From an uncultured Holophagaceae bacterium (lineage in GTDB: Bacteria; Acidobacteriota; Holophagae; Holophagales; Holophagaceae), in assembly GCA_903884655.1 (NCBI GenBank), contig CAISFO010000044.1:1-64000 (forward strand): a stretch of DNA of 64,000 bases, given 5' to 3'. The stretch's first letter is position 1; each line of letters begins with the position of its first letter. Position numbers and translations under genes: made by a program. The notes beneath the pieces were generated by a model that was not told where the DNA came from, made no database searches, and was given only the letters and a program-made list of their open reading frames with translations. Positions 1 to 64,000 of this stretch are shown here, one piece after another.

Positions 1-153
1 AACACCTCGAAAGCATTGGGCTGGGGTGAAGCGCATTTTCACAGGTGCTGTGAATCCTAGCAGTAGGGAATTGACCTTCTTACTGGTGATATAGCCTATC
101 TTAAGTAAGGTTCAAGCTGCTGAACCTCACGGATTCAGGGGTCCGTCGGGGCC

Positions 154-429
154 ATGTTCAATTTCAAAGCGGTCGTGGCCGTGGGTGCAGGACTGGAATA
201 CCGCGCCGAGAAACTCGAGGCACAGGGTGAAAGCACCACGTACAACCGGCCCTGGATCCGCGCCAACATCGGCTATGCGATTCCCTCGCCAGTGGTGAAA
301 CCCTTCTTTGGCGTCGAGGTTGCCTTCCCCCTCACCAACACCAACAACAAGTTCGATTCCATGGAGAATGTCCTGAAGTCCATGGCCCCGAAAAACCAGT
401 TCGGCCTCTACGCTGGCATCCGGTTCTGA
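154..429 (+). pseudogene. C-terminal remnant of an outer-membrane beta-barrel protein
   Basis: The 91-residue reading frame shows alternating hydrophobic/polar strands, glycine-rich turns and a C-terminal phenylalanine (GIRF), as in small outer-membrane beta-barrels. It has no signal peptide. Barrel-like sequence (RIQGSVGAMF) continues upstream of the first ATG in the same frame until a stop at 121-123, so the front of the protein appears to be missing. A small hairpin (109-114 with 121-126) lies just before the open stretch. Nothing else coding is recognisable in positions 1-123. It could instead be a short functional protein, but the lack of export signal argues for a deletion remnant. Confidence 0.4.
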
Positions 430-496
430 TTCCGGGTCCACTCAAGGGCGGGTGCGGCGCCCATTCACGTCACACCCATCCTTGAACCCAGTTCCT

Positions 497-2299
497 TCAG
501 GGTTTGACCTTCTCCTGCGCGATCCAGGCCCGGATCTTGGTCTTCAACACATCCAGCGGCAGGGCGCCATCCACCAGCACCTGCCGATGGAAGGCCTTGA
601 TGCTGAACCTGGGACCGAGCTCGCGCTCCGCTTCAGTTCTCAGATCCCGGATGGCGAACTGGCCCAGCTTGTAGCCCAGGGCCTGACCTGGCCAGACGAT
701 GTAGCGTTCCACCTCCGCGACGATATCGCTCTCGGCCATGGAGGAATGCTCCTGCATGTAGCGGAGGGCCTGTTCACGGCTCCAGCCCTTGCTGTGCAGT
801 CCCGTATCCACCACCAGCCGCATGGCCCGGAGCTGCTCGTCGGACAACCGGCCGTAGTACTGGTAGGGATCGGTGAACAGGCCCAGTTCCTTGCCCAGGG
901 ACTCGGCGTAGAGAGCCCAGCCTTCCGCATAGGCGTTGTAGCCGCCGAAGCGCCGGAAGCCCGGGAGGCCCGTAATTTCCTGCGCGATGGAAATCTGGAA
1001 GTGGTGCCCGGGACTGGCTTCGTGCAGGAGCAGGGTCTCCATGCCAAAGATGGGCTGGGCCTTGAGATTGAAGGTATTGACGTAGAAGATGCCGGGACGG
1101 TGTCCATCAGGCGTGCCGTTCTGATAGGAACCTCCGGCGGCGGCTTCGGCGAGGAAGGCTTCCACGGGACGGACCTCGTAGTCGGTCTTTGGAAACACAT
1201 CAAAGAGCCTGGGCAGCAGCCCGTTCACCTTCACCTGGAGGTCCCGATAGCCCTGCAGCAGGTCGGCCTCGGAGGTGTGGTAGAAACGCGGGTTGTTGTT
1301 GAGCTCCTGGAAGAAGGCCTGGAGATCTCCCTGAAAGCCCACCTGGCGCCGCACGGCGTCCATCTCTTCCAGGATCCGGGCGACTTCCTTCAGACCCAGC
1401 TCGTGAATGGCCGCTGGATCGAGTTTGGTGGTGGTCATCTCCTCGACCAGATGGGCGTACCAGGCCTGCCCATCGGGCAAGGCGGAGAGCCCCACGCTGT
1501 CCCGGCAGGCGGGCAGATAGACATCCCGGATGAAGTCCCGCAGGCGCCGATAGGCGGGCACGATGCGCGTGGCGATGGCGGTGCGGTAGGCCGCGGCCAG
1601 GCGTTCCCGGTCAGCAGTGCCGATGGCCTTCGGGAAGGCCGCCACCGGTGACCAGAACACGGATTTCGCCGGGTCCTCCACGAGCATGGCATCCAGCTGG
1701 GGCAGGACCTTGCCCATGACCACCTTGGGCTGCACCACTCCCTTCGCCATGCCCTCCCGCATGTTCTGGATGGCCTGATCCATCCAGGCGATGAACCCCT
1801 CAGAGCGGCGCAGGAAGCGTTCGTAGTCCTTCACCGTGGCGAAAGGCTGGATGCTTCGCCCTCCACCCAGCTGAGCGAAGAACATGGGTACGGACCCTAT
1901 CTGATTCACGGGCGTCAAGTGAGAGGGGAAACGGAGACCCTCCAGGTCCTCCCGGAGGCTGCGCCGCAGGATGTCGTAGCTCAGGCGGTCCTGACCGCCA
2001 AGCCGGGAGCGATCCAGCTTGTCAACCGTGTGGAGCCACTTCTGGAGCCAGGCCTTTTCCTCGGCCCGGGCCCTGGCACTGAGGGTGTCGGGGAGCCGGT
2101 CGTTGTAGCGTTCATCCCCGATGGCCGTGGCCTTGATGGGATCCCGGACGAGGCACTCCTCCCAGTACTTCTCCAGCAGTCTCTGCCAGGCCCGGGTTCC
2201 AGGGGAGGCGGGCCGGGGCGCTGGTGCTTGCGATGGAACTCCGCCCCAGCACAGTCCAGCGATCAGGACAGCGGCGGCCAGTCGCAGGGTTCGCGGCAT
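497..2299 (-). CDS. Secreted DUF885 family protein (putative metallopeptidase-like)
   Basis: The 600-residue protein starts with a signal peptide (MPRTLRLAAAVLIAGLCWGG) and carries the DUF885 hallmark HEASPGHHF, an HExxxGHH-like metal-binding motif, in its C-terminal half. The length matches DUF885 proteins of Acidobacteriota and Proteobacteria. The family is predicted to be a zinc peptidase with no well-defined substrate. It is transcribed divergently from the SafE-like gene, and the shared upstream region holds a paired palindrome at 2372-2403. The family call is firm; the peptidase function is only inferred from the motif. Confidence 0.85.
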   Translation of the reverse strand: MPRTLRLAAAVLIAGLCWGGVPSQAPAPRPASPGTRAWQRLLEKYWEECLVRDPIKATAIGDERYNDRLPDTLSARARAEEKAWLQKWLHTVDKLDRSRLGGQDRLSYDILRRSLREDLEGLRFPSHLTPVNQIGSVPMFFAQLGGGRSIQPFATVKDYERFLRRSEGFIAWMDQAIQNMREGMAKGVVQPKVVMGKVLPQLDAMLVEDPAKSVFWSPVAAFPKAIGTADRERLAAAYRTAIATRIVPAYRRLRDFIRDVYLPACRDSVGLSALPDGQAWYAHLVEEMTTTKLDPAAIHELGLKEVARILEEMDAVRRQVGFQGDLQAFFQELNNNPRFYHTSEADLLQGYRDLQVKVNGLLPRLFDVFPKTDYEVRPVEAFLAEAAAGGSYQNGTPDGHRPGIFYVNTFNLKAQPIFGMETLLLHEASPGHHFQISIAQEITGLPGFRRFGGYNAYAEGWALYAESLGKELGLFTDPYQYYGRLSDEQLRAMRLVVDTGLHSKGWSREQALRYMQEHSSMAESDIVAEVERYIVWPGQALGYKLGQFAIRDLRTEAERELGPRFSIKAFHRQVLVDGALPLDVLKTKIRAWIAQEKVKP

Positions 2300-2371
2300 C
2301 GGATCTCCAGGAAGTTTCTAAGGATGGCAGAGCTGGAGGGGCTGCCACGACCTTCAGCGTAGAAAGGAGAT

Positions 2372-2403
2372 GCTTTGTCAAAGCGGAGAGGCTTTGTCTA
2401 AGC
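2372..2403. promoter_or_regulatory. Paired 13-bp palindromes, candidate operator
   Basis: GCTTTGTCAAAGC (2372-2384) is a perfect palindrome around a single central base, and GCTTTGTCTAAGC (2391-2403) repeats it with one mismatch. The centres are 19 bp apart, close to two helical turns, so two dimers could bind the same face. The pair lies in the 157-bp region between the divergent DUF885 and SafE-like genes. The regulator is unknown. Confidence 0.45.
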
Positions 2404-2456
2404 ATCGGTGATCCCCGTCCCTTGCGGGTTCCGCAAGCTTCGAGGGACCATGGGCC

Positions 2457-3215
2457 ATGCTCGAATCCTGGCTCAACCATCCTCATGCGGCACCCTGGCT
2501 GGTGGTCATGTGGATCGCAGGGCTGTTGGGTTCTTTGGGCCATTGCGCGGGCATGTGCGGTCCGATCGTGGCGGCCTTCGGCCTGACCCAGGCGAAGCAA
2601 GGCGGCAGGCCCTGGACGCGGCACCTCCGCTTCCAGCTGGGCCGCATCACCACCTACGCCATCCTTGGCGGCCTCATCGGCTTCCTGGGGGGCTTCGCAC
2701 GGCTGCAGACGGTGCAGGACATGCATGCCTGCTGCCGGCCGGACGGCGCGGCGCTGATCGCGGCTCAGGCCTGGCCCTGGCAGATCTGGGTGAAGCTCGG
2801 CATCGGCGGACTCATGCTGCTGATGGGCCTGGTTATGGCTCTGGGCGGGCGGGTTGACGCCCTCATGGAGTTCAAGCTGCCCGCGCCGTTGCAGAAACTG
2901 CTGGGCCGAGGCCTGGCCCTCGGCAGCCTGCCCTATGTCCTGGGCCTGCTCTGGGGCCTGATCCCCTGCGGCCTGGTCTACATGATGCTGCTGCGCACTC
3001 TGGACGGCGGCGACTGGAAGATGGGCGCCGCGGGCATGGCCGCCTTCGGCCTGGGCAACGCCCCCCTGCTGCTGGGCCTGGGCCTCGCCAGCACCCGCCT
3101 CAGCCAGGCCTGGAAGGCCATCCTGCTGCGTCTGGGCGGCCTCCTGGTGGCCTGCATGGGCGGCTACATCCTCTGGCAGGCCGTGATGCTGCTGCGGATC
3201 CAGGCCCAAGGTTGA
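2457..3215 (+). CDS. SafE/TauE-like (DsbD_2-type) integral membrane protein
   Basis: The 252-residue polytopic protein has about six hydrophobic segments and the motif GHCAGMCGP (C30, C34) in the first one, typical of the SafE/TauE-like DsbD_2 family often encoded beside cbb3 oxidase assembly genes. In that setting the family is thought to take part in metal or thiol handling for oxidase maturation; that role is inferred here from its position next to ccoI. The ATG at 2457 follows a GAGGGA ribosome-binding sequence. It converges on ccoI, separated by a hairpin repeat. Confidence 0.75.
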   Translation: MLESWLNHPHAAPWLVVMWIAGLLGSLGHCAGMCGPIVAAFGLTQAKQGGRPWTRHLRFQLGRITTYAILGGLIGFLGGFARLQTVQDMHACCRPDGAALIAAQAWPWQIWVKLGIGGLMLLMGLVMALGGRVDALMEFKLPAPLQKLLGRGLALGSLPYVLGLLWGLIPCGLVYMMLLRTLDGGDWKMGAAGMAAFGLGNAPLLLGLGLASTRLSQAWKAILLRLGGLLVACMGGYILWQAVMLLRIQAQG

Positions 3216-3229
3216 GGCCGTTGAAAACA

Positions 3230-3335
3230 GCTGGTCGCGGAAGACGCGGAAGAGTCACAGAAGACACGGAATAAGCACAAATCGCCAATCCCTTTTCCGC
3301 GGTTTCTGTGGATTTCCGTGCCTTCCGCGACCAGC
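3230..3335. repeat. Quasi-palindromic 10-bp-unit repeat between convergent genes
   Basis: A 14-bp perfect inverted repeat (3230-3243 with 3322-3335, CTTCCGCGACCAGC on the right arm) encloses further complementary blocks (CACAGAA/TTCTGTG, CACGGAA/TTCCGTG). The left arm is built from degenerate 10-bp units of the type CRCGGAAGA. It sits exactly between the stop codons of the convergent SafE-like and ccoI genes, so it could terminate transcription from both sides. A second relative occurs at 18631-18688. Confidence 0.7.
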
Positions 3336-3352
3336 GCTTTGCGCTCGGCCGC

Positions 3353-5758
3353 CTAGGCCCGGTCCCGCCCCAGGCGCATGGAGTTGCCGATGACGGAGAG
3401 GCTGGAGAGCACCATGGCGCCGGCGGCGAGGATGGGATTCAGGACGCCGGTCATGGCCAGGGAGATGCCCGCGGTGTTGTAGAAGAAGGCCCAGAAGAGG
3501 TTCTGCTTCAGCACGCGCAGGGTGAGGGTAGCCAAACGAAAGACGCCGGTGATACGGGTGAGCGAATCCCGCATGAGCACGACCGGTGCCGCGTTCATGG
3601 CCAGGTCCGCGCCAGAGCCCAGGGCGATGCCCAGGTCCGCCGCGGCCAGGGCCGGGGCGTCGTTGATGCCGTCCCCCACCATGGCCACCACCTTGCCCTG
3701 GGCCTGGAAGCGCCGCACGGTGTCCGCTTTCTCGGACGGGGAGACTTCGCCCACGCAGTCATCCACCCCCACGGCCTTGGCGATGCGCTGGGTGGTGCCC
3801 CAAGCGTCGCCCGAGAGCAGCACCGTGCGAATGCCCCGGGCCCGCAGCTCGGCGATGACCCCGGCGGCCTCGGCCCGGGGCCGGTCCCCGAAGGTGAGGG
3901 CCCCCGAACAGCTTCCATCCAGGGCCGTGAAGGCCACTGTGAGACCTTCGGATTCCCAGGCTCGCGCCTTGAGATCAAGCTCGGAGGGCAGGACGACGCC
4001 TTCCTCGGCCATAAGCCGCCGGTTGCCCACGGCCACGCGCCGACCCGCCACCAGTCCCAGGATGCCCCGGCCCTCGCGCACCTCGATATCCACGGCGTCC
4101 AAGGGATTCAGGCCCTGTTCGGCGGCATACATCCCCACCGCGTGGGCCAGGGGATGCTCAGAATAGGACTCCAGGGCGGCCACCAGATCCAGGCGATCCA
4201 GCTCGACGTGCCGCACCCGGAAGTCGCCTTCGGTGACCGTGCCGGTCTTGTCCAGGATCAGCAGGTCCACCTTGCGGAAGGTCTCCAGCACCCGCACATC
4301 GCGGATGATGATGCCCTGCCGTGACGCGGCGCCGATGGCAGCGGTGGTGGCCAGGGGTGTGGCGATGCCCAGGGCGCAGGGGCAGGCGATGACCAGCACC
4401 GCGATGCCCCGCAGCAGGGCCTCGGTGCCCGGGAGTCCTCGCCCCAGGCAGACCACGATGGTCAGGGCGGCCAGCGCCAGCACGGCTGGGATGAAGAGGC
4501 GGGAGACCCGGTCCACGAGTCGCTCCAGAGGGCTCTTGCTGGCCAGGGCGGATTGCACGGATTTCACGATCTGGGCCAGGGTGGAATCCTCGCCACAGCG
4601 GGTGACGCGGATCTCCAGCACCCCGGCCGTGTTCAGGCTGCCGCAGATGACGGGATCTCCGGGCCCCTTGGCCCTGGGGTCCGCTTCCCCAGTCACCACG
4701 GCTTCGTCCACGGCCGACTGGCCCGCCACCACGACCCCATCCGCGGAAATGCGTTCGCCGGGCTTTACCAGGAAGACCGTGCCCGGCTCCAGGGCCTCGA
4801 TGGCCACGAAGCGCTCCTGCCCGTCAATACGCAGGCGCGCCTTCTTCGGCAGCAGGCGGTGGAGCATGGCGATGGCGCGGGCGCTGCGGTCCTTGGCGTT
4901 CCGTTCCAGCGCCTTGCCCGCTAGGACCAGGGTAACGATGGCGCAGGCGGTATCGAAGTAGAAGTGCCGACCCCCCAGGAAGGCCTGGACCGAGCTGTAG
5001 GCGTAGGCCGCCAGGACTCCCGTGGAGATGAGGGCCTCCATGCGCAGGTGACCGGTGCGGATGCCGAACCAGGCGATGCGGTGGATGGGCCAGGCGGAGT
5101 AGAGCACTGCCGGCAACGCCAGGGCCATGAGGATGAAGGGCACGGCCCGCTGGGCCCAGCCGGCGATGCCTTCCCAGTAGCTGGCGTAGATGACCAGGCT
5201 GAAGAGCATCACGTTCATCCACATGGCGAATGCGATGCCCAGGCGCAGCAGCATGTCCTGCCAGGCCAGGCGATCGCCCTCCTGTTCCGTGCCGAACTCC
5301 ACGGCCCGGTACCCCAGGGCTTTCACCCGGCCCGCGATGGTGCCCGGTGGGACCAGCTGGGGACAGTAGGTGACCTTGAGCAGATCCGACGTGAACAGCA
5401 CTTCGGCGGCCACAATGCCGTACTCCTTGCGGATGCCATGCTCCACCACCCAGCCGCAGGCGGCGCACCACATGCCGGACAGCTGATAGAGGACTTCCCT
5501 GGTTTCAGTGCCTTCCGGTATGAGGGTGGCTGCGTCTTCGTCCGGACGACCCAGGAGCCCGAGGCGCTGACTCTCCTGGAAGAGATCCGTCTGGCGAAGG
5601 TCCGCACCTGCGTCGATGGCGCCGCTCTCCAGCAGAATGGCATAGACATTCAGGCAGCCCTTGCAGCAGAACCGCTTCTCCTGGTCCCGGAAGGATTGGA
5701 GCTGGGGCTTCTTCGTGGCGGTCGCGCCGCAGAGATCACAGGTGGCGCCAAGGCTCAT
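3353..5758 (-). CDS. ccoI: Copper-transporting P1B-type ATPase of cbb3 oxidase assembly (CcoI/FixI)
   Basis: The 801-residue P-type ATPase has an N-terminal cysteine cluster (C7, C10, C31, C32, C35), a heavy-metal-associated domain with GMWCAAC (C98-C101), the CPC ion motif in VIACPCALG, the phosphorylation motif DKTGT near residue 500 and the hinge GDGINDAPAL. This is the layout of CcoI/FixI, which exports copper from the cytoplasm for the CuB centre of cbb3 oxidase. Its position as the last gene of the cbb3 operon agrees. The ATG overlaps the preceding stop as ATGA. Confidence 0.92.
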   Translation of the reverse strand: MSLGATCDLCGATATKKPQLQSFRDQEKRFCCKGCLNVYAILLESGAIDAGADLRQTDLFQESQRLGLLGRPDEDAATLIPEGTETREVLYQLSGMWCAACGWVVEHGIRKEYGIVAAEVLFTSDLLKVTYCPQLVPPGTIAGRVKALGYRAVEFGTEQEGDRLAWQDMLLRLGIAFAMWMNVMLFSLVIYASYWEGIAGWAQRAVPFILMALALPAVLYSAWPIHRIAWFGIRTGHLRMEALISTGVLAAYAYSSVQAFLGGRHFYFDTACAIVTLVLAGKALERNAKDRSARAIAMLHRLLPKKARLRIDGQERFVAIEALEPGTVFLVKPGERISADGVVVAGQSAVDEAVVTGEADPRAKGPGDPVICGSLNTAGVLEIRVTRCGEDSTLAQIVKSVQSALASKSPLERLVDRVSRLFIPAVLALAALTIVVCLGRGLPGTEALLRGIAVLVIACPCALGIATPLATTAAIGAASRQGIIIRDVRVLETFRKVDLLILDKTGTVTEGDFRVRHVELDRLDLVAALESYSEHPLAHAVGMYAAEQGLNPLDAVDIEVREGRGILGLVAGRRVAVGNRRLMAEEGVVLPSELDLKARAWESEGLTVAFTALDGSCSGALTFGDRPRAEAAGVIAELRARGIRTVLLSGDAWGTTQRIAKAVGVDDCVGEVSPSEKADTVRRFQAQGKVVAMVGDGINDAPALAAADLGIALGSGADLAMNAAPVVLMRDSLTRITGVFRLATLTLRVLKQNLFWAFFYNTAGISLAMTGVLNPILAAGAMVLSSLSVIGNSMRLGRDRA

Positions 5759-5916
5759 GAATGTTGCGTCTGCTGGGGCTTGCCATGATCGTCGAGCATG
5801 ATGGGGTTGGCCTTCCGGGTGAAGGAATAGGCCACGATGAGGATCGTGATGAAGAGCAGGCCGATGATCCCGAACATGGCCAGATAGGGGCCGCCGCCTT
5901 TCTTGGTTTCAGCCAT
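5755..5916 (-). CDS. Small single-span membrane protein of the cco operon
   Basis: This 53-residue frame begins MAETKKGGGPYLAMFGIIGL, has one transmembrane helix (about residues 11-31) and a charged tail ending QQTQHS. It lies 3 bp after ccoG and overlaps ccoI by 4 bp, so it is almost certainly translated with them. It takes the place of FixH/CcoH in classical ccoGHIS clusters but is far shorter and shows no FixH domain; the CcoS signature is absent too. It may help insert or stabilise the copper ATPase, which is speculation from position. Confidence 0.65.
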   Translation of the reverse strand: MAETKKGGGPYLAMFGIIGLLFITILIVAYSFTRKANPIMLDDHGKPQQTQHS

Positions 5917-5919
5917 GGC

Positions 5920-7259
5920 TCATTTCCTTTTCAGGGGGGTGATGAAGGTCATGTCCTCGGCATCGGATTTCCGGGCCGCGTCGGACTGGGCCAGGATCCG
6001 GATGTGGTGGACATCCTGACCATCCTGGGCGAAAGGGGCGCGGAGTTCCACTGTACGCTCGAAAGTCTCCCCCGGCTGCAGGACCACTGGGTTGGCAGGC
6101 AGGGCCAGCTCCGCGCCGGGCAGTCCCTCGACCCAGAGGCGCACGCTGGCGGTCTTCCCGGTGCGGTTGGCCAGCTTGAACCGGATCATGTTCGCGATGC
6201 GACCATCATCCAGCACCTTGAACATGGTGGCGCGGTCCGGATTGATTTCCACCAGCACGGGGCGTCTCAGGGAGAGGGCCATGCCGAGTCCCACCAGGTA
6301 GAAGGTCATGATGAGGAGGATCACCACCCGCTTGGCGTCCCGGAACCCCCAGCGTTTGTACCATGGCTCCAGCAGGGCCACGGCCTTTGGTGTCTCGCCC
6401 CAGGCATAGTGGATGAGCCCCGGCTTGCCCAGTTTCCGCAGGACATCCTCGCAGGCGTCGATGCAGTCCCCGCAGTGCACGCATTCGATCTGGAAGGGCG
6501 AGTCCCGGATGTCGATGCCCATCTCGCAGACCCGGACGCACTTCTTGCACTCGATGCAGTCCTTGGCCTCGCCCACGCCGTCCTGGTAGCTCACCAAGAG
6601 CGTGTGCTTGTCCTGGAGCATGCCCTGGATGTAGCCATAGGGGCAGACGGTGGTGCAGAACTTCTGTCGCACCAGCGTGAGATCCAGGAAGGTCATCAGG
6701 GTGACGGTGGCTCCCGTGATGCCGCCCACGGTGACGAAATCGAGATGCAGCAGGCGCCCCAGCAGGTCCCGGGGTTCGATGAAGTACGAGGTGAAGACAA
6801 AGGCCAGGAAGACCGAGGCCACCAGCAGCACCGCATAGAACAGGCCCTGGCCCGCCAGCTTTTTGATCTTCGGGGTGGGAGTCTTCAGGACCTTCTGAGT
6901 CACTCGTTTGGCCCAGGCCTCCACGGACTGGCTCCATTCGCTGAAGATCATCTGGGGACAGGCATAACTGCAGTAGACGCGACCATGAATGATGGCGGAG
7001 GCCGCGATGATGAACATCAGCAGCATCAACGCGAAGAAGATGATGGAGAACTCGCTGATCCACAACTCGAAGCCGGCGAAATAGAACCGCTGCCGCGGGA
7101 TGTCGAAGCGCATCAGGTTGGTGAAGGGTGCCGCCACGAAGGCCAGGAAGAAGGCCAGGTGGAAGCGCTTCCGGATGGGCCGGTAGATGGTCTCCGGGGA
7201 GGCAGGGGCGGCAGCCGCTCAACCTTGGGCTTCGGGGCAGTCTCTAACTTTATGCTCAT
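5920..7259 (-). CDS. ccoG: Cytochrome c oxidase accessory protein CcoG (FixG), apparent 5' frameshift
   Basis: The body has CcoG features: several helices, GRVYCSYACPQ, two 4Fe-4S ferredoxin motifs (CIECKKCVRVCEMG and CVHCGDCIDACEDV) and a C-terminal Ig-like domain. CcoG acts in copper handling for cbb3 oxidase assembly. The continuous frame begins only at a GTG at 7137, inside the first helix. Recognisable CcoG sequence (YRPIRKRFHLAFFLAF) continues upstream in the same frame to about 7200. The ATG at 7259, directly after the preceding stop, opens a different frame (MSIKLETAPKPKVERLPP). One added base in the C-run of the coding strand (plus 7205-7208) would join the two. A sequencing error or a genuine frameshift are both possible. 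Confidence 0.85.
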
Positions 7260-9194
7260 TCAGGAATGATACAGGATCTTCGGATTCGGAGAAGGGATCG
7301 ACACGCATTCCAGGCTGTGATCGAAACGCTTCATCAGGATGGCGTGGGTCGGACACCGGGAGGCGCACATGGCGCAGCGGATGCAGGTGCTCTCATCCTT
7401 CAGCATGACGCCGCCCAACTCGTCCTTGTCCTGGGCGCTCATGGCCTGGTACTCCGCCAGGCTGATCGCCGCGCCCGCCTTGGCCAGCCGCTCGTGGGCA
7501 TCGTAGTCGGACAGGGTGCTGATGCCCACGAGCTTGATGAGATCCTCGGGACACACGTCCACGCAGCCGTTGCAGGCGATGCAGTGCTCTGTGTCGAACA
7601 CGGTATTGATGTTGCAGCGCAGACAACGGGAGCCCTGCTTGCGGGCCAGCTCCTCGGGGAAGCTCAGCTCGACGATCTCCACGGAGGCGGCGCGAAGGTC
7701 GCTCTCCAGCACCGGTGCATTGCGACGCGCCTCCCGGTGCCAGCCCTCGGCCATGGTGTAGGCTGCGGGCAGCCAGCGCTTGCGCACCACCACGTCCGTC
7801 CGCGTGCCCCGCAGGAAGTCGTGCATGGACCGGGCCGCGGTGTGGGCCGAGGCGATGGCGTCGATGAAGAGGCGGGCACCGTGGGCCACGTCGCCGCAGG
7901 CGAAGATGTCAGGGGCACTGGTCTGGTAGGTGACCGGGTCCACCTTGACCAGACCGCGGTTCACTTCCACGCCGTCTTCGGGCTTGAGGAAGGTCAGGTC
8001 AGAAGTCTGGCCGATGGCGAACACCACGGAATCGGCATGGATGTCGGTGAGCTCGGCGTCGTCGAACTTGGGGTTGAAGCGGCGCTCCTCGTCGAAGACC
8101 GAGACGCACTTCACCACCCGCAGGCCCTTGCACTTGCCGTTCTCGACGATGATCTCCTTGGGTCCCACGCGGTTGTGGAGGTGGATGCCTTCCTCCTCGC
8201 CTTCGTGGATTTCAACTTTGTCGGCGGGCATCTCCTCGAGGGATTCCAGGCAGACCACGTGGATCTCCTTGTCGCCGCTCATGCGGAGCGCCGACCGGGC
8301 CACGTCGTAGGCCACTTTTTCGCCATGGCCCATTTCCTGGAGGGCGTCCTCCTGGTTGAGGGCCTCGAAGGGGCGGAGGGCCGAACGGGCCACGTCATAG
8401 GCCACGTTGCCGCCACCGACCACCACCACCCGGCGGCCCAGGGGCAGCGGCTTGCCTTCGTTGAAGGCCTTGAGGAACTCCATGCCGTCGTAGACGCCTT
8501 CGGTTTCGCCACCAGGCAGGGAGAGCTTGCGTCCGTTGGGCAGGCCCACCCCCAGGAAGATGGCCTTGTAGCCCTGGGACCGCAGGTCCGCGAGACTGAA
8601 GTCCCGACCCAGCTTCATGTTGCACTTCAGCTCAACGCCCATGGACAGGATGGCGTTGATCTCGTGGCGCACCAGCTCGCGGGGGAGCCGGAAGACGGGC
8701 ACACCCGCGATCAGCATGCCCCCCGGTTCCGAGTTCGCCTCGAAGACCGTGACCTTGTAGCCGACCTGGACCAGGTCGTGGGCCACGGTCATGCCGGCGA
8801 CGCCCGCACCAATGACCGCCACCTTCTCGTAGTCGCCCCGGTTGGGGGGCAGCATGCGCTGGTTGTTGCCTTCCCGGTAGCTGGTGTAATCGCCGGTCTC
8901 GGGCCCGAACTTGTCCGTGACGAACCGCTTGAGAGCGCGGATCGCCACGGGCTCGTCCAGGGAGCCGCGGCGGCAGTTGGCTTCACAGGGCGCACCGCAC
9001 ACCCGCCCGCAGATGGAGGCGAAGGGGTTGGTGGCGCGGGCGATGCGATAGGCTTCCTCGTACCGCCCCTCGGCGATGGCCGTCACGTACCCGCAGGCGT
9101 CCGTATGCACGGGACAGGCGTGCTGGCATTTGACCATCTCGACCCAGTACTGCGAGTCGTCGGGAACCCGGAACTGCCAACTGGCGTTATCCAC
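7260..9194 (-). CDS. FAD-dependent oxidoreductase with N- and C-terminal Fe-S domains (GltD-like)
   Basis: The 644-residue protein has an N-terminal double iron-sulfur helical domain (CQHACPVHTDACGY and CGRVCGAPCEANC), an FAD-binding Rossmann fold (VIGAGVAGM), an NAD(P)-binding fold (VVVVGGGNVAYD) and a C-terminal 2x4Fe-4S ferredoxin region (CIACNGCVDVCP, CIRCAMCASRCP). This is the glutamate-synthase small-subunit/NfnB layout extended by a ferredoxin. Its place between oxidase subunit genes and ccoG suggests it passes NAD(P)H electrons to, or matures, the respiratory complex; this is inference. The segment VAYDVARSALR occurs twice, about 30 residues apart. The stop is immediately followed by the ccoG ATG. 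Confidence 0.85.
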   Translation of the reverse strand: MDNASWQFRVPDDSQYWVEMVKCQHACPVHTDACGYVTAIAEGRYEEAYRIARATNPFASICGRVCGAPCEANCRRGSLDEPVAIRALKRFVTDKFGPETGDYTSYREGNNQRMLPPNRGDYEKVAVIGAGVAGMTVAHDLVQVGYKVTVFEANSEPGGMLIAGVPVFRLPRELVRHEINAILSMGVELKCNMKLGRDFSLADLRSQGYKAIFLGVGLPNGRKLSLPGGETEGVYDGMEFLKAFNEGKPLPLGRRVVVVGGGNVAYDVARSALRPFEALNQEDALQEMGHGEKVAYDVARSALRMSGDKEIHVVCLESLEEMPADKVEIHEGEEEGIHLHNRVGPKEIIVENGKCKGLRVVKCVSVFDEERRFNPKFDDAELTDIHADSVVFAIGQTSDLTFLKPEDGVEVNRGLVKVDPVTYQTSAPDIFACGDVAHGARLFIDAIASAHTAARSMHDFLRGTRTDVVVRKRWLPAAYTMAEGWHREARRNAPVLESDLRAASVEIVELSFPEELARKQGSRCLRCNINTVFDTEHCIACNGCVDVCPEDLIKLVGISTLSDYDAHERLAKAGAAISLAEYQAMSAQDKDELGGVMLKDESTCIRCAMCASRCPTHAILMKRFDHSLECVSIPSPNPKILYHS

Positions 9195-9198
9195 AGCG

Positions 9199-9510
9199 TC
9201 AATCCTCGTGGGGCTTACTGAAGGCGTACATCGCGACGATCACCACATAGACCAGGGCCAGGGCCCCGACGACATAGCTGAACACCGGACTGGTCTTGGA
9301 GACGGTGTTGAACTGCTGGACGAAAGGCCCCCTGGTTGCATGGCCAACATCGCCGTAGATCTGCAGGAAAAGGTAGGCCACGCAGCCAAGCCCGATGATC
9401 GGGATGACCAGCTTCAGGAACCCCGGGGCATCGGTTCCCTTGCGTTCCTGCATCCAGCCATCCGCGTAGTCCTTGAGCTCTTCCTTGCCTTTCATATTCT
9501 GCTCGCTCAT
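9199..9510 (-). CDS. Two-helix membrane protein of the cbb3 operon
   Basis: The 103-residue protein has a charged N-terminus (about 1-30), a helix around 33-53, a short exposed stretch and a second helix around 75-97. The segment YADGWMQERKGTDAPGF before the first helix loosely recalls the cytoplasmic start of CcoP/FixP (YDGIxExDNPxPxW), but there is no heme motif. It overlaps the preceding small gene as ATGA and is 4 bp from the flavoprotein gene. It may be an extra oxidase subunit replacing the membrane part of CcoP; the likeness is weak. Confidence 0.7.
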   Translation of the reverse strand: MSEQNMKGKEELKDYADGWMQERKGTDAPGFLKLVIPIIGLGCVAYLFLQIYGDVGHATRGPFVQQFNTVSKTSPVFSYVVGALALVYVVIVAMYAFSKPHED

Positions 9511-9689
9511 GGGTTTCTCCTGGGTGTTTCGTCTTCTTCGAACATCTGGTACTTCGCGTCCTCGCCCTTGTCGCCCCAGTAGCCGTCCCGCCTGGACCGG
9601 ATGAAGAAATAGACGGCCAGGCAGAAGGACAGGAAGAAGAAGAGGTAGGCGAAATAGACGCTGGGGTAGGTGTAGTCCGTGGGGGCCAT
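9507..9689 (-). CDS. CcoS/CcoQ-like small single-span protein
   Basis: The 60-residue protein has one N-terminal helix (about 12-30), followed by RRDGYWGDKGEDAKYQMFEED. The helix, basic residues and acidic KYQMF-type tail resemble CcoS/FixS, while its position right after ccoO is that of CcoQ. A related peptide is encoded at the head of the operon (15239-15442), which has SEDTKYQVF at the same place. It starts 4 bp after the ccoO stop and overlaps the next gene by 4 bp. Confidence 0.7.
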   Translation of the reverse strand: MAPTDYTYPSVYFAYLFFFLSFCLAVYFFIRSRRDGYWGDKGEDAKYQMFEEDETPRRNP

Positions 9690-9693
9690 GGGA

Positions 9694-10263
9694 CTACTTC
9701 TCGTAGTCGTTGGCCGGACGCCAGTCCTTGCCGCGGCCGAGGTTCTGCATGTAGGCGATGAGGGCGCTGAGCTCCGCGGGGTCGTTCGCGATCCAGGGGA
9801 AGGGCGGCATGATGGAGCCCTTCACAAGATCCCGGGGATTCTTGAAGTGGGTCTTGTGCCACTGGGTGTCGTACTTGCCGCCGATGCGGGCCAGATCCGG
9901 ACCCGTGCGCTTGGTGCCGAACATGTGCGGATCGTCGTAGACGAACTCGTCCGGCGTGGAGATGGGGGCATCGACCCCGCGCCAGCCATAGCGCTTGGTG
10001 TCGGCCAGGAGGGTGCGGATCTGCTGGGTATGGCAGTACCAGCAGCCTTCGCGGACGTAGATGGCCCGCCCCTTCTTCTGGAGGTCGTTGAGCGGCACCA
10101 CCTTGCCGGTGATGCCCTTGGCGGGGTCGTGGTTCTCGAAGGGCTTGCCCCAGCTGGTATCCACCAGGGGTGGCACCACCGTGGTGAGGATGCCACCGAT
10201 GAAGAACAGCACGAGGGAGATCCCGATGGCCCAGAGGGCGTTGTTGTCGGCTTTCTTGAACAT
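9694..10263 (-). CDS. ccoO: cbb3-type cytochrome c oxidase monoheme subunit II (CcoO/FixO)
   Basis: The 189-residue protein has an N-terminal membrane anchor (about 11-31) and a single heme c site CWYCH at residues 74-78. The conserved CcoO stretches TQQIRTL and RTGPDLARIGGKY follow, with the methionine ligand region IMPPFPW. CcoO takes electrons from cytochrome c and passes them to the CcoN heme-copper centre. It follows ccoN by 20 bp in the same operon. Confidence 0.93.
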   Translation of the reverse strand: MFKKADNNALWAIGISLVLFFIGGILTTVVPPLVDTSWGKPFENHDPAKGITGKVVPLNDLQKKGRAIYVREGCWYCHTQQIRTLLADTKRYGWRGVDAPISTPDEFVYDDPHMFGTKRTGPDLARIGGKYDTQWHKTHFKNPRDLVKGSIMPPFPWIANDPAELSALIAYMQNLGRGKDWRPANDYEK

Positions 10264-10283
10264 GGTCGCGCTCCTTTCTGCGG

Positions 10284-11678
10284 CTAGGCGGCCGCTTCCT
10301 CATTGGCGCCCATGACGGTGGCCAGAATGTTGTAGGCGAACATCACGATTCCCACGAACATCAGGATTCCGGACACGAACCGGACGATCCAGATGGGCTT
10401 GAGGGCGATGACGGTGTCGATGAAGGGGATGCTCCAGTTGTTCCACTGCCAGCCCTGCCAGAAGCCGCCCAGCCAGAGGGTGGTGAAGAAGCCCAGGCCG
10501 CCGATCATCAGCATCCAGTAGCTCCAGTTGGCCAGGGACTCGGAGAACAGGGGCTTGCCCCAGAGCTTGGGCACGGTGAAGTAGGTGCCGGCGATGGCCA
10601 GGAAGCTGAAGCAGCCCAGCACGGCCATGTGGGCGTGGCCGGGGATCCAGTCGGTCTTGGAGACGATGGCGTTCACGGTCCGAAGGCTGTGCATGGGCCC
10701 CTGGAAGCAGGTCAGGAGGTAGAACACGATGCCGGACATGAGGAACTTGAGGGGCACGCTCTCGCGGAGCTGGTGCCACTGGCCCTTCATGGTGGCGAAG
10801 AGGTTGTAGACGACGGCCCACACGGGGATGAGCAGCATCAGCGAGAAGGCGATGGCGATGGTCTGCAGCCACTGGGAGATGGGCCCATGGATCATGTGGT
10901 GGGCGCCGGTCCAGACATAGACGAAGGCCAGGGACCAGAAGCCCACCATGGACAGCTTGTGGCTGTAGAGCGGGGTGTTCGAGGCCCGGGGAATGAAGTA
11001 GTAGGCGACGCCCAGACCGATGGGCGTGAAGATCAGGCCCACGGCGTTGTGCACGTACATCCAGTTCAGGTTGGCCTGGTTGGTGCCGGTGGTGAACAGG
11101 GTGGCGAAGTTGCCGGTGAGGTAGACGAAGGCCGTCCAGAGAACGCAGCCCATGGTGTACCAGATAGTCACGTACATGGCCTGGTGCTTCCGACTGGCCA
11201 CGGTCATCAGGATGTTGAGGCCGAACATGATCCACGCCACCACAACCAGGATGTCGAGGTACCAGGGGAGCTCGGCGTACTCCCAGCCCTGGTTCTGACC
11301 GGCCAGGAGGGTCACGACCGCGCCCAGGATGATCACATTCCAGAGGGCCGCCGTGGCGACGCCGAGCTTTTCGCTCCAGAGCTTCACGCCGCAAAGTCGG
11401 GGGATGATGTAGTAGGCGAGCCCCATGTCGGCGGCCAGCAGCCAGCCGAAGAGCATGCCATTCACGTGGAGGGGCCGGAGGCGCCCGTAGGTGAGCCAGG
11501 ACATGGTGCCCATGAGGTCGGGCCACACGAACTTGGCGGCGATGATGACGGCGATGATGCCCACGATGAAGAAGTAGGTCACCGAGCTCACCAGGAACCA
11601 CTTGGCGGTGGCATCGTCATGGACGAGGGACCCTGCGGGTACCACTCCCCCTTCGGCCTTACTGAACTGCGCCTGCAT
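10284..11678 (-). CDS. ccoN: cbb3-type cytochrome c oxidase catalytic subunit I (CcoN/FixN)
   Basis: The 464-residue protein has about 12 transmembrane segments and the heme-copper oxidase histidine pattern ([11 protein letters not shown] in an early helix, [11 protein letters not shown] for CuB ligands, [10 protein letters not shown] in a later helix). It reduces O2 to water at the high-spin heme/CuB site and pumps protons. The chosen ATG at 11678 ([10 protein letters not shown]) follows a strong AAAGGAGG ribosome-binding site. An upstream in-frame extension lacks membrane-protein character and lies inside the preceding gene. The start overlaps the end of the heptaheme cytochrome gene by 20 bp. 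Confidence 0.95.
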
Positions 11679-13473
11679 TCTGGCCTCCTTTCGGTTTCGA
11701 GTTGATGCTGCGGATGAAGTTGACGAGGTCGCCCGCGTCGTTGTTCGTGAGTCCATCGTTGATCCAGGACGGCATCGCCGTGCCCTGGACGCCATACAGG
11801 ATTGATTCCAGGAGGCGCCGGTCATCGACGCTGTTCACAAAGAAGGTGTTCCGCAGGTTGCGGGGCTTGGGCAGGATGTCCAGGGAGTTGGGGCCCTTGC
11901 CATCGGCCTTCTTGCCGTGGCACCCGGCGCAGCGGTTGACGAAGAGGGTCTCGCCCCGAGACACGGATTCCTGGCTCATGGCCACGGGGTTCTTGGCCGG
12001 GATTTCGCGGGCCTTGAGCTCCCGCCGGGGTTCCTTGGTGAAGGTGGTCTGGATGTGACCCAGCACGGCCTTGGCCTGCTCTTCGCTGAGGACCTTGCCC
12101 CAGGCCGGCATGGAGGTGCCAGCCACACCGTTGCGGATGGAGGCCACCAGCCGTGCTTCCGGCTTGGAATTCATGAAGCCGGACTTAGTGAGGTCCCGGG
12201 GGAAGGGATCCAGGTGCTCGGCAATGGGTCCCTGGCCGTCGCCCTTCTCGCCATGGCAGCGGAGACAGAGGGCCTTGTAGATCGCGTCGCCCTGGGCGGG
12301 AGCCGGACTGCCCTTGAGGGTGAGCAGGTAGGCGGTCATGGCCTTGAACTCGTCGTCCGTGAAGCGGAAGGCCGGCATGATCGAATCGGGCATGGTGGAC
12401 TTGGGGTTCTTGAAGTGCTCGTAGATCCAGGGGCCGTCCTTCTCAAGGCCCTCGTAGCTGAGATCCGGGGCGATGCCGCCATCCCGGTCGCCCAGCTTGT
12501 GGCAGGCGGTGCAGGCGCGGTCCAGGACCAGCTTCTCGCCCTGCTTGAGCATCTCGGCGGGGTTGATCTGCACCGGCTTGATGGTCGCCTGGACCAGCTC
12601 GGCGCCGCCCGTGAGCTTGACCTTGAAGCGCTGGATCTCGGTCTCGGCGAAGTTGCGGCCCTTGCGGCTCTTGAGGAAGATCACGAGGGCCTTGATGTCC
12701 TCTTCCTTCAGGTTGAACTTCGGCATGATCGAAGTCGCCAGGATGCTCTTGGGATCGGCGATGCGGCCCCAGAGGTAGTCGAGCTTCCACTTCTTGCCCA
12801 CATCGGAGAGATCTGGGCCGATGGTGCCGTCCGAGAGCCCTTCGATGCGGTGGCAGCCGTAGCAGTTGGAGCTGAAGAACAGGCCCCGCCCCTTGGTCAC
12901 CAGGGCCGTGCCCGGGAAGGCTGTGTCCGTGTGGCACTGGGCGCAGTTGGCCTGCATGTATTCCTTGCCCTTTAGCTTGGGCGCGAAATCCTTCCGCCAG
13001 TTCTCCTGGGTGGCATAGCCCAGCAGGGGATCCGGCCAGTACTCGTCCTTGCCGTGGCTGTACTCGGGTTCCAGGCCCCGGCCCTGCCCGTCGTGGCAGA
13101 CCGTGCAGCCGAATTCGGAGAACTTGTGCCGCCGCTCCCACTTGCCGTTCTTCTGCTGGTCGCCCAGGGCAGGAGAGTAGGGATGCGTCTTCACCGGTTC
13201 CGCATAGGACCCGAAGCGCGGGTCATCGGTGGCAATGTGGCAGGTGGTGCAGCGGTCCACCCGGGTCTCGCCGAAATTGCTGACCACGATCTGTTCGATG
13301 CGGGGCTTGCGGCCATTGAGCGCAGCCCGTTCGGCATCAGTCTTGGCGAAGACCCTGGCCTGGTCGAAATAGGTGTGCTGGTTCCGCTCCCACTGGTGGC
13401 CGAACTGGTTGTAGAACACCACCCCGTGGATCACGAGGATGAAGAAGGTGCCGATGGCGAGTGCCAGTCTCAT
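11659..13473 (-). CDS. Membrane-anchored heptaheme cytochrome c linking bc complex and cbb3 oxidase
   Basis: The 604-residue protein has an N-terminal signal/anchor helix (1-20) and seven CXXCH motifs, at about residues 75, 123, 177, 204, 321, 403 and 515. The first three lie in a compact N-terminal part. The last four each head a mono-heme cytochrome c fold followed by a methionine-proline ligand motif (SIMPKF, SIMPAF, TSMPAWG, TAMPSW). It lies between cytochrome b and ccoN, where c1 and CcoP functions would be expected and are absent. It probably carries electrons from the Rieske centre to CcoO/CcoN on the outer face of the membrane. Its 3' end contains the ccoN ribosome-binding site. Confidence 0.9.
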
Positions 13474-13483
13474 GTCGCGCTCC

Positions 13484-14776
13484 TCACCAGGGGGTCACGA
13501 AGGCCCAGTTGGCCCCGCGGAAGAAGGTGCCGATGATCACGAAGATGATGTTCGCCACCACGAAGGTGATGAAGATCGTGTTCGCCAGCAGACGGTCCCG
13601 GGAGAACCACTTGCCCACGCCCTTGGGTCCCCGGTCGAGGTACGGCGTCCCCAGGAGCAGGAGCACGAAGATGCCGGGCACGCCGATGCCGCCCCAGAAG
13701 GCCGAATAGCTGACCATTTCCTGCAGGCCGAGGAAATACCAGGGGGCCTTCGCGGGGTTCGGCGGATGCAGGGCGTTGACCGGCTCTTCCAGAGGCGCGT
13801 TGAAGAGCAGCGAGAGGATCAGGATCGCGGACAGGGTCACGACGAAGGTGAACAACTCCGCCAGGAAGAGGTTGGGCCAGGAGAACACGGTGTTGTCGGG
13901 GATCTGCCCGACCTTGGTCAGAGGTCCGCGCACCAGACCCTGGAAACCATAGACTTTCTTGGGCTCCAGGACCGAGGCCTTGGGAGCAGAGGAAGTCTCC
14001 ATGGGTTCGAGGGTGACCTTGGGGTCTGCATCTTCGGGTCGGGAGAGGCCGCCATCCTTCCGGATGCGCCAGAAGTGGATGGCGATCATCAAGGTGAGGA
14101 TGGCCGGCAGCACCGCCACGTGGAGCACGTAGAAGCGCAGCAGGGCCTCCTGACCCACGCTGGTGCCGCCCATGAGCAGGAACTGGATGTCCTTGCCGAT
14201 GACGGGGGCGTAGCCGGCGATGGCGGTGCCTACGGTGATGGCCCAGAAGGCCAGCTGATCCCAGGGCAGCAGGTAGCCGGTGAAGCTCATGAAGAGCGTC
14301 AGCAGGAAGAGGATGACGCCCACCACCCAGTTGAATTCCCGGGGCTTCTTGTACGAGCCCGTGAGGAACACCCGGCAGAGGTGCAGGAACACCACGGCCA
14401 CCATGCCGTGGGCCGCCCAGCGGTGCATGTTCCGCAGCAGGGTGCCGAAGGCCACGGAGCCCCGCAGGTCCAGCATCCGATCGTAGGCCTGGGTGGTGGA
14501 GGGCACGTAGTAGAACATCAGCAGGATGCCCGACACGATGAGGATCACGAACAAGAAGAAGGAGATCAGGCCAAGGCCGAAGGTATAGGCGGGCCGCAGC
14601 GAGTTCTTGTGCACCTTCACCGGGTGGATGTGCAGGAAGAAGTTCGTGAAGCTGGTGGCCGACCGCTCCAGGTCATTGGACGGCAGGGGGTTCCGGAAGA
14701 TGGAGCTCCAGACGTTCCTGGGAATGTCCATCAGGGTGGCCAGGAAGGAGGTTTTGGGGGCAGTTGGGCGGCTCAT
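13484..14776 (-). CDS. Cytochrome b of the quinol:cytochrome c oxidoreductase (bc complex)
   Basis: The 430-residue protein has the two histidine pairs for b hemes in the N-terminal four-helix part (HRWAAHGM and [18 protein letters not shown]) and a C-terminal part with [14 protein letters not shown], which corresponds to the quinol-site PEWY region of subunit IV. Cytochrome b6-like and subunit-IV-like parts are thus in one chain. It oxidises quinol together with the Rieske protein. A charged loop of about 60 residues after the fourth helix (around 236-295) joins the two halves. The ATG overlaps the Rieske stop as ATGA. Confidence 0.93.
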
Positions 14777-15264
14777 AGGGTCAGGTAGCTCCCAGGTGCG
14801 ATTTCAATGTCCTTGTCCACTTCGATCTCGCCGTTGGGCGCGAGGGTGATCTGGAACCAGGGCAGCGGCCGCGGGGCCGGGCCGCCCGTCACGTTGCCGT
14901 CCTGGTCGAAGCGGGAGCCATGGCAGGGGCAGGCAAAGCCGGTGTCGGCCGAACCCACCGTGCAGCCCAGGTGGGTGCAGGTGGTCGAAATGGCCGCCAG
15001 CCGGGCTCCGTCTCGAACGATGCAGATGCCACGGGAGGCCAGGATGGCCCGAGTGCCCTCGGGGAAGTCCTCGGGCTTGCCCACACTGAAGCGCTGGGGC
15101 TGGCCGTAGGTGGCCCGGGGCTTGATGAACACGAAGTTGGAAACAGCGCTGAGGGCGGCAGAGCCGAACAGGCCGGCACCTGTCAGCCAACCGAGCATCT
15201 TCCGGCGGGACGTCTTGCCCCCGTCGGAGTCCTCTCCGCTACTTCGCTTTAGATTGACTGCCAT
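14773..15264 (-). CDS. Rieske 2Fe-2S protein of the bc complex
   Basis: The 163-residue protein contains both Rieske cluster motifs, CTHLGC and CPCHGSRFD, and the [10 protein letters not shown] finish typical of this family. The N-terminus has a twin-arginine-type sequence ([16 protein letters not shown]), which fits folded export by Tat and anchoring by the uncleaved helix. It passes electrons from quinol to the cytochrome c partner, here presumably the heptaheme protein. The ATG at 15264 has an AGGAGAAGG ribosome-binding site lying inside the preceding small gene (26-bp overlap). Confidence 0.94.
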
Positions 15265-15442
15265 CGGCCTTCTCCTGAGTGGGTTTCAACCGTTCCTTGT
15301 CCTGCCTGTCCGACCAGAAGACCTGGTACTTGGTGTCCTCGCTGTTTTTCATCCAGTCCCGCTTCACGGCATAGATGAACAGGAAGGCCGCCGCGGACCC
15401 CATCGCCAGGCTGGCTGCGATCGGGATCCAGGTGAATTCCAT
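15239..15442 (-). CDS. CcoS-like small membrane protein heading the bc-cbb3 operon
   Basis: From the ATG at 15442 ([20 protein letters not shown]) this is a 67-residue protein with one helix followed by [20 protein letters not shown] and a charged tail. The pattern helix, basic residues, acidic patch, aromatic-hydrophobic pair matches CcoS/FixS, which is needed for cofactor insertion into cbb3 oxidase. A longer frame from 15538 adds a low-quality extension and is not favoured. It is the first gene of the operon, overlaps the Rieske gene and has a relative at 9507-9689. Confidence 0.7.
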
Positions 15443-15539
15443 GGGAGCGCCCTTCAAGGCTTGGGTTCTAGCGGTGGGTTTTGGATCGATGGGTGGAGAT
15501 TGGAGTCGGAAATGTAAGCCAGAAGATGCATGAGTCACG

Positions 15540-15840
15540 TTTCATTGAATTCGATTTACCAGCATCTGAAGTGTGACGAGGAGCACAATAACCAAGTTAC
15601 CTATAATAAACTATTTACATATTTTTTACTGTAGGGAGGCAGTTCGTTATTTGCCGCTTTTAGTTTATAAAAAATATCATTACTATTTAATATTTCAATT
15701 TTTACATATACATCTGTTTTTTGATTTATAGCTTGAGAATAAACAATGACATAAAAACATAATATTGTTCTATCACTGTCTATACATGCTTACTAACTCT
15801 TTATTTGTTTCAACTTTTATCTGTGGCAAATACAAAGGGA
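15540..15840. other. AT-rich intergenic region upstream of the respiratory operon
   Basis: About 300 bp with very low GC content (long A/T runs such as ATATTTTTTACTG and TTTATAAAAAATATC) stand out in an otherwise strongly GC-rich window. No convincing gene is present; short frames here lack ribosome-binding sites. The stretch separates the divergent respiratory operon from the hypothetical gene at 15924. It may hold UP-element-like or curved promoter DNA for the respiratory operon, or be a remnant of foreign DNA. No clear FNR-type palindrome was seen. Confidence 0.6.
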
Positions 15841-15923
15841 AGGCAAAATCCACCGAGGTTCCCTGCCGCCCCTGGACCCCGTTTGGCCTCGCCCTACACT
15901 GTCCGAACCCTCCCGGAGCCCCC

Positions 15924-18622
<2,699 letters not shown>

Positions 18623-18630
18623 ATGTTTGC

Positions 18631-18688
18631 CACGGATAAACACGGATGAACACGGATGCGGCATCATCTGTGTTCATCTGAGTTCATC
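18631..18688. repeat. 10-bp tandem units folded as a long imperfect hairpin
   Basis: Three tandem 10-bp units (CACGGATAAA, CACGGATGAA, CACGGATG) are followed after a short loop by their imperfect reverse complement (left arm 18635-18658, right arm 18665-18688, 24 nt each). The unit resembles that of the hairpin at 3230-3335, so both belong to one dispersed repeat family. It fills the gap between fadH and the YcaQ-like gene and could act as a terminator or an RNA-stabilising structure. Confidence 0.7.
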
Positions 18689-18707
18689 AGTGGCTGATTC
18701 CATTCCC

Positions 18708-19883
18708 ATGATCCCTTCCACCGCCGCCCAGCGCCTCCTCCTGGGCGCCCAGGGGCTCCTTGATGATCCAACCCGGCGGGTCACCACGGCCTCGCTGCAG
18801 GTCCTCATCGAGCGGCTGGGGTTCGTGCAGGTGGACACCATCAACGTGCTGGCCCGGGCCCATGACCTCACGCTGTTCAGCCGCCTGGACGGCTACCTGC
18901 CGGAGCAGTTGAGGAAACTGCTGGAGGACAAGCGGAGCCTCTTCGAAGGCTTCACCCACGACGCCTCCGCCGTCCCCACGGCCTTCTTCCACCACTGGAA
19001 GCCACGGTTCGCCCGCGACCGAGCGCGCATCCAGGCCCACGCCTGGTGGCAGTACCACTTCCGTGGCACCGACGGCGCCCAGGTGGTGAAGGACGTGAAA
19101 GCCCGCATCGAACAGGAAGGTCCCCTGAAGTCCTCGGACTTCGAGCACCCGGAAAAGCGCGGGCCCTGGTGGGGCTGGAAGCCGCAAAAGGCCGCCCTGG
19201 ATTTCCTGTGGCGGAGCGGCGAGCTGATGATCCCGCGGCGCGAGGGGTTCCAGAAGCTCTACGACCTGACGGAGCGGGTGCTTCCGGAACACCACGCCGT
19301 GCCCAGCCCCGACCCCGGCGAGCACCTGGAATGGGCCTGCGCCACCGCCGCCGAGCGGTTGTGGGTCTTTACAGCTAAAGAGCTGGCCGACTTCCTGGAC
19401 AGCATCGAGGCGGCCGAGGCCAAGGCCTGGTGCGCTGCTGCAGAAGCGGCGGGCCGCATCGTCTCCGTGAAGGTGGAAGGGGCCGATGGCGAGCTCCGTC
19501 CCAGCTACGCCGTGACGGACTGGGAGACCCGGCTGGCCCGACTCCCGGAGCCGACGGAACGCACCCGCCTCCTCTGCCCCTTCGATCCCATCCTCCGCGA
19601 CCGTACCCGGGCCCTGCGCCGCTTCGGCTTCGACTACCGCTTCGAAGCCTTCGTGCCCGAACCCAAGCGCCAGTACGGCTACTTCGTCATGCCCATCCTC
19701 GAAGGCGGGCGCCTGGTGGGGCGACTGGATCCCAAGCTCCACCGCGATCGCGGCCTGCTGGAGATCAAGGGGCTCTGGTGGGAACCGGGCATCAAGGCCA
19801 CCCGGACCCGGAAGCGTGCGCTGGACGAGGCTCTTGAGAGGCTGGCCGGCTTCGTGGGGGCCGGCACGGTTCAGCTCCCTTGA
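18708..19883 (+). CDS. YcaQ-like winged-helix DNA glycosylase family protein
   Basis: From the ATG at 18708 (MIPSTAAQRLLLGAQGLL) the 391-residue protein matches the YcaQ/AlkX family (HTH_42, winged-helix DNA-binding) in length and in stretches such as GFVQVDTINVLARAHDL near the start and RKRALDEALERLAGFVG at the end. Characterised relatives unhook interstrand crosslinks in DNA; whether this one does is inferred from the family. It follows fadH after the hairpin repeat and precedes the RpiR gene by 22 bp. A longer in-frame extension from 18399 overlaps fadH and is not supported. Confidence 0.82.
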   Translation: MIPSTAAQRLLLGAQGLLDDPTRRVTTASLQVLIERLGFVQVDTINVLARAHDLTLFSRLDGYLPEQLRKLLEDKRSLFEGFTHDASAVPTAFFHHWKPRFARDRARIQAHAWWQYHFRGTDGAQVVKDVKARIEQEGPLKSSDFEHPEKRGPWWGWKPQKAALDFLWRSGELMIPRREGFQKLYDLTERVLPEHHAVPSPDPGEHLEWACATAAERLWVFTAKELADFLDSIEAAEAKAWCAAAEAAGRIVSVKVEGADGELRPSYAVTDWETRLARLPEPTERTRLLCPFDPILRDRTRALRRFGFDYRFEAFVPEPKRQYGYFVMPILEGGRLVGRLDPKLHRDRGLLEIKGLWWEPGIKATRTRKRALDEALERLAGFVGAGTVQLP

Positions 19884-19905
19884 TGACCGCGCTATCCTGC
19901 ATCCC

Positions 19906-20748
19906 ATGTCTGCCACGAAGAATCCTCTGCTGAACCGCATCCACAGCGCCCAAGGGCTGTCCCCCAGTCAGCGGCAGATCGCCGACTGCCTCATCGCCAA
20001 CTTGAATGAGGCGGCTCTCTGGGGCGTGGAGGAATTGGCACAGAAAACACAGACGTGCGTAGCCACGGTGGTCCGTTTCGCCAAGAAGCTGGAGTATTCG
20101 GGCTACCTGGAAATGCGTAAGGCGCTGGTCACAGACGCCAAGAAACACTACCGACGAGGGGAACAGCTGCTCCAGGCCCCCGTGAAGGCGTCCGCAACGC
20201 TCCTGGAAGTGGCGCGAAGGGACCTGCGCAACATCGATACCCTGGTCAAGGCTGTGGATGAGAATCTCCTCCAGCAGGTGGTGAAACTGGTGAAGAACAG
20301 CCATTACCGCCTGGCGATCGGCGATGGCGTATCGGCCCTCATGGCCCGTCAGTTCGCCTATCTGCTGCTCAACATCGGCCTGCCCGTGATGGAGGGCAAT
20401 CCTGCAGACTTCGCCACCCAGGTCGGCATGCTTGGGTCGCAGGATCTCTTGATCGCCATCAGCATCAGCCCCTACTCGCAGGAGACCATCGACGCAGGGG
20501 CCTATGCCCGGAAACGGGGCATCCCCGTCCTGGCCTTCACGGACAGCAAGAACTCACCCCTGGTCAAGTCGGCCTCGCTGATTCTGCCCATCCCCGGGGA
20601 GAACCTGCTCTTTTCCCACAGCCTGACGGCCTTCGGCGTCCTGGCTCACGCCATTGCCACCTCCATCGCCAGCCAGGAGCCCCAGGTGGCCTTGAGCAAG
20701 ATGCGTGAAGTCGAGCGGGTGGCTCGGAAGAAGTTCACCAAGATCTGA
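19906..20748 (+). CDS. RpiR/MurR-family transcriptional regulator with SIS domain
   Basis: The 280-residue protein has an N-terminal helix-turn-helix of the RpiR type (about 1-75; LSPSQRQIADCLI, TCVATVVRFAKKLEYSGY) and a C-terminal SIS domain (about 120-255; AISISPYSQETIDAGAYARK). RpiR proteins usually sense phosphosugars, but the downstream genes here concern peptides. It directly precedes the TonB receptor and peptidase genes, so it is the likely local regulator of that locus, as repressor or activator. The ATG at 19906 lies 22 bp after the YcaQ-like stop. Confidence 0.88.
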   Translation: MSATKNPLLNRIHSAQGLSPSQRQIADCLIANLNEAALWGVEELAQKTQTCVATVVRFAKKLEYSGYLEMRKALVTDAKKHYRRGEQLLQAPVKASATLLEVARRDLRNIDTLVKAVDENLLQQVVKLVKNSHYRLAIGDGVSALMARQFAYLLLNIGLPVMEGNPADFATQVGMLGSQDLLIAISISPYSQETIDAGAYARKRGIPVLAFTDSKNSPLVKSASLILPIPGENLLFSHSLTAFGVLAHAIATSIASQEPQVALSKMREVERVARKKFTKI

Positions 20749-20834
20749 ACTCGCGACCGGTTCGCAACAGTCGACATTGGCGCAGTTTCCGAAATTCTGG
20801 CACTGGTTGGGTTGGTTCGTGAATGAAAAAAAAC

Positions 20835-20863
20835 TTGACTTCAATATAGCATAAGCATTATTT
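20835..20863 (+). promoter_or_regulatory. Candidate promoter of the TonB receptor/peptidase locus
   Basis: In an AT-rich part of the 157-bp gap after the RpiR gene, TTGACT (20835-20840) is followed after 17 bp by TTATTT (20858-20863). The -35 box is close to consensus and the -10 box weak. It lies about 43 bp before the receptor start codon, consistent with a regulated promoter under the adjacent RpiR protein. No clear palindromic operator was found. Confidence 0.35.
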
Positions 20864-20905
20864 TTTGGTCACCACTTCAACAATGTCCATCCTTTCGGAG
20901 GCGTG

Positions 20906-23695
20906 ATGACCAGAAGCTCTGGCAGTACCAGACTCAGTGCGCTTGTCCTGGCGCTTGTGGCGTGTCCCGTCGCACTCCTGGCCCAAAGCAGCACCACGGC
21001 CGCCCTCACCGGCCTGGTCAAGGACCCCAAGGGCGCACCCTTCGCAGGCGCCACGGTGCGGATCGGTTCAGAATCCCTGATCGGTGGTGAGCGGGTCGTC
21101 CGGACGGCGCAGAATGGCACCTACCGCATCCCCATGCTGGCCCCGGGCAGGTACCGGATCGTGGTCGAGGCCCCCGGTCTGACGACCATCGTCAGCAACG
21201 AGACCCTCGAACTGGGCAAGACCACCACCCTCAATTGGAAGTTCGCTGCGGCAGCTTCCGCCACGGTGGAAGTGGTCGAGTCCGCCTCGGGAGACGCCTC
21301 CACCACCAGCCTGACTCAAAACTACAGCACCGAGGACCTGGCCACGCTCCCCGTCGACCGGACGATGTCGGGCATCATGAACCTCACGCCCGGCGTGAAC
21401 GGCAAGGCCGCCTGGGGTGGAGACACCAGCGAGAACGCCTGGCTCATGGACGGCATGAACATCGGCGATGTCTCCGGAGGTAGCCAGTGGCTGTACGCCA
21501 ATCCCGACTGGTTCAGTGAAGTACAGGTGGGCGGTATCGGCGCCGCGGCGGAATATGGCAACTTCAACGGCGGCTACACCAACGCCCTGGTGAAGCGCGG
21601 TGGCAATGAGTTGTCAGGTTCCTTCAACCTCTACTACGCGGACTCGAACTGGCAGGCCAAGACCTCGAATCGCTACCCCGGCCTGAACCGGGACCTCCAG
21701 CCCGGCAAGACCTACGACGCCGCCATCAATGTCGGGGGCCCCATCATCAAGGACAAGCTCTGGTTCTTCGCCTCGGCCTGGGCCAGCCAGGATCAGACGA
21801 CCCCCATTGGCGCCCTGGCCGGAGTATCGCGCAGCTACCGGAATTTCCTGACCAAGTTCACCTGGCAGGCCACCCCGGACGCCACCCTGGAGACGCTCCT
21901 GGAATACGATGCCCTGCCCGAAACGAACAAGGGCCTCGACAACACCGTCCAGCCCATCGCCTCCCACAACCAGATCGCGCCGGATCGCCTCTTCAACGTC
22001 ATCTGGACCCAGACCCTGAACTCCGCCACGGTGCTGACGGCCAAGATTTCCGGGTACTCCGGCAACTACGAGGAGCGGCCCAACAATGGCAACCAGCCCA
22101 GCCTGAACGCCGAGGGCAGCCTCACCACCACCACCCTGGACTATTTCGGCAACAACCAGTGGTACCGAAACAACTACCGGGCCCGCATCGAAGGCGCCGT
22201 CACCCTCGACTACTTCCGGACCAGCCTGATCGTGCCCGGCGATTCCCACGCCTTCCGCTTCGGCCTCGAGCAGGCCCAGGCCTCCAACGAAGACGCCAAG
22301 CTCCCCACGGGCGGCGCCCAGTTCTATGCCTATGAGGGAGACACGGCCGGTCTCGTCACCCCCGACTACTTCGACGTCGGTGGGGGCTACAACATCAAGA
22401 TGCACAGCAACCGCTCGGCCCTGTACCTCCAGGACAACTGGACCGTGAGCGACCGCCTGACCTTGCAGCCGGGCATCCGGTTCGAGAAATACACCGCCCG
22501 CGGCTACGGGCAATCCAGCAACATCTGGGACAAGCAGGTCGCCGCCCCCCGCTTCGGCGGCTCCATTGCCCTCACAGCAGACCAGAAAAACATCTTCAAG
22601 TTCCACTGGGGCAAATACTACGCGGCCTTCTCCTCCTGGTTCGTGGACCGCACCTACCAGTCCTGGATTCCCAAGATGACGGAATACCACTGGCAGGGGA
22701 GCGATTTCAATCCCTTGACGACCCCTGCAAGCCAGTACACCGCCGGGGACCGAGCCCCCGACTTCAGTGCCGGCAACGTCTCATATACCGCCAACAACAT
22801 CTCGCCGGTGGACCCCAATGCCAAGCAGCCCTACACCGAGGAGACAACCTTCTCCTTCGAGCACAAGTTCGAGGGCCCCTGGCGGGTGTCGGCGACCTGG
22901 GTCTACCGGCAGCAGAAGGACATCCTGGTCCGGAAGGATATGGCGGACATCACGTCGGGGCCTAATGCCACCGGTTATTGGGAGACCGACACCGCCTATT
23001 ACAAGAACCATGGAGTCCCCCAGGACCTCACCTGGTGGAATTCGAGCGTGGATCCCAACAACCCGAATGGCAAAAACTGGCTGGTGGCCACCGAGCCCAC
23101 CGCCAAGCGCAACTACGTGGCCGGGACCCTGGTGATCGAGCGCAAGTGGATGGATGACTGGAGCCTGAACGCCAGCTTCACCCGCGCCCGGCGCTACGGC
23201 AACGTGGGCGAGTCGGACGGCTACGACTCCTGGGCCCCCTATGAGAGCCCCAACTACCTGATCAATTCCTATGGCCTGCTGCCGGGCTACAACGACTACG
23301 AGGGCAAGATCCGTGGCATGGTCAAGCTGCCCTGGGACATGAAGCTGGCCTTGAACTTCACCTACCTCAGCGGCCAGCGCTTCACTCCCTACGCACGCAC
23401 TTATCATGCGGACGGACCCCTCTTAGATGGCAATGGCCCGCGCACATACGTGTTCGTGGAAGCCCGGGGCAGCGAGAAGTACCCCAGTGAGCACCTCCTG
23501 GACGTGCGCTTGAGCAAGGACGTCAAGTTCTCCGCCAAGACGAAGCTCGAGGTCTTCGGTCAGGTTTTCAACCTCACGAACACCGGCACGACCCTCGCCT
23601 ACTCCTCTGAGCGCATCAACAGCAGCAGCTACGGCATTCCCAGTTCCGTCGAACTGGGCCGTCGCCTCCAGCTCGGTGCGCGCTTCAGCTTCTAG
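20906..23695 (+). CDS. Oar-like TonB-dependent outer-membrane receptor
   Basis: The 929-residue protein has a signal peptide (about 1-28, ending LLAQS), a carboxypeptidase-regulatory-like beta-sandwich (about 30-110; GLVKDPKGAPFAGATVRI), a plug domain (LPVDRTMSGIMNLTPGV, WLMDGMNIGD) and a large beta-barrel ending in phenylalanine (LGARFSF). This Oar-like form is typical of Acidobacteriota. The ATG at 20906 is preferred to the GTG three bases earlier because GGAGG lies at 20897-20901. Being first in a peptidase locus, it probably imports a peptide or polymer fragment across the outer membrane. A terminator-like hairpin follows. Confidence 0.9.
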   Translation: MTRSSGSTRLSALVLALVACPVALLAQSSTTAALTGLVKDPKGAPFAGATVRIGSESLIGGERVVRTAQNGTYRIPMLAPGRYRIVVEAPGLTTIVSNETLELGKTTTLNWKFAAAASATVEVVESASGDASTTSLTQNYSTEDLATLPVDRTMSGIMNLTPGVNGKAAWGGDTSENAWLMDGMNIGDVSGGSQWLYANPDWFSEVQVGGIGAAAEYGNFNGGYTNALVKRGGNELSGSFNLYYADSNWQAKTSNRYPGLNRDLQPGKTYDAAINVGGPIIKDKLWFFASAWASQDQTTPIGALAGVSRSYRNFLTKFTWQATPDATLETLLEYDALPETNKGLDNTVQPIASHNQIAPDRLFNVIWTQTLNSATVLTAKISGYSGNYEERPNNGNQPSLNAEGSLTTTTLDYFGNNQWYRNNYRARIEGAVTLDYFRTSLIVPGDSHAFRFGLEQAQASNEDAKLPTGGAQFYAYEGDTAGLVTPDYFDVGGGYNIKMHSNRSALYLQDNWTVSDRLTLQPGIRFEKYTARGYGQSSNIWDKQVAAPRFGGSIALTADQKNIFKFHWGKYYAAFSSWFVDRTYQSWIPKMTEYHWQGSDFNPLTTPASQYTAGDRAPDFSAGNVSYTANNISPVDPNAKQPYTEETTFSFEHKFEGPWRVSATWVYRQQKDILVRKDMADITSGPNATGYWETDTAYYKNHGVPQDLTWWNSSVDPNNPNGKNWLVATEPTAKRNYVAGTLVIERKWMDDWSLNASFTRARRYGNVGESDGYDSWAPYESPNYLINSYGLLPGYNDYEGKIRGMVKLPWDMKLALNFTYLSGQRFTPYARTYHADGPLLDGNGPRTYVFVEARGSEKYPSEHLLDVRLSKDVKFSAKTKLEVFGQVFNLTNTGTTLAYSSERINSSSYGIPSSVELGRRLQLGARFSF

Positions 23696-23707
23696 CTCCA
23701 CAGACCG

Positions 23708-23751
23708 ACCGCTTGCAGTGGGTTTAGAGGCCTGCTGCAGGCGGTTTTCTT
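23708..23751 (+). terminator. Hairpin with T-tract after the TonB receptor
   Basis: ACCGCTTGCAG (23708-23718) pairs with CTGCAGGCGGT (23735-23745) in an 11-bp stem containing one G-T wobble, directly followed by TTTTCTT. It has the form of an intrinsic terminator between the receptor and the cyanophycinase gene. Read-through may lower expression of the enzymes relative to the receptor. Confidence 0.6.
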
Positions 23752-23762
23752 GAGGGACGGCC

Positions 23763-24584
23763 ATGCTCCGACGAATCCTCCCCCTCTTCCTCGCCAGCCT
23801 TGTCCTCAGCGCCGCCCCCAGGGGCACCCTGGTCATCGTGGGCGGAGGCGGCATGCCGCAGGAGATCATGGACGCCTTCCTGGCGGCCTCCGGCGGCAAG
23901 GGCGGGCGGGTGGGCATCATCCCCACGTCCACCAGCGATCCTGAGGGCGCCCTCAAGGAGTGGCGGGAGGACCTCGACAAGGCGGGCCTCGTCTGCGTGC
24001 CCCTGGATGTCCGCAAGCGGGAGGACGCCTCCGACTCCCAGCTGCTGGAACGGGCCCGGACCTGCAGCGGCTTCTGGTTCTCCGGCGGGGACCAGAACCG
24101 TGTGGGGGACCAGATCGTGGGCACGCCGCTGCAGCAGGTGGTCCGCGAGCGCTACGAGGCCGGGGCCGCCATCGGGGGCACCAGCGCCGGGGCCGCCATC
24201 ATGTCGAAGCTCATGCTCACGGGTGACGACCGGAACGGCAAGGAAGCCCTCTCCGAGTTCGGCCCCGGCGCCTACAAGACCCGGGAGGGCATGGGTTTCC
24301 TGCCCGAGGGTGTGGTGGTGGACCAGCACTTCCTGCGCCGGGGCCGGGCGAACCGGCTCTTCAGCGTGATCATGGAACACCCAGATTTTCTGGGCCTGGG
24401 GATCGACGAGGCCACAGCCCTGCTGGTGAAGGATGGCAAGGCGAAGGTGGTGGGCAAGCGCTCCGTGATGGTTTTCGATCCGGCGGGCATGGCCCTGAAG
24501 GGCGCCTCGTTCCAGAACCTCCGCATCCATGTGCTCCGGTCCGGCCAGTCCATCAACCTGGCCACCCGCAAGGTCGCCCCCTGA
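23763..24584 (+). CDS. Secreted cyanophycinase family peptidase (S51)
   Basis: The 273-residue protein has a signal peptide (about 1-19) followed at once by the S51 core: TLVIVGGGG, FSGGDQNR (about 106-113), the nucleophile motif GGTSAGA with Ser141, and DQHFLRRGRANRL (about 187-199). These match cyanophycinase, which cleaves the arginyl-aspartate polymer cyanophycin to beta-Asp-Arg dipeptides. Export implies that it attacks extracellular or periplasmic substrate and not a storage polymer of its own cell. The downstream isoaspartyl dipeptidase would complete the breakdown. The stop and the next ATG share one base. Confidence 0.88.
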   Translation: MLRRILPLFLASLVLSAAPRGTLVIVGGGGMPQEIMDAFLAASGGKGGRVGIIPTSTSDPEGALKEWREDLDKAGLVCVPLDVRKREDASDSQLLERARTCSGFWFSGGDQNRVGDQIVGTPLQQVVRERYEAGAAIGGTSAGAAIMSKLMLTGDDRNGKEALSEFGPGAYKTREGMGFLPEGVVVDQHFLRRGRANRLFSVIMEHPDFLGLGIDEATALLVKDGKAKVVGKRSVMVFDPAGMALKGASFQNLRIHVLRSGQSINLATRKVAP

Positions 24585-26068
24585 TGCGCGGCGCGCAGGT
24601 CGTCAGCCTTCTGCTGCTCGTGGCGACGGCGGCCTTCGCCGGCCCCGTGCCAGCGCCCTTCCCGGCCGACCACCGCAGCATGCGGAAAACGGTGTCCTAC
24701 GGGGAAATGGCGACTTTCCTCGAAGCCGTGGCCAGACCCGGCTTCATCACCGTCACAGAAGAGGGCCGCAGCACGGAAGGGCGGAAGATCCTGCTGGTCC
24801 ACCTCAACCGGGGGGGCACCAGGGCCCGCTTCAGGGTGCTCTACTACGCCCAGCAGCACGGGGACGAGGTGGCGGGCAAGGACGCCCAGCTCACGCTCAT
24901 CCGCGATATCGCGGAACACCCAGAGTGGCTGCCCCTGGATGTAGATCTCTACCTCATGCCCATGCTCAATCCCGATGGCGCCGAGGCCCATCGCCGCCTC
25001 AATGGCGCGGGCGCCGACCTGAACCGCGACCACCTGCTCCTGGCCCAGCCCGAGACCCGGGCCTTGCACCGCGTGGCCCGCCGCATCCGCCCCCACGTCG
25101 CGGTGGACAGTCACGAGTTCGGCCGGGATGGCGAAGCGTATCGCGCCAAGGGCTGGGCGCCCTGGCCCATCATCACCATGGATGCCTGCAACCACCCGCT
25201 GATCCCGGACTACCTCAGAGCCGCCGCCCTGGAGGCCGTGGCCACCGCCGCGCCGCTTCAGGCCCGGGCCGGGCACACCTACCAGCGCTATTCCGTAGGT
25301 GGGCCGCCTCCGGACGAAGAGATCCGGCCCTCCACGCCGGAAGTGGATGACGGCCGCAACAGTCTGGGCACCCTGGGCGCCCTCTCCTTCATCATCGAGG
25401 CCGGTGTCCATCACGAGGCCAAGGATCCCGATGCGGACCTGGGTGAGCGGGTGGACGGCTACCGCATCCTCTACCGTCACCTGCTCGGCGACTCGGCCTG
25501 GCGTGACCGCATCCGGAAACTGGCGGAGCGGGCCCGCCGGGAACCCCTGCCCCCCTTCATCGCCACCAACGCCTTCTGGGCGAATCTGGGCGGTCGGGCC
25601 AGCACCGTGCGGGTGCAGGAGCTGGCCACTGGCCGGATGCTCGAGGTGCCCACGGCCCTGGCCATGACGGACCTGGTGGTGAAGGGCAGTGTGCCCACGC
25701 CCCGGGCCTATGCCATCGATGCCGCAGCCGCCGCGCGGTTCATCCCCGTCCTGGAAGCCCAGGGTCTGGCCTTCGAAACCCTGACTGCGCCCCGGAAGGC
25801 CTTGGTCGAGCGGGTCGGGCTGCTGCGGATCGAGGAGCCCTACGACGAGCTGTACCAGCGCTACAAGGACCGGCAGATCGTGGCACGCCGCCCCCCAGGT
25901 CAAGTGGAGCTGCCCGCTGGAACCCTCCTCGTATCCCTGGACCAGGCGCTGGCCCGCCGGGCCATCCAGGTGCTCGAACCCTGCCTGCTCTACGGACTCT
26001 ACGGCTACCCCGGCTTCCGCGAGCTCGCCAAACCCGGCGCTGACCTCCCGGTGTCCCGCCTCTTCTGA
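24584..26068 (+). CDS. Secreted M14-family zinc carboxypeptidase
   Basis: The 494-residue protein has a signal peptide (about 1-19) and an M14 catalytic domain with zinc ligands H92 and E95 (QQHGDE), H177 (DSHEFG), the substrate-binding pair N147-R148 and the catalytic glutamate E272 (FIIEAG). The C-terminal part (about 320-494) is not recognised. It overlaps the cyanophycinase gene by one base and directly precedes the isoaspartyl dipeptidase gene, so it may trim peptides or remove side-chain residues in the same pathway. The exact specificity cannot be read from sequence. Confidence 0.85.
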   Translation: MRGAQVVSLLLLVATAAFAGPVPAPFPADHRSMRKTVSYGEMATFLEAVARPGFITVTEEGRSTEGRKILLVHLNRGGTRARFRVLYYAQQHGDEVAGKDAQLTLIRDIAEHPEWLPLDVDLYLMPMLNPDGAEAHRRLNGAGADLNRDHLLLAQPETRALHRVARRIRPHVAVDSHEFGRDGEAYRAKGWAPWPIITMDACNHPLIPDYLRAAALEAVATAAPLQARAGHTYQRYSVGGPPPDEEIRPSTPEVDDGRNSLGTLGALSFIIEAGVHHEAKDPDADLGERVDGYRILYRHLLGDSAWRDRIRKLAERARREPLPPFIATNAFWANLGGRASTVRVQELATGRMLEVPTALAMTDLVVKGSVPTPRAYAIDAAAAARFIPVLEAQGLAFETLTAPRKALVERVGLLRIEEPYDELYQRYKDRQIVARRPPGQVELPAGTLLVSLDQALARRAIQVLEPCLLYGLYGYPGFRELAKPGADLPVSRLF

Positions 26069-26098
26069 ATGTCCCGGGCCCGCCCGGCTGGAGTTCCC

Positions 26099-27265
26099 AT
26101 GCTGCTCCTGATCAAGAACGCCGATGTCTACGCCCCCGAGAAAAGCGGCCGCTGTGACCTGCTCCTGGGTGGAGGCAAGATCCTCCTCATGGAACCGGAC
26201 ATCCGCATCCCCGGCAGGTATTGCGAGGTGATCGAGGCCCGCGACCTCCTAGCCGCGCCCGGCTTCATCGATGGTCACGTGCACATCATGGGCGGCGGCG
26301 GCGAAGGGGGTTTCGCCACCCGCACCCCGGGCCTGTCACTGACGGATGCCATCCTGGGCGGGGTCACCACCGTGGTCGGCTGCCTGGGCACCGACGGTTT
26401 CACCCGGACCATGGCCGGCCTGCTGGCCAAGGCCAAAGGACTGGACGAGGAGGGCATCAGCACCTTCGTCTACTCGGGCTCGTACGGCCTGCCCCTGCGC
26501 ACGCTCATGCCCAGCCTCGAAGAGGACCTGCTGTTCATCGACAAGGTGATCGGCGCAGGGGAAGTGGCCCTCTCGGACCACCGCTCCAGCCAGCCGACCT
26601 TCGAGGCCTTCGCCCAGCTGGTCGGGATGGCCCGGCGTGGCGGCCTGCTTTCGGGCAAGGCCGGGATCGTGAACGTCCATCTGGGCGATGGCCCGCGCGG
26701 ACTGGACTTCCTGCGCCGGGTCCTCGCTGAGACCGAGCTTGCCCCCAGCCAGATGTGGCCCACCCACATCAACCGCAATCCGAGTCTCTTCGAGGAGGGC
26801 ATCGCCTACGCCAAGGCTGGCGGGTTCGTGGATTTCACCACCTCGACGCTGGCGTCCTACCTGGATGGCGGCGAGATTACCTGCAGCGTGGCCCTGCGCC
26901 GGATGCTGGAAGCCGGGGTCGACCCGGGTCAGGTCACCTTCACTTCCGACGGCCAGGGCAGCCTCCCGGACTGGGATCCCGCTGGCCGACTGCAGGACAT
27001 CTCCGTAGGCCGGGTTACCTCGCTCTTCCCGGCCGTGCGCAAGGCTGTCCTCGAGGAGGGCATCGCCCTCGAGACGGCTCTGCGCGTCATCACCGCCAAT
27101 CCCGCCCGCATCCTCAAGCTGAAAGCCAAGGGCCGCCTGGCGCCGGGAATGGACGCAGACCTGGTCCTGCTGGAGCCGGGCAAACTCGAGATCCGGACCG
27201 TCATCGCCAAGGGGAGGCTCCTCATGAAAGGCGGCAAGCCCCTGGCCAAGGGTATGTTTGAGTAG
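26099..27265 (+). CDS. iadA: Isoaspartyl dipeptidase (beta-aspartyl peptidase, M38)
   Basis: From the ATG at 26099 (MLLLIKNADVYAPEKSG) the protein is 388 residues, nearly the size of E. coli IadA (390). It has the amidohydrolase metal motif GFIDGHVHIMG, the conserved GGVTTVVGCLGTDG, HLGDG, THINRNP, and TSDGQGS with the catalytic aspartate. No signal peptide is present, so it acts in the cytoplasm on imported dipeptides. Beta-Asp-Arg, the cyanophycinase product, is a plausible substrate. An upstream ATG at 26069 would add ten residues without a ribosome-binding site. Confidence 0.9.
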   Translation: MLLLIKNADVYAPEKSGRCDLLLGGGKILLMEPDIRIPGRYCEVIEARDLLAAPGFIDGHVHIMGGGGEGGFATRTPGLSLTDAILGGVTTVVGCLGTDGFTRTMAGLLAKAKGLDEEGISTFVYSGSYGLPLRTLMPSLEEDLLFIDKVIGAGEVALSDHRSSQPTFEAFAQLVGMARRGGLLSGKAGIVNVHLGDGPRGLDFLRRVLAETELAPSQMWPTHINRNPSLFEEGIAYAKAGGFVDFTTSTLASYLDGGEITCSVALRRMLEAGVDPGQVTFTSDGQGSLPDWDPAGRLQDISVGRVTSLFPAVRKAVLEEGIALETALRVITANPARILKLKAKGRLAPGMDADLVLLEPGKLEIRTVIAKGRLLMKGGKPLAKGMFE

Positions 27266-27278
27266 CAAGGGGACGACC

Positions 27279-28478
27279 ATGTTCAAACGATCCATCATCC
27301 TCATCGTGCTCGCGGGCCTTGCCCGGGTCAGCCTGCTGGCCCAAGGCGCCGAGCAGTGCACCACCACCGTGATCACCCCGGCCGCCAGTGCCAGCGGGCG
27401 CCCCATGCTGTGGAAGAACCGGGACACGGATGTCCTCTCCAACAAGGTGGTGTTCATCCGGGAGCAGCCCTTTTCCTACCTCGCCCTGGTGGATGCGGAG
27501 GATGCCAGTGGCAGGCGGGCCTGGGCGGGACTCAATGCCGCCGGCTTTGGCATCATGAACACCGTGGCCTACAACCTGCCTGGGGCCCTGACCGGGGACA
27601 TGAAGGATCAGGAAGGCTGCGTCATGGCGGATGCCCTGCGCACCTGCCGCACCGTGGCAGATTTCGAGGCCTACCTGAAGGCCAATCAGGGCCCGGGCCT
27701 GGGCTGCCAGACCAATTTCGGCGTCATCGACGCCACCGGGCGGGCCGTCCTCATTGAGACCCACAACCGCGGCTACCGGATTCTTGAAGCCTCCGAGCCC
27801 TCCGAGAAATGCCTCGTCAATTCCAACTGGTCCCGCTCCGGCCAGCCCGGCAAGGGCGCGGGCTACCTGCGCTTCGAGCGGGCCACGGAGCTGTTGCGCA
27901 CCACGACCCCCGGGCAGCTGACCCCCCATGAGATCTTCCGCCGCATGGCCCGGGATACGGGCCATGTGCTACTGCAGACTCCCACCATCGCCGAGCTGAA
28001 GGCACTGCCCGCCAAGCCCCACTGGATCCTCACCAAGGACTGCATCAACAAATCTTATACATCCTGTGCCGTGGTGCTGGTGGGCAAGGACCCCAAGAAT
28101 CCCGCCTCCCGGGCGACCTTCTGGGTCCTGCCCGGCGAGCCCGTCACTGCCGTGGCCCTGCCCCTCTGGGTGGAGGCCGGATCGGTCCCGGAAGCCTTCT
28201 GGAAAGGGAAGGATGCGCCCCTCTGGTCGGAATCCCTGCGCATCAAGAAGCGCATCCGGCCCTTCCCGGAAACCGAAAAGCAGGAGTACCTGGATCTTGC
28301 GGGCCTCGACAACCGGGAGGGCACCGGCTTCCTGCCCCGCCTCCTGGCGGCCGAGGACCAGGTCTTCCAGAAGGTGCAGGCCTTCGGTGATGGGCCCAAG
28401 ACACCTGATGAGCTGGTGACCCTTCAGAACGAACTGGCCCATCTGGCTCTGGAAGCCATGAAGGGCATCCAGCCCTGA
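27279..28478 (+). CDS. Secreted C45-type Ntn hydrolase (acyltransferase/choloylglycine hydrolase-like)
   Basis: From the ATG at 27279 (preceded by AAGGGGAC) the 399-residue protein has a signal peptide and then EQCTTTVITP with Cys27 as candidate N-terminal nucleophile, followed by LWKNRDTD and GLNAAGFGIMNT. These are marks of the C45/choloylglycine-hydrolase Ntn fold. Such enzymes cleave or transfer amide bonds. In this locus it may hydrolyse an unusual peptide or acyl-amino-acid bond; the substrate is unknown. It begins 13 bp after iadA. Confidence 0.78.
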   Translation: MFKRSIILIVLAGLARVSLLAQGAEQCTTTVITPAASASGRPMLWKNRDTDVLSNKVVFIREQPFSYLALVDAEDASGRRAWAGLNAAGFGIMNTVAYNLPGALTGDMKDQEGCVMADALRTCRTVADFEAYLKANQGPGLGCQTNFGVIDATGRAVLIETHNRGYRILEASEPSEKCLVNSNWSRSGQPGKGAGYLRFERATELLRTTTPGQLTPHEIFRRMARDTGHVLLQTPTIAELKALPAKPHWILTKDCINKSYTSCAVVLVGKDPKNPASRATFWVLPGEPVTAVALPLWVEAGSVPEAFWKGKDAPLWSESLRIKKRIRPFPETEKQEYLDLAGLDNREGTGFLPRLLAAEDQVFQKVQAFGDGPKTPDELVTLQNELAHLALEAMKGIQP

Positions 28479-28535
28479 GTTCCTCAGCCGTGGGGAGGTC
28501 TCCCTGGAGGCCCCTGCCACCCTTCGAAAGCCCCC

Positions 28536-29978
28536 ATGAGCCCTGACCTCGCCCCAGTTCCGGCCCCGCCCAAATCCGGCCTCCGCATGCCCCACACCCT
28601 GGTCATCGTGGGGGCGCTGATCGTGGTTGTGCTCATCCTGTCCTGGCTGGTGCCTTCCGGCGAGTTCCAGCGCGTGGAGAAAGTGCTGTCGGACGGGAGC
28701 CGCCTGCGGGTGCCCGTGGATGGCACCTTCCAACGGCTGCCCAAGACCTACCTGGGCCTCCAGCAGCTGTTCCTGGCCCCCATCAAGGGCTTCATCGACG
28801 GGGCGGGCCTGATCTCCTTCCTGTTCATCATCGGCGGCAGTTTCGGCATCTTCCAGGAGACGGGGGCGGTGGAGCAGGGCATCAAGCGGCTCACCGTCCA
28901 TGTGCGGCGCCACCCCTTCCTGGAGCTGCTCTTCATCCCCGTGCTGATGACCGTGTTCTCCCTGGCGGGCGCCGTGTTCGGCATGGCCGAAGAGCTCATC
29001 CCCCTGGTGATTATCTTCATCGCCCTCTCCCGGGCGCTGGGCTACGACTCCATTGTGGGCACGGCGATTCCCTTCCTCGGGGCGGCGGCGGGCTTCGCCT
29101 GTGCCTTTTTCAACCCCTTCACCGTGGGAGTGGCCCAGGGCATCGCCGGCGTTCCGATCTACTCGGGCCTGGCCTACCGGGTGTGCGCCTGGGTGGTGGC
29201 CACCAGTGTCGTGATTGCCTACGTGATGATCTACGCCGCCAAGGTCAGGCGGAACCCCGCACTGAGCCCGGTCCGGGAGCTCGACCTGGCCCGGACGACC
29301 CCGGCCGCAGCCGGAGCCGACGAGGCCTGGAACACCTCGCACGTCCTCTCGCTCCTGGCCTTCCTGGGGGCTGTCCTCCTGCTGGTGTATGGCGTCCTGA
29401 AGTTCCACTGGTACCTGGAGCCTATCGCGGCCCTCTTCCTCGTCATGGGCATCGTCATCGGCCTTCTCTCGCGGATGGGGCCCAGCACCATCGCCAAGCA
29501 CTTCGTCACCGGGGCCAAGGACATGGTGGGCGTGGTGTTCATCGTGGCCAGCGCCCGCGCCCTGCTGGTCATCGCCAACCAGGCGCAGATCATGGACACC
29601 CTCTTGCTCTATGGCTCCATCGCCATCGGGGTGCTGCCCAAGCCCGTCACCGCCCAGGTCATGTTCCTGGTGCAGTGCGTCATCAACTTCTTCGTCCATT
29701 CCGGCACGGCCCAGGCGGCCCTCACCATGCCGGTCCTGGCGCCCCTGTCGGATCTGGTGGGCATCACCCGGCAGACCTGCGTCTACAGCTTCGCCCTCTC
29801 GGAGCTCATCAATCCAATCCTGCCCACCAGCGCCGTGACCATGGGCATCCTGGGCGCGGCGAAGATCCCCTGGGAGGTATGGGCCAAGTGGTTCCTGCCG
29901 CTGATGCTCATCCTGGTGGTCCTGGCCTTCCTGCTGCTGGTGCCTCCGACCCTGCTGTTCCACTGGGGACCGGTGTGA
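28536..29978 (+). CDS. YfcC-family inner-membrane transporter (ArcD/DcuC-like)
   Basis: The 480-residue protein has about 12 transmembrane segments and YfcC-family stretches (LSWLVPSGEFQRV near the first helix, FLFIIGGSFGIFQETGA, NFFVHSGTAQAALTMP, ELINPILPTS). Family members are annotated as basic amino-acid or C4-dicarboxylate carriers. Arginine, aspartate or a dipeptide would suit a cyanophycin-degrading pathway, which is inference. It follows the C45 gene by 57 bp and overlaps the M28 gene by 4 bp. Confidence 0.88.
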   Translation: MSPDLAPVPAPPKSGLRMPHTLVIVGALIVVVLILSWLVPSGEFQRVEKVLSDGSRLRVPVDGTFQRLPKTYLGLQQLFLAPIKGFIDGAGLISFLFIIGGSFGIFQETGAVEQGIKRLTVHVRRHPFLELLFIPVLMTVFSLAGAVFGMAEELIPLVIIFIALSRALGYDSIVGTAIPFLGAAAGFACAFFNPFTVGVAQGIAGVPIYSGLAYRVCAWVVATSVVIAYVMIYAAKVRRNPALSPVRELDLARTTPAAAGADEAWNTSHVLSLLAFLGAVLLLVYGVLKFHWYLEPIAALFLVMGIVIGLLSRMGPSTIAKHFVTGAKDMVGVVFIVASARALLVIANQAQIMDTLLLYGSIAIGVLPKPVTAQVMFLVQCVINFFVHSGTAQAALTMPVLAPLSDLVGITRQTCVYSFALSELINPILPTSAVTMGILGAAKIPWEVWAKWFLPLMLILVVLAFLLLVPPTLLFHWGPV

Positions 29979-31528
29979 GGCGGTTCCGCCTCCCGCTGCT
30001 CGCCCTGCCCTGCCTCCTCACCGGCTTGGCGCTGGCCCAGGAACCGCGGGAAGACTTCATCCGCGCCACCCAGCAGTCCTCGCTCCCGGCACCGCTGTCG
30101 GAGTGCCTGGAAAGCCTGGACACGCGCCGTATCGTTCAGCATCTGACCTTTCTCACCGATCCCCACCAGGAAGGGCGCGGCCTGGGCACCAGGGGCCTGG
30201 AGGCCACGGCCCACTACCTCGCGGAACACCTGAAGACCCTTGGGCTCTCGCCCATCGGCGCCACGTATCTCCAGCCTGTGCCCCTGCGGGAAGTGCGTCC
30301 GGAAGGCGGATCCATCCGGCTGGCCACCGGGTCCAACTCGTACACGTTCAGCGCCGGCCGGGACGCGGTGCTCCCGGCCATCGCGCCCGGCACCCTCGCT
30401 GGACCGGCGGTCTTCGTCGGCTTCGGCATCCAGGAGCCTCTGCTCGACTGGGACGACTTTCGCGGCATCGACGTGCGCGGGAAGATCGTGGTCTTCCTGG
30501 ACGGCCACCCTGCAGGTGAGGCCTGGCAGGCACCGGGCCTGCTCGAGAAGTACGCCTCGCCCCGTCCCGCGGACCGCTATGACACTCGACTGGCGCTGCT
30601 GGAGAAGCTGGGCGCCAAGGCCGCCATCGCCCTGGAGGAGGGTCTCGATCGGCGCCTCGCCGAAGGCCGGGAACCCACCCAGCCCTACTTCCTCGCGGCC
30701 CGGAGGGGGTCCGCCTCCGGAGAGCCCCCTTTGGCGCGGATTGGGCTCACGGAAGCGCTCCGAGCCATGGCCAGAGCCGGTGGCACTGGCACCGCCACCC
30801 TGACCATCCGTGGCCGGGTGCGGGAGCTCCGCAGCTGCAACGTGCTCGGCAGGCTGGCGGGCGCCGACCCGATCCTGCGCAAGGAAGCCATCCTCCTCGG
30901 GGCCCACATGGACCACCTGGGTCTGCCCGGCGGCGTGCTGCATCCAGGTGCGGACGACAATGCCTCGGGAGTATCGGCCCTGCTGGAGCTGGCTCGGGTT
31001 CTTTCCCTGAGTCCCGTCCGTCCCCGGCGCACCATCCTTCTGGCTTTCTGGACCGGCGAGGAGGAGGGGAAGTTCGGCTCCGGCCACTACACCCGCCAGC
31101 CCCGCTGGCCCCTGGCTAGCACCAAGGCCTACCTGAACCTGGACATGATCGGCCATCCCTGGACTGTCGCGGACCTTCAGACGCTGATGGTCGATGCGAA
31201 GGGGCCAAAGGACTTCCTGGCGGGGCTGGAGCCCGCCCGGTTCGCGGAGCCCGGCCTCTCCCCGGCCCACCCAGGGATCGGTCCCATTCTCGCGGCGGCG
31301 GGGCTCGGCACGGGCATGTCCCTCCACCTAGACTGGACCGATGGCAAGAACGGGGGCAGCGACTACCGGGACTTCGCCCGGCGGAACGTGCCCTTCGTGC
31401 GGTTCTTCGGCAGCTACTTCCCGGACTACCACAAACCCGGCGACACGCTGGACAAGCTGGATCCGGAACAGGTGAAGCGCATGGCCCGGTTGATCCTCGC
31501 CACGGCCTGGCTGCTGGCGGATCGCTAG
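29975..31528 (+). CDS. Secreted M28-family zinc aminopeptidase with PA-like domain
   Basis: Starting at a GTG that overlaps the YfcC stop (GTGA), the 517-residue protein has a signal peptide (RRFRLPLLALPCLLTGLALA). The M28 zinc ligands and catalytic residues appear in GAHMDHLG, GADDNASG, WTGEEEGKFGS, LDMIGH and PDYHKPGDT. The region between about 130 and 290 corresponds to the PA-type insertion. It probably releases N-terminal residues from peptides in the periplasm. Its stop shares a CTAG with the stop of the convergent CapA-like gene. Confidence 0.9.
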   Translation: MRRFRLPLLALPCLLTGLALAQEPREDFIRATQQSSLPAPLSECLESLDTRRIVQHLTFLTDPHQEGRGLGTRGLEATAHYLAEHLKTLGLSPIGATYLQPVPLREVRPEGGSIRLATGSNSYTFSAGRDAVLPAIAPGTLAGPAVFVGFGIQEPLLDWDDFRGIDVRGKIVVFLDGHPAGEAWQAPGLLEKYASPRPADRYDTRLALLEKLGAKAAIALEEGLDRRLAEGREPTQPYFLAARRGSASGEPPLARIGLTEALRAMARAGGTGTATLTIRGRVRELRSCNVLGRLAGADPILRKEAILLGAHMDHLGLPGGVLHPGADDNASGVSALLELARVLSLSPVRPRRTILLAFWTGEEEGKFGSGHYTRQPRWPLASTKAYLNLDMIGHPWTVADLQTLMVDAKGPKDFLAGLEPARFAEPGLSPAHPGIGPILAAAGLGTGMSLHLDWTDGKNGGSDYRDFARRNVPFVRFFGSYFPDYHKPGDTLDKLDPEQVKRMARLILATAWLLADR

Positions 31529-32859
31529 AGCACGACCTCCAGGTACCACCCCTTGCTCACGAACTTGGTGCCATAGGGCACAGACAGCTTCTCGACTCGA
31601 GCGAGGATCTCGGCCCCCCGCTTGGAGTCGGCCAGGCGCGGCACGCCGTAGAGAGGGCCCTCGTCATCGATGGTGACGGGCAGCAGCTGGATCCGCTTGA
31701 GGCGGCCCTGGTTCAGGACCATCCGGACCAGCACGGTCTCCAGGACTTCGCGGGACTCGCGACGATCCCAGACCGAGACATTGGCAGGCCTGGGCATTTC
31801 AATATCGCGCTGGTGGAGGAGGTCGGCGGGAATCCGGTCCGGCGTGCGGTACTGGTAGATGAAATCGCCCAGGCTGTAGAAGATCGGCCGCCCCTTGTAG
31901 ATCTCGATGCCACGCAGGACGTGGGGGCCCGTGCCCAGCACCAGGTCCGCCCCGGCCTCGATGGCGCGGTGGAACATGATCTCCTCATTGGGCGGTGTGC
32001 TGTCCTGGATCCCGTAGGCCCGGTGGTGGGTCACGTCGTGGTTGTGCAGGGACACGAGCAGAAGATCCGCTTTACGCCGCGCCAGCAGGATGTCGTCCTC
32101 CATGGTGCTGACATCGGCCTCCAGGGGGCCTTCCACTTTCTCCACCTTGCCGTCCTTCGCCACCAGGATCACGGCAGGATCGATGGTGGAAAGCGAAGGT
32201 GCATTCGGATCCTTGCTGCGGTACTTGGCGGTCCAGTAGCGCATGTAGGAGAGCAGGGCGATCCGGGTTTTGTGGCCCGCCACTTCCAGGGTCCCCGGGG
32301 CGTGGGCTTCGGCCAGGGTTGTGCCCGCGCCGGCATGGGTGATGTTGGTCTGGTCCAGGGCCTGGAGACATTCCCGCAGCCCCTCCGGGCCGAAATCCAG
32401 GGCGTGGTTGTTGGCCTGGCTCACCAGGTTGATGCCGGTCCGCGCCAACTCCCAGCGAAAATCCCGCGGGGCCCGGAAGTTGTAGAAGGGGCGCTGGAGA
32501 TCCGGGCGGTCGTTCAGCGAGAACTCCATGTTCCCGTAGGCGATGTCGGCTTCCTGCAGGATCCGGAAGAGGCCCGCCCGATCAGGGTCCGGCAGCTGCG
32601 TGATGGGCTGGTTGAAGATCAGGTCGCCCACGGCCGTGACGATGAGGTCCCCTGGTTCTTCTTTCAACAGTTCGGAGATGCGTCCCGGCCAGTCGATGCG
32701 CTCCATGGGTCCGGCTGGGTGGACCCGCCGTTGGTAGACCGAGCGGGGATCATCCTTTCCAGGCCCGGGCACCGTCTGGGCCCCTCCGTGCAAGGCCAGG
32801 AGCGGGAGCACCAGTAAGGTCCTGACCAGCCTGCGGAGGTTCCGGTCCAAGCCGTTCAT
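31525..32859 (-). CDS. CapA-like (PGA_cap) metallophosphatase-fold protein
   Basis: From the ATG at 32859, with GGAGGA upstream, the 444-residue protein has an N-terminal signal sequence (LVRTLLVLPLLALHGG). The PGA_cap motifs follow: TAVGDLIFN, GNMEFSLND, SQANNHALDFG, LVSLHNHD and GTGPHVLRGIEIYKGRPIFYS. CapA homologues take part in poly-gamma-glutamate production or release, but no CapBC genes are present, so a role in capsule making is doubtful. The 220 bp upstream (32860-33079) hold no gene and probably its promoter. Confidence 0.82.
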   Translation of the reverse strand: MNGLDRNLRRLVRTLLVLPLLALHGGAQTVPGPGKDDPRSVYQRRVHPAGPMERIDWPGRISELLKEEPGDLIVTAVGDLIFNQPITQLPDPDRAGLFRILQEADIAYGNMEFSLNDRPDLQRPFYNFRAPRDFRWELARTGINLVSQANNHALDFGPEGLRECLQALDQTNITHAGAGTTLAEAHAPGTLEVAGHKTRIALLSYMRYWTAKYRSKDPNAPSLSTIDPAVILVAKDGKVEKVEGPLEADVSTMEDDILLARRKADLLLVSLHNHDVTHHRAYGIQDSTPPNEEIMFHRAIEAGADLVLGTGPHVLRGIEIYKGRPIFYSLGDFIYQYRTPDRIPADLLHQRDIEMPRPANVSVWDRRESREVLETVLVRMVLNQGRLKRIQLLPVTIDDEGPLYGVPRLADSKRGAEILARVEKLSVPYGTKFVSKGWYLEVVL

Positions 32860-33079
32860 GGTGTCCTCCAGGTGCTGAATGTCGAAGTCTGCATAATTTT
32901 GTTTCATCTATCACGAAATGGAGAAGTATTTTTTCATTGTCTGCCAAGACCTGCCTAGCCTCGATGGAATGCTCTGTTCGAACACCACTGGGAGCTGTTC
33001 CTCCCCAAAGATGGGCCAGCCTGTACACCGGCATGAATCCGATGGCCCAGAGGATCGGATCCCGATGGGAGGCTTGCTG

Positions 33080-34855
33080 CTACTTGCCGGGGCCTGGTTC
33101 CTGGTCGGGTCCCGGATTTGTTCCCTTGCGGGTCGGCATCATGGCCCCGATGGCCTTGAAGAGGGTCGCGGTGGCCTTCAGGGTTTCCGCCCGCACGGCC
33201 CCGCGCAGCTCGACCATGGCCGGATCCAGCGAGAGGGTGAGGCCCGCGGCGGGCACCTCCGGGATGGCCGGAAGGGGCTTCGCATCAGGTCCGCCGAAAG
33301 CACCAGCCAACACGGAGGCCATGTCCCGCAGGCCGCGGGGATCCACGAAGAGCACGAAGCGGTGGTCCTTGCCAAGGTCCGGCTCCACCGCGGCGATGCT
33401 GGGAGCCAGCCCCTGCGGGGCTTTCCGGAGGTCGTCCAGGCGGGCCTTCAGGAGTTCGCGGCCACCCATCACCGCCAGGATCCGGTGGTCGTCCAGGGCC
33501 CCCATGGACATTTCGATGGACTCGCCGCCGAGGAGCATGGTCACGGCCATCTTGGCCGCGGCCATGGCGGGATCATCCTTCATGGCCAGACGGGTGGTCA
33601 CGCCGCAGCTGGGCACTTCGGGCAGGATGCCGCGAGTGAAGGTCACTGCGTCCGGCATCCCCAGATCCTGGAAAAAGGCACCCTGGGCCCTGCTGGTCTC
33701 TTCCATGGCGGCCAGGTAGGCCTGGCTGTCGGACACGCGGACGATGGAGGTTAAACCACTCAGCAGGGCGGTCCTGGGTGCAGGGGCGCTGAAGGTCCCC
33801 GCCATCGAGCGCACCATGGCGGTCTGAGTGGCCAGGGCCTTCTGCAGCCTGGCTGCGGTGGCAGGTTGCACCTTGCCCGCCTTGTCCAGGTCTTCCAGCA
33901 GCGCCGTCTGGAAATCGTAGAGCATGCTCCACTCTCCACCGAAGGCGAGGGCGAAGTCCGGCGTGCTCAGCCCATTCAGGGGGTGGCCCACCACGGGCGG
34001 CAGCGCAGTCAGTTCCCGGCTCAAGTCGCTGTCCTTGGTCAGGAGGGCCTGGGCCTGGAAGGTCAGGCCGCCTTCCTTGGACAGGTCCAGACCGAACAGC
34101 GCATGGTGCACGCTGGTCCTGGCCAGATCCGCCCAGTGGCTGAATTTGGACTGGAGCCGGGCGCCCGCCTTGGAAGGCGGCGGCGTGGCCGCGCCTGCCT
34201 TGGGTTCCACGGCCTTGGGCTGGAAGGCTTGGCTCGCCGCCTGAGCGGCCTCGGCCACCGCCGCCTGGGTGGCCACCACGCTGAGGTCATGGCTTTCCAG
34301 CCAGGCCGAGTAGGGAGCCAGTTCCGCGGCCAGCGTGCTGGTGGGCTTCCTGAACGCGGCCAGGTCGGCCTCGCTGTTGGCCACCACCAGGAACCCGGCC
34401 TTGGCCATGGCGAACAGGGGGGTAGGGGCTGCGGCCTTCAGGTGCTTCTTCGCGACAGGGGCCGGGGCATCCCAGCTCCACACTCCGGCTTTCTGTGTGA
34501 TGTGCAGGCCCTGGAGTACCGCCTTGGAATCCTTCGTGGGCAGCAGCCAGGCCCAGGTTTCGGCCTGCCCGGGGACATGGAAGGAAACTCGGGCCAGAGG
34601 TCCGGAACCCAGATGGGAGGGATCAATGCCCGTCTGGCCTTTCAACTCCAGAAGGCCGTCCTTGCTCCCGAAGATGGCCAGCAGCCTGGACCACTTCGCC
34701 TCCAGCTGCCTGAAATCCGGGTAATACATCAAAGTCTGGGCCTGTCCCGGAACCAGTTCCAGCACCCGCGGCACCGGGTTGACCGGGGCCAGGGCCGAGG
34801 CTCCAGTCGCCAAGGTGAGCAGTACGGGCACGGCGAGCAGACGCGAGATGTGCAT
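33080..34855 (-). CDS. Secreted hypothetical protein
   Basis: The 591-residue protein has a signal peptide (MHISRLLAVPVLLTLATGAS) and a long alanine- and leucine-rich body with repeated segments of mixed helix/strand. Around 225-240 it is proline/lysine-rich (PKAGAATPPPSKAGARLQ) and it ends in a glycine/proline tail. No catalytic motif or known domain was recognised; the general look recalls DUF3352-type periplasmic proteins, which is tentative. It is divergent from the methyltransferase gene, with only 37 bp between the starts. Confidence 0.65.
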   Translation of the reverse strand: MHISRLLAVPVLLTLATGASALAPVNPVPRVLELVPGQAQTLMYYPDFRQLEAKWSRLLAIFGSKDGLLELKGQTGIDPSHLGSGPLARVSFHVPGQAETWAWLLPTKDSKAVLQGLHITQKAGVWSWDAPAPVAKKHLKAAAPTPLFAMAKAGFLVVANSEADLAAFRKPTSTLAAELAPYSAWLESHDLSVVATQAAVAEAAQAASQAFQPKAVEPKAGAATPPPSKAGARLQSKFSHWADLARTSVHHALFGLDLSKEGGLTFQAQALLTKDSDLSRELTALPPVVGHPLNGLSTPDFALAFGGEWSMLYDFQTALLEDLDKAGKVQPATAARLQKALATQTAMVRSMAGTFSAPAPRTALLSGLTSIVRVSDSQAYLAAMEETSRAQGAFFQDLGMPDAVTFTRGILPEVPSCGVTTRLAMKDDPAMAAAKMAVTMLLGGESIEMSMGALDDHRILAVMGGRELLKARLDDLRKAPQGLAPSIAAVEPDLGKDHRFVLFVDPRGLRDMASVLAGAFGGPDAKPLPAIPEVPAAGLTLSLDPAMVELRGAVRAETLKATATLFKAIGAMMPTRKGTNPGPDQEPGPGK

Positions 34856-34892
34856 GGGTTCCCCTGGCGATCCGCCATCCTATCCTGGAACC

Positions 34893-35486
34893 ATGACCCA
34901 TCATCCCGACTACTGGAACCGCCTCTACGAAGAAGAGGGCCGTCCCGGCTGGGACATGGATGGCGCCACGCCCCTGGTCCCGGAACTGCTTGAGCTGGCC
35001 CAGGCCCTGGGCCTCCGCTTGGGCTGCTCCATCGTGGTGCCAGGCTGCGGGTACGGTCATGATGCCGCCGCCCTGGAGGCGCTGGGGTTCGCGGTGACGG
35101 GGCTGGATTTCGCACCCCTGGCCATCCAGGGGGCCATGCAACGCTATGGTGACCGCGTGGTCTGGACCCAGGGGGACTGGTTCCGCACGCACCTCGGCCC
35201 CTGGGACGCCGTCTTCGACCACACCTGCTTTGTGGCCATGGATCCAGGCCGGCGCCCTGCCTATGTGGAAGCTTGCGCCGCCCACCTGCGCCCCGGCGGT
35301 CTCTGGATGGCCGCGCTCTTCCACGATGTGAACGGCCGGCCCGGCCCGCCCCACGCCCTCCCCATGGACGAGTTGCGCACCCTCGCCGGGGCCAGCTTCG
35401 AGGTGCTTCACCTTGGCGCGGCCTCCCGCAGCCATCCCCGCCGAGCGGGGCGGGAGTACCTGATGGTGGCGAAGAAGCGGGCCTAG
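34893..35486 (+). CDS. SAM-dependent methyltransferase of the thiopurine methyltransferase family
   Basis: The 197-residue protein has the TPMT-family opening YWNRLYEEEGRPGWDMD and the SAM-binding motif VVPGCGYGHDAAALEALGF, then FDHTCFVAMDPGRRPAYVE. Relatives methylate thiols, halides, selenium or tellurium species. It sits 27 bp upstream of an ABC importer operon on the same strand, so a link between the methylated compound and the imported solute is possible but not shown. The ATG at 34893 gives the proper family N-terminus. Confidence 0.85.
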   Translation: MTHHPDYWNRLYEEEGRPGWDMDGATPLVPELLELAQALGLRLGCSIVVPGCGYGHDAAALEALGFAVTGLDFAPLAIQGAMQRYGDRVVWTQGDWFRTHLGPWDAVFDHTCFVAMDPGRRPAYVEACAAHLRPGGLWMAALFHDVNGRPGPPHALPMDELRTLAGASFEVLHLGAASRSHPRRAGREYLMVAKKRA

Positions 35487-35513
35487 AATGAGGCGATCCC
35501 ACGGGGGCCGGCC

Positions 35514-36527
35514 ATGCGCGTGAAACCATTCCTGACGCTGTTCCTGCTGCTGACCCCGGGCCTGTCCGCCCAGGATGTGGTGCGCCTGGGCAACCTCAAG
35601 TTCGCCCACTATGGGGCCGTGTCCTACATGAAGGAGCTGGCGCCGAAGTACCGGCTCCGCATCGAGGAGCGCGTGTTCCCCAAGGGCATCGACATCAATC
35701 CCGCCATCGTGGCCGGCGAGATCGACGCCAGCGCCGCGGCCCTCGATGCGGCCATCGCTGGCCGGGCCGCCGGAGTGCCCATCTTCGTGGTGGCCGGCTT
35801 CGCCCGGGGCGGCGCCCGGATCGTGGTGGGCGCGGGCTCCGGCATCAAGTCCCTGAAGGAGCTCAAGGGCAGGAAGGTGGGCGTGGCCCGGGGCGGCGCC
35901 CAGGAGGTGCTGCTGCTGGCGGAGCTGGCCAAGGCCGGTCTCACCTGGTCCGACAAGCCCGGCAAGGATGTGCTGGTGCTCTACCTGCCCTTCGCGGACC
36001 TCAACCAGACCCTCATGGCCCGGAACATCGACGCCATGTGCCAGAGCGAGCCCTACAGCTCCCAGGCCATCAACAAGAAGTTCGGGCTCGAGCTGCTGAA
36101 GCCCTACGACACGCCCATCGGCGAGCCCATCCGCGCCCTGGTCATCACCGAGAAGCTCTACAGGGAGCGGCGGGACGTGGCCCAGCGCTTCCTGCTCTGC
36201 TTCGTGGAGGCCACGAAGAAGTTCATCGATGAACCGAAGACCGCGGAGAAGTTCGTCCGCGAGGTGATGTTCAAGAACCAGATCACCGCCGAGGACTACC
36301 AGGACGCCATCGGCAACTCGCCCTTCAGCTATGACATCACCGTGGCTCACGTGCAGATCACCACGGATCTCATGGCCCAGTACGGCGTGGGCAAGATGGC
36401 AAACCCGCCCAGGGCCGCGGACTGGGTGAAGCTGGACCTGCTCGCCGAGGCCAAGAAGCAGCTCAAGGTCGAGGGGCTCGGACCCGCCGCCAAGGCCGCT
36501 CCGGCCAAGAAGGCGAAGAAGGGATGA
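35514..36527 (+). CDS. ABC importer substrate-binding protein (SsuA/TauA/NMT1-like)
   Basis: The 337-residue protein has a signal peptide (1-19, LLLLTPGLSA), a type-II binding fold of the nitrate/sulfonate/taurine family (VRLGNLKFAHYGAVSYMKEL, DASAAALDAAIAGRAAGVP, GRKVGVARGGAQEVLLLAEL) and a lysine/alanine-rich C-terminal tail. The ligand cannot be told from sequence. It forms an operon with the permease (ATGA overlap) and ATPase genes that follow. Confidence 0.87.
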   Translation: MRVKPFLTLFLLLTPGLSAQDVVRLGNLKFAHYGAVSYMKELAPKYRLRIEERVFPKGIDINPAIVAGEIDASAAALDAAIAGRAAGVPIFVVAGFARGGARIVVGAGSGIKSLKELKGRKVGVARGGAQEVLLLAELAKAGLTWSDKPGKDVLVLYLPFADLNQTLMARNIDAMCQSEPYSSQAINKKFGLELLKPYDTPIGEPIRALVITEKLYRERRDVAQRFLLCFVEATKKFIDEPKTAEKFVREVMFKNQITAEDYQDAIGNSPFSYDITVAHVQITTDLMAQYGVGKMANPPRAADWVKLDLLAEAKKQLKVEGLGPAAKAAPAKKAKKG

Positions 36528-37342
36528 AGGGCTTCCGTCACGCCGCCTCCGGCATCCTGGTCCCGCTGGCGGTGCTGGCCCTGTGGCAGCTGCTGTCCTC
36601 CCGGGGCTGGGTGAACGCCACCATCCTGCCCTCGCCCCTGCAGGTGCTGGTCAAGTGGTGGGCCTACCTGCGGCCCCTGGAGGCCTTCGACCCGGCCATG
36701 GGCTCGTACCTGAAGTGGTGCCTGTCCGGCGAGCTCATCCAGGACGCCTCTGGCAGCCTCTACCGCGTGCTGGTGGGCTTCTTCATCGGCGGGGGCCTGG
36801 CCCTGCCCCTGGGCCTGGCCATGGGCTACAGCCGGCTGGCCTACGGGCTGTTCAACCCCATTGTCCAGATCCTGCGGCCCATCCCCCCCATCGCCTACAT
36901 CCCCCTGTCCATCCTCTGGTTCGGCCTGGGCAATCCCCCGGCGGTCTTCCTCATCGCCATCGGGGCCTTCTTCCCGGTGCTCATGAACACCGTGGCCGGG
37001 GTGCAGAACGTGGACAGCATCTACCTGCGCGTGGGCCGCAACCTGGGCGCCTCCCGGTTCACCCAGTTCACCCGCATCATCCTGCCGGCTGCCACGCCCT
37101 ACATCTTCACCGGGGCCCGCATCGGCATGGGCACGGCCTTCATCGTGGTGATCGTGTCCGAGATGATCGCCGTGAACAACGGGCTGGGCTACCGCATCCT
37201 CGAGGCCCGGGAGTACCTCTGGTCCGACAAGATCATCGCGGGCATGTTCACCATCGGCCTCCTGGGCCTGGGCATCGATACGCTCATGAGCCGCCTCAGC
37301 TCGCACCTGCTGAAGTGGCACCGCGGCCTGGAGCAGGGATGA
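36524..37342 (+). CDS. ABC importer permease (SsuC/TauC-like)
   Basis: The 272-residue membrane protein has six helices and the binding-protein-dependent permease (EAA) loop region NLGASRFTQFTRIILPAATPYIFTG, whose end contacts the ATPase. It belongs to the sulfonate/taurine/nitrate permease group. It overlaps both its neighbours by 4 bp (ATGA), showing translational coupling in a three-gene importer. Confidence 0.9.
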   Translation: MKGFRHAASGILVPLAVLALWQLLSSRGWVNATILPSPLQVLVKWWAYLRPLEAFDPAMGSYLKWCLSGELIQDASGSLYRVLVGFFIGGGLALPLGLAMGYSRLAYGLFNPIVQILRPIPPIAYIPLSILWFGLGNPPAVFLIAIGAFFPVLMNTVAGVQNVDSIYLRVGRNLGASRFTQFTRIILPAATPYIFTGARIGMGTAFIVVIVSEMIAVNNGLGYRILEAREYLWSDKIIAGMFTIGLLGLGIDTLMSRLSSHLLKWHRGLEQG

Positions 37343-38139
37343 CCGGCTCCAGCCACATCTCCATCCAGGGCGTCCACAAGGTCTTCCAGAGCGGCGGCCA
37401 GGACGTCCACGCCCTCCAGTCCATCGACCTGGAGATCCGCCGCGGCGAGTTTGTCTGTCTGCTGGGCCCCTCGGGCTGCGGCAAGTCCACGCTGCTGAAC
37501 GCCGTGGCGGGCTTCAGCCTGCCCACTTCGGGCACCATCACCGTGGACGGCGCGGTCATCTCAGCGCCCGGCCCGGACCGGGGCATGGTGTTCCAGGAGT
37601 ACGCGCTCTTTCCCTGGATGACCGTGGAGCAGAACATCGCCTTCGGCCTCCAGATCAAGAAGACTCCCAAGGCCACAATCCAGGCGAAGGTGGACGGCCT
37701 GCTCGACTTGCTGCATCTCCAGGATTTCCGCCAGCGCTACCCCAAGGACCTGAGCGGCGGCATGCGTCAGCGGGTGGCCATCGCCCGGGTGCTGGCCATC
37801 GATTCGCCCATCCTGCTCATGGACGAGCCTTTCGGCGCCCTGGACGCCCTCACCCGCCGGAACCTGCAGGACGAGTTGCTGCGGCTCTGGACCGAGCTGG
37901 GGAAGACCATCCTCTTTGTCACTCACAGCATGGAGGAGGCCCTATATCTCGCCGATCGCACGGTGGTGATGACCTACCGCCCCGGCACCCTCAAGCGCGA
38001 CCTAGTCATCGACCTGCCCCGCCCCCGGGATGTGGCCAGCCCGGCCTTCAATTCCCTTAAGAAGGAGCTGGGCCAGCTGCTCCTGGAGGAACAGGACCGG
38101 CACCAGCAAGATGAATTCAGGGGCGCGGCGGCGGACTAG
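37339..38139 (+). CDS. ABC importer ATPase (SsuB/TauB-like)
   Basis: The 266-residue protein carries Walker A (GPSGCGKST), Q-loop (VFQEYALFPWMTV), the signature LSGGMRQRVAIARVL, Walker B (ILLMDEPFGALD) and the switch histidine (FVTHSMEEA). This is the nitrate/sulfonate importer ATPase family. It overlaps the permease gene as ATGA. A much longer upstream frame of the same phase runs through the permease gene and is an artefact. Confidence 0.93.
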   Translation: MTGSSHISIQGVHKVFQSGGQDVHALQSIDLEIRRGEFVCLLGPSGCGKSTLLNAVAGFSLPTSGTITVDGAVISAPGPDRGMVFQEYALFPWMTVEQNIAFGLQIKKTPKATIQAKVDGLLDLLHLQDFRQRYPKDLSGGMRQRVAIARVLAIDSPILLMDEPFGALDALTRRNLQDELLRLWTELGKTILFVTHSMEEALYLADRTVVMTYRPGTLKRDLVIDLPRPRDVASPAFNSLKKELGQLLLEEQDRHQQDEFRGAAAD

Positions 38140-38162
38140 GGGCAGTCCTCAGTCCTCGGGCC

Positions 38163-38495
38163 TCAATTCACCACCTTCGGCGGCGGTGGCAGTTCCGCAA
38201 CACCACGTCCCCGCGTAGCCAGGTACACCGCCAGGGTCCAGGTCGGCGCCAGATCCACAAAGGGCAGGAGCTTCGTCACGAAGGAGGGCAGGAAGGCCCA
38301 GTGGAAGCCCACGACCAGCCAGAGCGTGGCCATGGTGACGAGATCCGCAGCCCCCTCGATGAGCCAGGCCGGGGGCCCACCCAACTCCGCTGGGGCCGTG
38401 GCCAGCTGGAGGGCATCCACTGCGAGGGCGATGGCCCACGCCAGGCGGATGCGGTTCCTGCTGAGGGGGGGCCTTCCAGGGGTTTCCGGAACCAT
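38163..38495 (-). CDS. Small hypothetical membrane protein
   Basis: The 110-residue frame has about three hydrophobic segments (IALAVDALQLATAP, LVTMATLWLVVGFHWAFL and WTLAVYLATRG) with charged ends. The pattern LLPFVDLAPTWTLAVYL suggests a real membrane protein, but I do not recognise the family. It converges on the ABC ATPase gene and diverges from the hemerythrin fusion gene. Confidence 0.55.
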   Translation of the reverse strand: MVPETPGRPPLSRNRIRLAWAIALAVDALQLATAPAELGGPPAWLIEGAADLVTMATLWLVVGFHWAFLPSFVTKLLPFVDLAPTWTLAVYLATRGRGVAELPPPPKVVN

Positions 38496-38573
38496 GCGAG
38501 AAGTCTACAGGATTAGGACTCCAGGCCCGGCCCTCCGATAAGGCACCAGAAGGGTTTTCCCAAGGAAGGTCGC

Positions 38574-39587
38574 ATGGCCCACATTCAGTGGAAGGATCGC
38601 TACAACATCAACTTCCGGGAGATCGACGCGCAGCATCGCGGTCTGCTGGACATCCTCAATGAGCTGAGCGACCTCATGGATGGCCTCCATCATGCCGACG
38701 AAGTCCTGCGCATTTTCGGCGCCCTGGGGGACTACGCCCAGACCCACTTCAGCAGTGAAGAGCGCTACATGCAGGCGGCCAACTACCCGAAGCTGGCCCA
38801 GCACCGCCAGGAGCATGTGACCTTCGTGAACCGGGTGAAGGAGCTCGGCCGGGACTATAATCCCGGCGACCACCGCCAGGTGGAAGCGACCTCCGAGTTC
38901 CTCCGGGACTGGTACCTGAGCCACATCACCAAGCTCGACCAGGATTACGTACCCTACCTCAAGCGGGCCCTGCCCACAGCCTCCATCGAGGGCATCCTGT
39001 TCGGACTGGATGGCGTGGTGTGTGCCATGGATCCGGCACCCCTCGTCAAGGCGATGTCCGCTGCGAGCGGGAAGGCGGAACCAGAGGTCCTGGGCGCCCT
39101 CTGGGAGGACCCGGGACTCCTGCGGGAACTGGAGACCGGGAACTGGGATCTGGATCGCTTCGGAACCGAGTTTTCCGCCTGGTCGGGCCGGACGGCTGAA
39201 CCCGGCCCACTTGCGTCCAGCTACGCGGCCTCCTTCCAGCCCGTGGCCGCGCTGCTGCGCTTTGCCGAGCGGCTCAAGGTCCACCAGAGCGTGGCCCTGG
39301 TGGGTAATGCCACTCCCTGGATGAGAGCCGCAGGAGTCGCCCACCTTGGCCTGGAGGGTGTCTTCAGTGCGGAGGTGTTCTCCTGCGATATCTTGACCAG
39401 GCTTCCAGACAAGGCCTTCTTCCTGGCGGTGGCAGACTGCCTCCAATTGGCGCCAGACACCTGCCTGCTCATCCACCGAGACGAGGCCTGCCTGGACGCG
39501 GCCCAGAAAGCCAGGCTGCAGACCCTCCACTACACGAACCCGGTGATGCTCATGTCGGAACTCCGCCGCATGGGTGTGCCGTTCTGA
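38574..39587 (+). CDS. Bacteriohemerythrin fused to a degenerate HAD-like domain
   Basis: Residues 1-130 form a bacteriohemerythrin with all seven diiron ligands in place: H21, H58, E62, H77, H81, H117 and D122. Such domains bind O2. Residues about 138-337 look like a HAD-superfamily phosphatase of the YihX type, but the nucleophile position in motif I is glycine (ILFGLDGVV, G144 where Asp is expected). Motif II reads VALVGNATPW and the acidic motif near the end reads LLIHRDEACLDAA, without the paired aspartates. The second half is therefore probably catalytically dead and may sense or bind. The oxygen domain suits an organism using high-affinity cbb3 respiration. Confidence 0.85.
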   Translation: MAHIQWKDRYNINFREIDAQHRGLLDILNELSDLMDGLHHADEVLRIFGALGDYAQTHFSSEERYMQAANYPKLAQHRQEHVTFVNRVKELGRDYNPGDHRQVEATSEFLRDWYLSHITKLDQDYVPYLKRALPTASIEGILFGLDGVVCAMDPAPLVKAMSAASGKAEPEVLGALWEDPGLLRELETGNWDLDRFGTEFSAWSGRTAEPGPLASSYAASFQPVAALLRFAERLKVHQSVALVGNATPWMRAAGVAHLGLEGVFSAEVFSCDILTRLPDKAFFLAVADCLQLAPDTCLLIHRDEACLDAAQKARLQTLHYTNPVMLMSELRRMGVPF

Positions 39588-39593
39588 CCGGCC

Positions 39594-39889
39594 TAGGGTC
39601 TGTTTCCAGAGTGGATGCGAGCCGCGACGGGTCCAGCCGCGTGATCCAGCAGAAGTCCTTTTTGTCTCGCGTATCGCCGAATGCGATACCGAGAGGGCAG
39701 TGGCCGCAGAGCGATGTGGTGCATCGTTCACCATTCGCAAAGCGGATAGGGCCGCATCGGCCCAGCCGATGGCGGGGGCGAAGCCCCGAGGGCTAAAGGC
39801 CCGAGCCAGGGCGGCGAACGAAGCTGGGCGCGCGGCTGGCCCCGTCCCGGAGGGCAAGGGGCGGCGCCTCACTCTGAAAACAGACCCTA
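39594..39889. mobile_element. 296-bp element with 20-bp terminal inverted repeats (MITE-like)
   Basis: TAGGGTCTGTTTCCAGAGTG (39594-39613) is the reverse complement of CACTCTGAAAACAGACCCTA (39870-39889) apart from one base. Between them lie serial hairpins: GTATCGC-CGAAT-GCGATAC (39671-39689), CGATG/CATCG (39712-39726), GGGCCG-CAT-CGGCCC (39749-39763) and GGGGC-GAA-GCCCC (39775-39787). No transposase frame is present and no clear target-site duplication was seen. The right end supplies the stop codon of the PPOx-family gene. A 111-codon open frame crossing it is considered accidental. Confidence 0.6.
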
Positions 39890-40363
39890 ACGCCGCGCCT
39901 TGCCCGTGATCCGCTCGATGCGGATGCGCAAGACCGTCGTGCGGAACAGGTCCTTCTCGATCTCGCGGTCCACCATCTCAGCGTGCTCCTTCGCGAACCG
40001 CAGTCCCAGGGCCCGCAGCAGGCGCCGCTTTTCGTGATCGTCCGGAACCATTTCTGCGTGGCCGAACACGACGGCGCTCGCATACCGGGTGGCCAGTTCC
40101 AGCGGCAGGGTCTCGGCCTGGGTGACCACGCAATAGGAGACCTTCGGAGTGAAGGCCAGGTTGTCGAGCTTGTGGCCCTGGGTGGCGCAGTGGATGATCA
40201 GGTCCCCGTCCACCACCGCGTGGTTCACGGGCACCGCGTAGGGCCAGCCCTGCTCATCCACGGTGGCGAGCACGCCCCATTCGCCTGCCTCGAGCAGCAG
40301 CCAGGCCTCCGCCTCGCTCAGCTCGCGGTCCCGCCGTCGGATGGGGTGGCTGGGTACAGTCAT
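39887..40363 (-). CDS. Pyridoxamine 5'-phosphate oxidase-family flavoprotein (NimA-like)
   Basis: From the ATG at 40363 (MTVPSHPIRRRDRELSEAEA) the 158-residue protein shows the split-barrel flavin-binding pattern WGVLATVDEQGWPYAVPVNHAVVDGDLIIHCATQGHKLDNL, as in small PPOx/NimA-type proteins. It probably binds FMN or F420; the substrate is unknown. It overlaps the mutS stop as ATGA. Its stop codon lies within the terminal repeat of the adjacent element, so the C-terminus may have been changed by insertion. Confidence 0.85.
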   Translation of the reverse strand: MTVPSHPIRRRDRELSEAEAWLLLEAGEWGVLATVDEQGWPYAVPVNHAVVDGDLIIHCATQGHKLDNLAFTPKVSYCVVTQAETLPLELATRYASAVVFGHAEMVPDDHEKRRLLRALGLRFAKEHAEMVDREIEKDLFRTTVLRIRIERITGKARR

Positions 40364-42879
40364 CGGCGCCTCGTCGCGATCCAGTTCAGGGCTTCCAGGG
40401 GGGTCATGCGGTTGAGATCCAGCGCCTCGAGTTCGGTCCGGAGCGGATCCGGTTCCGTGTCGAACAGGGGCAGGGCGGGCTGGCTGGGCATGGGCGCCCG
40501 GGGCAGCTCCTCCGGTGTCTGGGCCAGCAGACGCTGGGCTTTCTGGATGACCGACCTCGGCAGCCCCGCCAGCCGAGCCACCTGGATGCCGTAGCTTCGG
40601 TCTGCGGGCCCCGGGGCCACACGGTGGAGGAAGTGCAGCTGCTCTTCCCACTCCTGCACCTCGACATGGAGGTTCTGGATGCGGGAGTCGTCGGCCAGCT
40701 TGGTCATCTCGAAATAGTGCGTGGCGAACAGGGTGCGGGGCGCCCCACCCTTCAGATCACGCAGGAACAGCGCGATGGCCTCGGCCAGAGCCAGACCGTC
40801 CCTGGTGGACGTGCCGCGCCCGATCTCGTCCAGGATCACCAGGCTGGCGGCGGTGGCCTGGTTGAGGATGCGCGCCGTCTCCGTCATTTCCACCATGAAC
40901 GTGGACTGGCCCTTGGCCAGCTGATCCGAGGCGCCGATGCGGGTGAAGATGCGGTCCACCAGCCCGAAGCGCATGAGCTCCGCAGGCACGAAGGAGCCCG
41001 CCTGGGCGAGCACAACCAGCAGGGCCGCCGTGCGCAGGAAGGTGGACTTGCCGCCCATGTTGGGGCCCGTCACCACCGCCATGGGCTGGGCCGCGCTGAA
41101 CTGCAGGTCGTTGGGGATGCACTCACGGCCCAGCCGGGATTCCAGCATGGGATGCCGGGCCGAGGCCAGCACCAGCTCCCGCTCCTCGCCCAGTTCCGGC
41201 CGGGTCCAGCCCGAAAGCCGCGCCCGCTCTGCCAGGGCTGAGAGCACATCGAGTGTGGCCACGACCCGGGCCAGGGCCGTGAGCTCCGCCCGGGACTCGA
41301 GCACCAAAGCCAGCAGGCGCTGGAACTGGGCGGCCTCCAGGCGGGCCTGGTCGCTTTCGGCGCTCAGCAGCCGCTGCTCGAAGGCCACCAGTTTCTCGGT
41401 GGTGAAGCGCTCGGCATTGGCCAGGGTCTGCTTGCGGAGGAAGTGCGCAGGCACCGCGCCGAGGTTCGACTTGGTGATCTCGAAGTAGTAGCCGAACACC
41501 CGGTTGTACTTGATCTTCAGGCTGTTGATGCCGGAAGCGGCACGCTCTTCCTCCTCCAGCTCCAGCATCACCTGCTTGGCGTCCCGGGCCAGGCGCCGCA
41601 CGGTGTCAAGGTCCAGGTCCACGCCTTCGCGGATGAGGCCGCCCTTCTCCAGGTCCAGCGGCGGTGCTTCGACCAGGCAGCGCTGCAGCTCAGTGAGCAG
41701 GTCCTGGCAGAGCGGCGTGTCCGCAGGCCAGAGGGCGAGGCCTGCGACATCTTCGGCCCAGCCTTCATCCCGGATCCGCGCGGGCAGTTTCTGGAGCACT
41801 GCCAACCCATCCCGTAGCTGAGCCAGGTCCGGAGGACTGGCCAGACCCATGGCGACGCGGCCCAGCAGCCGGTCCAGGTCGGGAACGCGGGTCAGCAGGG
41901 TCTGGATCGGCGCGCGGCGGTGGTCCTCGGTGAGCCAGGCCACCTGGGACCAGCGGCGCTCCAGGGCGGGACGATCGCGCAGGGGCTGCTCCAGCCAGGC
42001 CTTCAGCCGGCGCGAGCCCATTCGAGTGCGGCACTGGTCCAGCAGGGCAAGCAGGGAGCCGGAGCGTCCCCCGTCGAAACCATTGGCCAGTACTTCGAGG
42101 TGCCGAGCGCTGGTGGCGTCCAGCAAGGGACCCGCGGCGCCCAGTTCCAGAGACACACCCTGGAGGTGGGCGGGCCGTCCCTTCTGGGTGGCTTCCACGT
42201 GGTCCAGCAGGGCCGCCAGGGCGCCCAGGGCGACGGGGTAGGGATCGAGGCCCACGCCCTCCAGGTGCTGCCAGCCGAAGAAGGCCAGCACCTGCTGCTT
42301 CGCCCGGGAGGGCTCGAAGCGCCAGGCAGGCAGCCGCGTGCGGGCAGCCTCCAGGTCGGCAATGTCCTCGGCGCCTTCGGCCAGGATCAGCTCCTGGGGC
42401 CCCAGGCGCTCCAGGGTGGCACGCAGGGCCTCCTCGCCCTCGCCCGGCAGCACCCGCAGGGTACCGGAGGCCAGCTGCAGCAGGGCCAGGCCCCAGGTGG
42501 AGCCATGGCGGTGCAGGGCGCAGAGCCAGCGGGCATCGTCGTCCAGCCAGGTGCCCGGCGTGATGATGCGCTTGATGGCCCGGGGCAGCAGACCCTTGAC
42601 CTCCTCGGGCTTGGCGGTGGGCTCGGCGATGGCTGCAGAGAAACCGGCTGCCAGCAGCTTGGGCAGGTAGGACTCCAGGGCGAAGTGGGGCACGCCACAC
42701 ATGGGCGTCTCCGCCTCGGTGCCCTTGCCCCGCTGGGTGAGCGCAATCTCCAGCACCGGCGCCGCGCGCACGGCATCCTCGCCCAGGATCTCGTAGAAGT
42801 CCCCCATCCGCGTCAGCAGCACGGCGTCCCCCGCCTCGCGCTTGAGGCCGGCGATCTGCTGCAGCATGGGTGTGGACAT
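40360..42879 (-). CDS. mutS: DNA mismatch repair protein MutS
   Basis: From the ATG at 42879 (MSTPMLQQIAGLKREAG) the protein is 839 residues, normal for MutS. The mismatch-reading motif GDFYE (F28, E30) is present, followed by connector, clamp and lever domains and the C-terminal ATPase with TGPNMGGKSTFLR, DEIGRGTSTRDG and ATHYFEMTKL. It recognises mispairs and recruits MutL. A 33-residue upstream extension in the same frame lacks family likeness. It is divergent from the kinase fusion gene. Confidence 0.96.
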   Translation of the reverse strand: MSTPMLQQIAGLKREAGDAVLLTRMGDFYEILGEDAVRAAPVLEIALTQRGKGTEAETPMCGVPHFALESYLPKLLAAGFSAAIAEPTAKPEEVKGLLPRAIKRIITPGTWLDDDARWLCALHRHGSTWGLALLQLASGTLRVLPGEGEEALRATLERLGPQELILAEGAEDIADLEAARTRLPAWRFEPSRAKQQVLAFFGWQHLEGVGLDPYPVALGALAALLDHVEATQKGRPAHLQGVSLELGAAGPLLDATSARHLEVLANGFDGGRSGSLLALLDQCRTRMGSRRLKAWLEQPLRDRPALERRWSQVAWLTEDHRRAPIQTLLTRVPDLDRLLGRVAMGLASPPDLAQLRDGLAVLQKLPARIRDEGWAEDVAGLALWPADTPLCQDLLTELQRCLVEAPPLDLEKGGLIREGVDLDLDTVRRLARDAKQVMLELEEEERAASGINSLKIKYNRVFGYYFEITKSNLGAVPAHFLRKQTLANAERFTTEKLVAFEQRLLSAESDQARLEAAQFQRLLALVLESRAELTALARVVATLDVLSALAERARLSGWTRPELGEERELVLASARHPMLESRLGRECIPNDLQFSAAQPMAVVTGPNMGGKSTFLRTAALLVVLAQAGSFVPAELMRFGLVDRIFTRIGASDQLAKGQSTFMVEMTETARILNQATAASLVILDEIGRGTSTRDGLALAEAIALFLRDLKGGAPRTLFATHYFEMTKLADDSRIQNLHVEVQEWEEQLHFLHRVAPGPADRSYGIQVARLAGLPRSVIQKAQRLLAQTPEELPRAPMPSQPALPLFDTEPDPLRTELEALDLNRMTPLEALNWIATRRR

Positions 42880-42995
42880 GGGCTTCCGGGGATCCGGATG
42901 GATGGGAACCTTCGATCTTCCCACATCACCTAGACTCTCCGGAGTGCATACTGACCCGCACTTCCCAGATGTATGCATGTTCTTGCGGGTGTCGG

Positions 42996-45944
42996 ATGAA
43001 CCCTGAGTCCAGCCGGATGCTGTTGCACTACCGCCTCGAAAACCGGATCGGGGAGGGCGGCATGGGGGAAGTCTGGAAGGCCACCGACACCACCCTGGAC
43101 CGGGAGGTGGCGATCAAACTCCTCCCGGCGACCTTCGCCAGGGACCCCGAGCGGGTTGCCCGGTTCGAGCGGGAGGCCAGGCTCCTGGCCTCCCTCAACC
43201 ACCCGAACATCGCGGCGGTGTACGGGTTGCATGCGGATGGCGAAGTCCACTTCCTGGCCATGGAGCTCGTGCGTGGTCACACGCTCACCCAGGAGATCCT
43301 CGGGGGCCTGACCGCCCACCGGGTGATCGACCTCGGGATCACGATCAGCGATGCCCTGTCCGCGGCCCACCGGCAGCACGTCATCCACCGGGATCTCAAG
43401 CCCGACAACATCATGATCGACGAGGCGGGGCGTCCGAAGGTGCTCGATTTCGGCCTGGCCAAGCTCGACGCCCTGGGGATTTCCCAGGAGGCCAAGACCT
43501 CCCTGATGACTCAGCAGGGCGCGTTGGTCGGCACCATCGCCTACATGTCCCCCGAACAGGCGGAGGGGAAGCCGGTGGACCCCCGTTCCGATGTCTTCTC
43601 CCTGGGCGTGGTGCTCTATGAACTGACCACGGGGTGCCGCCCCTTCGGCGGGGAGACCAGTCTGTCGATCCTGACGTCGATCCTGCGGGACACGCCGAGG
43701 CCAGTCACGGAATGCCAGCCAGCCACTCCTGAACGCCTAGATCGGATCATCCGCCGCTGCCTCGAGAAGCATCCCGAGGGGCGCTACCCGAACGCGTCTG
43801 CCCTGCGGGACGAGCTGAGGGCCCTGAAGGCGGAGCTCACCTCGGATCCCGGACGGATCGCCATTCCCGTGGGTAAGGCTCCTGCCCGGCGGGTGGCGAT
43901 GGGGCTCCTGGTGTTGGTCTGTCTGGTGGCCTTCGGGGGCTGGTGGTACCGCCACAACGCCAGGGTCCGCTGGGTCCGCACGGAGGCCTTGCCCAGGCTC
44001 GAAGGGATCGTCGAGCGCATCCAGGGCCTCGAGGAAGGGCGCGAGAGCTGGGATGCCTTCCTCCTGGCCAGGCAGATCGCCGCGGTGGTGCCCGGCGATC
44101 CCCTGGTGGAAAGGCTGCGGCCGAAGTTCGTGCGGGAGATCGCGATCACTTCGGATCCCCCGGGGGCATCAGTCTTCGCCCGGTACTACGATGAACCGGA
44201 GGCGGACCCGGTGTTCCTGGGCAGGACGCCCCTGGAGCGCCTCCCCTATGCCCGGGGGTTCAGCAGGCTCCAGCTCACCCTTGATGGCCACCTCCCCGTG
44301 GACGACGTCATCTGGAACTTCCCCCTCATCGGCGACCGGTGGAACTACCGGTTGACCCGGCCGGGCGAATTCCCGGAGGACATGGCCTTCGTCCCCAGCG
44401 GCGCCTTCGAGCTGTTCCTGCCCGGACTGGACCACCTGAAGGCCGAACCGACCGCCGCCTTCCTGATGGACCGCCACGAGGTGACCAACCGCGCCTTCAA
44501 GCGCTTCGTTGACGCGGGCGGCTACGCCGATCCGAAATACTGGCGGCAGCCCTTCATAGACAAGGGCCGGGAGCTCCCGCTCAGGGAGGCCCTCGCCAGA
44601 TTCACCGACCGCACCGGGCGCCCAGGGCCCGCGAGCTGGGAAGTGGGTTCCTATCCCGAAGGACGCGACGAGTACCCGGTGTCCGGCGTGAGCTGGTACG
44701 AGGCCGCAGCCTATGCCGAGTGGGCCGGGAAGCGCCTTCCCACGATCTTCCACTGGAACCGGGTGGCCTTCACCGTGGCCAGCTCGAGGATCATCCCGCT
44801 CTCCAACCTGGGGGGCAGCGGTCCCGTTCCCGTCGGCAGCACCAAGAGCATGAACCGCTTCGGCGTCTCGGATCTGGCGGGCAACGTGCGGGAATGGACC
44901 TGGAACGCCAGCGGCTCCGGCCTGGGCCGGTTCATCCTTGGCGGCGGCTGGAACGATCCCGACTACGCCTTCGCCGACGCCTATGCGCAGCCCCCCTTCG
45001 ACCGCTCGGCCACCAACGGGTTCCGCTGCATCCGACTGCTGGGGGAGGAGCCGAACCTCGCCGCCCTGGAGCGCACGGTGGAACGGCCCTTCAGGAACTT
45101 CAATGCGGAGAAGCCGGTGTCCGACGCGGTCTTCGCCCAGTACCTGCGCCAGTTCGCCTATGACAAGTCGCCCCTCGACCCCAGGATCGAAGAGGAGAAA
45201 CAAACCCCTTCGGGCCTGCGGCAGAAGATCACGTTCAATGCCGCCTACGGCGGCGAGCGGATGATGGCCTACCTGTTCCTGCCGTCCACCGGGAAACCTC
45301 CACACCAGATCGTGGTCATGTTCCCCGGTTCAGGGGCGATCAGCGCCCGCTCCAGTTCCACGATCGACCTCGGGCGTCTGGACTTCTTGCCCAAGAGCGG
45401 GCGTGCCGTCCTGTACCCGATCTACAAGGGCACCTTTGAACGGGGGGGCGAGCTGCACTCGGACTATCCATCCGATACAGCCTTCTACAAGGACCACGTC
45501 ATCATGTGGGGCAAGGACCTGGCCCGATCCATCGACTACCTGGAGACGCGCAAGGACATCGATGCGGGGCGCCTGGCCTACTACGGCCTGAGCTGGGGGG
45601 CGGCCCTCGGGGCCCTCTTGCCGGCGGTCGAACCTCGCATCAAGGCGAACATCCTCTACGTCGCGGGCCTGCAGTTCCAGCGGGCCCTGCCCGAGGCCGA
45701 TGCCATCAACTACATCACCCGGGTGAAGCAGCCCACCCTGATCCTCAATGGTGAATTGGACTTTTTCTTCCCGCCCGAAGCTTCCCAGCGTCCCCTGTTC
45801 GACCTGCTCGGAACCCCGCCGGCGAACAAGAAGCGGCTGGTGTTCCCGGGTGGCCACTCCGTGCCACGCACTGAGATGATCAAGGAATCCCTGCTCTGGC
45901 TCGACCGCTATCTTGGGCCCGTCGGCACCGTTCCGGGCCCCTAG
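42996..45944 (+). CDS. Ser/Thr kinase - FGE-like - alpha/beta hydrolase triple-domain membrane protein
   Basis: The 982-residue protein begins with a Hanks-type kinase (about 11-270) with GEGGMG loop, K41, HRDLKPDN (catalytic D133) and DFG at 151-153. A transmembrane helix follows (about 301-317), then a PEGA-like region (383-455), a formylglycine-generating-enzyme-like domain (about 460-682; MDRHEVTNRAFKRFV, GNVREWTWN, NGFRCIR) and an alpha/beta hydrolase (about 740-972; GLSWGAA with S866, GELDFFF with D922, GGHSVP with H954). The kinase faces the cytoplasm and the other domains should be outside. The FGE-like part lacks an obvious pair of catalytic cysteines. An in-frame ATG at 42969 is an alternative start. 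Confidence 0.88.
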   Translation: MNPESSRMLLHYRLENRIGEGGMGEVWKATDTTLDREVAIKLLPATFARDPERVARFEREARLLASLNHPNIAAVYGLHADGEVHFLAMELVRGHTLTQEILGGLTAHRVIDLGITISDALSAAHRQHVIHRDLKPDNIMIDEAGRPKVLDFGLAKLDALGISQEAKTSLMTQQGALVGTIAYMSPEQAEGKPVDPRSDVFSLGVVLYELTTGCRPFGGETSLSILTSILRDTPRPVTECQPATPERLDRIIRRCLEKHPEGRYPNASALRDELRALKAELTSDPGRIAIPVGKAPARRVAMGLLVLVCLVAFGGWWYRHNARVRWVRTEALPRLEGIVERIQGLEEGRESWDAFLLARQIAAVVPGDPLVERLRPKFVREIAITSDPPGASVFARYYDEPEADPVFLGRTPLERLPYARGFSRLQLTLDGHLPVDDVIWNFPLIGDRWNYRLTRPGEFPEDMAFVPSGAFELFLPGLDHLKAEPTAAFLMDRHEVTNRAFKRFVDAGGYADPKYWRQPFIDKGRELPLREALARFTDRTGRPGPASWEVGSYPEGRDEYPVSGVSWYEAAAYAEWAGKRLPTIFHWNRVAFTVASSRIIPLSNLGGSGPVPVGSTKSMNRFGVSDLAGNVREWTWNASGSGLGRFILGGGWNDPDYAFADAYAQPPFDRSATNGFRCIRLLGEEPNLAALERTVERPFRNFNAEKPVSDAVFAQYLRQFAYDKSPLDPRIEEEKQTPSGLRQKITFNAAYGGERMMAYLFLPSTGKPPHQIVVMFPGSGAISARSSSTIDLGRLDFLPKSGRAVLYPIYKGTFERGGELHSDYPSDTAFYKDHVIMWGKDLARSIDYLETRKDIDAGRLAYYGLSWGAALGALLPAVEPRIKANILYVAGLQFQRALPEADAINYITRVKQPTLILNGELDFFFPPEASQRPLFDLLGTPPANKKRLVFPGGHSVPRTEMIKESLLWLDRYLGPVGTVPGP

Positions 45945-45956
45945 AGGTGGACTAGG

Positions 45957-47063
45957 ATGGAGGCCATGGAACGCGTGGACGCGGTGGTCATCGGTGCCGG
46001 TGTGGTGGGCTTGGCCCTGGCCCGGCACCTGGCCCTGCAGGGGCGAGAGGTCGTGGTGCTTGAAGCGGAGGACCGCATTGGCACGGGCATCAGCTCGCGC
46101 AACAGCGAGGTCATCCACGCGGGGATCTACTACCCGGCCGGTTCGCTGAAGGCCCGGCTCTGCGTGGCGGGCAACCGTGCCCTCTACGCCTACTGCGCCG
46201 CCCATGGGGTGAACCACCGGTGCTGCGGCAAGCTCATCGTGGCCACGGACGGGACCCAGGTGGAGGCGTTGCGCCAGCTGCGGGGTCGCGCCGAGGCCAA
46301 TGGCTTGGCGGATCTCCAGTGGCTGGAGGCCGCGGAGGCCCTAGCCCTGGAACCTCGCCTCCGCTGCCGGGCGGCCCTACTGTCCCCCAGCACGGGCATC
46401 GTGGACAGCCATGGCCTCATGCGGGCCCTGCGCATCGAGGCCGAAGCCCATGGCGCGACGGTGGTGCTGAAGAGCCCCGTGGTTGGCGGCCGGGAGCGGG
46501 AGGGCGGCCTCGAGGTGGACGTGGGCGGCGCCGAGCCCATGAGCCTGCAAGCCGAGCGGGTCTTCAACTGCGCCGGACTGGGTGCGGTGGCCCTGGCTCA
46601 TGGCTTCGAGGGCGCAAACCATGAGTCCCTGCCCCCCCTGCCCCGCCAGTTCGCCAAGGGCAGCTATTTCAGCCTGGCTGGCGCGGCGCCCTTCTCGCGG
46701 CTGGTCTACCCGGTGCCCTCCCAGGGGGGGCTGGGCGTGCATCTCACGCTGGATCTCGCCGGTCAGGCCCGCTTCGGCCCAGATGTCGAATGGGTGGAGC
46801 GGGAAGACTACGATGTGGAGTCCCACCGCGCCGACAGCTTCTACGCCGAGGTCCGCAGATACTGGCCCGAGCTGCCGGACGGGGCGCTGCAGCCAGCCTA
46901 TGCAGGCATCCGGCCCAAGCTGCACGGCCCCGGAGAGCTCGCTCCAGACTTCCTGGTCCAGCGGGAGGATGACCATGGAGTGCATGGCCTGGTGAACCTC
47001 CTCGGCATCGAATCCCCGGGATTGACGGCCTGCCTGGCCCTGGCCGAGGAGGCCGCCCGCTGA
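45957..47063 (+). CDS. FAD-dependent L-2-hydroxyglutarate oxidase-like protein
   Basis: The 368-residue protein has an N-terminal FAD-binding motif ([20 protein letters not shown]), the DAO-family stretch [19 protein letters not shown] and [13 protein letters not shown], and the C-terminal [17 protein letters not shown]. These match L-2-hydroxyglutarate oxidase/dehydrogenase (LhgO-like) proteins, which oxidise L-2-hydroxyglutarate to 2-oxoglutarate. The shorter length than E. coli LhgO makes another 2-hydroxyacid or amino-acid substrate possible. It lies 12 bp after the kinase fusion gene and may be co-transcribed. Confidence 0.8.
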
Positions 47064-47080
47064 GGCGGCTACCCTTGGGC

Positions 47081-48322
47081 ATGGACGTCCCGCCCTCGCC
47101 CCCCATGCCCGCAGCGCCGACCACGCCGCCTGAGATCTCGCTCTGCCTGGAACTGGGCCAGGCCTTCCAGGCCTTCGGCATCCCCGCGCACCGCTTCGAG
47201 GATGCGCTGGCCCGCATCGCAGCGAGGCTGGGCCTGGAGGGCCAGTTCTTCGCCCTGCCCACGGCCTTCTTCGCCTCTCTGGGCAGGAGTGGCCACCACT
47301 GGACCTTCATCCAGCGCAGCCCCTCCGGAGAGGTCAACCTTGCCAAGCTGTCGGACTTGCAGGAGACCACGGATGCCCTCCTGGAAGGCCGCCTGTCCAC
47401 CGCCGAGGCCCGCGTTCAGGTCCGGAACATCCTCGCAGCCCCTGACCGCTGGGGGCCCCTCCTGACGATTGCCTGCTTTGGCCTGGGATCGGCTCCTGCC
47501 GCTGTGTTCTTCGGTGGCGGCTGGCGGGAAATGGCGATCACCGCCCTGCTGGGGAGCCTCGTGGGCCTCACTGCGGTGCTGCTGGGCCGGACGGCTGGGT
47601 CTGCTCGCCTGGTCTATCCCGTGGCGGGCACCCTGGTGGGCTTCCTGGCCCCCGCGGCTGCCCACAGCTGCAGCCATGTCTCGCCCCATGTCCTGACGGT
47701 GGCCGGCCTCATCGTCCTGCTGCCCGGCCTGCGGCTGGTGGTGTCCATGAACGAACTGGCCACAGGCAACCTGGTGGCCGGCACCGCCCGCCTGGTGGAT
47801 ACCGCCATGACTTTCCTGTCCCTCGGGTTCGGCGTGGCCCTGGGCCAGCGGCTCGCTGCGCCGATGCTTGACCGGGCTCTGCAGGGCGTGCCCCTGCCCC
47901 TGCCCGGTTGGACCCTCCTGCCCACCCTGCTGCTGGCGGCCATGGCCTTCGTGGTGATCTTCAAGGCCCGGTTCAAGGACCTGCCCTGGATCTTCGCGGC
48001 CTGCGTCCTCGCGTTCTACGGCACCCGCCAGGGCGCTGTCCTGCTGGGCCCCCAGTTCGGCGTGGGGCTCGGCGCCTTCGTCCTGGGGCTGGGCAGCAAC
48101 CTCTACACCCGCCTCCAGCATCGTCCGTCTGTCGTGACCCTGCTGCCGGGCCTGATGGTGCTGGTGCCTGGAGGCTTGGGGTTCCGGGGCCTGGAATTCA
48201 TCATCCAGAAACAGCTGGTGGTGGGTCTCGACACGGCCTTCCAGGCCCTCTTCGTGGCCATTGCCCTGCTGACGGGATTGCTGCTCGCTCACGCGGCGGT
48301 GCAGCCCCGGACTGCGCTTTAG
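47081..48322 (+). CDS. Threonine/serine exporter (ThrE) family protein
   Basis: From the ATG at 47081 (MDVPPSPPMPAAP) the 413-residue protein has the ThrE N-terminal domain (LCLELGQAFQAFGIPAHRFED, then a helical membrane part with GLIVLLPGLRLVVSMNELATGNLV) and the C-terminal ThrE_2 domain (FYGTRQGAVLLGPQFGVGLG, LLPGLMVLVPGGLGFRG). About ten membrane segments are visible. Family members export threonine and serine. The stop overlaps that of the convergent GAPDH gene. Confidence 0.87.
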   Translation: MDVPPSPPMPAAPTTPPEISLCLELGQAFQAFGIPAHRFEDALARIAARLGLEGQFFALPTAFFASLGRSGHHWTFIQRSPSGEVNLAKLSDLQETTDALLEGRLSTAEARVQVRNILAAPDRWGPLLTIACFGLGSAPAAVFFGGGWREMAITALLGSLVGLTAVLLGRTAGSARLVYPVAGTLVGFLAPAAAHSCSHVSPHVLTVAGLIVLLPGLRLVVSMNELATGNLVAGTARLVDTAMTFLSLGFGVALGQRLAAPMLDRALQGVPLPLPGWTLLPTLLLAAMAFVVIFKARFKDLPWIFAACVLAFYGTRQGAVLLGPQFGVGLGAFVLGLGSNLYTRLQHRPSVVTLLPGLMVLVPGGLGFRGLEFIIQKQLVVGLDTAFQALFVAIALLTGLLLAHAAVQPRTAL

Positions 48323-49761
48323 GGCAGCACCGGCAGCTCGATGCCGGCCATCTTCTGCACCATCCGGACCACCTGGCAGCTGTAGCCGAACTCGTTGTCG
48401 TACCACACGTACAGGACGCAGCGATTGCCCTCGACGATGGTTGCCAGGGAGTCCACCACGCCCGCATGGCGGGAGCCGACGAAATCGCTGGACACCACCT
48501 CGGGTGAATTGGTGTAGTCGATCTGGTTCTGGAGCGGTGACTCCAGGGACATGCCCCGCAGGTAGCCGTTGAGCTCGGCCACCGTCGCCGCCTGGCCCAG
48601 CTCCAGGTTGAGGATGGCCAGCGACACATTGGGAGTGGGCACGCGGATGGCGTTGCCGGTGAGCTTGCCGCCCAGGTCCGGAATGACCTTGGCCACGGCC
48701 TTGGCAGCGCCGGTCTCGGTGATGACCATGTTCAGCGGTGCGCTGCGGCCCCGGCGGGAAGCCTTGTGGTAGTTGTCGATGAGGTTCTGGTCGTTGGTGT
48801 AGGAGTGGCAGGTCTCGATGTGGCCATGCAGGATGCCGTAGCGGTCGTTCAGGGCCTTCAGGACCGGTACGATGGCGTTGGTGGTGCAGCTGGCGGCGGA
48901 GAAGATCGTTTCGTCGGCGGTGATCAGCTCGTGGTTGACGCCGGCCACCACGTTGGGAATGTCCCCCTTCCCTGGCGCGGTGAGGATGACCTTGGCGATG
49001 CCCGGCGCCTGGAGGTGCCGACTCAATCCGGCCCGATCCCGCCACTTGCCCGTATTGTCGATCAGGATGGCGTTGCGGATGCCGTACTGGGTGTAGTCCA
49101 CGGTCTCCGGGCTGTCCGCGTAGATGATGCGGATCATGTTGCCGTTGGCGATGATGGCGTTCTCGTCCTCGTCGATGGTGATGATGCCGTTGAAGGGCCC
49201 GTGCACCGAGTCCCGGCGCAGGAGGCTGGCCCGCTTGAGCAGGTCGTCGGCCGCGCCCTTGCGCACGACGGCGGCCTTGAGGCGGAACTTCTCGCCGCTG
49301 CCGGCCTTCTCGATCAGGATGCGGGCCAGCAGGCGGCCGATGCGGCCGAACCCGTAGAGGACGATGTCCTGGGGCTCGTCCAGGATGGGGCTGACTCCCG
49401 TGTTGACGCTGGCCAGTTCCCGGCGCACGTAGTCATCGGGATTCAGGCCGCCCCCCTCGGTGGAGAAGTGGAAGGTCAGCTTGCCCAGGTCGATGCGGGC
49501 CGGAGCCAGGTCCAGCTTGCTGATGGCCACCAGCAAGGGGAAGGAGTCCGTTACCGACAGTTCGTTGTCGAGAATCTGCCGGGCGAAGCGGTGGGCCTTG
49601 AGGATGTCGATGGCCGTGCTGTTGACCAGGGAGCGGCCATACACGGTAAGCACGATGTTCTTCTCGCGGTAGAGACTCCCGAGGATCGGCAGCATCCGCT
49701 CCGCGGTGGCTTCCTGGGACTGCCATTCCTTGAGGTAGTTGTCCTGTTTCGCGCCGGTCAT
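48319..49761 (-). CDS. gap: Long-form glyceraldehyde-3-phosphate dehydrogenase
   Basis: From the ATG at 49761 (MTGAKQDNYLKEWQSQEA) the protein is 480 residues, longer than the usual 330-340. Residues from about 130 form a normal GAPDH with the NAD fold (VLYGFGRIGRLLARIL) and catalytic cysteine in SAASCTTNAIVPVL, ending with WYDNEFGYSCQVVRM. The extra 125 or so N-terminal residues are helical and occur in a subgroup of bacterial GAPDHs. It interconverts glyceraldehyde-3-phosphate and 1,3-bisphosphoglycerate. AGGAG stands 11 bp before the ATG, and a GTG four codons upstream is possible. Confidence 0.9.
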   Translation of the reverse strand: MTGAKQDNYLKEWQSQEATAERMLPILGSLYREKNIVLTVYGRSLVNSTAIDILKAHRFARQILDNELSVTDSFPLLVAISKLDLAPARIDLGKLTFHFSTEGGGLNPDDYVRRELASVNTGVSPILDEPQDIVLYGFGRIGRLLARILIEKAGSGEKFRLKAAVVRKGAADDLLKRASLLRRDSVHGPFNGIITIDEDENAIIANGNMIRIIYADSPETVDYTQYGIRNAILIDNTGKWRDRAGLSRHLQAPGIAKVILTAPGKGDIPNVVAGVNHELITADETIFSAASCTTNAIVPVLKALNDRYGILHGHIETCHSYTNDQNLIDNYHKASRRGRSAPLNMVITETGAAKAVAKVIPDLGGKLTGNAIRVPTPNVSLAILNLELGQAATVAELNGYLRGMSLESPLQNQIDYTNSPEVVSSDFVGSRHAGVVDSLATIVEGNRCVLYVWYDNEFGYSCQVVRMVQKMAGIELPVLP

Positions 49762-49898
49762 GATGTGGATCACTCCTGAATGAAATTCACTGTCTGAACC
49801 GTGACTGGCTCCGAACATTCCATTTTGCCCGGGGATGGAGGCGTCGACAAGGATGGGTACCGGAACGCTGCCAGCCGATGGCCACGCCCAGCCGCCAC

Positions 49899-51179
49899 TC
49901 AGTCGGCCACGGGTCGAGCGGACCTTCCACTGGCGACAAACGTCGCCAGGGCCACTGCCTGCAGGGCCAGAACCAGGCCAAAGCTGATCTGCATGGCCTG
50001 GGTTGGAGTAGCGCCTCGCCTGGCCGCGGCGTCGATGACCCCACCGACACCCCACTGCACGGCGAAGGCGCCAATGAATAGCACCAGGTTGTAGAGGCTG
50101 TTCGCCCGTCCGGTGAGCTCATCCGGGAAGAAGAGATTGATCCGGGCCTGAAGCAGGGTGGTCACCGTGGCGAACAGGGCAAAGGGGATCCACAGCAACC
50201 AGGCCCACGAGGCGGTCACCGTCAGGATCGCCACCTGGGCCAGGAGGGTGCCGAGCAGCCCCCGGGATACCACCTGGGACACCGTCAATCCCGGCTTGCC
50301 GTCATCGGACACGTGGCGCGGCGCCCACCAGCCCAGCCCCAGGTAGGCCAGCAGCAGGAAGAAGTTGAAAGCGAACAGGATGCGGGAGGTCTGGGCCGGG
50401 CTCATCTTCAGCACGGTGGTCATCCACGGACCCACCCAGAGCGTCTGCAATGCGATGAACGCGCCCTGGTTGACCATGCCCAGCAGGGCCATGCGCCGGA
50501 AGGCCGCCTCCCTGAAAATTCGTCCATAGCCCTCCCGGGAGCCGGTTCGAGCGCCAGGACCAGCTGAAGGGGTCAGCGGCCGGGCGGGGTTCACGCACTC
50601 GACGTCCCGAAGCAACAGGAAGATGGCCGCCGCGGCCAGGAGGATCAATAGGGCCATGAACCAGAACACACCCCGCCATCCCACCACTGCCATCGCGGCC
50701 GTGACCGGCACCGTCGCGGCCAGGACCCCCGAGGTGCCCGCCACCAGCATCCAGCTGGCCACCTGGCTCTGCCGCTCCGGTGGGAAGCCGCGCCGATAGG
50801 CCTTGAAGGGCGCCATGAGGCAGGCCGAGACCCCACCACCGATCAGCGCGCGGCCCACCCACAACCCGAGCAGGGAGGTGCTGCTGGCGAAAATCGCCGC
50901 CCCCGCCGCCGCGAACAGCAGCAGCGTCGCCTCTGTCTTGCGCGGGCCGTACTTGTCCAGCCAGATGCCCACGGGTAGCTGCAAGGCGGCGAAACTCAGG
51001 AGGTAGGCGGAGGACAGCAGCCCCAGATCGGCCTTCGAAAGACCCAGTTCGGCCAGGAGCGCCGGGGCGATCACCGCATTGATGGACCGGAAGGCGTAGG
51101 ACAGCAGGTAGGCTGCGGCGAAGCAGAGGAACACGCGGGTCGCCAGCGCCCTGCGCAGGACCGGGGAGGGCTCCGCCAT
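49899..51179 (-). CDS. Major facilitator superfamily transporter
   Basis: The 426-residue protein has 12 predicted helices and the MFS loop 2-3 motif (LQLPVGIWLDKYGPRKTE, with the G-x-x-x-D-K-x-G-P-R-K pattern). The N-terminal half shows AYLLSYAFRSINAVIAPALL, which recalls sugar-phosphate/nitrate-type MFS carriers, but the substrate is unknown. It follows pheA by 9 bp on the same strand and may be part of that operon. The 137 bp between it and the GAPDH gene hold no recognised feature beyond the GAPDH leader. Confidence 0.88.
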   Translation of the reverse strand: MAEPSPVLRRALATRVFLCFAAAYLLSYAFRSINAVIAPALLAELGLSKADLGLLSSAYLLSFAALQLPVGIWLDKYGPRKTEATLLLFAAAGAAIFASSTSLLGLWVGRALIGGGVSACLMAPFKAYRRGFPPERQSQVASWMLVAGTSGVLAATVPVTAAMAVVGWRGVFWFMALLILLAAAAIFLLLRDVECVNPARPLTPSAGPGARTGSREGYGRIFREAAFRRMALLGMVNQGAFIALQTLWVGPWMTTVLKMSPAQTSRILFAFNFFLLLAYLGLGWWAPRHVSDDGKPGLTVSQVVSRGLLGTLLAQVAILTVTASWAWLLWIPFALFATVTTLLQARINLFFPDELTGRANSLYNLVLFIGAFAVQWGVGGVIDAAARRGATPTQAMQISFGLVLALQAVALATFVASGRSARPVAD

Positions 51180-51188
51180 CCCGGAGGC

Positions 51189-52001
51189 CTAGCCCTTGAA
51201 CCTTGGATAGGACCCGAGCACCCGCAGCATCACGGCATATTCCCCCAGGTGGTCCAGGGCGCGCCGGACGGGCTCCTCCTGGATCGAGCCGATGAAGTCG
51301 ATGTAGAAGAGGTACTCCCAGGGACTGCCCTGCAGGGGCCGGGATTCAATCTTGGTGAGGTCGAGGTCCCGCAGGGCGAACACACTCATGGCCTTGAACA
51401 GGGCCCCCGGGACGTTCTTGAGGGTGAACACGATGGACGTCTTGGCCTCGCCCAGGAAGGGCTTCGGCTCCCGCTGGATGGCCAGGAAGCGGGTGTAGTT
51501 CTCGGGGTCATCCTCGATGCCTTCTTCCAGGACCTGCATGCCGTAGAGCTCCGCCGCGCGCCGGGAGGCGATGGCCGCCGTATCCCGGGCGCCCGATTCC
51601 TTGAGCAGCTTCACACTGCCCGCCGTGTCGTAGCCCTGCTCGGCCTGGATGCCATGGCTCCGCAGGTAGCTGGCGCACTGGCCCAGAGCCTGCGGGTGGC
51701 TGAGGGCCTTGCGCAGGTCCCGCTTGTCCACGCCAGGGGCGACGATCAGGCAGTGCCGGACGCGCAGGAAGTACTCGCCCACGATCTTCAGGTCATTCCG
51801 CAACAGCAGGTCGTAGTTCTGGTGGATGCTGCCCGCCAGGGAGTTCTCGATGGGAATCATGGCCGTCTGACAGACACCCGAGTTCACGGCCTCGAACACG
51901 GCCTCGAAGGACTCGCAGGGGAAGGTCTCGACGCCGCCGAAATGACCCAGGAGCGCCTGCTCGGAATAGGCCCCCGCCTCACCTTGGAATGCGACTTTCA
52001 T
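51189..52001 (-). CDS. pheA: Prephenate dehydratase with ACT domain
   Basis: The 270-residue protein has a prephenate dehydratase domain (MKVAFQGEAGAYSEQALLGH, IPIENSLAGSI, ENYTRFLAI with the catalytic TRF) and a C-terminal ACT domain (KNVPGALFKAMSVFALRD, ESRPLQG) that binds phenylalanine as feedback inhibitor. It makes phenylpyruvate from prephenate. No chorismate-mutase domain is fused. It overlaps the aminotransferase stop as ATGA, forming a phenylalanine-synthesis pair. Confidence 0.94.
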   Translation of the reverse strand: MKVAFQGEAGAYSEQALLGHFGGVETFPCESFEAVFEAVNSGVCQTAMIPIENSLAGSIHQNYDLLLRNDLKIVGEYFLRVRHCLIVAPGVDKRDLRKALSHPQALGQCASYLRSHGIQAEQGYDTAGSVKLLKESGARDTAAIASRRAAELYGMQVLEEGIEDDPENYTRFLAIQREPKPFLGEAKTSIVFTLKNVPGALFKAMSVFALRDLDLTKIESRPLQGSPWEYLFYIDFIGSIQEEPVRRALDHLGEYAVMLRVLGSYPRFKG

Positions 52002-53194
52002 CGGACCTCCACAGACTGCCGCTCCGCCCACTCGACGATCTTCCTGAATCCGGCTTCCACATCCTCGTCGGAGGCCGCGATGGTCATGCGCACGAAGCCT
52101 TCGCCCTGCTCGCCAAAGGCGGACCCCGGGACCAGTCCCACCTGGGCTTCGTCCAGGATCCGTTCGCAGATCTCCACCGAGGACCGCTTCAGTGGGCGGA
52201 AATCCAGGAAGAAGTAGAAGGCGCCCTGGGGCGGTGTGACCAGGACCTTGGTGCTGCCCAGGTCCTGGGCGATGCGCAGGACCGCCGCCCGGCGCCGCCC
52301 GTAGGCAGCCCGCATGTCGGCGGTGGCCTGCTGAATGGCGGGATCGCTCAAGGCGAAGGCCGCGGCCTTCTGGATGAAGGGAGCCACGCACGTGATGGAG
52401 TTCTGTCCCGCCTTCAAGGCATTCCCGATGACCTGGGCCGGGGCCGCGAGAAAGCCCACCCGCCAGCCGGTCATGGCGTAGGTCTTGGACAGGCTGTTGA
52501 CGATGAGCGTCCGGTCCTTGGCGCCCGCCACCGCCGCGGCGCTGGTGGGACGATCGCCGTAGTGCAGGCTGCCGTAGACCTCGTCGCTGACGATCCACAG
52601 GTCATGGACCCGGGCCAGCTCCTGCAGCGCCTGGAGGTACTCCCGAGTAGGGTAGGCGCCCGTGGGATTGGAGGGGTAGTTCAGCACGATCACCCGGGAC
52701 TTCGGCGTGAGCGCCTTCTCCCAGGCGTCCAGGGAGGGGATGAACCCGTGCTCGGCGGGCGCCGGGACGCGGACCACCTGCCCGCGCAGCATGGTGGCCA
52801 TGTTGGCGTGGGTGGCCCAGGAGGGGTCGGGAACCAGCACTTCGTCACCCGGGTTCAGGATGGCCTGCATGGCCGTGTAGTAGGCGTGGATGCCACCGTG
52901 GGTCACCAGGATCTCCGAACCCGGATCGTAGGCCACGCCTTCGTCCCGCTGCAGCTTCGCGGCGATGGCCTGGCGCAGGTCCGGATAGCCGCTGGAAGGG
53001 CCGTAGTGGGTCAATCCGCCCTGCATGGCCCGGAGCGCCGCGTCGAGCACCGAAGGTGGTGTGGCGAAATCCGGATCGCCCACCTGCAGGCCGATGATGG
53101 GCTGCCCGCTGGCCTTCAGCGCCAGGATCCGGTCCGCCATGGCGACGGTGGCGGACTGGCGGATCAGATCGAACTGCTGGTTCAACGACGTCAT
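51998..53194 (-). CDS. Class I aminotransferase, likely aromatic/prephenate type
   Basis: From the ATG at 53194 (MTSLNQQFDLIRQSATVAMA) the 398-residue protein is a fold-type I PLP aminotransferase: LQVGDPDFATPPSVLDA, NYPSNPTGAYPTREYL, SDEVYGSLHYGD and the PLP lysine in NSLSKTYAMTGWRVGF. Its tight coupling to pheA suggests it aminates phenylpyruvate or prephenate. Aspartate aminotransferase activity is equally possible from the family. It is divergent from the S9 peptidase gene. Confidence 0.9.
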   Translation of the reverse strand: MTSLNQQFDLIRQSATVAMADRILALKASGQPIIGLQVGDPDFATPPSVLDAALRAMQGGLTHYGPSSGYPDLRQAIAAKLQRDEGVAYDPGSEILVTHGGIHAYYTAMQAILNPGDEVLVPDPSWATHANMATMLRGQVVRVPAPAEHGFIPSLDAWEKALTPKSRVIVLNYPSNPTGAYPTREYLQALQELARVHDLWIVSDEVYGSLHYGDRPTSAAAVAGAKDRTLIVNSLSKTYAMTGWRVGFLAAPAQVIGNALKAGQNSITCVAPFIQKAAAFALSDPAIQQATADMRAAYGRRRAAVLRIAQDLGSTKVLVTPPQGAFYFFLDFRPLKRSSVEICERILDEAQVGLVPGSAFGEQGEGFVRMTIAASDEDVEAGFRKIVEWAERQSVEVR

Positions 53195-53340
53195 GGATTT
53201 TCCAAAACTCCATGTTGGCATTGCGGCCTCCGGATTGCCGCGAGGGGATGCTGTTATTTCTTCCTGGGTGCGCCTGGCGGAACTGGACCAGCGTTTCGGC
53301 AAGCCCTCGTGTTACGATGTTTTACCGCCCCGGAGTTCCC

Positions 53341-55254
53341 ATGCGTGCCCTGCTTCTGGCCCTGGCGCTGCCCCTGCTGGCCCAGGATCTGCCCATGCCC
53401 GCCAACCTCAAGGCGGACGGTGTGGCTCCCATTCCCATCGCACTCATGAAAGAGCTCAGCCGCTACAGCGAATCCCGGGGAGCCGTTCTGTCGGACTGGC
53501 ATCCCCTGCGACGCGAGCTGCTGATCGCGACCCGCTTCGGCGACGTGCCCCATCTGCATCGGGTGGCCCAGCCCATGGGCGCCCGCACCCAGGTGACCTT
53601 CGGTCCGGAGCGGATCAGCAGCGGGACCTTCGAGCCCACCATGGGGAACTTCCTCGTCTACGGTCAGGATACGGGTGGTGGAGAGTTCTTCCAGTTCTAC
53701 CGGCTCGACCTCCAGACCCGAAACACAACCCTGCTGACCGATGGCAAGAGCCGAAACACTGGCGCCCGGTTCAGTCCCGATGGCCGCTGGCTCAGCTATG
53801 CCAGCACCCGGCGCAACGGCACCGACACGGACATCTGGCTCATGAACCCCCTCCATCCTGAAGGCGCCCGCCTGCTGCTGCAGGTGCAGGGTGGCGGCTG
53901 GGAGGCGGTGGACTGGAGCCGGGATGGAAGGCACCTCCTGGTGGAAAACGGCCTGAGCATCACAGAGACCGAGCTGTACAGCGTGGAGGTCTCGACTGGA
54001 AAGAAGCTGCGCCTGAGCCCTGAGGGCAAGGTGGCCGCCTACGGCAACCCCACCTTCAGCGCCGATGGCAAGGGGGTCTACCTCACCACGGACCTGGACT
54101 CCGAGTTCCAGCGGCTGGCCTACCTGGACCTGGCCAAGGGCAGCTTCCGGTTCCTGCGTCCCGCGCTGCGCTGGAATGTGAGCAGCCTGGCCCTGAGCCG
54201 CGACGGCCGACACCTCGCCTACGAGGTGAATGAGGACGGGCTTTCCGTCCTGCGGGTGCTGGAGACGGCCACGGGCAAAGAGAGGCCCCTGCCGCGGCTG
54301 CCCAAGGGCGGCGTTTCAGGCATCAGCTGGCGCCCCAACGGTCTGGATCTCGCCTTCACCATCAACAGCGCCCAGAGTCCCTCGGATGTCTACTCTCTGC
54401 ACCTGCCCACGAAGAAGCTCACCCGTTGGACCCAGAGCGAGACCGGCTACGTGGATGCCGCCACCTTCCGCGAACCCGAGCTCATCCACTGGAAGTCCTT
54501 CGACGGCCTGGGCATCTCAGGCTTCCTCTACCGCCCGGACCCGGCCCGGTTCCAGGGGCCCAGGCCGGTGATCGTCAATATCCATGGCGGCCCGGAAGGC
54601 CAATTCAAACCCGGCTATCTCGGTGCGACCAACTACCTCATCAACGAGCTCGGCTGCGCGGTGCTCTACCCCAATGTCCGGGGCTCCAGCGGCTATGGAA
54701 AGACCTTCCTGGACCTGGACAATGGCTTCAAGCGTGAAGACAGTGTCATGGACATCGGCGCACTGCTTGACTGGATCGTCGGTCAGCCCAGCCTCGACAA
54801 GGACCGCGTGATGGTCACCGGCGGCAGCTACGGCGGCTACATGACCCTGGCCTGCATGACCCACTTCAACGCCCGCCTGCGCTGCGGCGTGGACGTGGTG
54901 GGCATCTCCAACTTCGTCACCTTCCTGCAGAACACCCAGGGCTATCGCCGAGACCTGCGCCGAGTGGAGTACGGCGATGAGCGCGACCCCAAGATGCGGG
55001 AGTTCCTCACTCGCATCAGTCCCACCACCAATGCCTCGAAGATCACCAAGCCCATGTTCATCGTGCAGGGGCACAACGATCCCCGCGTGCCCTACTCCGA
55101 AGCCACCCAGATGGTGGAAGCCATCCGCAGGAACCAGGGGCCGGTATGGTACCTCGAAGCCGCCGACGAGGGCCACGGCTTCGCGAAGAAGGCCAACCGC
55201 GATGTCCAGTTCGCCGCCACGGTGCTCTTCATCAAACAGCACCTCATCAAGTAG
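53341..55254 (+). CDS. Secreted S9-family prolyl oligopeptidase-like peptidase
   Basis: The 637-residue protein has a short signal peptide (MRALLLALALPLLAQ), a beta-propeller of WD40/TolB-like repeats (about 40-370; e.g. ARFSPDGRWLSYAST, PTFSADGKGVYLTT) and a C-terminal alpha/beta hydrolase with the serine motif GGSYGGYMT, the aspartate in GHNDPRVPY and histidine in DEGHGF. It probably cleaves dipeptides or acyl-peptides in the periplasm or outside. The ATG follows a GGAGTTCCC sequence. Confidence 0.92.
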   Translation: MRALLLALALPLLAQDLPMPANLKADGVAPIPIALMKELSRYSESRGAVLSDWHPLRRELLIATRFGDVPHLHRVAQPMGARTQVTFGPERISSGTFEPTMGNFLVYGQDTGGGEFFQFYRLDLQTRNTTLLTDGKSRNTGARFSPDGRWLSYASTRRNGTDTDIWLMNPLHPEGARLLLQVQGGGWEAVDWSRDGRHLLVENGLSITETELYSVEVSTGKKLRLSPEGKVAAYGNPTFSADGKGVYLTTDLDSEFQRLAYLDLAKGSFRFLRPALRWNVSSLALSRDGRHLAYEVNEDGLSVLRVLETATGKERPLPRLPKGGVSGISWRPNGLDLAFTINSAQSPSDVYSLHLPTKKLTRWTQSETGYVDAATFREPELIHWKSFDGLGISGFLYRPDPARFQGPRPVIVNIHGGPEGQFKPGYLGATNYLINELGCAVLYPNVRGSSGYGKTFLDLDNGFKREDSVMDIGALLDWIVGQPSLDKDRVMVTGGSYGGYMTLACMTHFNARLRCGVDVVGISNFVTFLQNTQGYRRDLRRVEYGDERDPKMREFLTRISPTTNASKITKPMFIVQGHNDPRVPYSEATQMVEAIRRNQGPVWYLEAADEGHGFAKKANRDVQFAATVLFIKQHLIK

Positions 55255-55335
55255 GAGAACCTCTGGAACATCTGACCGGAAGGCCCCGGACAGCCGAGGG
55301 CCCAGGCCAGCCGGAGTCGGGACCTGTGTCCAGTT

Positions 55336-55869
55336 TCAGTTGGCCTTGACAGTGAATTCCCAGGCTTCCACATCCGTGAAGATGGCGTACTCGCCGGGAG
55401 GAAGGACCAACGGCAGGGTCAGGGTCACGCTCCCATCGGAGGCCTGAACGGGCTTGGGACGCTGACCCAGGGGGATGATCTCATTTGGCTGGGCCGGGAA
55501 GAAGTCGTTGCCGACCACCTTCATCACCCAGGACCTCTGGCCCGACTTCCTCTCCAGCTTCACGAGGTTGATGGGATTGGCCAGGCTCTTCAGGTCGATG
55601 GAGCCCATGTCGATGTAGATCGGAGACCCGCTCACGGATCGATCCGACGTGTCGCCCCTCACCTCGAAATAGACGGTCCAGCTCGAATTCCCACGGGTCG
55701 ACCGGGCGGGCTTGATGGGCGTGGCCTCCAGGGCCACACGGGAATCGTCGGCCATCACGAGCTGGATCCTTGCCTCGGTTGGCCTGAAGTTCCAATTGAG
55801 GTCCTGCGCATGGACTGGAACCGCCCCCAGCAGCAGGGGCATGACGAAGAGCAGGGTTCGTAGTCTCAT
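55336..55869 (-). CDS. Small secreted hypothetical protein
   Basis: From the ATG at 55869 (GAGAAGG lies seven bases upstream) the 177-residue protein has a signal peptide (MRLRTLLFVMPLLLGAVPVH) and a beta-rich body (LPPGEYAIFTDVEAWEFTVK at the end). It looks like an immunoglobulin-type or lipocalin-sized periplasmic domain, but no family was recognised. A longer in-frame extension from 55974 shows no coding character. It converges on the S9 peptidase gene. Confidence 0.6.
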   Translation of the reverse strand: MRLRTLLFVMPLLLGAVPVHAQDLNWNFRPTEARIQLVMADDSRVALEATPIKPARSTRGNSSWTVYFEVRGDTSDRSVSGSPIYIDMGSIDLKSLANPINLVKLERKSGQRSWVMKVVGNDFFPAQPNEIIPLGQRPKPVQASDGSVTLTLPLVLPPGEYAIFTDVEAWEFTVKAN

Positions 55870-56318
55870 GGTCATCCTTCTCACCAATAAATCGATCAAC
55901 TGGTCAGCGGGGCAGAGGCGGTTCTCATTGTCAGGAAAGGGTCGAAAGAGCCTTTTTAATATAGGACGTTCCAAAACGAGGACCAGGATTTACCTAGTGA
56001 CTGGCGATTTCAAGGCTGCCTTTTGTCCAGATCCTGGCGGTGGGGGCAAGGATGTTGGGAAAGACCTTCACGCTGATCCTGGATCAGTGTTTGGGGGTCT
56101 TCGTGAGTTCCGTAGATCTGGAATATCAACAGAAGTGAGCGATGCCATGGGTTCGACACCCTCGAAGTGGCATTGCAACATCCGGGCCGCCTCCTCACTC
56201 CCCCGGGGGCCGGGAATAGCCAGGGGTCCAGGCGCAGGATGGATATGGTTTGAATATTTGAAGAAAATTTTAGTGCATTCTAATCAAATTCGCTTCATTC
56301 TTGAAAGCGAGGTGTACT
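55870..56318. other. Non-coding gap upstream of clpB
   Basis: This 449-bp stretch separates the small secreted protein (minus) from clpB (plus). It is less GC-rich than the genes, most so from 56240 on, where clpB transcription is expected to start. Short open frames cross it but lack ribosome-binding sites and family likeness. No clear CIRCE palindrome or heat-shock-type promoter could be identified, and no other feature was recognised. Confidence 0.5.
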
Positions 56319-58892
56319 ATGTCCCTCCTTCCCTTCACCCAGAAAGCCAATGACGTCCTGGTCGCGGCCCGGGAGCGGGCTGTCCGGGACCAGCACCCGG
56401 AGTTGGTGCCACAGCACCTTTTCGCCGCCCTGCTGAACCCGGAGGCGGGACTGCACCCCCTCCTGGAACGGGCCGGCTTGACGCCCGAATCCATCCAGGG
56501 CCTGGAAGGAGCCGCAGAAGCCCTCCTCAGCAAGCTGCCCAGGGCCGTGGGCGGAGCCGAGCCACAGGTCGGGGCCGCTTTCCGCCATTTCCTGGAAGTT
56601 TCCAGCGACACAGGCCGGGGCCTGGGTGATCGCTTCCTGGCCACCGATGCCCTCCTGCTGGCCCTGGCCAACGCCCATACGGACGCGAAGAAAGTGCTGG
56701 AGCGCTTCGGCCTGGACCGGAAGACCCTGGAGGCCGCCATCCGCGAAACCCGCAAGGGCTCGAAGGTCGAAGACGAAAAGGCCGAAGAGAAGTTCGCGGC
56801 CCTGGAGAAGTACGCCAAGGACTACACGGCCCTGGCCGCCGCCGGGAAGCTGGATCCCGTCATCGGCCGCGACGAGGAAATCCGCCGGGTGCTGCAGGTG
56901 CTGTCCCGGCGCACCAAGAACAACCCCGTGCTCATTGGCGAACCCGGTGTGGGCAAGACGGCCATCGTGGAAGGTCTGGCCCAGCGCATCCACAAGCGGG
57001 ACGTGCCCGAAAGCCTCAAGGGGATGCGGGTCATGGGCCTGGACATGGGCGCCCTGGTGGCTGGCACCCAGTACCGGGGTCAGTTCGAGGAGCGCTTGAA
57101 AGGTGTCATCGACGAAGTGGAAAAGGCCGATGGTGAAGTGGTGCTCTTCATCGACGAGCTGCACCTGCTGGTGGGCGCGGGGGCCGTGTCCGGCGGCATG
57201 GACGCGGCCAACCTGCTGAAGCCGGCCCTGGCCCGGGGCGAGCTGCGCTGCATCGGCGCCACGACCCTGGACGAGTACCGCAAGTACATCGAGAAGGATG
57301 CCGCCCTCGAGCGTCGCTTCCAGCCGGTGTTCGTGGATGAGCCTGGGGTCGAGGACGCCATCTCCATCCTGAGGGGCCTGAAGGAGCGCTACGAGCTGCA
57401 CCACGGCGTGCGCATTCAGGACGCCGCCCTGGTGGCCGCCGCCCAGCTGAGCCACCGGTACATCGCCGACCGCTTTCTGCCGGACAAGGCCGTGGACCTC
57501 ATGGACGAGGCGGCCAGTGCCGTGCGCATGCAGCTGGACAGCCGGCCCACGGAGATCGACGTGCGGGAGCGCCGGGAGATGCAGCTGCAGCTGGAGCGGC
57601 ACTCCCTCACCAAGGAAAAGGATGCTGCAAGCCGTGCGCGGCTTGCAGATATTGAAAAAGAACTGGCCGAGCTGAACGAGGAGTTATCCAAGCTGCGGGC
57701 CCAGTGGGAAAACGAGAAGAAGGTGATCGAGGGGGCCCGCGCCATCCAGAAGAAGCTGGACGATCTCCGCATCGAGCTGGAACAGGCCAAGACCAAGGGC
57801 GAATACGAGCGGGCCTCGAGGCTGGAGTACGGCGAGATCCCGGCCCTGGAAAAGCAGCTGACGGCCACCTCTCCCAGGGAGAGCGCCATGCTCCGCCTGG
57901 AGGTGGGCGAGTCCGACATCGCCGCCATCGTGAGCCGCTGGACCGGCATTCCCGTAAGCCGAATCCTCGAAGGAGAAGTCGAGAAGCTGCTGCTCATCGA
58001 AACCCGCCTGCGGGAGCGTGTGGTCGGTCAGGAACCCGCCTTGCTGGCCATCGCCGATGCCCTGCGCCGCAACCGCGCCGGGCTGGGTGATCCCAAGCGG
58101 CCCATCGGCAGCTTTCTCTTCCTGGGACCCACGGGCGTGGGCAAGACCGAAGTGGCCCGGGCCCTGGCGGAGTTCCTCTTCGACGACGAGAACGCCCTGG
58201 TGCGAATCGACATGAGCGAGTTCACCCACGAGGCCGACGCCACCCGCCTCATCGGCGCCGCGCCCGGCTATGTGGGCTACGAGGAGGGCGGGCGTCTCAC
58301 CGAGGCCATCCGCCGCCGCCCCTACGCCGTCATCCTCTTGGATGAGATGGAGAAGGCCCACCCGCGCACCTTCGACCTCTTCCTGCAGGTGCTGGAGGAC
58401 GGCCGCCTCACGGACGGCCAGGGACGCACCGTGGATTTCCGCAATACGGTGGTGCTCATGACCACCAATCTGGGCAGCCAGGCCATCTTCGATGCGGGGG
58501 GCGATACCTCGAAGGCGGAAGTGGCCGTCCAGGCCGCCCTGCATGCCCACTTCCGCCCGGAATTCCTGAACCGCCTCGATGAGGTGGTGATCTTCCACTC
58601 CCTTACCCGGGTGGACATGAAGGCCGTGGCTCGCATCCAGTTGAAGCGGGTGGAGGGCCTGCTTCAGGCCCAGCGCCTGGGCCTGGAAGTCCCGGATGCG
58701 GCCCTGGACTGGCTGGCTGCCGAGGGCTTCGACCCCCAGTTCGGCGCCCGGCCCCTCAAGCGCCTCATCCAGCAGGTCGTGGTCAATCCCCTGAGTCGTC
58801 TCGTCCTCCAGGGCCAGCTCCAGCCCGGGGGACTCGCGCGGCTGTCGATCCGGGACGGGCAGCTCCTGGTGGAGGCCGAGGCCGTCCAGTAG
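56319..58892 (+). CDS. clpB: ATP-dependent disaggregase ClpB
   Basis: From the ATG at 56319 (GAGGTG just upstream) the protein is 857 residues, the normal ClpB length. It has the Clp N-domain (about 1-145), the first AAA+ module with GEPGVGKT at 207-214, a coiled-coil middle domain (about 405-525) and the second AAA+ module with GPTGVGKT at 603-610 and a ClpB-type C-terminal region. It resolves aggregated proteins together with DnaK. The last 55 codons and following 28 bp are duplicated downstream. Confidence 0.96.
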
Positions 58893-58920
58893 GGCGCCCC
58901 GGCCCGGCAACCATTCGCCC
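58725..58920 (+). repeat. First copy of the duplicated clpB 3' end
   Basis: These 196 bp (clpB codons 803-857, stop and 28 bp of downstream sequence) recur at 59033-59228 without gaps, offset 308 bp. Most of the few differences inside the coding part are silent (Leu, Ser, Arg, Leu codons); one changes Val to Ile near the end. This copy is part of the intact gene. Confidence 0.9.
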
Positions 58921-59032
58921 CGCGCTCCGCTTGGGCTCCTGGGCCGGGCCTGCTCCCCCGCGATCGAACGCGCCACTGGCGCGTTCTCCCACTCGGCCGG
59001 CGCTGCGCTTGGCCTCGCGGAGCGGGTCCCGC
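58921..59032. repeat. Palindrome-rich spacer between clpB 3' copies
   Basis: The 112-bp spacer contains a perfect hairpin GAACGCGCC-ACT-GGCGCGTTC (58966-58986) and outer complementary blocks (CGCTCCGC near 58923 with GCGGAGCG at 59017-59024). It looks like a structured intergenic element inserted or carried along in the duplication. No gene is encoded. Confidence 0.5.
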
Positions 59033-59228
59033 GGCTTCGACCCCCAGTTCGGCGCCCGGCCCCTCAAGCGCCTCATCCAGCAGGTCGTGGTCAATCCCCT
59101 CAGCCGCCTGGTCCTCCAGGGCCAGCTCCAGCCCGGGGGACTCGCGCGGCTGTCGATCCGGGACGGGCAGCTCCTGGTGGAGGCCGAGGCCATCCAGTAG
59201 GGCGCCCCTGCCCGGCAACCATTCGCTC
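59033..59228 (+). pseudogene. Second, partial copy of the clpB 3' end
   Basis: This copy encodes [20 protein letters not shown] and the remainder of the ClpB C-terminus to a stop at 59198-59200, 55 residues in all, with no start codon or ATPase domain of its own. An accidental frame beginning at 58931 fuses the spacer to it (89 codons). It cannot be a working ClpB. Mainly silent differences from the intact copy suggest that it derives from a formerly functional clpB allele by recombination. The rest of the gap to 59370 holds only an AT-rich TATACAAT patch. Confidence 0.7.
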
Positions 59229-59370
59229 CGCTCGGCTGGCAACTGTTGGGAGATTTTCGTCGTTTCTTGCAATATACAATAAATGCGCTTGATGACCGCA
59301 TCCGGCCCACAGCCCGAAACTTGCCTTCGGCACGCCCGGGCCCGATGAGGTCTGGGTACCTGGAGTCGGC

Positions 59371-60801
59371 GTGCCTCTCACCCAACCCGTCCCGATTCTC
59401 ATCGTGGATGATGAAGCGGATCTTCGAAATCTGCTGGTAGAGGCCCTGCAGGACCAGGGCTATGCCGCCGAGGGGGCCGAAGGCGGTGCCCAGGCCCTGG
59501 CCCTGGTGCATGACAAGCACTTCCCGGTGATCTTCACGGACCTGAACATGCCCGGCGGGTTGTCGGGTCTGGAGCTCCTGCGGGCCGTCCACAACGAGGA
59601 TCCCCAGAGCATCGGCATCCTCATGACCGGGTATGCCACCACGGAATCCGCCATCCAGGCCCTGAAGCGCGGGGCCTACGATTTCATCCAGAAGCCCTTC
59701 AAGCTCGCGGAAATCGAGGCCAGCCTGGAGCGGGCCCTGGAGCATTACCGCCTGGTCCGGGAGAACGAGGAATACCAGAAGAACCTGGAACGGATGGTGG
59801 AGACCCGCACCCAGGAGATCCTGGGGCTGAAGAACGACATCGAGCGGCTCTTCGAGGGCTTCGTCAACGCCTCGGTCACCGCCATCGAGGCCCGCGATCC
59901 CAGCACCTCGGGTCATTCCAGCCGCGTGGCCGACCTGACCGTGGGGCTGGCCGAAGCGGTCAACGCCACACCCAACGGACCCTACGGGGCCATCGAGTTC
60001 AATGCCCTGCAGCTCCGCGAGATCCGCTACGCCAGCCTCTTGCATGATTTCGGCAAGGTGGGCGTGCGCGAGCAGGTCCTGGTGAAGGCCAAGAAGATCG
60101 AAGGGGACCGGCTGGAAAGCATCTACCAGCGCCTGCATCAGCGCACCTTGGAGACCATGCGCGACCGGCTGCTGGACGCCTGGAGCAAGGGCCACTCGTT
60201 CGACCACGATACGGTCGGGGGTTTCCTGAACCAACAGGAGGAAGAGACCCAGCGGCTCATGGAGCTGGTCCGTCGCAGCAACGAACCCACGGTGCTGCCC
60301 CAGGAAGTGGCCCAGGAGTTGAACCTGCTCGGGGACCTCACCTTCCAGCACTGGACCGGAGACCGGCGAACGCTCATCGAACCCAACGATCTGGACCTCC
60401 TGCGGATTGCCAAGGGGAGCCTGTCCGAAAGCGAGCGGGAAGAGATCCAGAACCATGTCACCTACACCTACCGCTTCCTCAGTCAGATCCCATGGACCAA
60501 GGAACTGGCCGGGGTGCCGGGCATCGCCTGGGCCCACCACGAGCGGCTGAACGGCAAAGGCTATCCTCGGCAGCTCCTGGAGCCAGACATCCCGGTGCAG
60601 AGCAAGCTCATGGCCGTGACCGATGTCTACGATGCCCTGACCGCCGCCGACCGTCCCTACAAGGCCGCGGTCAGCCTGGAGCGCAGCCTCGACATTCTGG
60701 CCCAGGAAGCCAAGGTGAACCTGCTGGATTCCGAAGTGCTCAAGATCTTCCTGGAGGCCCGGATCTACGAGCGGACCATCCCGCAGGGGCGGACCCCATG
60801 A
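59371..60801 (+). CDS. Response regulator with HD-GYP-type phosphodiesterase domain
   Basis: Starting at a GTG, the 476-residue protein has a receiver domain (about 8-125; D57 in FTDLNMPGG), a coiled-coil linker (about 125-160) and an HD-GYP domain with HD at 225-226 (LLHDFGKVGV) and HHERLNGKGYP at 389-399. HD-GYP proteins hydrolyse cyclic di-GMP. The HD and GYP motifs are about 160 residues apart, against some 60 in usual members, because of a helical insertion around 245-352. It overlaps the next response-regulator gene as ATGA. Confidence 0.88.
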   Translation: MPLTQPVPILIVDDEADLRNLLVEALQDQGYAAEGAEGGAQALALVHDKHFPVIFTDLNMPGGLSGLELLRAVHNEDPQSIGILMTGYATTESAIQALKRGAYDFIQKPFKLAEIEASLERALEHYRLVRENEEYQKNLERMVETRTQEILGLKNDIERLFEGFVNASVTAIEARDPSTSGHSSRVADLTVGLAEAVNATPNGPYGAIEFNALQLREIRYASLLHDFGKVGVREQVLVKAKKIEGDRLESIYQRLHQRTLETMRDRLLDAWSKGHSFDHDTVGGFLNQQEEETQRLMELVRRSNEPTVLPQEVAQELNLLGDLTFQHWTGDRRTLIEPNDLDLLRIAKGSLSESEREEIQNHVTYTYRFLSQIPWTKELAGVPGIAWAHHERLNGKGYPRQLLEPDIPVQSKLMAVTDVYDALTAADRPYKAAVSLERSLDILAQEAKVNLLDSEVLKIFLEARIYERTIPQGRTP

Positions 60802-61628
60802 TCCACCAGCCCATTCTGATCGTCGATGACGAGCTGGAGGTCCGCACCACACTGCTGGAAGCACTGGGGGACCAGGGCTATTCGGCGGAGGCGGCGGCCA
60901 GCGGCGAGGAAGCCCTGGTGCGCATGGCCAAGCGGTCCTTCCCCGTGGTCCTCACGGATCTCCACATGCCGGGCGGCCAGACGGGGCTGGACCTCATCGA
61001 CGCCATCCGGAACCGGTTCCCGGACACCCTCTGCATCCTCATCACCGCCTACGCCACCCTCGATACCAGCATCGAGGCCCTGAAGCGCGGGGCCTATGAC
61101 CTGATCCAGAAGCCCTTCCGTCTCGCCGAAATCGAAGTGGTGCTGAACCGGGCCCTGGACCACGCGAACCTGCTCCGAAAAGTCAGCGCCTACCAGGAGG
61201 AACTGGAGTCCCGCATCCTGAGCCGCACCCAGGATCTCCGAAGGGCCAATCAGGCGGCCCTGGAACTGTGCGACCTCAGCCTCCAGGCCCTCGACCTGCC
61301 TGACCTGGCGACCGCCCTCGAGCCGCTCCTGGGGCAGCTTGTGGTTCGCTGGGCGCCGGATGGCCTGGGCTGCTACCGGCGGCAGGCGGATGGGACCATG
61401 GATCTGGTCGCGAGGCGGGGCCCCAAGGGCCTGCCGGCGGCTCTGGAACGTCCCAAACCGGGTCCCCTGCTGGCTCCGGGCTTCGGTTACGCCGATGAGT
61501 ACCTGCTCCCCCTTGGCAGCGCCGGCTGGCTCTACCTGGGCTTCGAAAGCCGCTCAGTCTTCTCGGAAACCGATCCGGTCTTCCTCCTGCTCGCCCGCCA
61601 TCTGGAACTCATCCTCCGGGTAAGGTGA
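60798..61628 (+). CDS. Response regulator with C-terminal GAF-like domain
   Basis: The 276-residue protein has a receiver domain closely related to that of the preceding gene (DDELEVRTTLLEALGDQGY; D54 in LTDLHMPGG; KRGAYDLIQKPFRLAEIE), a coiled coil (about 125-155) and a C-terminal domain (about 165-276) that looks GAF-like, with no output motif for DNA binding or catalysis. The two receivers probably arose by duplication. It is translationally coupled to the HD-GYP gene and precedes nagZ by 4 bp. Confidence 0.8.
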   Translation: MIHQPILIVDDELEVRTTLLEALGDQGYSAEAAASGEEALVRMAKRSFPVVLTDLHMPGGQTGLDLIDAIRNRFPDTLCILITAYATLDTSIEALKRGAYDLIQKPFRLAEIEVVLNRALDHANLLRKVSAYQEELESRILSRTQDLRRANQAALELCDLSLQALDLPDLATALEPLLGQLVVRWAPDGLGCYRRQADGTMDLVARRGPKGLPAALERPKPGPLLAPGFGYADEYLLPLGSAGWLYLGFESRSVFSETDPVFLLLARHLELILRVR

Positions 61629-61632
61629 GGGG

Positions 61633-62643
61633 ATGGACAGCGCCTCTCAGCTCCTTTGGACCGGCTTTCGCGGACTTGATCCGGCCGCTGTGGAACTCGC
61701 CTTCCGTCCCGGCGGTGTCATCCTTTTCGCCCGCAACCTCGATCCGGATCCCGCCACTGGGCCCCTCCGTTGCCGGACCCTCATCGAGGGCCTCCAGGCC
61801 CGCTTCGGGGCTGAGTTGCCCCTGGCCGTGGCGCTGGATCAGGAGGGCGGCCCCGTCAGTCGGCTGCGTCCCTGGACGGGCCCCACGCCGCCCCTGCGCC
61901 ACCTCTGGACCCAAGGGGGCGCCGAGGCCTGCGCCGCCTGGGGATTTTTGTGGGGCGAAGGCCTTCGCATGCTGGGGTTCAATGTGGATTTTGCCCCCGT
62001 CCTGGACCTCTGGGATGGCCACCCGGGTGCCGGGATCGGGGACCGTGCGGCCAGCCCGCTGCCGGCCGAGGCTGCCAAGGCCGCTGGCGCGTTTCTGCAC
62101 GGCCTGGAAACCGCGGGTGTCAGGGGCTGCCTCAAGCACTTCCCGGGACTGGGAGGCACGACCCTGGACAGCCACCAGGGCCTCCCCTGCCTGGAGGACG
62201 CCAGCCAGGTCCAACGGAATGCGGAAGCCTTCATCCCCCTGGCCCACCCGGATCGCCTGGTGATGGTGGCCCACTTGCGCACTCCTGCCAGCGGTCCCCT
62301 GCCCGCGAGCCTCCACCGGGGTTCCGTGCAGGACAATCCCTGGGGCATCCGGGGGCGCTTCCTGCCCGATGACCTGGAGATGGGCGGCTGCACGGACTGG
62401 AGCTGGGAGGACCGGGTGCGGCTCTCGCTGGAGGCTGGCCACCAGTGGCTGCTGGTCTGTCAGACCCCCGAAGGGTGGACGGCCTGCGCCGAAGCGGTGC
62501 GAAGCCTCCCTGGCGTCCTCTGCTCACCGGCCCTGCAGGCCACGCGCACCCTGCGTCGTCACCTCCCGGTGGCCACTCCGTTTGATTCCCGAGCCTGGGA
62601 CCAGTGGCTGGCCCGGCTCCAGGCCGCCGCCAAGGAGGTGTGA
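61633..62643 (+). CDS. nagZ: Beta-N-acetylhexosaminidase (NagZ, GH3)
   Basis: The 336-residue protein has the GH3 NagZ features ALDQEGGPVSRL, KHFPG at 168-172, the acid/base region DSH at 179-181 and DDLEM at 246-250 containing the nucleophile aspartate. NagZ removes N-acetylglucosamine from muropeptides in cell-wall recycling and has no signal peptide, as here. The loop after KHFPG reads LGGTTLDSH where many NagZ have RGxxxxDSH. It is packed between signalling genes; the stop shares one base with the next ATG. Confidence 0.88.
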   Translation: MDSASQLLWTGFRGLDPAAVELAFRPGGVILFARNLDPDPATGPLRCRTLIEGLQARFGAELPLAVALDQEGGPVSRLRPWTGPTPPLRHLWTQGGAEACAAWGFLWGEGLRMLGFNVDFAPVLDLWDGHPGAGIGDRAASPLPAEAAKAAGAFLHGLETAGVRGCLKHFPGLGGTTLDSHQGLPCLEDASQVQRNAEAFIPLAHPDRLVMVAHLRTPASGPLPASLHRGSVQDNPWGIRGRFLPDDLEMGGCTDWSWEDRVRLSLEAGHQWLLVCQTPEGWTACAEAVRSLPGVLCSPALQATRTLRRHLPVATPFDSRAWDQWLARLQAAAKEV

Positions 62644-63563
62644 TGTCCGGGCGCATCCTCATCGTCGATGACAACGCAATGATCCGCAGTGAGATCAAGG
62701 CCGTGCTCATGAAGGACGGCAGTTTCACCCACTTCATGGAAGCCGCAGACGGCCTGACGGCCTTCAAGACCATCATGGAGCAGCCGCCGGACCTGGTGCT
62801 CTGCGACCTGGTCATGCCGGGCTTTGATGGGCTCAAGTTCCTGGGCCTCAAGGCCAGTCGCAAAGAACTGGAGCAGATCCCGGTCATCATCCTCACCGCC
62901 GAAGACGACCTGGATCGCAAAGCCGAGATCCTCGAGCGCGGCGCCTCCGACTACGTGACCAAACCCTTCCACGAAAAGGAGCTGCTGGCCCGGGTGCGCA
63001 TCCACACCAAGCTGAAGCTGCTCCAGGACGAGCTGCGGGAAACGAACGCCCGCCTCGAGACTTTGTCCGTCACCGACCCCCTCACGGGCCTGGCGAACCG
63101 GCGCCGGCTCATGACCCGGCTGGAAGAAGAAGTCGAGCGGGCCCGCCGCTACAGGACACCCCTGTCCGTGGTCATGATCGACATCGATCACTTCAAACAG
63201 GTCAATGACACCCACGGCCATGCCATGGGTGATGCCGTGCTCCGGAACATCGGCACCTTGTTGAAGGGCAACGTGCGCACCACCGATCTCGCCGCGCGGT
63301 ACGGGGGCGAGGAGCTGACCCTGGTGCTGCCCCATACGGACACCGCCGCAGCCCTCCAGGTGGCCGAAAACCTGCGGCAGCTGTTCTCGGAGCTTGAGCA
63401 CCAGCTGGATCGCGTGACCCTGAAGAAGACCGTCAGCATGGGCGTCGCCGCCCGCGACGGCCAGGGGGACGTCCCCCACGCCGAGGATCTCCTCAAGGCC
63501 GCCGACGAGGCCCTCTACCGCGCCAAGCAGGGCGGGCGGAACCGGGTCGAGGTGGCAGGGTAG
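62643..63563 (+). CDS. Response regulator diguanylate cyclase (REC-GGDEF)
   Basis: The 306-residue protein has a receiver domain (about 1-120; D55 in LCDLVMPGFDG), a short coiled coil and a GGDEF domain with the active-site motif GGEEL at 221-225 and the inhibitory-site motif RTTD at 212-215. It should make cyclic di-GMP on phosphorylation and be inhibited by its product, a PleD/WspR-like arrangement. With the HD-GYP gene nearby, synthesis and breakdown of the messenger are encoded together. It begins TGATG at the nagZ stop. Confidence 0.93.
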   Translation: MSGRILIVDDNAMIRSEIKAVLMKDGSFTHFMEAADGLTAFKTIMEQPPDLVLCDLVMPGFDGLKFLGLKASRKELEQIPVIILTAEDDLDRKAEILERGASDYVTKPFHEKELLARVRIHTKLKLLQDELRETNARLETLSVTDPLTGLANRRRLMTRLEEEVERARRYRTPLSVVMIDIDHFKQVNDTHGHAMGDAVLRNIGTLLKGNVRTTDLAARYGGEELTLVLPHTDTAAALQVAENLRQLFSELEHQLDRVTLKKTVSMGVAARDGQGDVPHAEDLLKAADEALYRAKQGGRNRVEVAG

Positions 63564-63573
63564 GTTTCAGGCC

Positions 63574-64000
63574 TTACTTCGCGGCCTTCCTCAATGCCTC
63601 GACCTTGTCCGTGTTCTCCCAGCTGAATTCCGGGCGGCCGAAGTGGCCATAGGCGGCGGTGGCGCGATAGATGGGCTTGCGCAGGTCCAGGGCCTCGATC
63701 ATGGCCTTGGGGGTGCAGCTGAAGACCTCCCGGACGGCGCGGACGATGGCCTCATCCGAGACCTGGCCCGTGCCGAAGGTATCCACGGCGATGGAGACGG
63801 GCTCCGCCACGCCGATGGCGTAGGCCAGCTGGATCTCGCAGCGGGCCGCAAGTCCAGCCGCCACGATGTTCTTGGCGATGTAGCGGCCCATGTAGGCGGC
63901 GCTGCGGTCCACCTTGCTGGGATCCTTGCCGGAAAAGGCGCCGCCGCCGTGGTGGCCCGTGCCGCCATAGGTGTCCACGATGATCTTGCGGCCCGTGAGG
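63574..64000 (-). CDS. metK: S-adenosylmethionine synthetase, C-terminal part (cut by window edge)
   Basis: The frame is open to the right window edge ([13 protein letters not shown]) and continues with [34 protein letters not shown] and [11 protein letters not shown], which are C-terminal domain signatures of MetK. The enzyme joins methionine and ATP to form S-adenosylmethionine. Only about the last 140 residues are inside the window. It converges on the REC-GGDEF gene with a gap of 10 bp. Confidence 0.96.

Follow-up and report, generated by a model that had tools for sequence, protein, structure and literature searches.

We report a block of eight genes that is likely to be a TonB-linked locus for the utilisation of cyanophycin, a polymer that other bacteria keep as a nitrogen store; judging from gene content and comparative genomics, we are fairly confident that cyanophycin of outside origin is its main substrate. 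The block lies in a window of 64,000 nucleotides, the whole stretch of DNA that was analysed, from an uncultured soil or sediment bacterium of the genus Geothrix (Acidobacteriota, Holophagaceae). The sequence encodes an exported cyanophycinase whose active site is intact, an isoaspartyl dipeptidase (IadA) predicted to stay in the cytoplasm, an outer-membrane receptor, an inner-membrane carrier and an RpiR-family regulator, and these genes are gained and lost together. As is expected of a utilisation locus, the cyanophycinase, the dipeptidase and a transporter are clustered, and the cyanophycin synthetase CphA1 is absent from the assembly.

The eight genes occupy positions 19906-31528, all on the plus strand, and overlap or are separated by short gaps. 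Open reading frames and Pfam/NCBIfam profiles, by which gene families were assigned, confirm the one-strand gene set of the original prediction, in which two labels had to be narrowed: the carrier belongs to the DcuC/YfcC family (PF03606) and falls below the NCBI cut-off for the YfcC equivalog, and the Ntn hydrolase is kept as C45-like, its score for the C45 family being below cut-off. Export signals were read by eye and from hydrophobicity in the sequence, as a basic and then hydrophobic start; such an N-terminal stretch is seen in the receptor, the S51 cyanophycinase and the M14, C45-like and M28 proteins. Probable starts are 20906 for the receptor, 26069 or 26099 for IadA and 27279 for the C45-like gene. 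As a unit of gain and loss, the block extends past the M28 gene to a convergent CapA-like gene (31525-32907). An Rfam search gave no match within the locus, and a terminator scan of the region found no excess.

The exported S51 cyanophycinase (23763..24584, plus strand; 273 aa) scores 175.8 bits against the NCBIfam cyanophycinase profile TIGR02069 (cut-off 126.6). The residues needed for CphB activity are Q101, S132, D172, Q173, H174, R178, R180, R183 and E201 (PMC3235067). In our alignment, all 9/9 catalytic and substrate residues of Synechocystis CphB are retained and invariant, as the catalytic S141, H189 and E216 and the substrate residues Q111, D187, Q188, R193, R195 and R198, while PepE and 6nqc are without several of the substrate residues. 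The closest structure to its model is 7uqw, a cyanophycin-bound CphB (E 3.8e-24, TM 0.83-0.86), and 3en0 is also matched. In the tree, the exported S51 clade (98/94) stands apart from the CphB/CphI clade (96/96), and CphE-type sequences form a clade of their own (100/100) with the window enzyme outside. Signal peptides occur in the exported clade and are absent from the CphA1-linked S51 proteins of the same phylum. Judged from residues, tree and model, the window enzyme is a member of a third, exported clade, neither intracellular CphB/CphI nor CphE. Like Pseudomonas CphE (PMC3235067), it is exported and has the same catalytic triad and arginine-pocket residues; however, CphE carries Thr at the Gln173 position and has about 420 aa, and we rejected a CphE identity on the basis of Gln188, the length of 273 aa and the different clade. 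With CphB/CphI (3en0, 7uqw, 7uqv) it shares the fold and the catalytic and substrate residues, but those enzymes have no signal peptide, usually adjoin CphA1 and contain GGAExK where the window enzyme has GGGG. An intracellular CphB/CphI identity was rejected given the leader, the absence of CphA1 from the assembly and the separate clade. It is tempting to propose that the exported clade is a functionally distinct third kind of cyanophycinase, which acquired export independently of CphE and which, together with a near-always adjacent M14 protein that could remove side-chain arginines and with class-switching TonB receptors, degrades cyanophycin variants, such as those bearing Lys or other side chains, on which CphB and CphE perform poorly; we consider this improbable.

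The cytoplasmic IadA (26069..27265, start at 26069 or 26099, plus strand) scores 487.6 bits against TIGR01975 (NCBIfam cut-off 331.25) and matches a solved isoaspartyl dipeptidase at 5e-105 (phmmer). The HxH, further metal ligands and substrate motifs are present, and inspection of the N-terminus found no export signal. Since the IadA of cyanophycin clusters is promiscuous (PMC10206079), this enzyme does not fix the substrate. The YfcC/DcuC-family inner-membrane carrier (28536..29978, plus strand) reaches 306 bits against PF03606 (Pfam) and 358 bits against the YfcC equivalog NF008611, whose cut-off is 500. Other families, too, have YfcC next to S51 or IadA; in one genus (g5) it lies far from the locus. 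We propose this carrier as the importer of the beta-aspartyl dipeptide or of its component amino acids, and give the dipeptide itself an even chance of being the cargo. A search of the literature on YfcC and dipeptides found nothing relevant.

At the upstream end, an RpiR-family regulator (HTH_6 and SIS, Pfam/NCBIfam; 19906..20748, plus strand) keeps its position throughout the genus, adjoins pairs of TonB-dependent receptor and S51 in other families too, and probably regulates the block. The Oar-like TonB-dependent outer-membrane receptor (20906..23695, plus strand; signal peptide by inspection) matches CarboxypepD_reg (PF13620) and OMP_b-brl_4 (PF25183), the PF07715 plug not being reported by Pfam. 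It diverges far more than any other gene of the block, with a median identity of 47% versus 69-86% for the others, and we lean towards cyanophycin fragments as what it carries. Upstream of the receptor lies a promoter/operator-like element (20824..20873, plus strand) of the form TGAAAAAAAACTTGACT-N-AGCATTATTTTTTGGTCACC, which contains the inexact inverted halves TGAnnAAAAAnT. It is kept in 16/16 aligned intergenic regions between RpiR and receptor, and Holophagaceae that are less closely related also have it in front of the receptor gene. The whole 3.9-Mb assembly contains just two instances of AAAAAACTTGAC, one at the window locus and one at a counterpart of it (C56). We rejected a reading of the element as an ordinary sigma-70 promoter: its 9/12 match (TTGACT, spacer of 18 bases) is of a quality that shuffled sequences reach too (3 sigma-70-like matches in the region versus a mean of 1.1 in shuffles), so the evidence for the element is confined to conservation and rarity. 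We find it reasonably likely that RpiR binds this candidate element.

The exported M14 zinc carboxypeptidase-like protein (24584..26068, plus strand) conserves H92, E95, H177 and E272 in the alignment, and its residues 21-312 have a carboxypeptidase fold (Z ~24). As the structure shows the fold only, with carboxypeptidase A and B types tied among the matches, we assign it no substrate. The accessory exported C45-like Ntn hydrolase (27279..28478, plus strand) has a Cys directly after its signal peptide; the cautious wording follows from a weak match to NF040521 (46 bits, cut-off 85) and from the lack of any matching Pfam family. We found no informative PDB relative for it, and its gene is present in few loci, only those of the window, C56 and genome G060. 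The exported M28 peptidase (29975..31528, plus strand, GTG start; PF04389, 135 bits) is conserved in Geothrix loci. The convergent gene for a CapA-like (PGA_cap, PF09587) exported protein (31525..32907, minus strand) is absent from 12/12 locus-less and present in 3/3 locus-bearing Geothrix genomes tested.

S51 and IadA occur in an identical set of 23/46 same-genus genomes, YfcC in those 23 plus one, and eight genomes without S51 and IadA have a clean empty site, counts that are not independent because the genomes share ancestry. About 30 loci of the Holophagaceae conserve the gene order; in other families the set is found again with its genes rearranged, and the exported S51 clade is spread across several acidobacterial families. 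IaaA replaces IadA in two loci (L119, L128) and OPT replaces YfcC in another (L102); these isofunctional replacements indicate the same pathway. A CphE-type S51 is accompanied by RpiR, receptor, IadA and YfcC in locus L105, and in Pseudomonadota by TonB-dependent receptor, YfcC and IadA (L192) or by IaaA and receptor (L187, L190). Among exported-clade loci, CphA is present in 0/34 and a TonB-dependent receptor in 29/34, and three (L137, L138, L026) have none of the partners; the 11/11 of the CphB comparison set is not independent evidence, as that set was picked for CphA1 linkage. Going by these distributions, the partner genes of S51 are not chance neighbours. The C56 counterpart matches the window across 33 kb at about 80% identity, unrelated flanks included, and sister genomes have the locus in single copy as a rule. 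For these reasons we rejected a within-genome paralogue, and the C56 copy is probably an orthologue from a co-binned related species.

We hypothesize that the Oar-like receptor binds cyanophycin or its fragments and draws them in. The exported S51 enzyme would break the poly-Asp backbone down to beta-Asp-Arg, acting either in the periplasm or outside the cell. YfcC would carry the dipeptide, or amino acids already freed, through the inner membrane; IadA would split beta-Asp-Arg into Asp and Arg. RpiR would switch the operon by way of the conserved element in front of the receptor gene. For the M14, M28, C45-like and CapA proteins we envisage a non-essential part in the trimming of other peptides or the processing of related amide polymers. 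The original prediction, that foreign cyanophycin is cut outside and imported as dipeptides that are split inside, appears supported by the S51 residues, the CphA1 absence, the co-occurrence and the isofunctional replacement; the co-occurrence outside the source genome, whose absence it had named as a refutation, was found in the genus, in the ~30 Holophagaceae loci and in other families.

The block could instead serve a general scavenging of damaged peptides from dead cells, isoaspartyl ones included, in which the M14, M28 and C45-like proteins are the main workers, S51 and IadA handle beta-linked ends and cyanophycin is one substrate only. The three exported peptidase-like genes beside S51, the M14 gene in nearly all Holophagaceae loci and the promiscuity of IadA fit such a role. 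However, loci of other families and of part of the Holophagaceae lack M14, M28 and C45 but retain S51, the receptor and a dipeptidase or carrier, and S51 keeps all CphB substrate residues, unlike the general S51 dipeptidase PepE, so we regard it as unlikely. The M14 family acts on a wide range of amide bonds, and the CapA-like gene is part of the gained-and-lost block in Geothrix, both in keeping with another amide polymer such as poly-gamma-glutamate or a beta-linked cell-wall peptide. This is very improbable, given that loci L099, L103 and L104 of more distantly related Holophagaceae showed no CapA, that the arginine-pocket residues of S51 are invariant and that the same partners accompany CphE-type enzymes, whose action on cyanophycin is established in Pseudomonas (PMC3235067). 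Cyanophycinase and IadA also serve cyanophycin-making cells (PMC10206079) and some Geothrix relatives carry CphA1, but an endogenous role, in which the cell turns over cyanophycin or isoaspartyl damage of its own, is scarcely credible here: CphA1 was not found in this assembly (93.6% complete), S51 has a signal peptide that CphA1-linked S51 proteins lack, and two genomes (G004, G036) hold both S51 kinds at separate sites.

Utilisation of foreign cyanophycin has precedents. Cyanophycin-utilisation loci were published earlier (Ben Hania 2017, cited in PMC10206079), as were cyanophycinases in Holophagaceae (PMC11561045). As summarised from Ben Hania 2017 in PMC10206079, the Salinivirga/L21-Spi-D4 locus, like that of the window, has cyanophycinase, iadA and transporter together for environmental scavenging; it belongs to another phylum, and set beside it the window locus features RpiR, an Oar-like receptor, YfcC, M14, M28 and CapA. 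In Citromicrobium (PMC3400609) a TonB-dependent receptor likewise adjoins a cyanophycinase, with cyanophycin as proposed substrate, but neither a regulator nor a dipeptidase nor a larger gene set features in the description, as far as it goes. Ca. Sulfomarinibacter (PMC8528874), also of the Acidobacteriota, has Sec-exported cyanophycinases without CphA, and IadA in one genome; unlike for the window, its available description gives no operon, receptor or regulator. Since utilisation loci, TonB receptors next to cyanophycinases and Sec-exported cyanophycinases of Acidobacteriota were all in print already, the novelty first claimed for this locus was overstated. What appears new, from sequence comparison, is a separate exported cyanophycinase branch with its own receptor, regulator and predicted importer.

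To our knowledge, few cyanophycin-scavenging systems have been described beyond their enzymes. The block is also carried by the cultured Geothrix limicola. With its clear borders, candidate operator, named receptor and carrier, and hosts in culture, the locus makes TonB uptake of cyanophycin and the import of beta-Asp-Arg directly testable. The block also hints that cyanophycin may supply nitrogen in soils and sediments that lack oxygen.

The eight genes behind the original prediction of an extracellular cyanophycin or isoaspartyl-peptide utilisation locus (19906-31528) are all present in this Geothrix assembly (Holophagaceae, Acidobacteriota) and belong to the families stated, the names of the C45 and YfcC genes falling below curated cut-offs. 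N-termini of the secretion type were read from the sequence of the Oar-like TonB-dependent receptor (TBDR), the S51 protein and the M14, C45-like and M28 hydrolases; no such start was seen in the isoaspartyl dipeptidase IadA or the regulator RpiR. S51 scored 175.8 bits in a profile search against the cyanophycinase model (cut-off 126.6). By alignment it keeps all nine CphB residues of Law et al. listed in PMC3235067 (Ser132, His174, Glu201, Gln101, Asp172, Gln173, Arg178, Arg180 and Arg183), as does every examined member of its clade, whereas PepE and the actinobacterial S51 protein 6nqc lack several substrate residues. The structures nearest to its AlphaFold model (mean pLDDT 87) are cyanophycin-bound CphB (7uqw), followed by 3en0 and 7uqv; PepE is much more remote.

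A tree of 71 S51 sequences resolved a CphE-type group (support 100/100), a CphB/CphI group (96/96) into which the two solved enzymes and the CphA1-linked genes fall, and an exported group that includes the window protein (98/94); because of long branches, some placements (L026, L040, L042) are unsure. CphA1-linked proteins are leaderless and carry GGAExK, whereas proteins of the exported group begin with a leader and show a GGG- or GGH-type sequence at the same spot. The cyanophycin synthetase CphA1 was within reach in none of the 34 exported-clade loci, 29 of which have a receptor; our assembly, too, has no CphA1, the best match lying far under the cut-off.

A locus living on beta-aspartyl dipeptides should be able to exchange its members for unrelated enzymes or carriers with the same job, and such replacements were found. 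IadA is missing from L119 and L128, where IaaA (Asparaginase_2) adjoins an RpiR-TBDR-S51 and an RpiR-TBDR-YfcC-S51 set, respectively. An OPT peptide transporter in L102 occupies the place of YfcC in its sister locus L105; the S51 proteins of both are CphE-type, with Thr for Gln173. Among 398 sampled Pseudomonadota genomes, one has a CphE-type S51 gene divergent from TBDR-YfcC-IadA (L192), and L187 and L190 combine IaaA and a TBDR with CphE-type S51. Since part of the loci lack them, the exported hydrolases other than S51 are probably accessory. A second group of RpiR, C45-like and TBDR genes, at the end of a contig (L102:9175-12654), points to separate RpiR-TBDR modules as the home of the C45-like gene.

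The predicted co-occurrence was borne out: among 46 genus relatives, the 23 with S51 are exactly those with IadA, and their partners recur beside S51 in other loci. YfcC occurs in these 23 plus one. Identical S51 and IadA sets would have a chance of about 1e-13 for independent genomes, a guide only, as the genomes are related. In eight locus-less genomes AlkZ directly adjoins the methyltransferase found at the border of the window's block, and thus RpiR to CapA is a single unit of gain or loss. The exported CapA-like (PGA_cap) protein (31525-32907), inherited together with the block in Geothrix, was absent from all 12 locus-less genomes tested; it also matched a lasso-peptide Trp epimerase model below cut-off. 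Between CapA and the methyltransferase, a 591-aa reading frame (33080-34855, minus strand) had no Pfam family and matched nothing in the sister loci with which it was compared.

The gap between RpiR and the receptor gene has diverged save for one block, TGAAAAAAAACTTGACTC then AGCATTACTTTTTGGTCA (20824-20873), present in all 16 aligned loci. L099 and L103, which are more distant, have its first half ahead of the receptor gene as well. The 12-base core of the block, AAAAAACTTGAC, is present at just two sites in the 3.9-Mb assembly, both of this locus type. In another family (f3) RpiR is divergent and the gap carries repeats of the TGAAA-N6-TTTCA type. We infer that RpiR may bind the conserved element.

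The receptor gene (20906-23695) and its counterparts in L005-L103 form discrete classes, mostly 76-100% identical within and 40-55% between, while the genes around them are 70-90% alike. This pattern suggests an exchange of receptor alleles inside a stable operon, perhaps driven by phages, bacteriocins or a change of substrate. An apparent second copy on another contig (C56) most likely comes from a co-binned relative, as its synteny with 2.3-35.5 kb of the window, at about 80% identity, reaches into non-locus genes. A typical Holophagaceae S51 locus filed under Bacillota bacterium MH_R1_5 (L020) is most likely a mis-binned contig. Some Holophagaceae (L093 and L106 are examples), including two genomes of the same genus, carry CphA1 with a CphB that lacks a leader, and another CphA-like gene as well; one genus thus contains both likely makers and likely eaters of cyanophycin.

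Cyanophycinase with isoaspartyl dipeptidase but without CphA1 is established scavenging, clustered in 45 of 52 such genomes (PMC10206079), and a cyanophycinase has been ascribed to Holophagaceae (PMC11561045). Two papers describe a TonB receptor adjoining a cyanophycinase (PMC3400609, 2012) and exported cyanophycinases in Acidobacteriota (PMC8528874, 2021), respectively. In the literature searched, which covered few subscription papers, we found neither the exported sister clade of CphB treated as one group, nor the RpiR/Oar/YfcC set with its swaps, nor the border-to-border block with its element. Because of the locus anatomy, we propose that the Oar-like receptor would take cyanophycin, whole or in fragments, across the outer membrane, that exported S51 would release beta-Asp-Arg, and that YfcC would import it for splitting by IadA, while RpiR may sense the supply; for the receptor and YfcC, only neighbourhood and replacement point to these roles.
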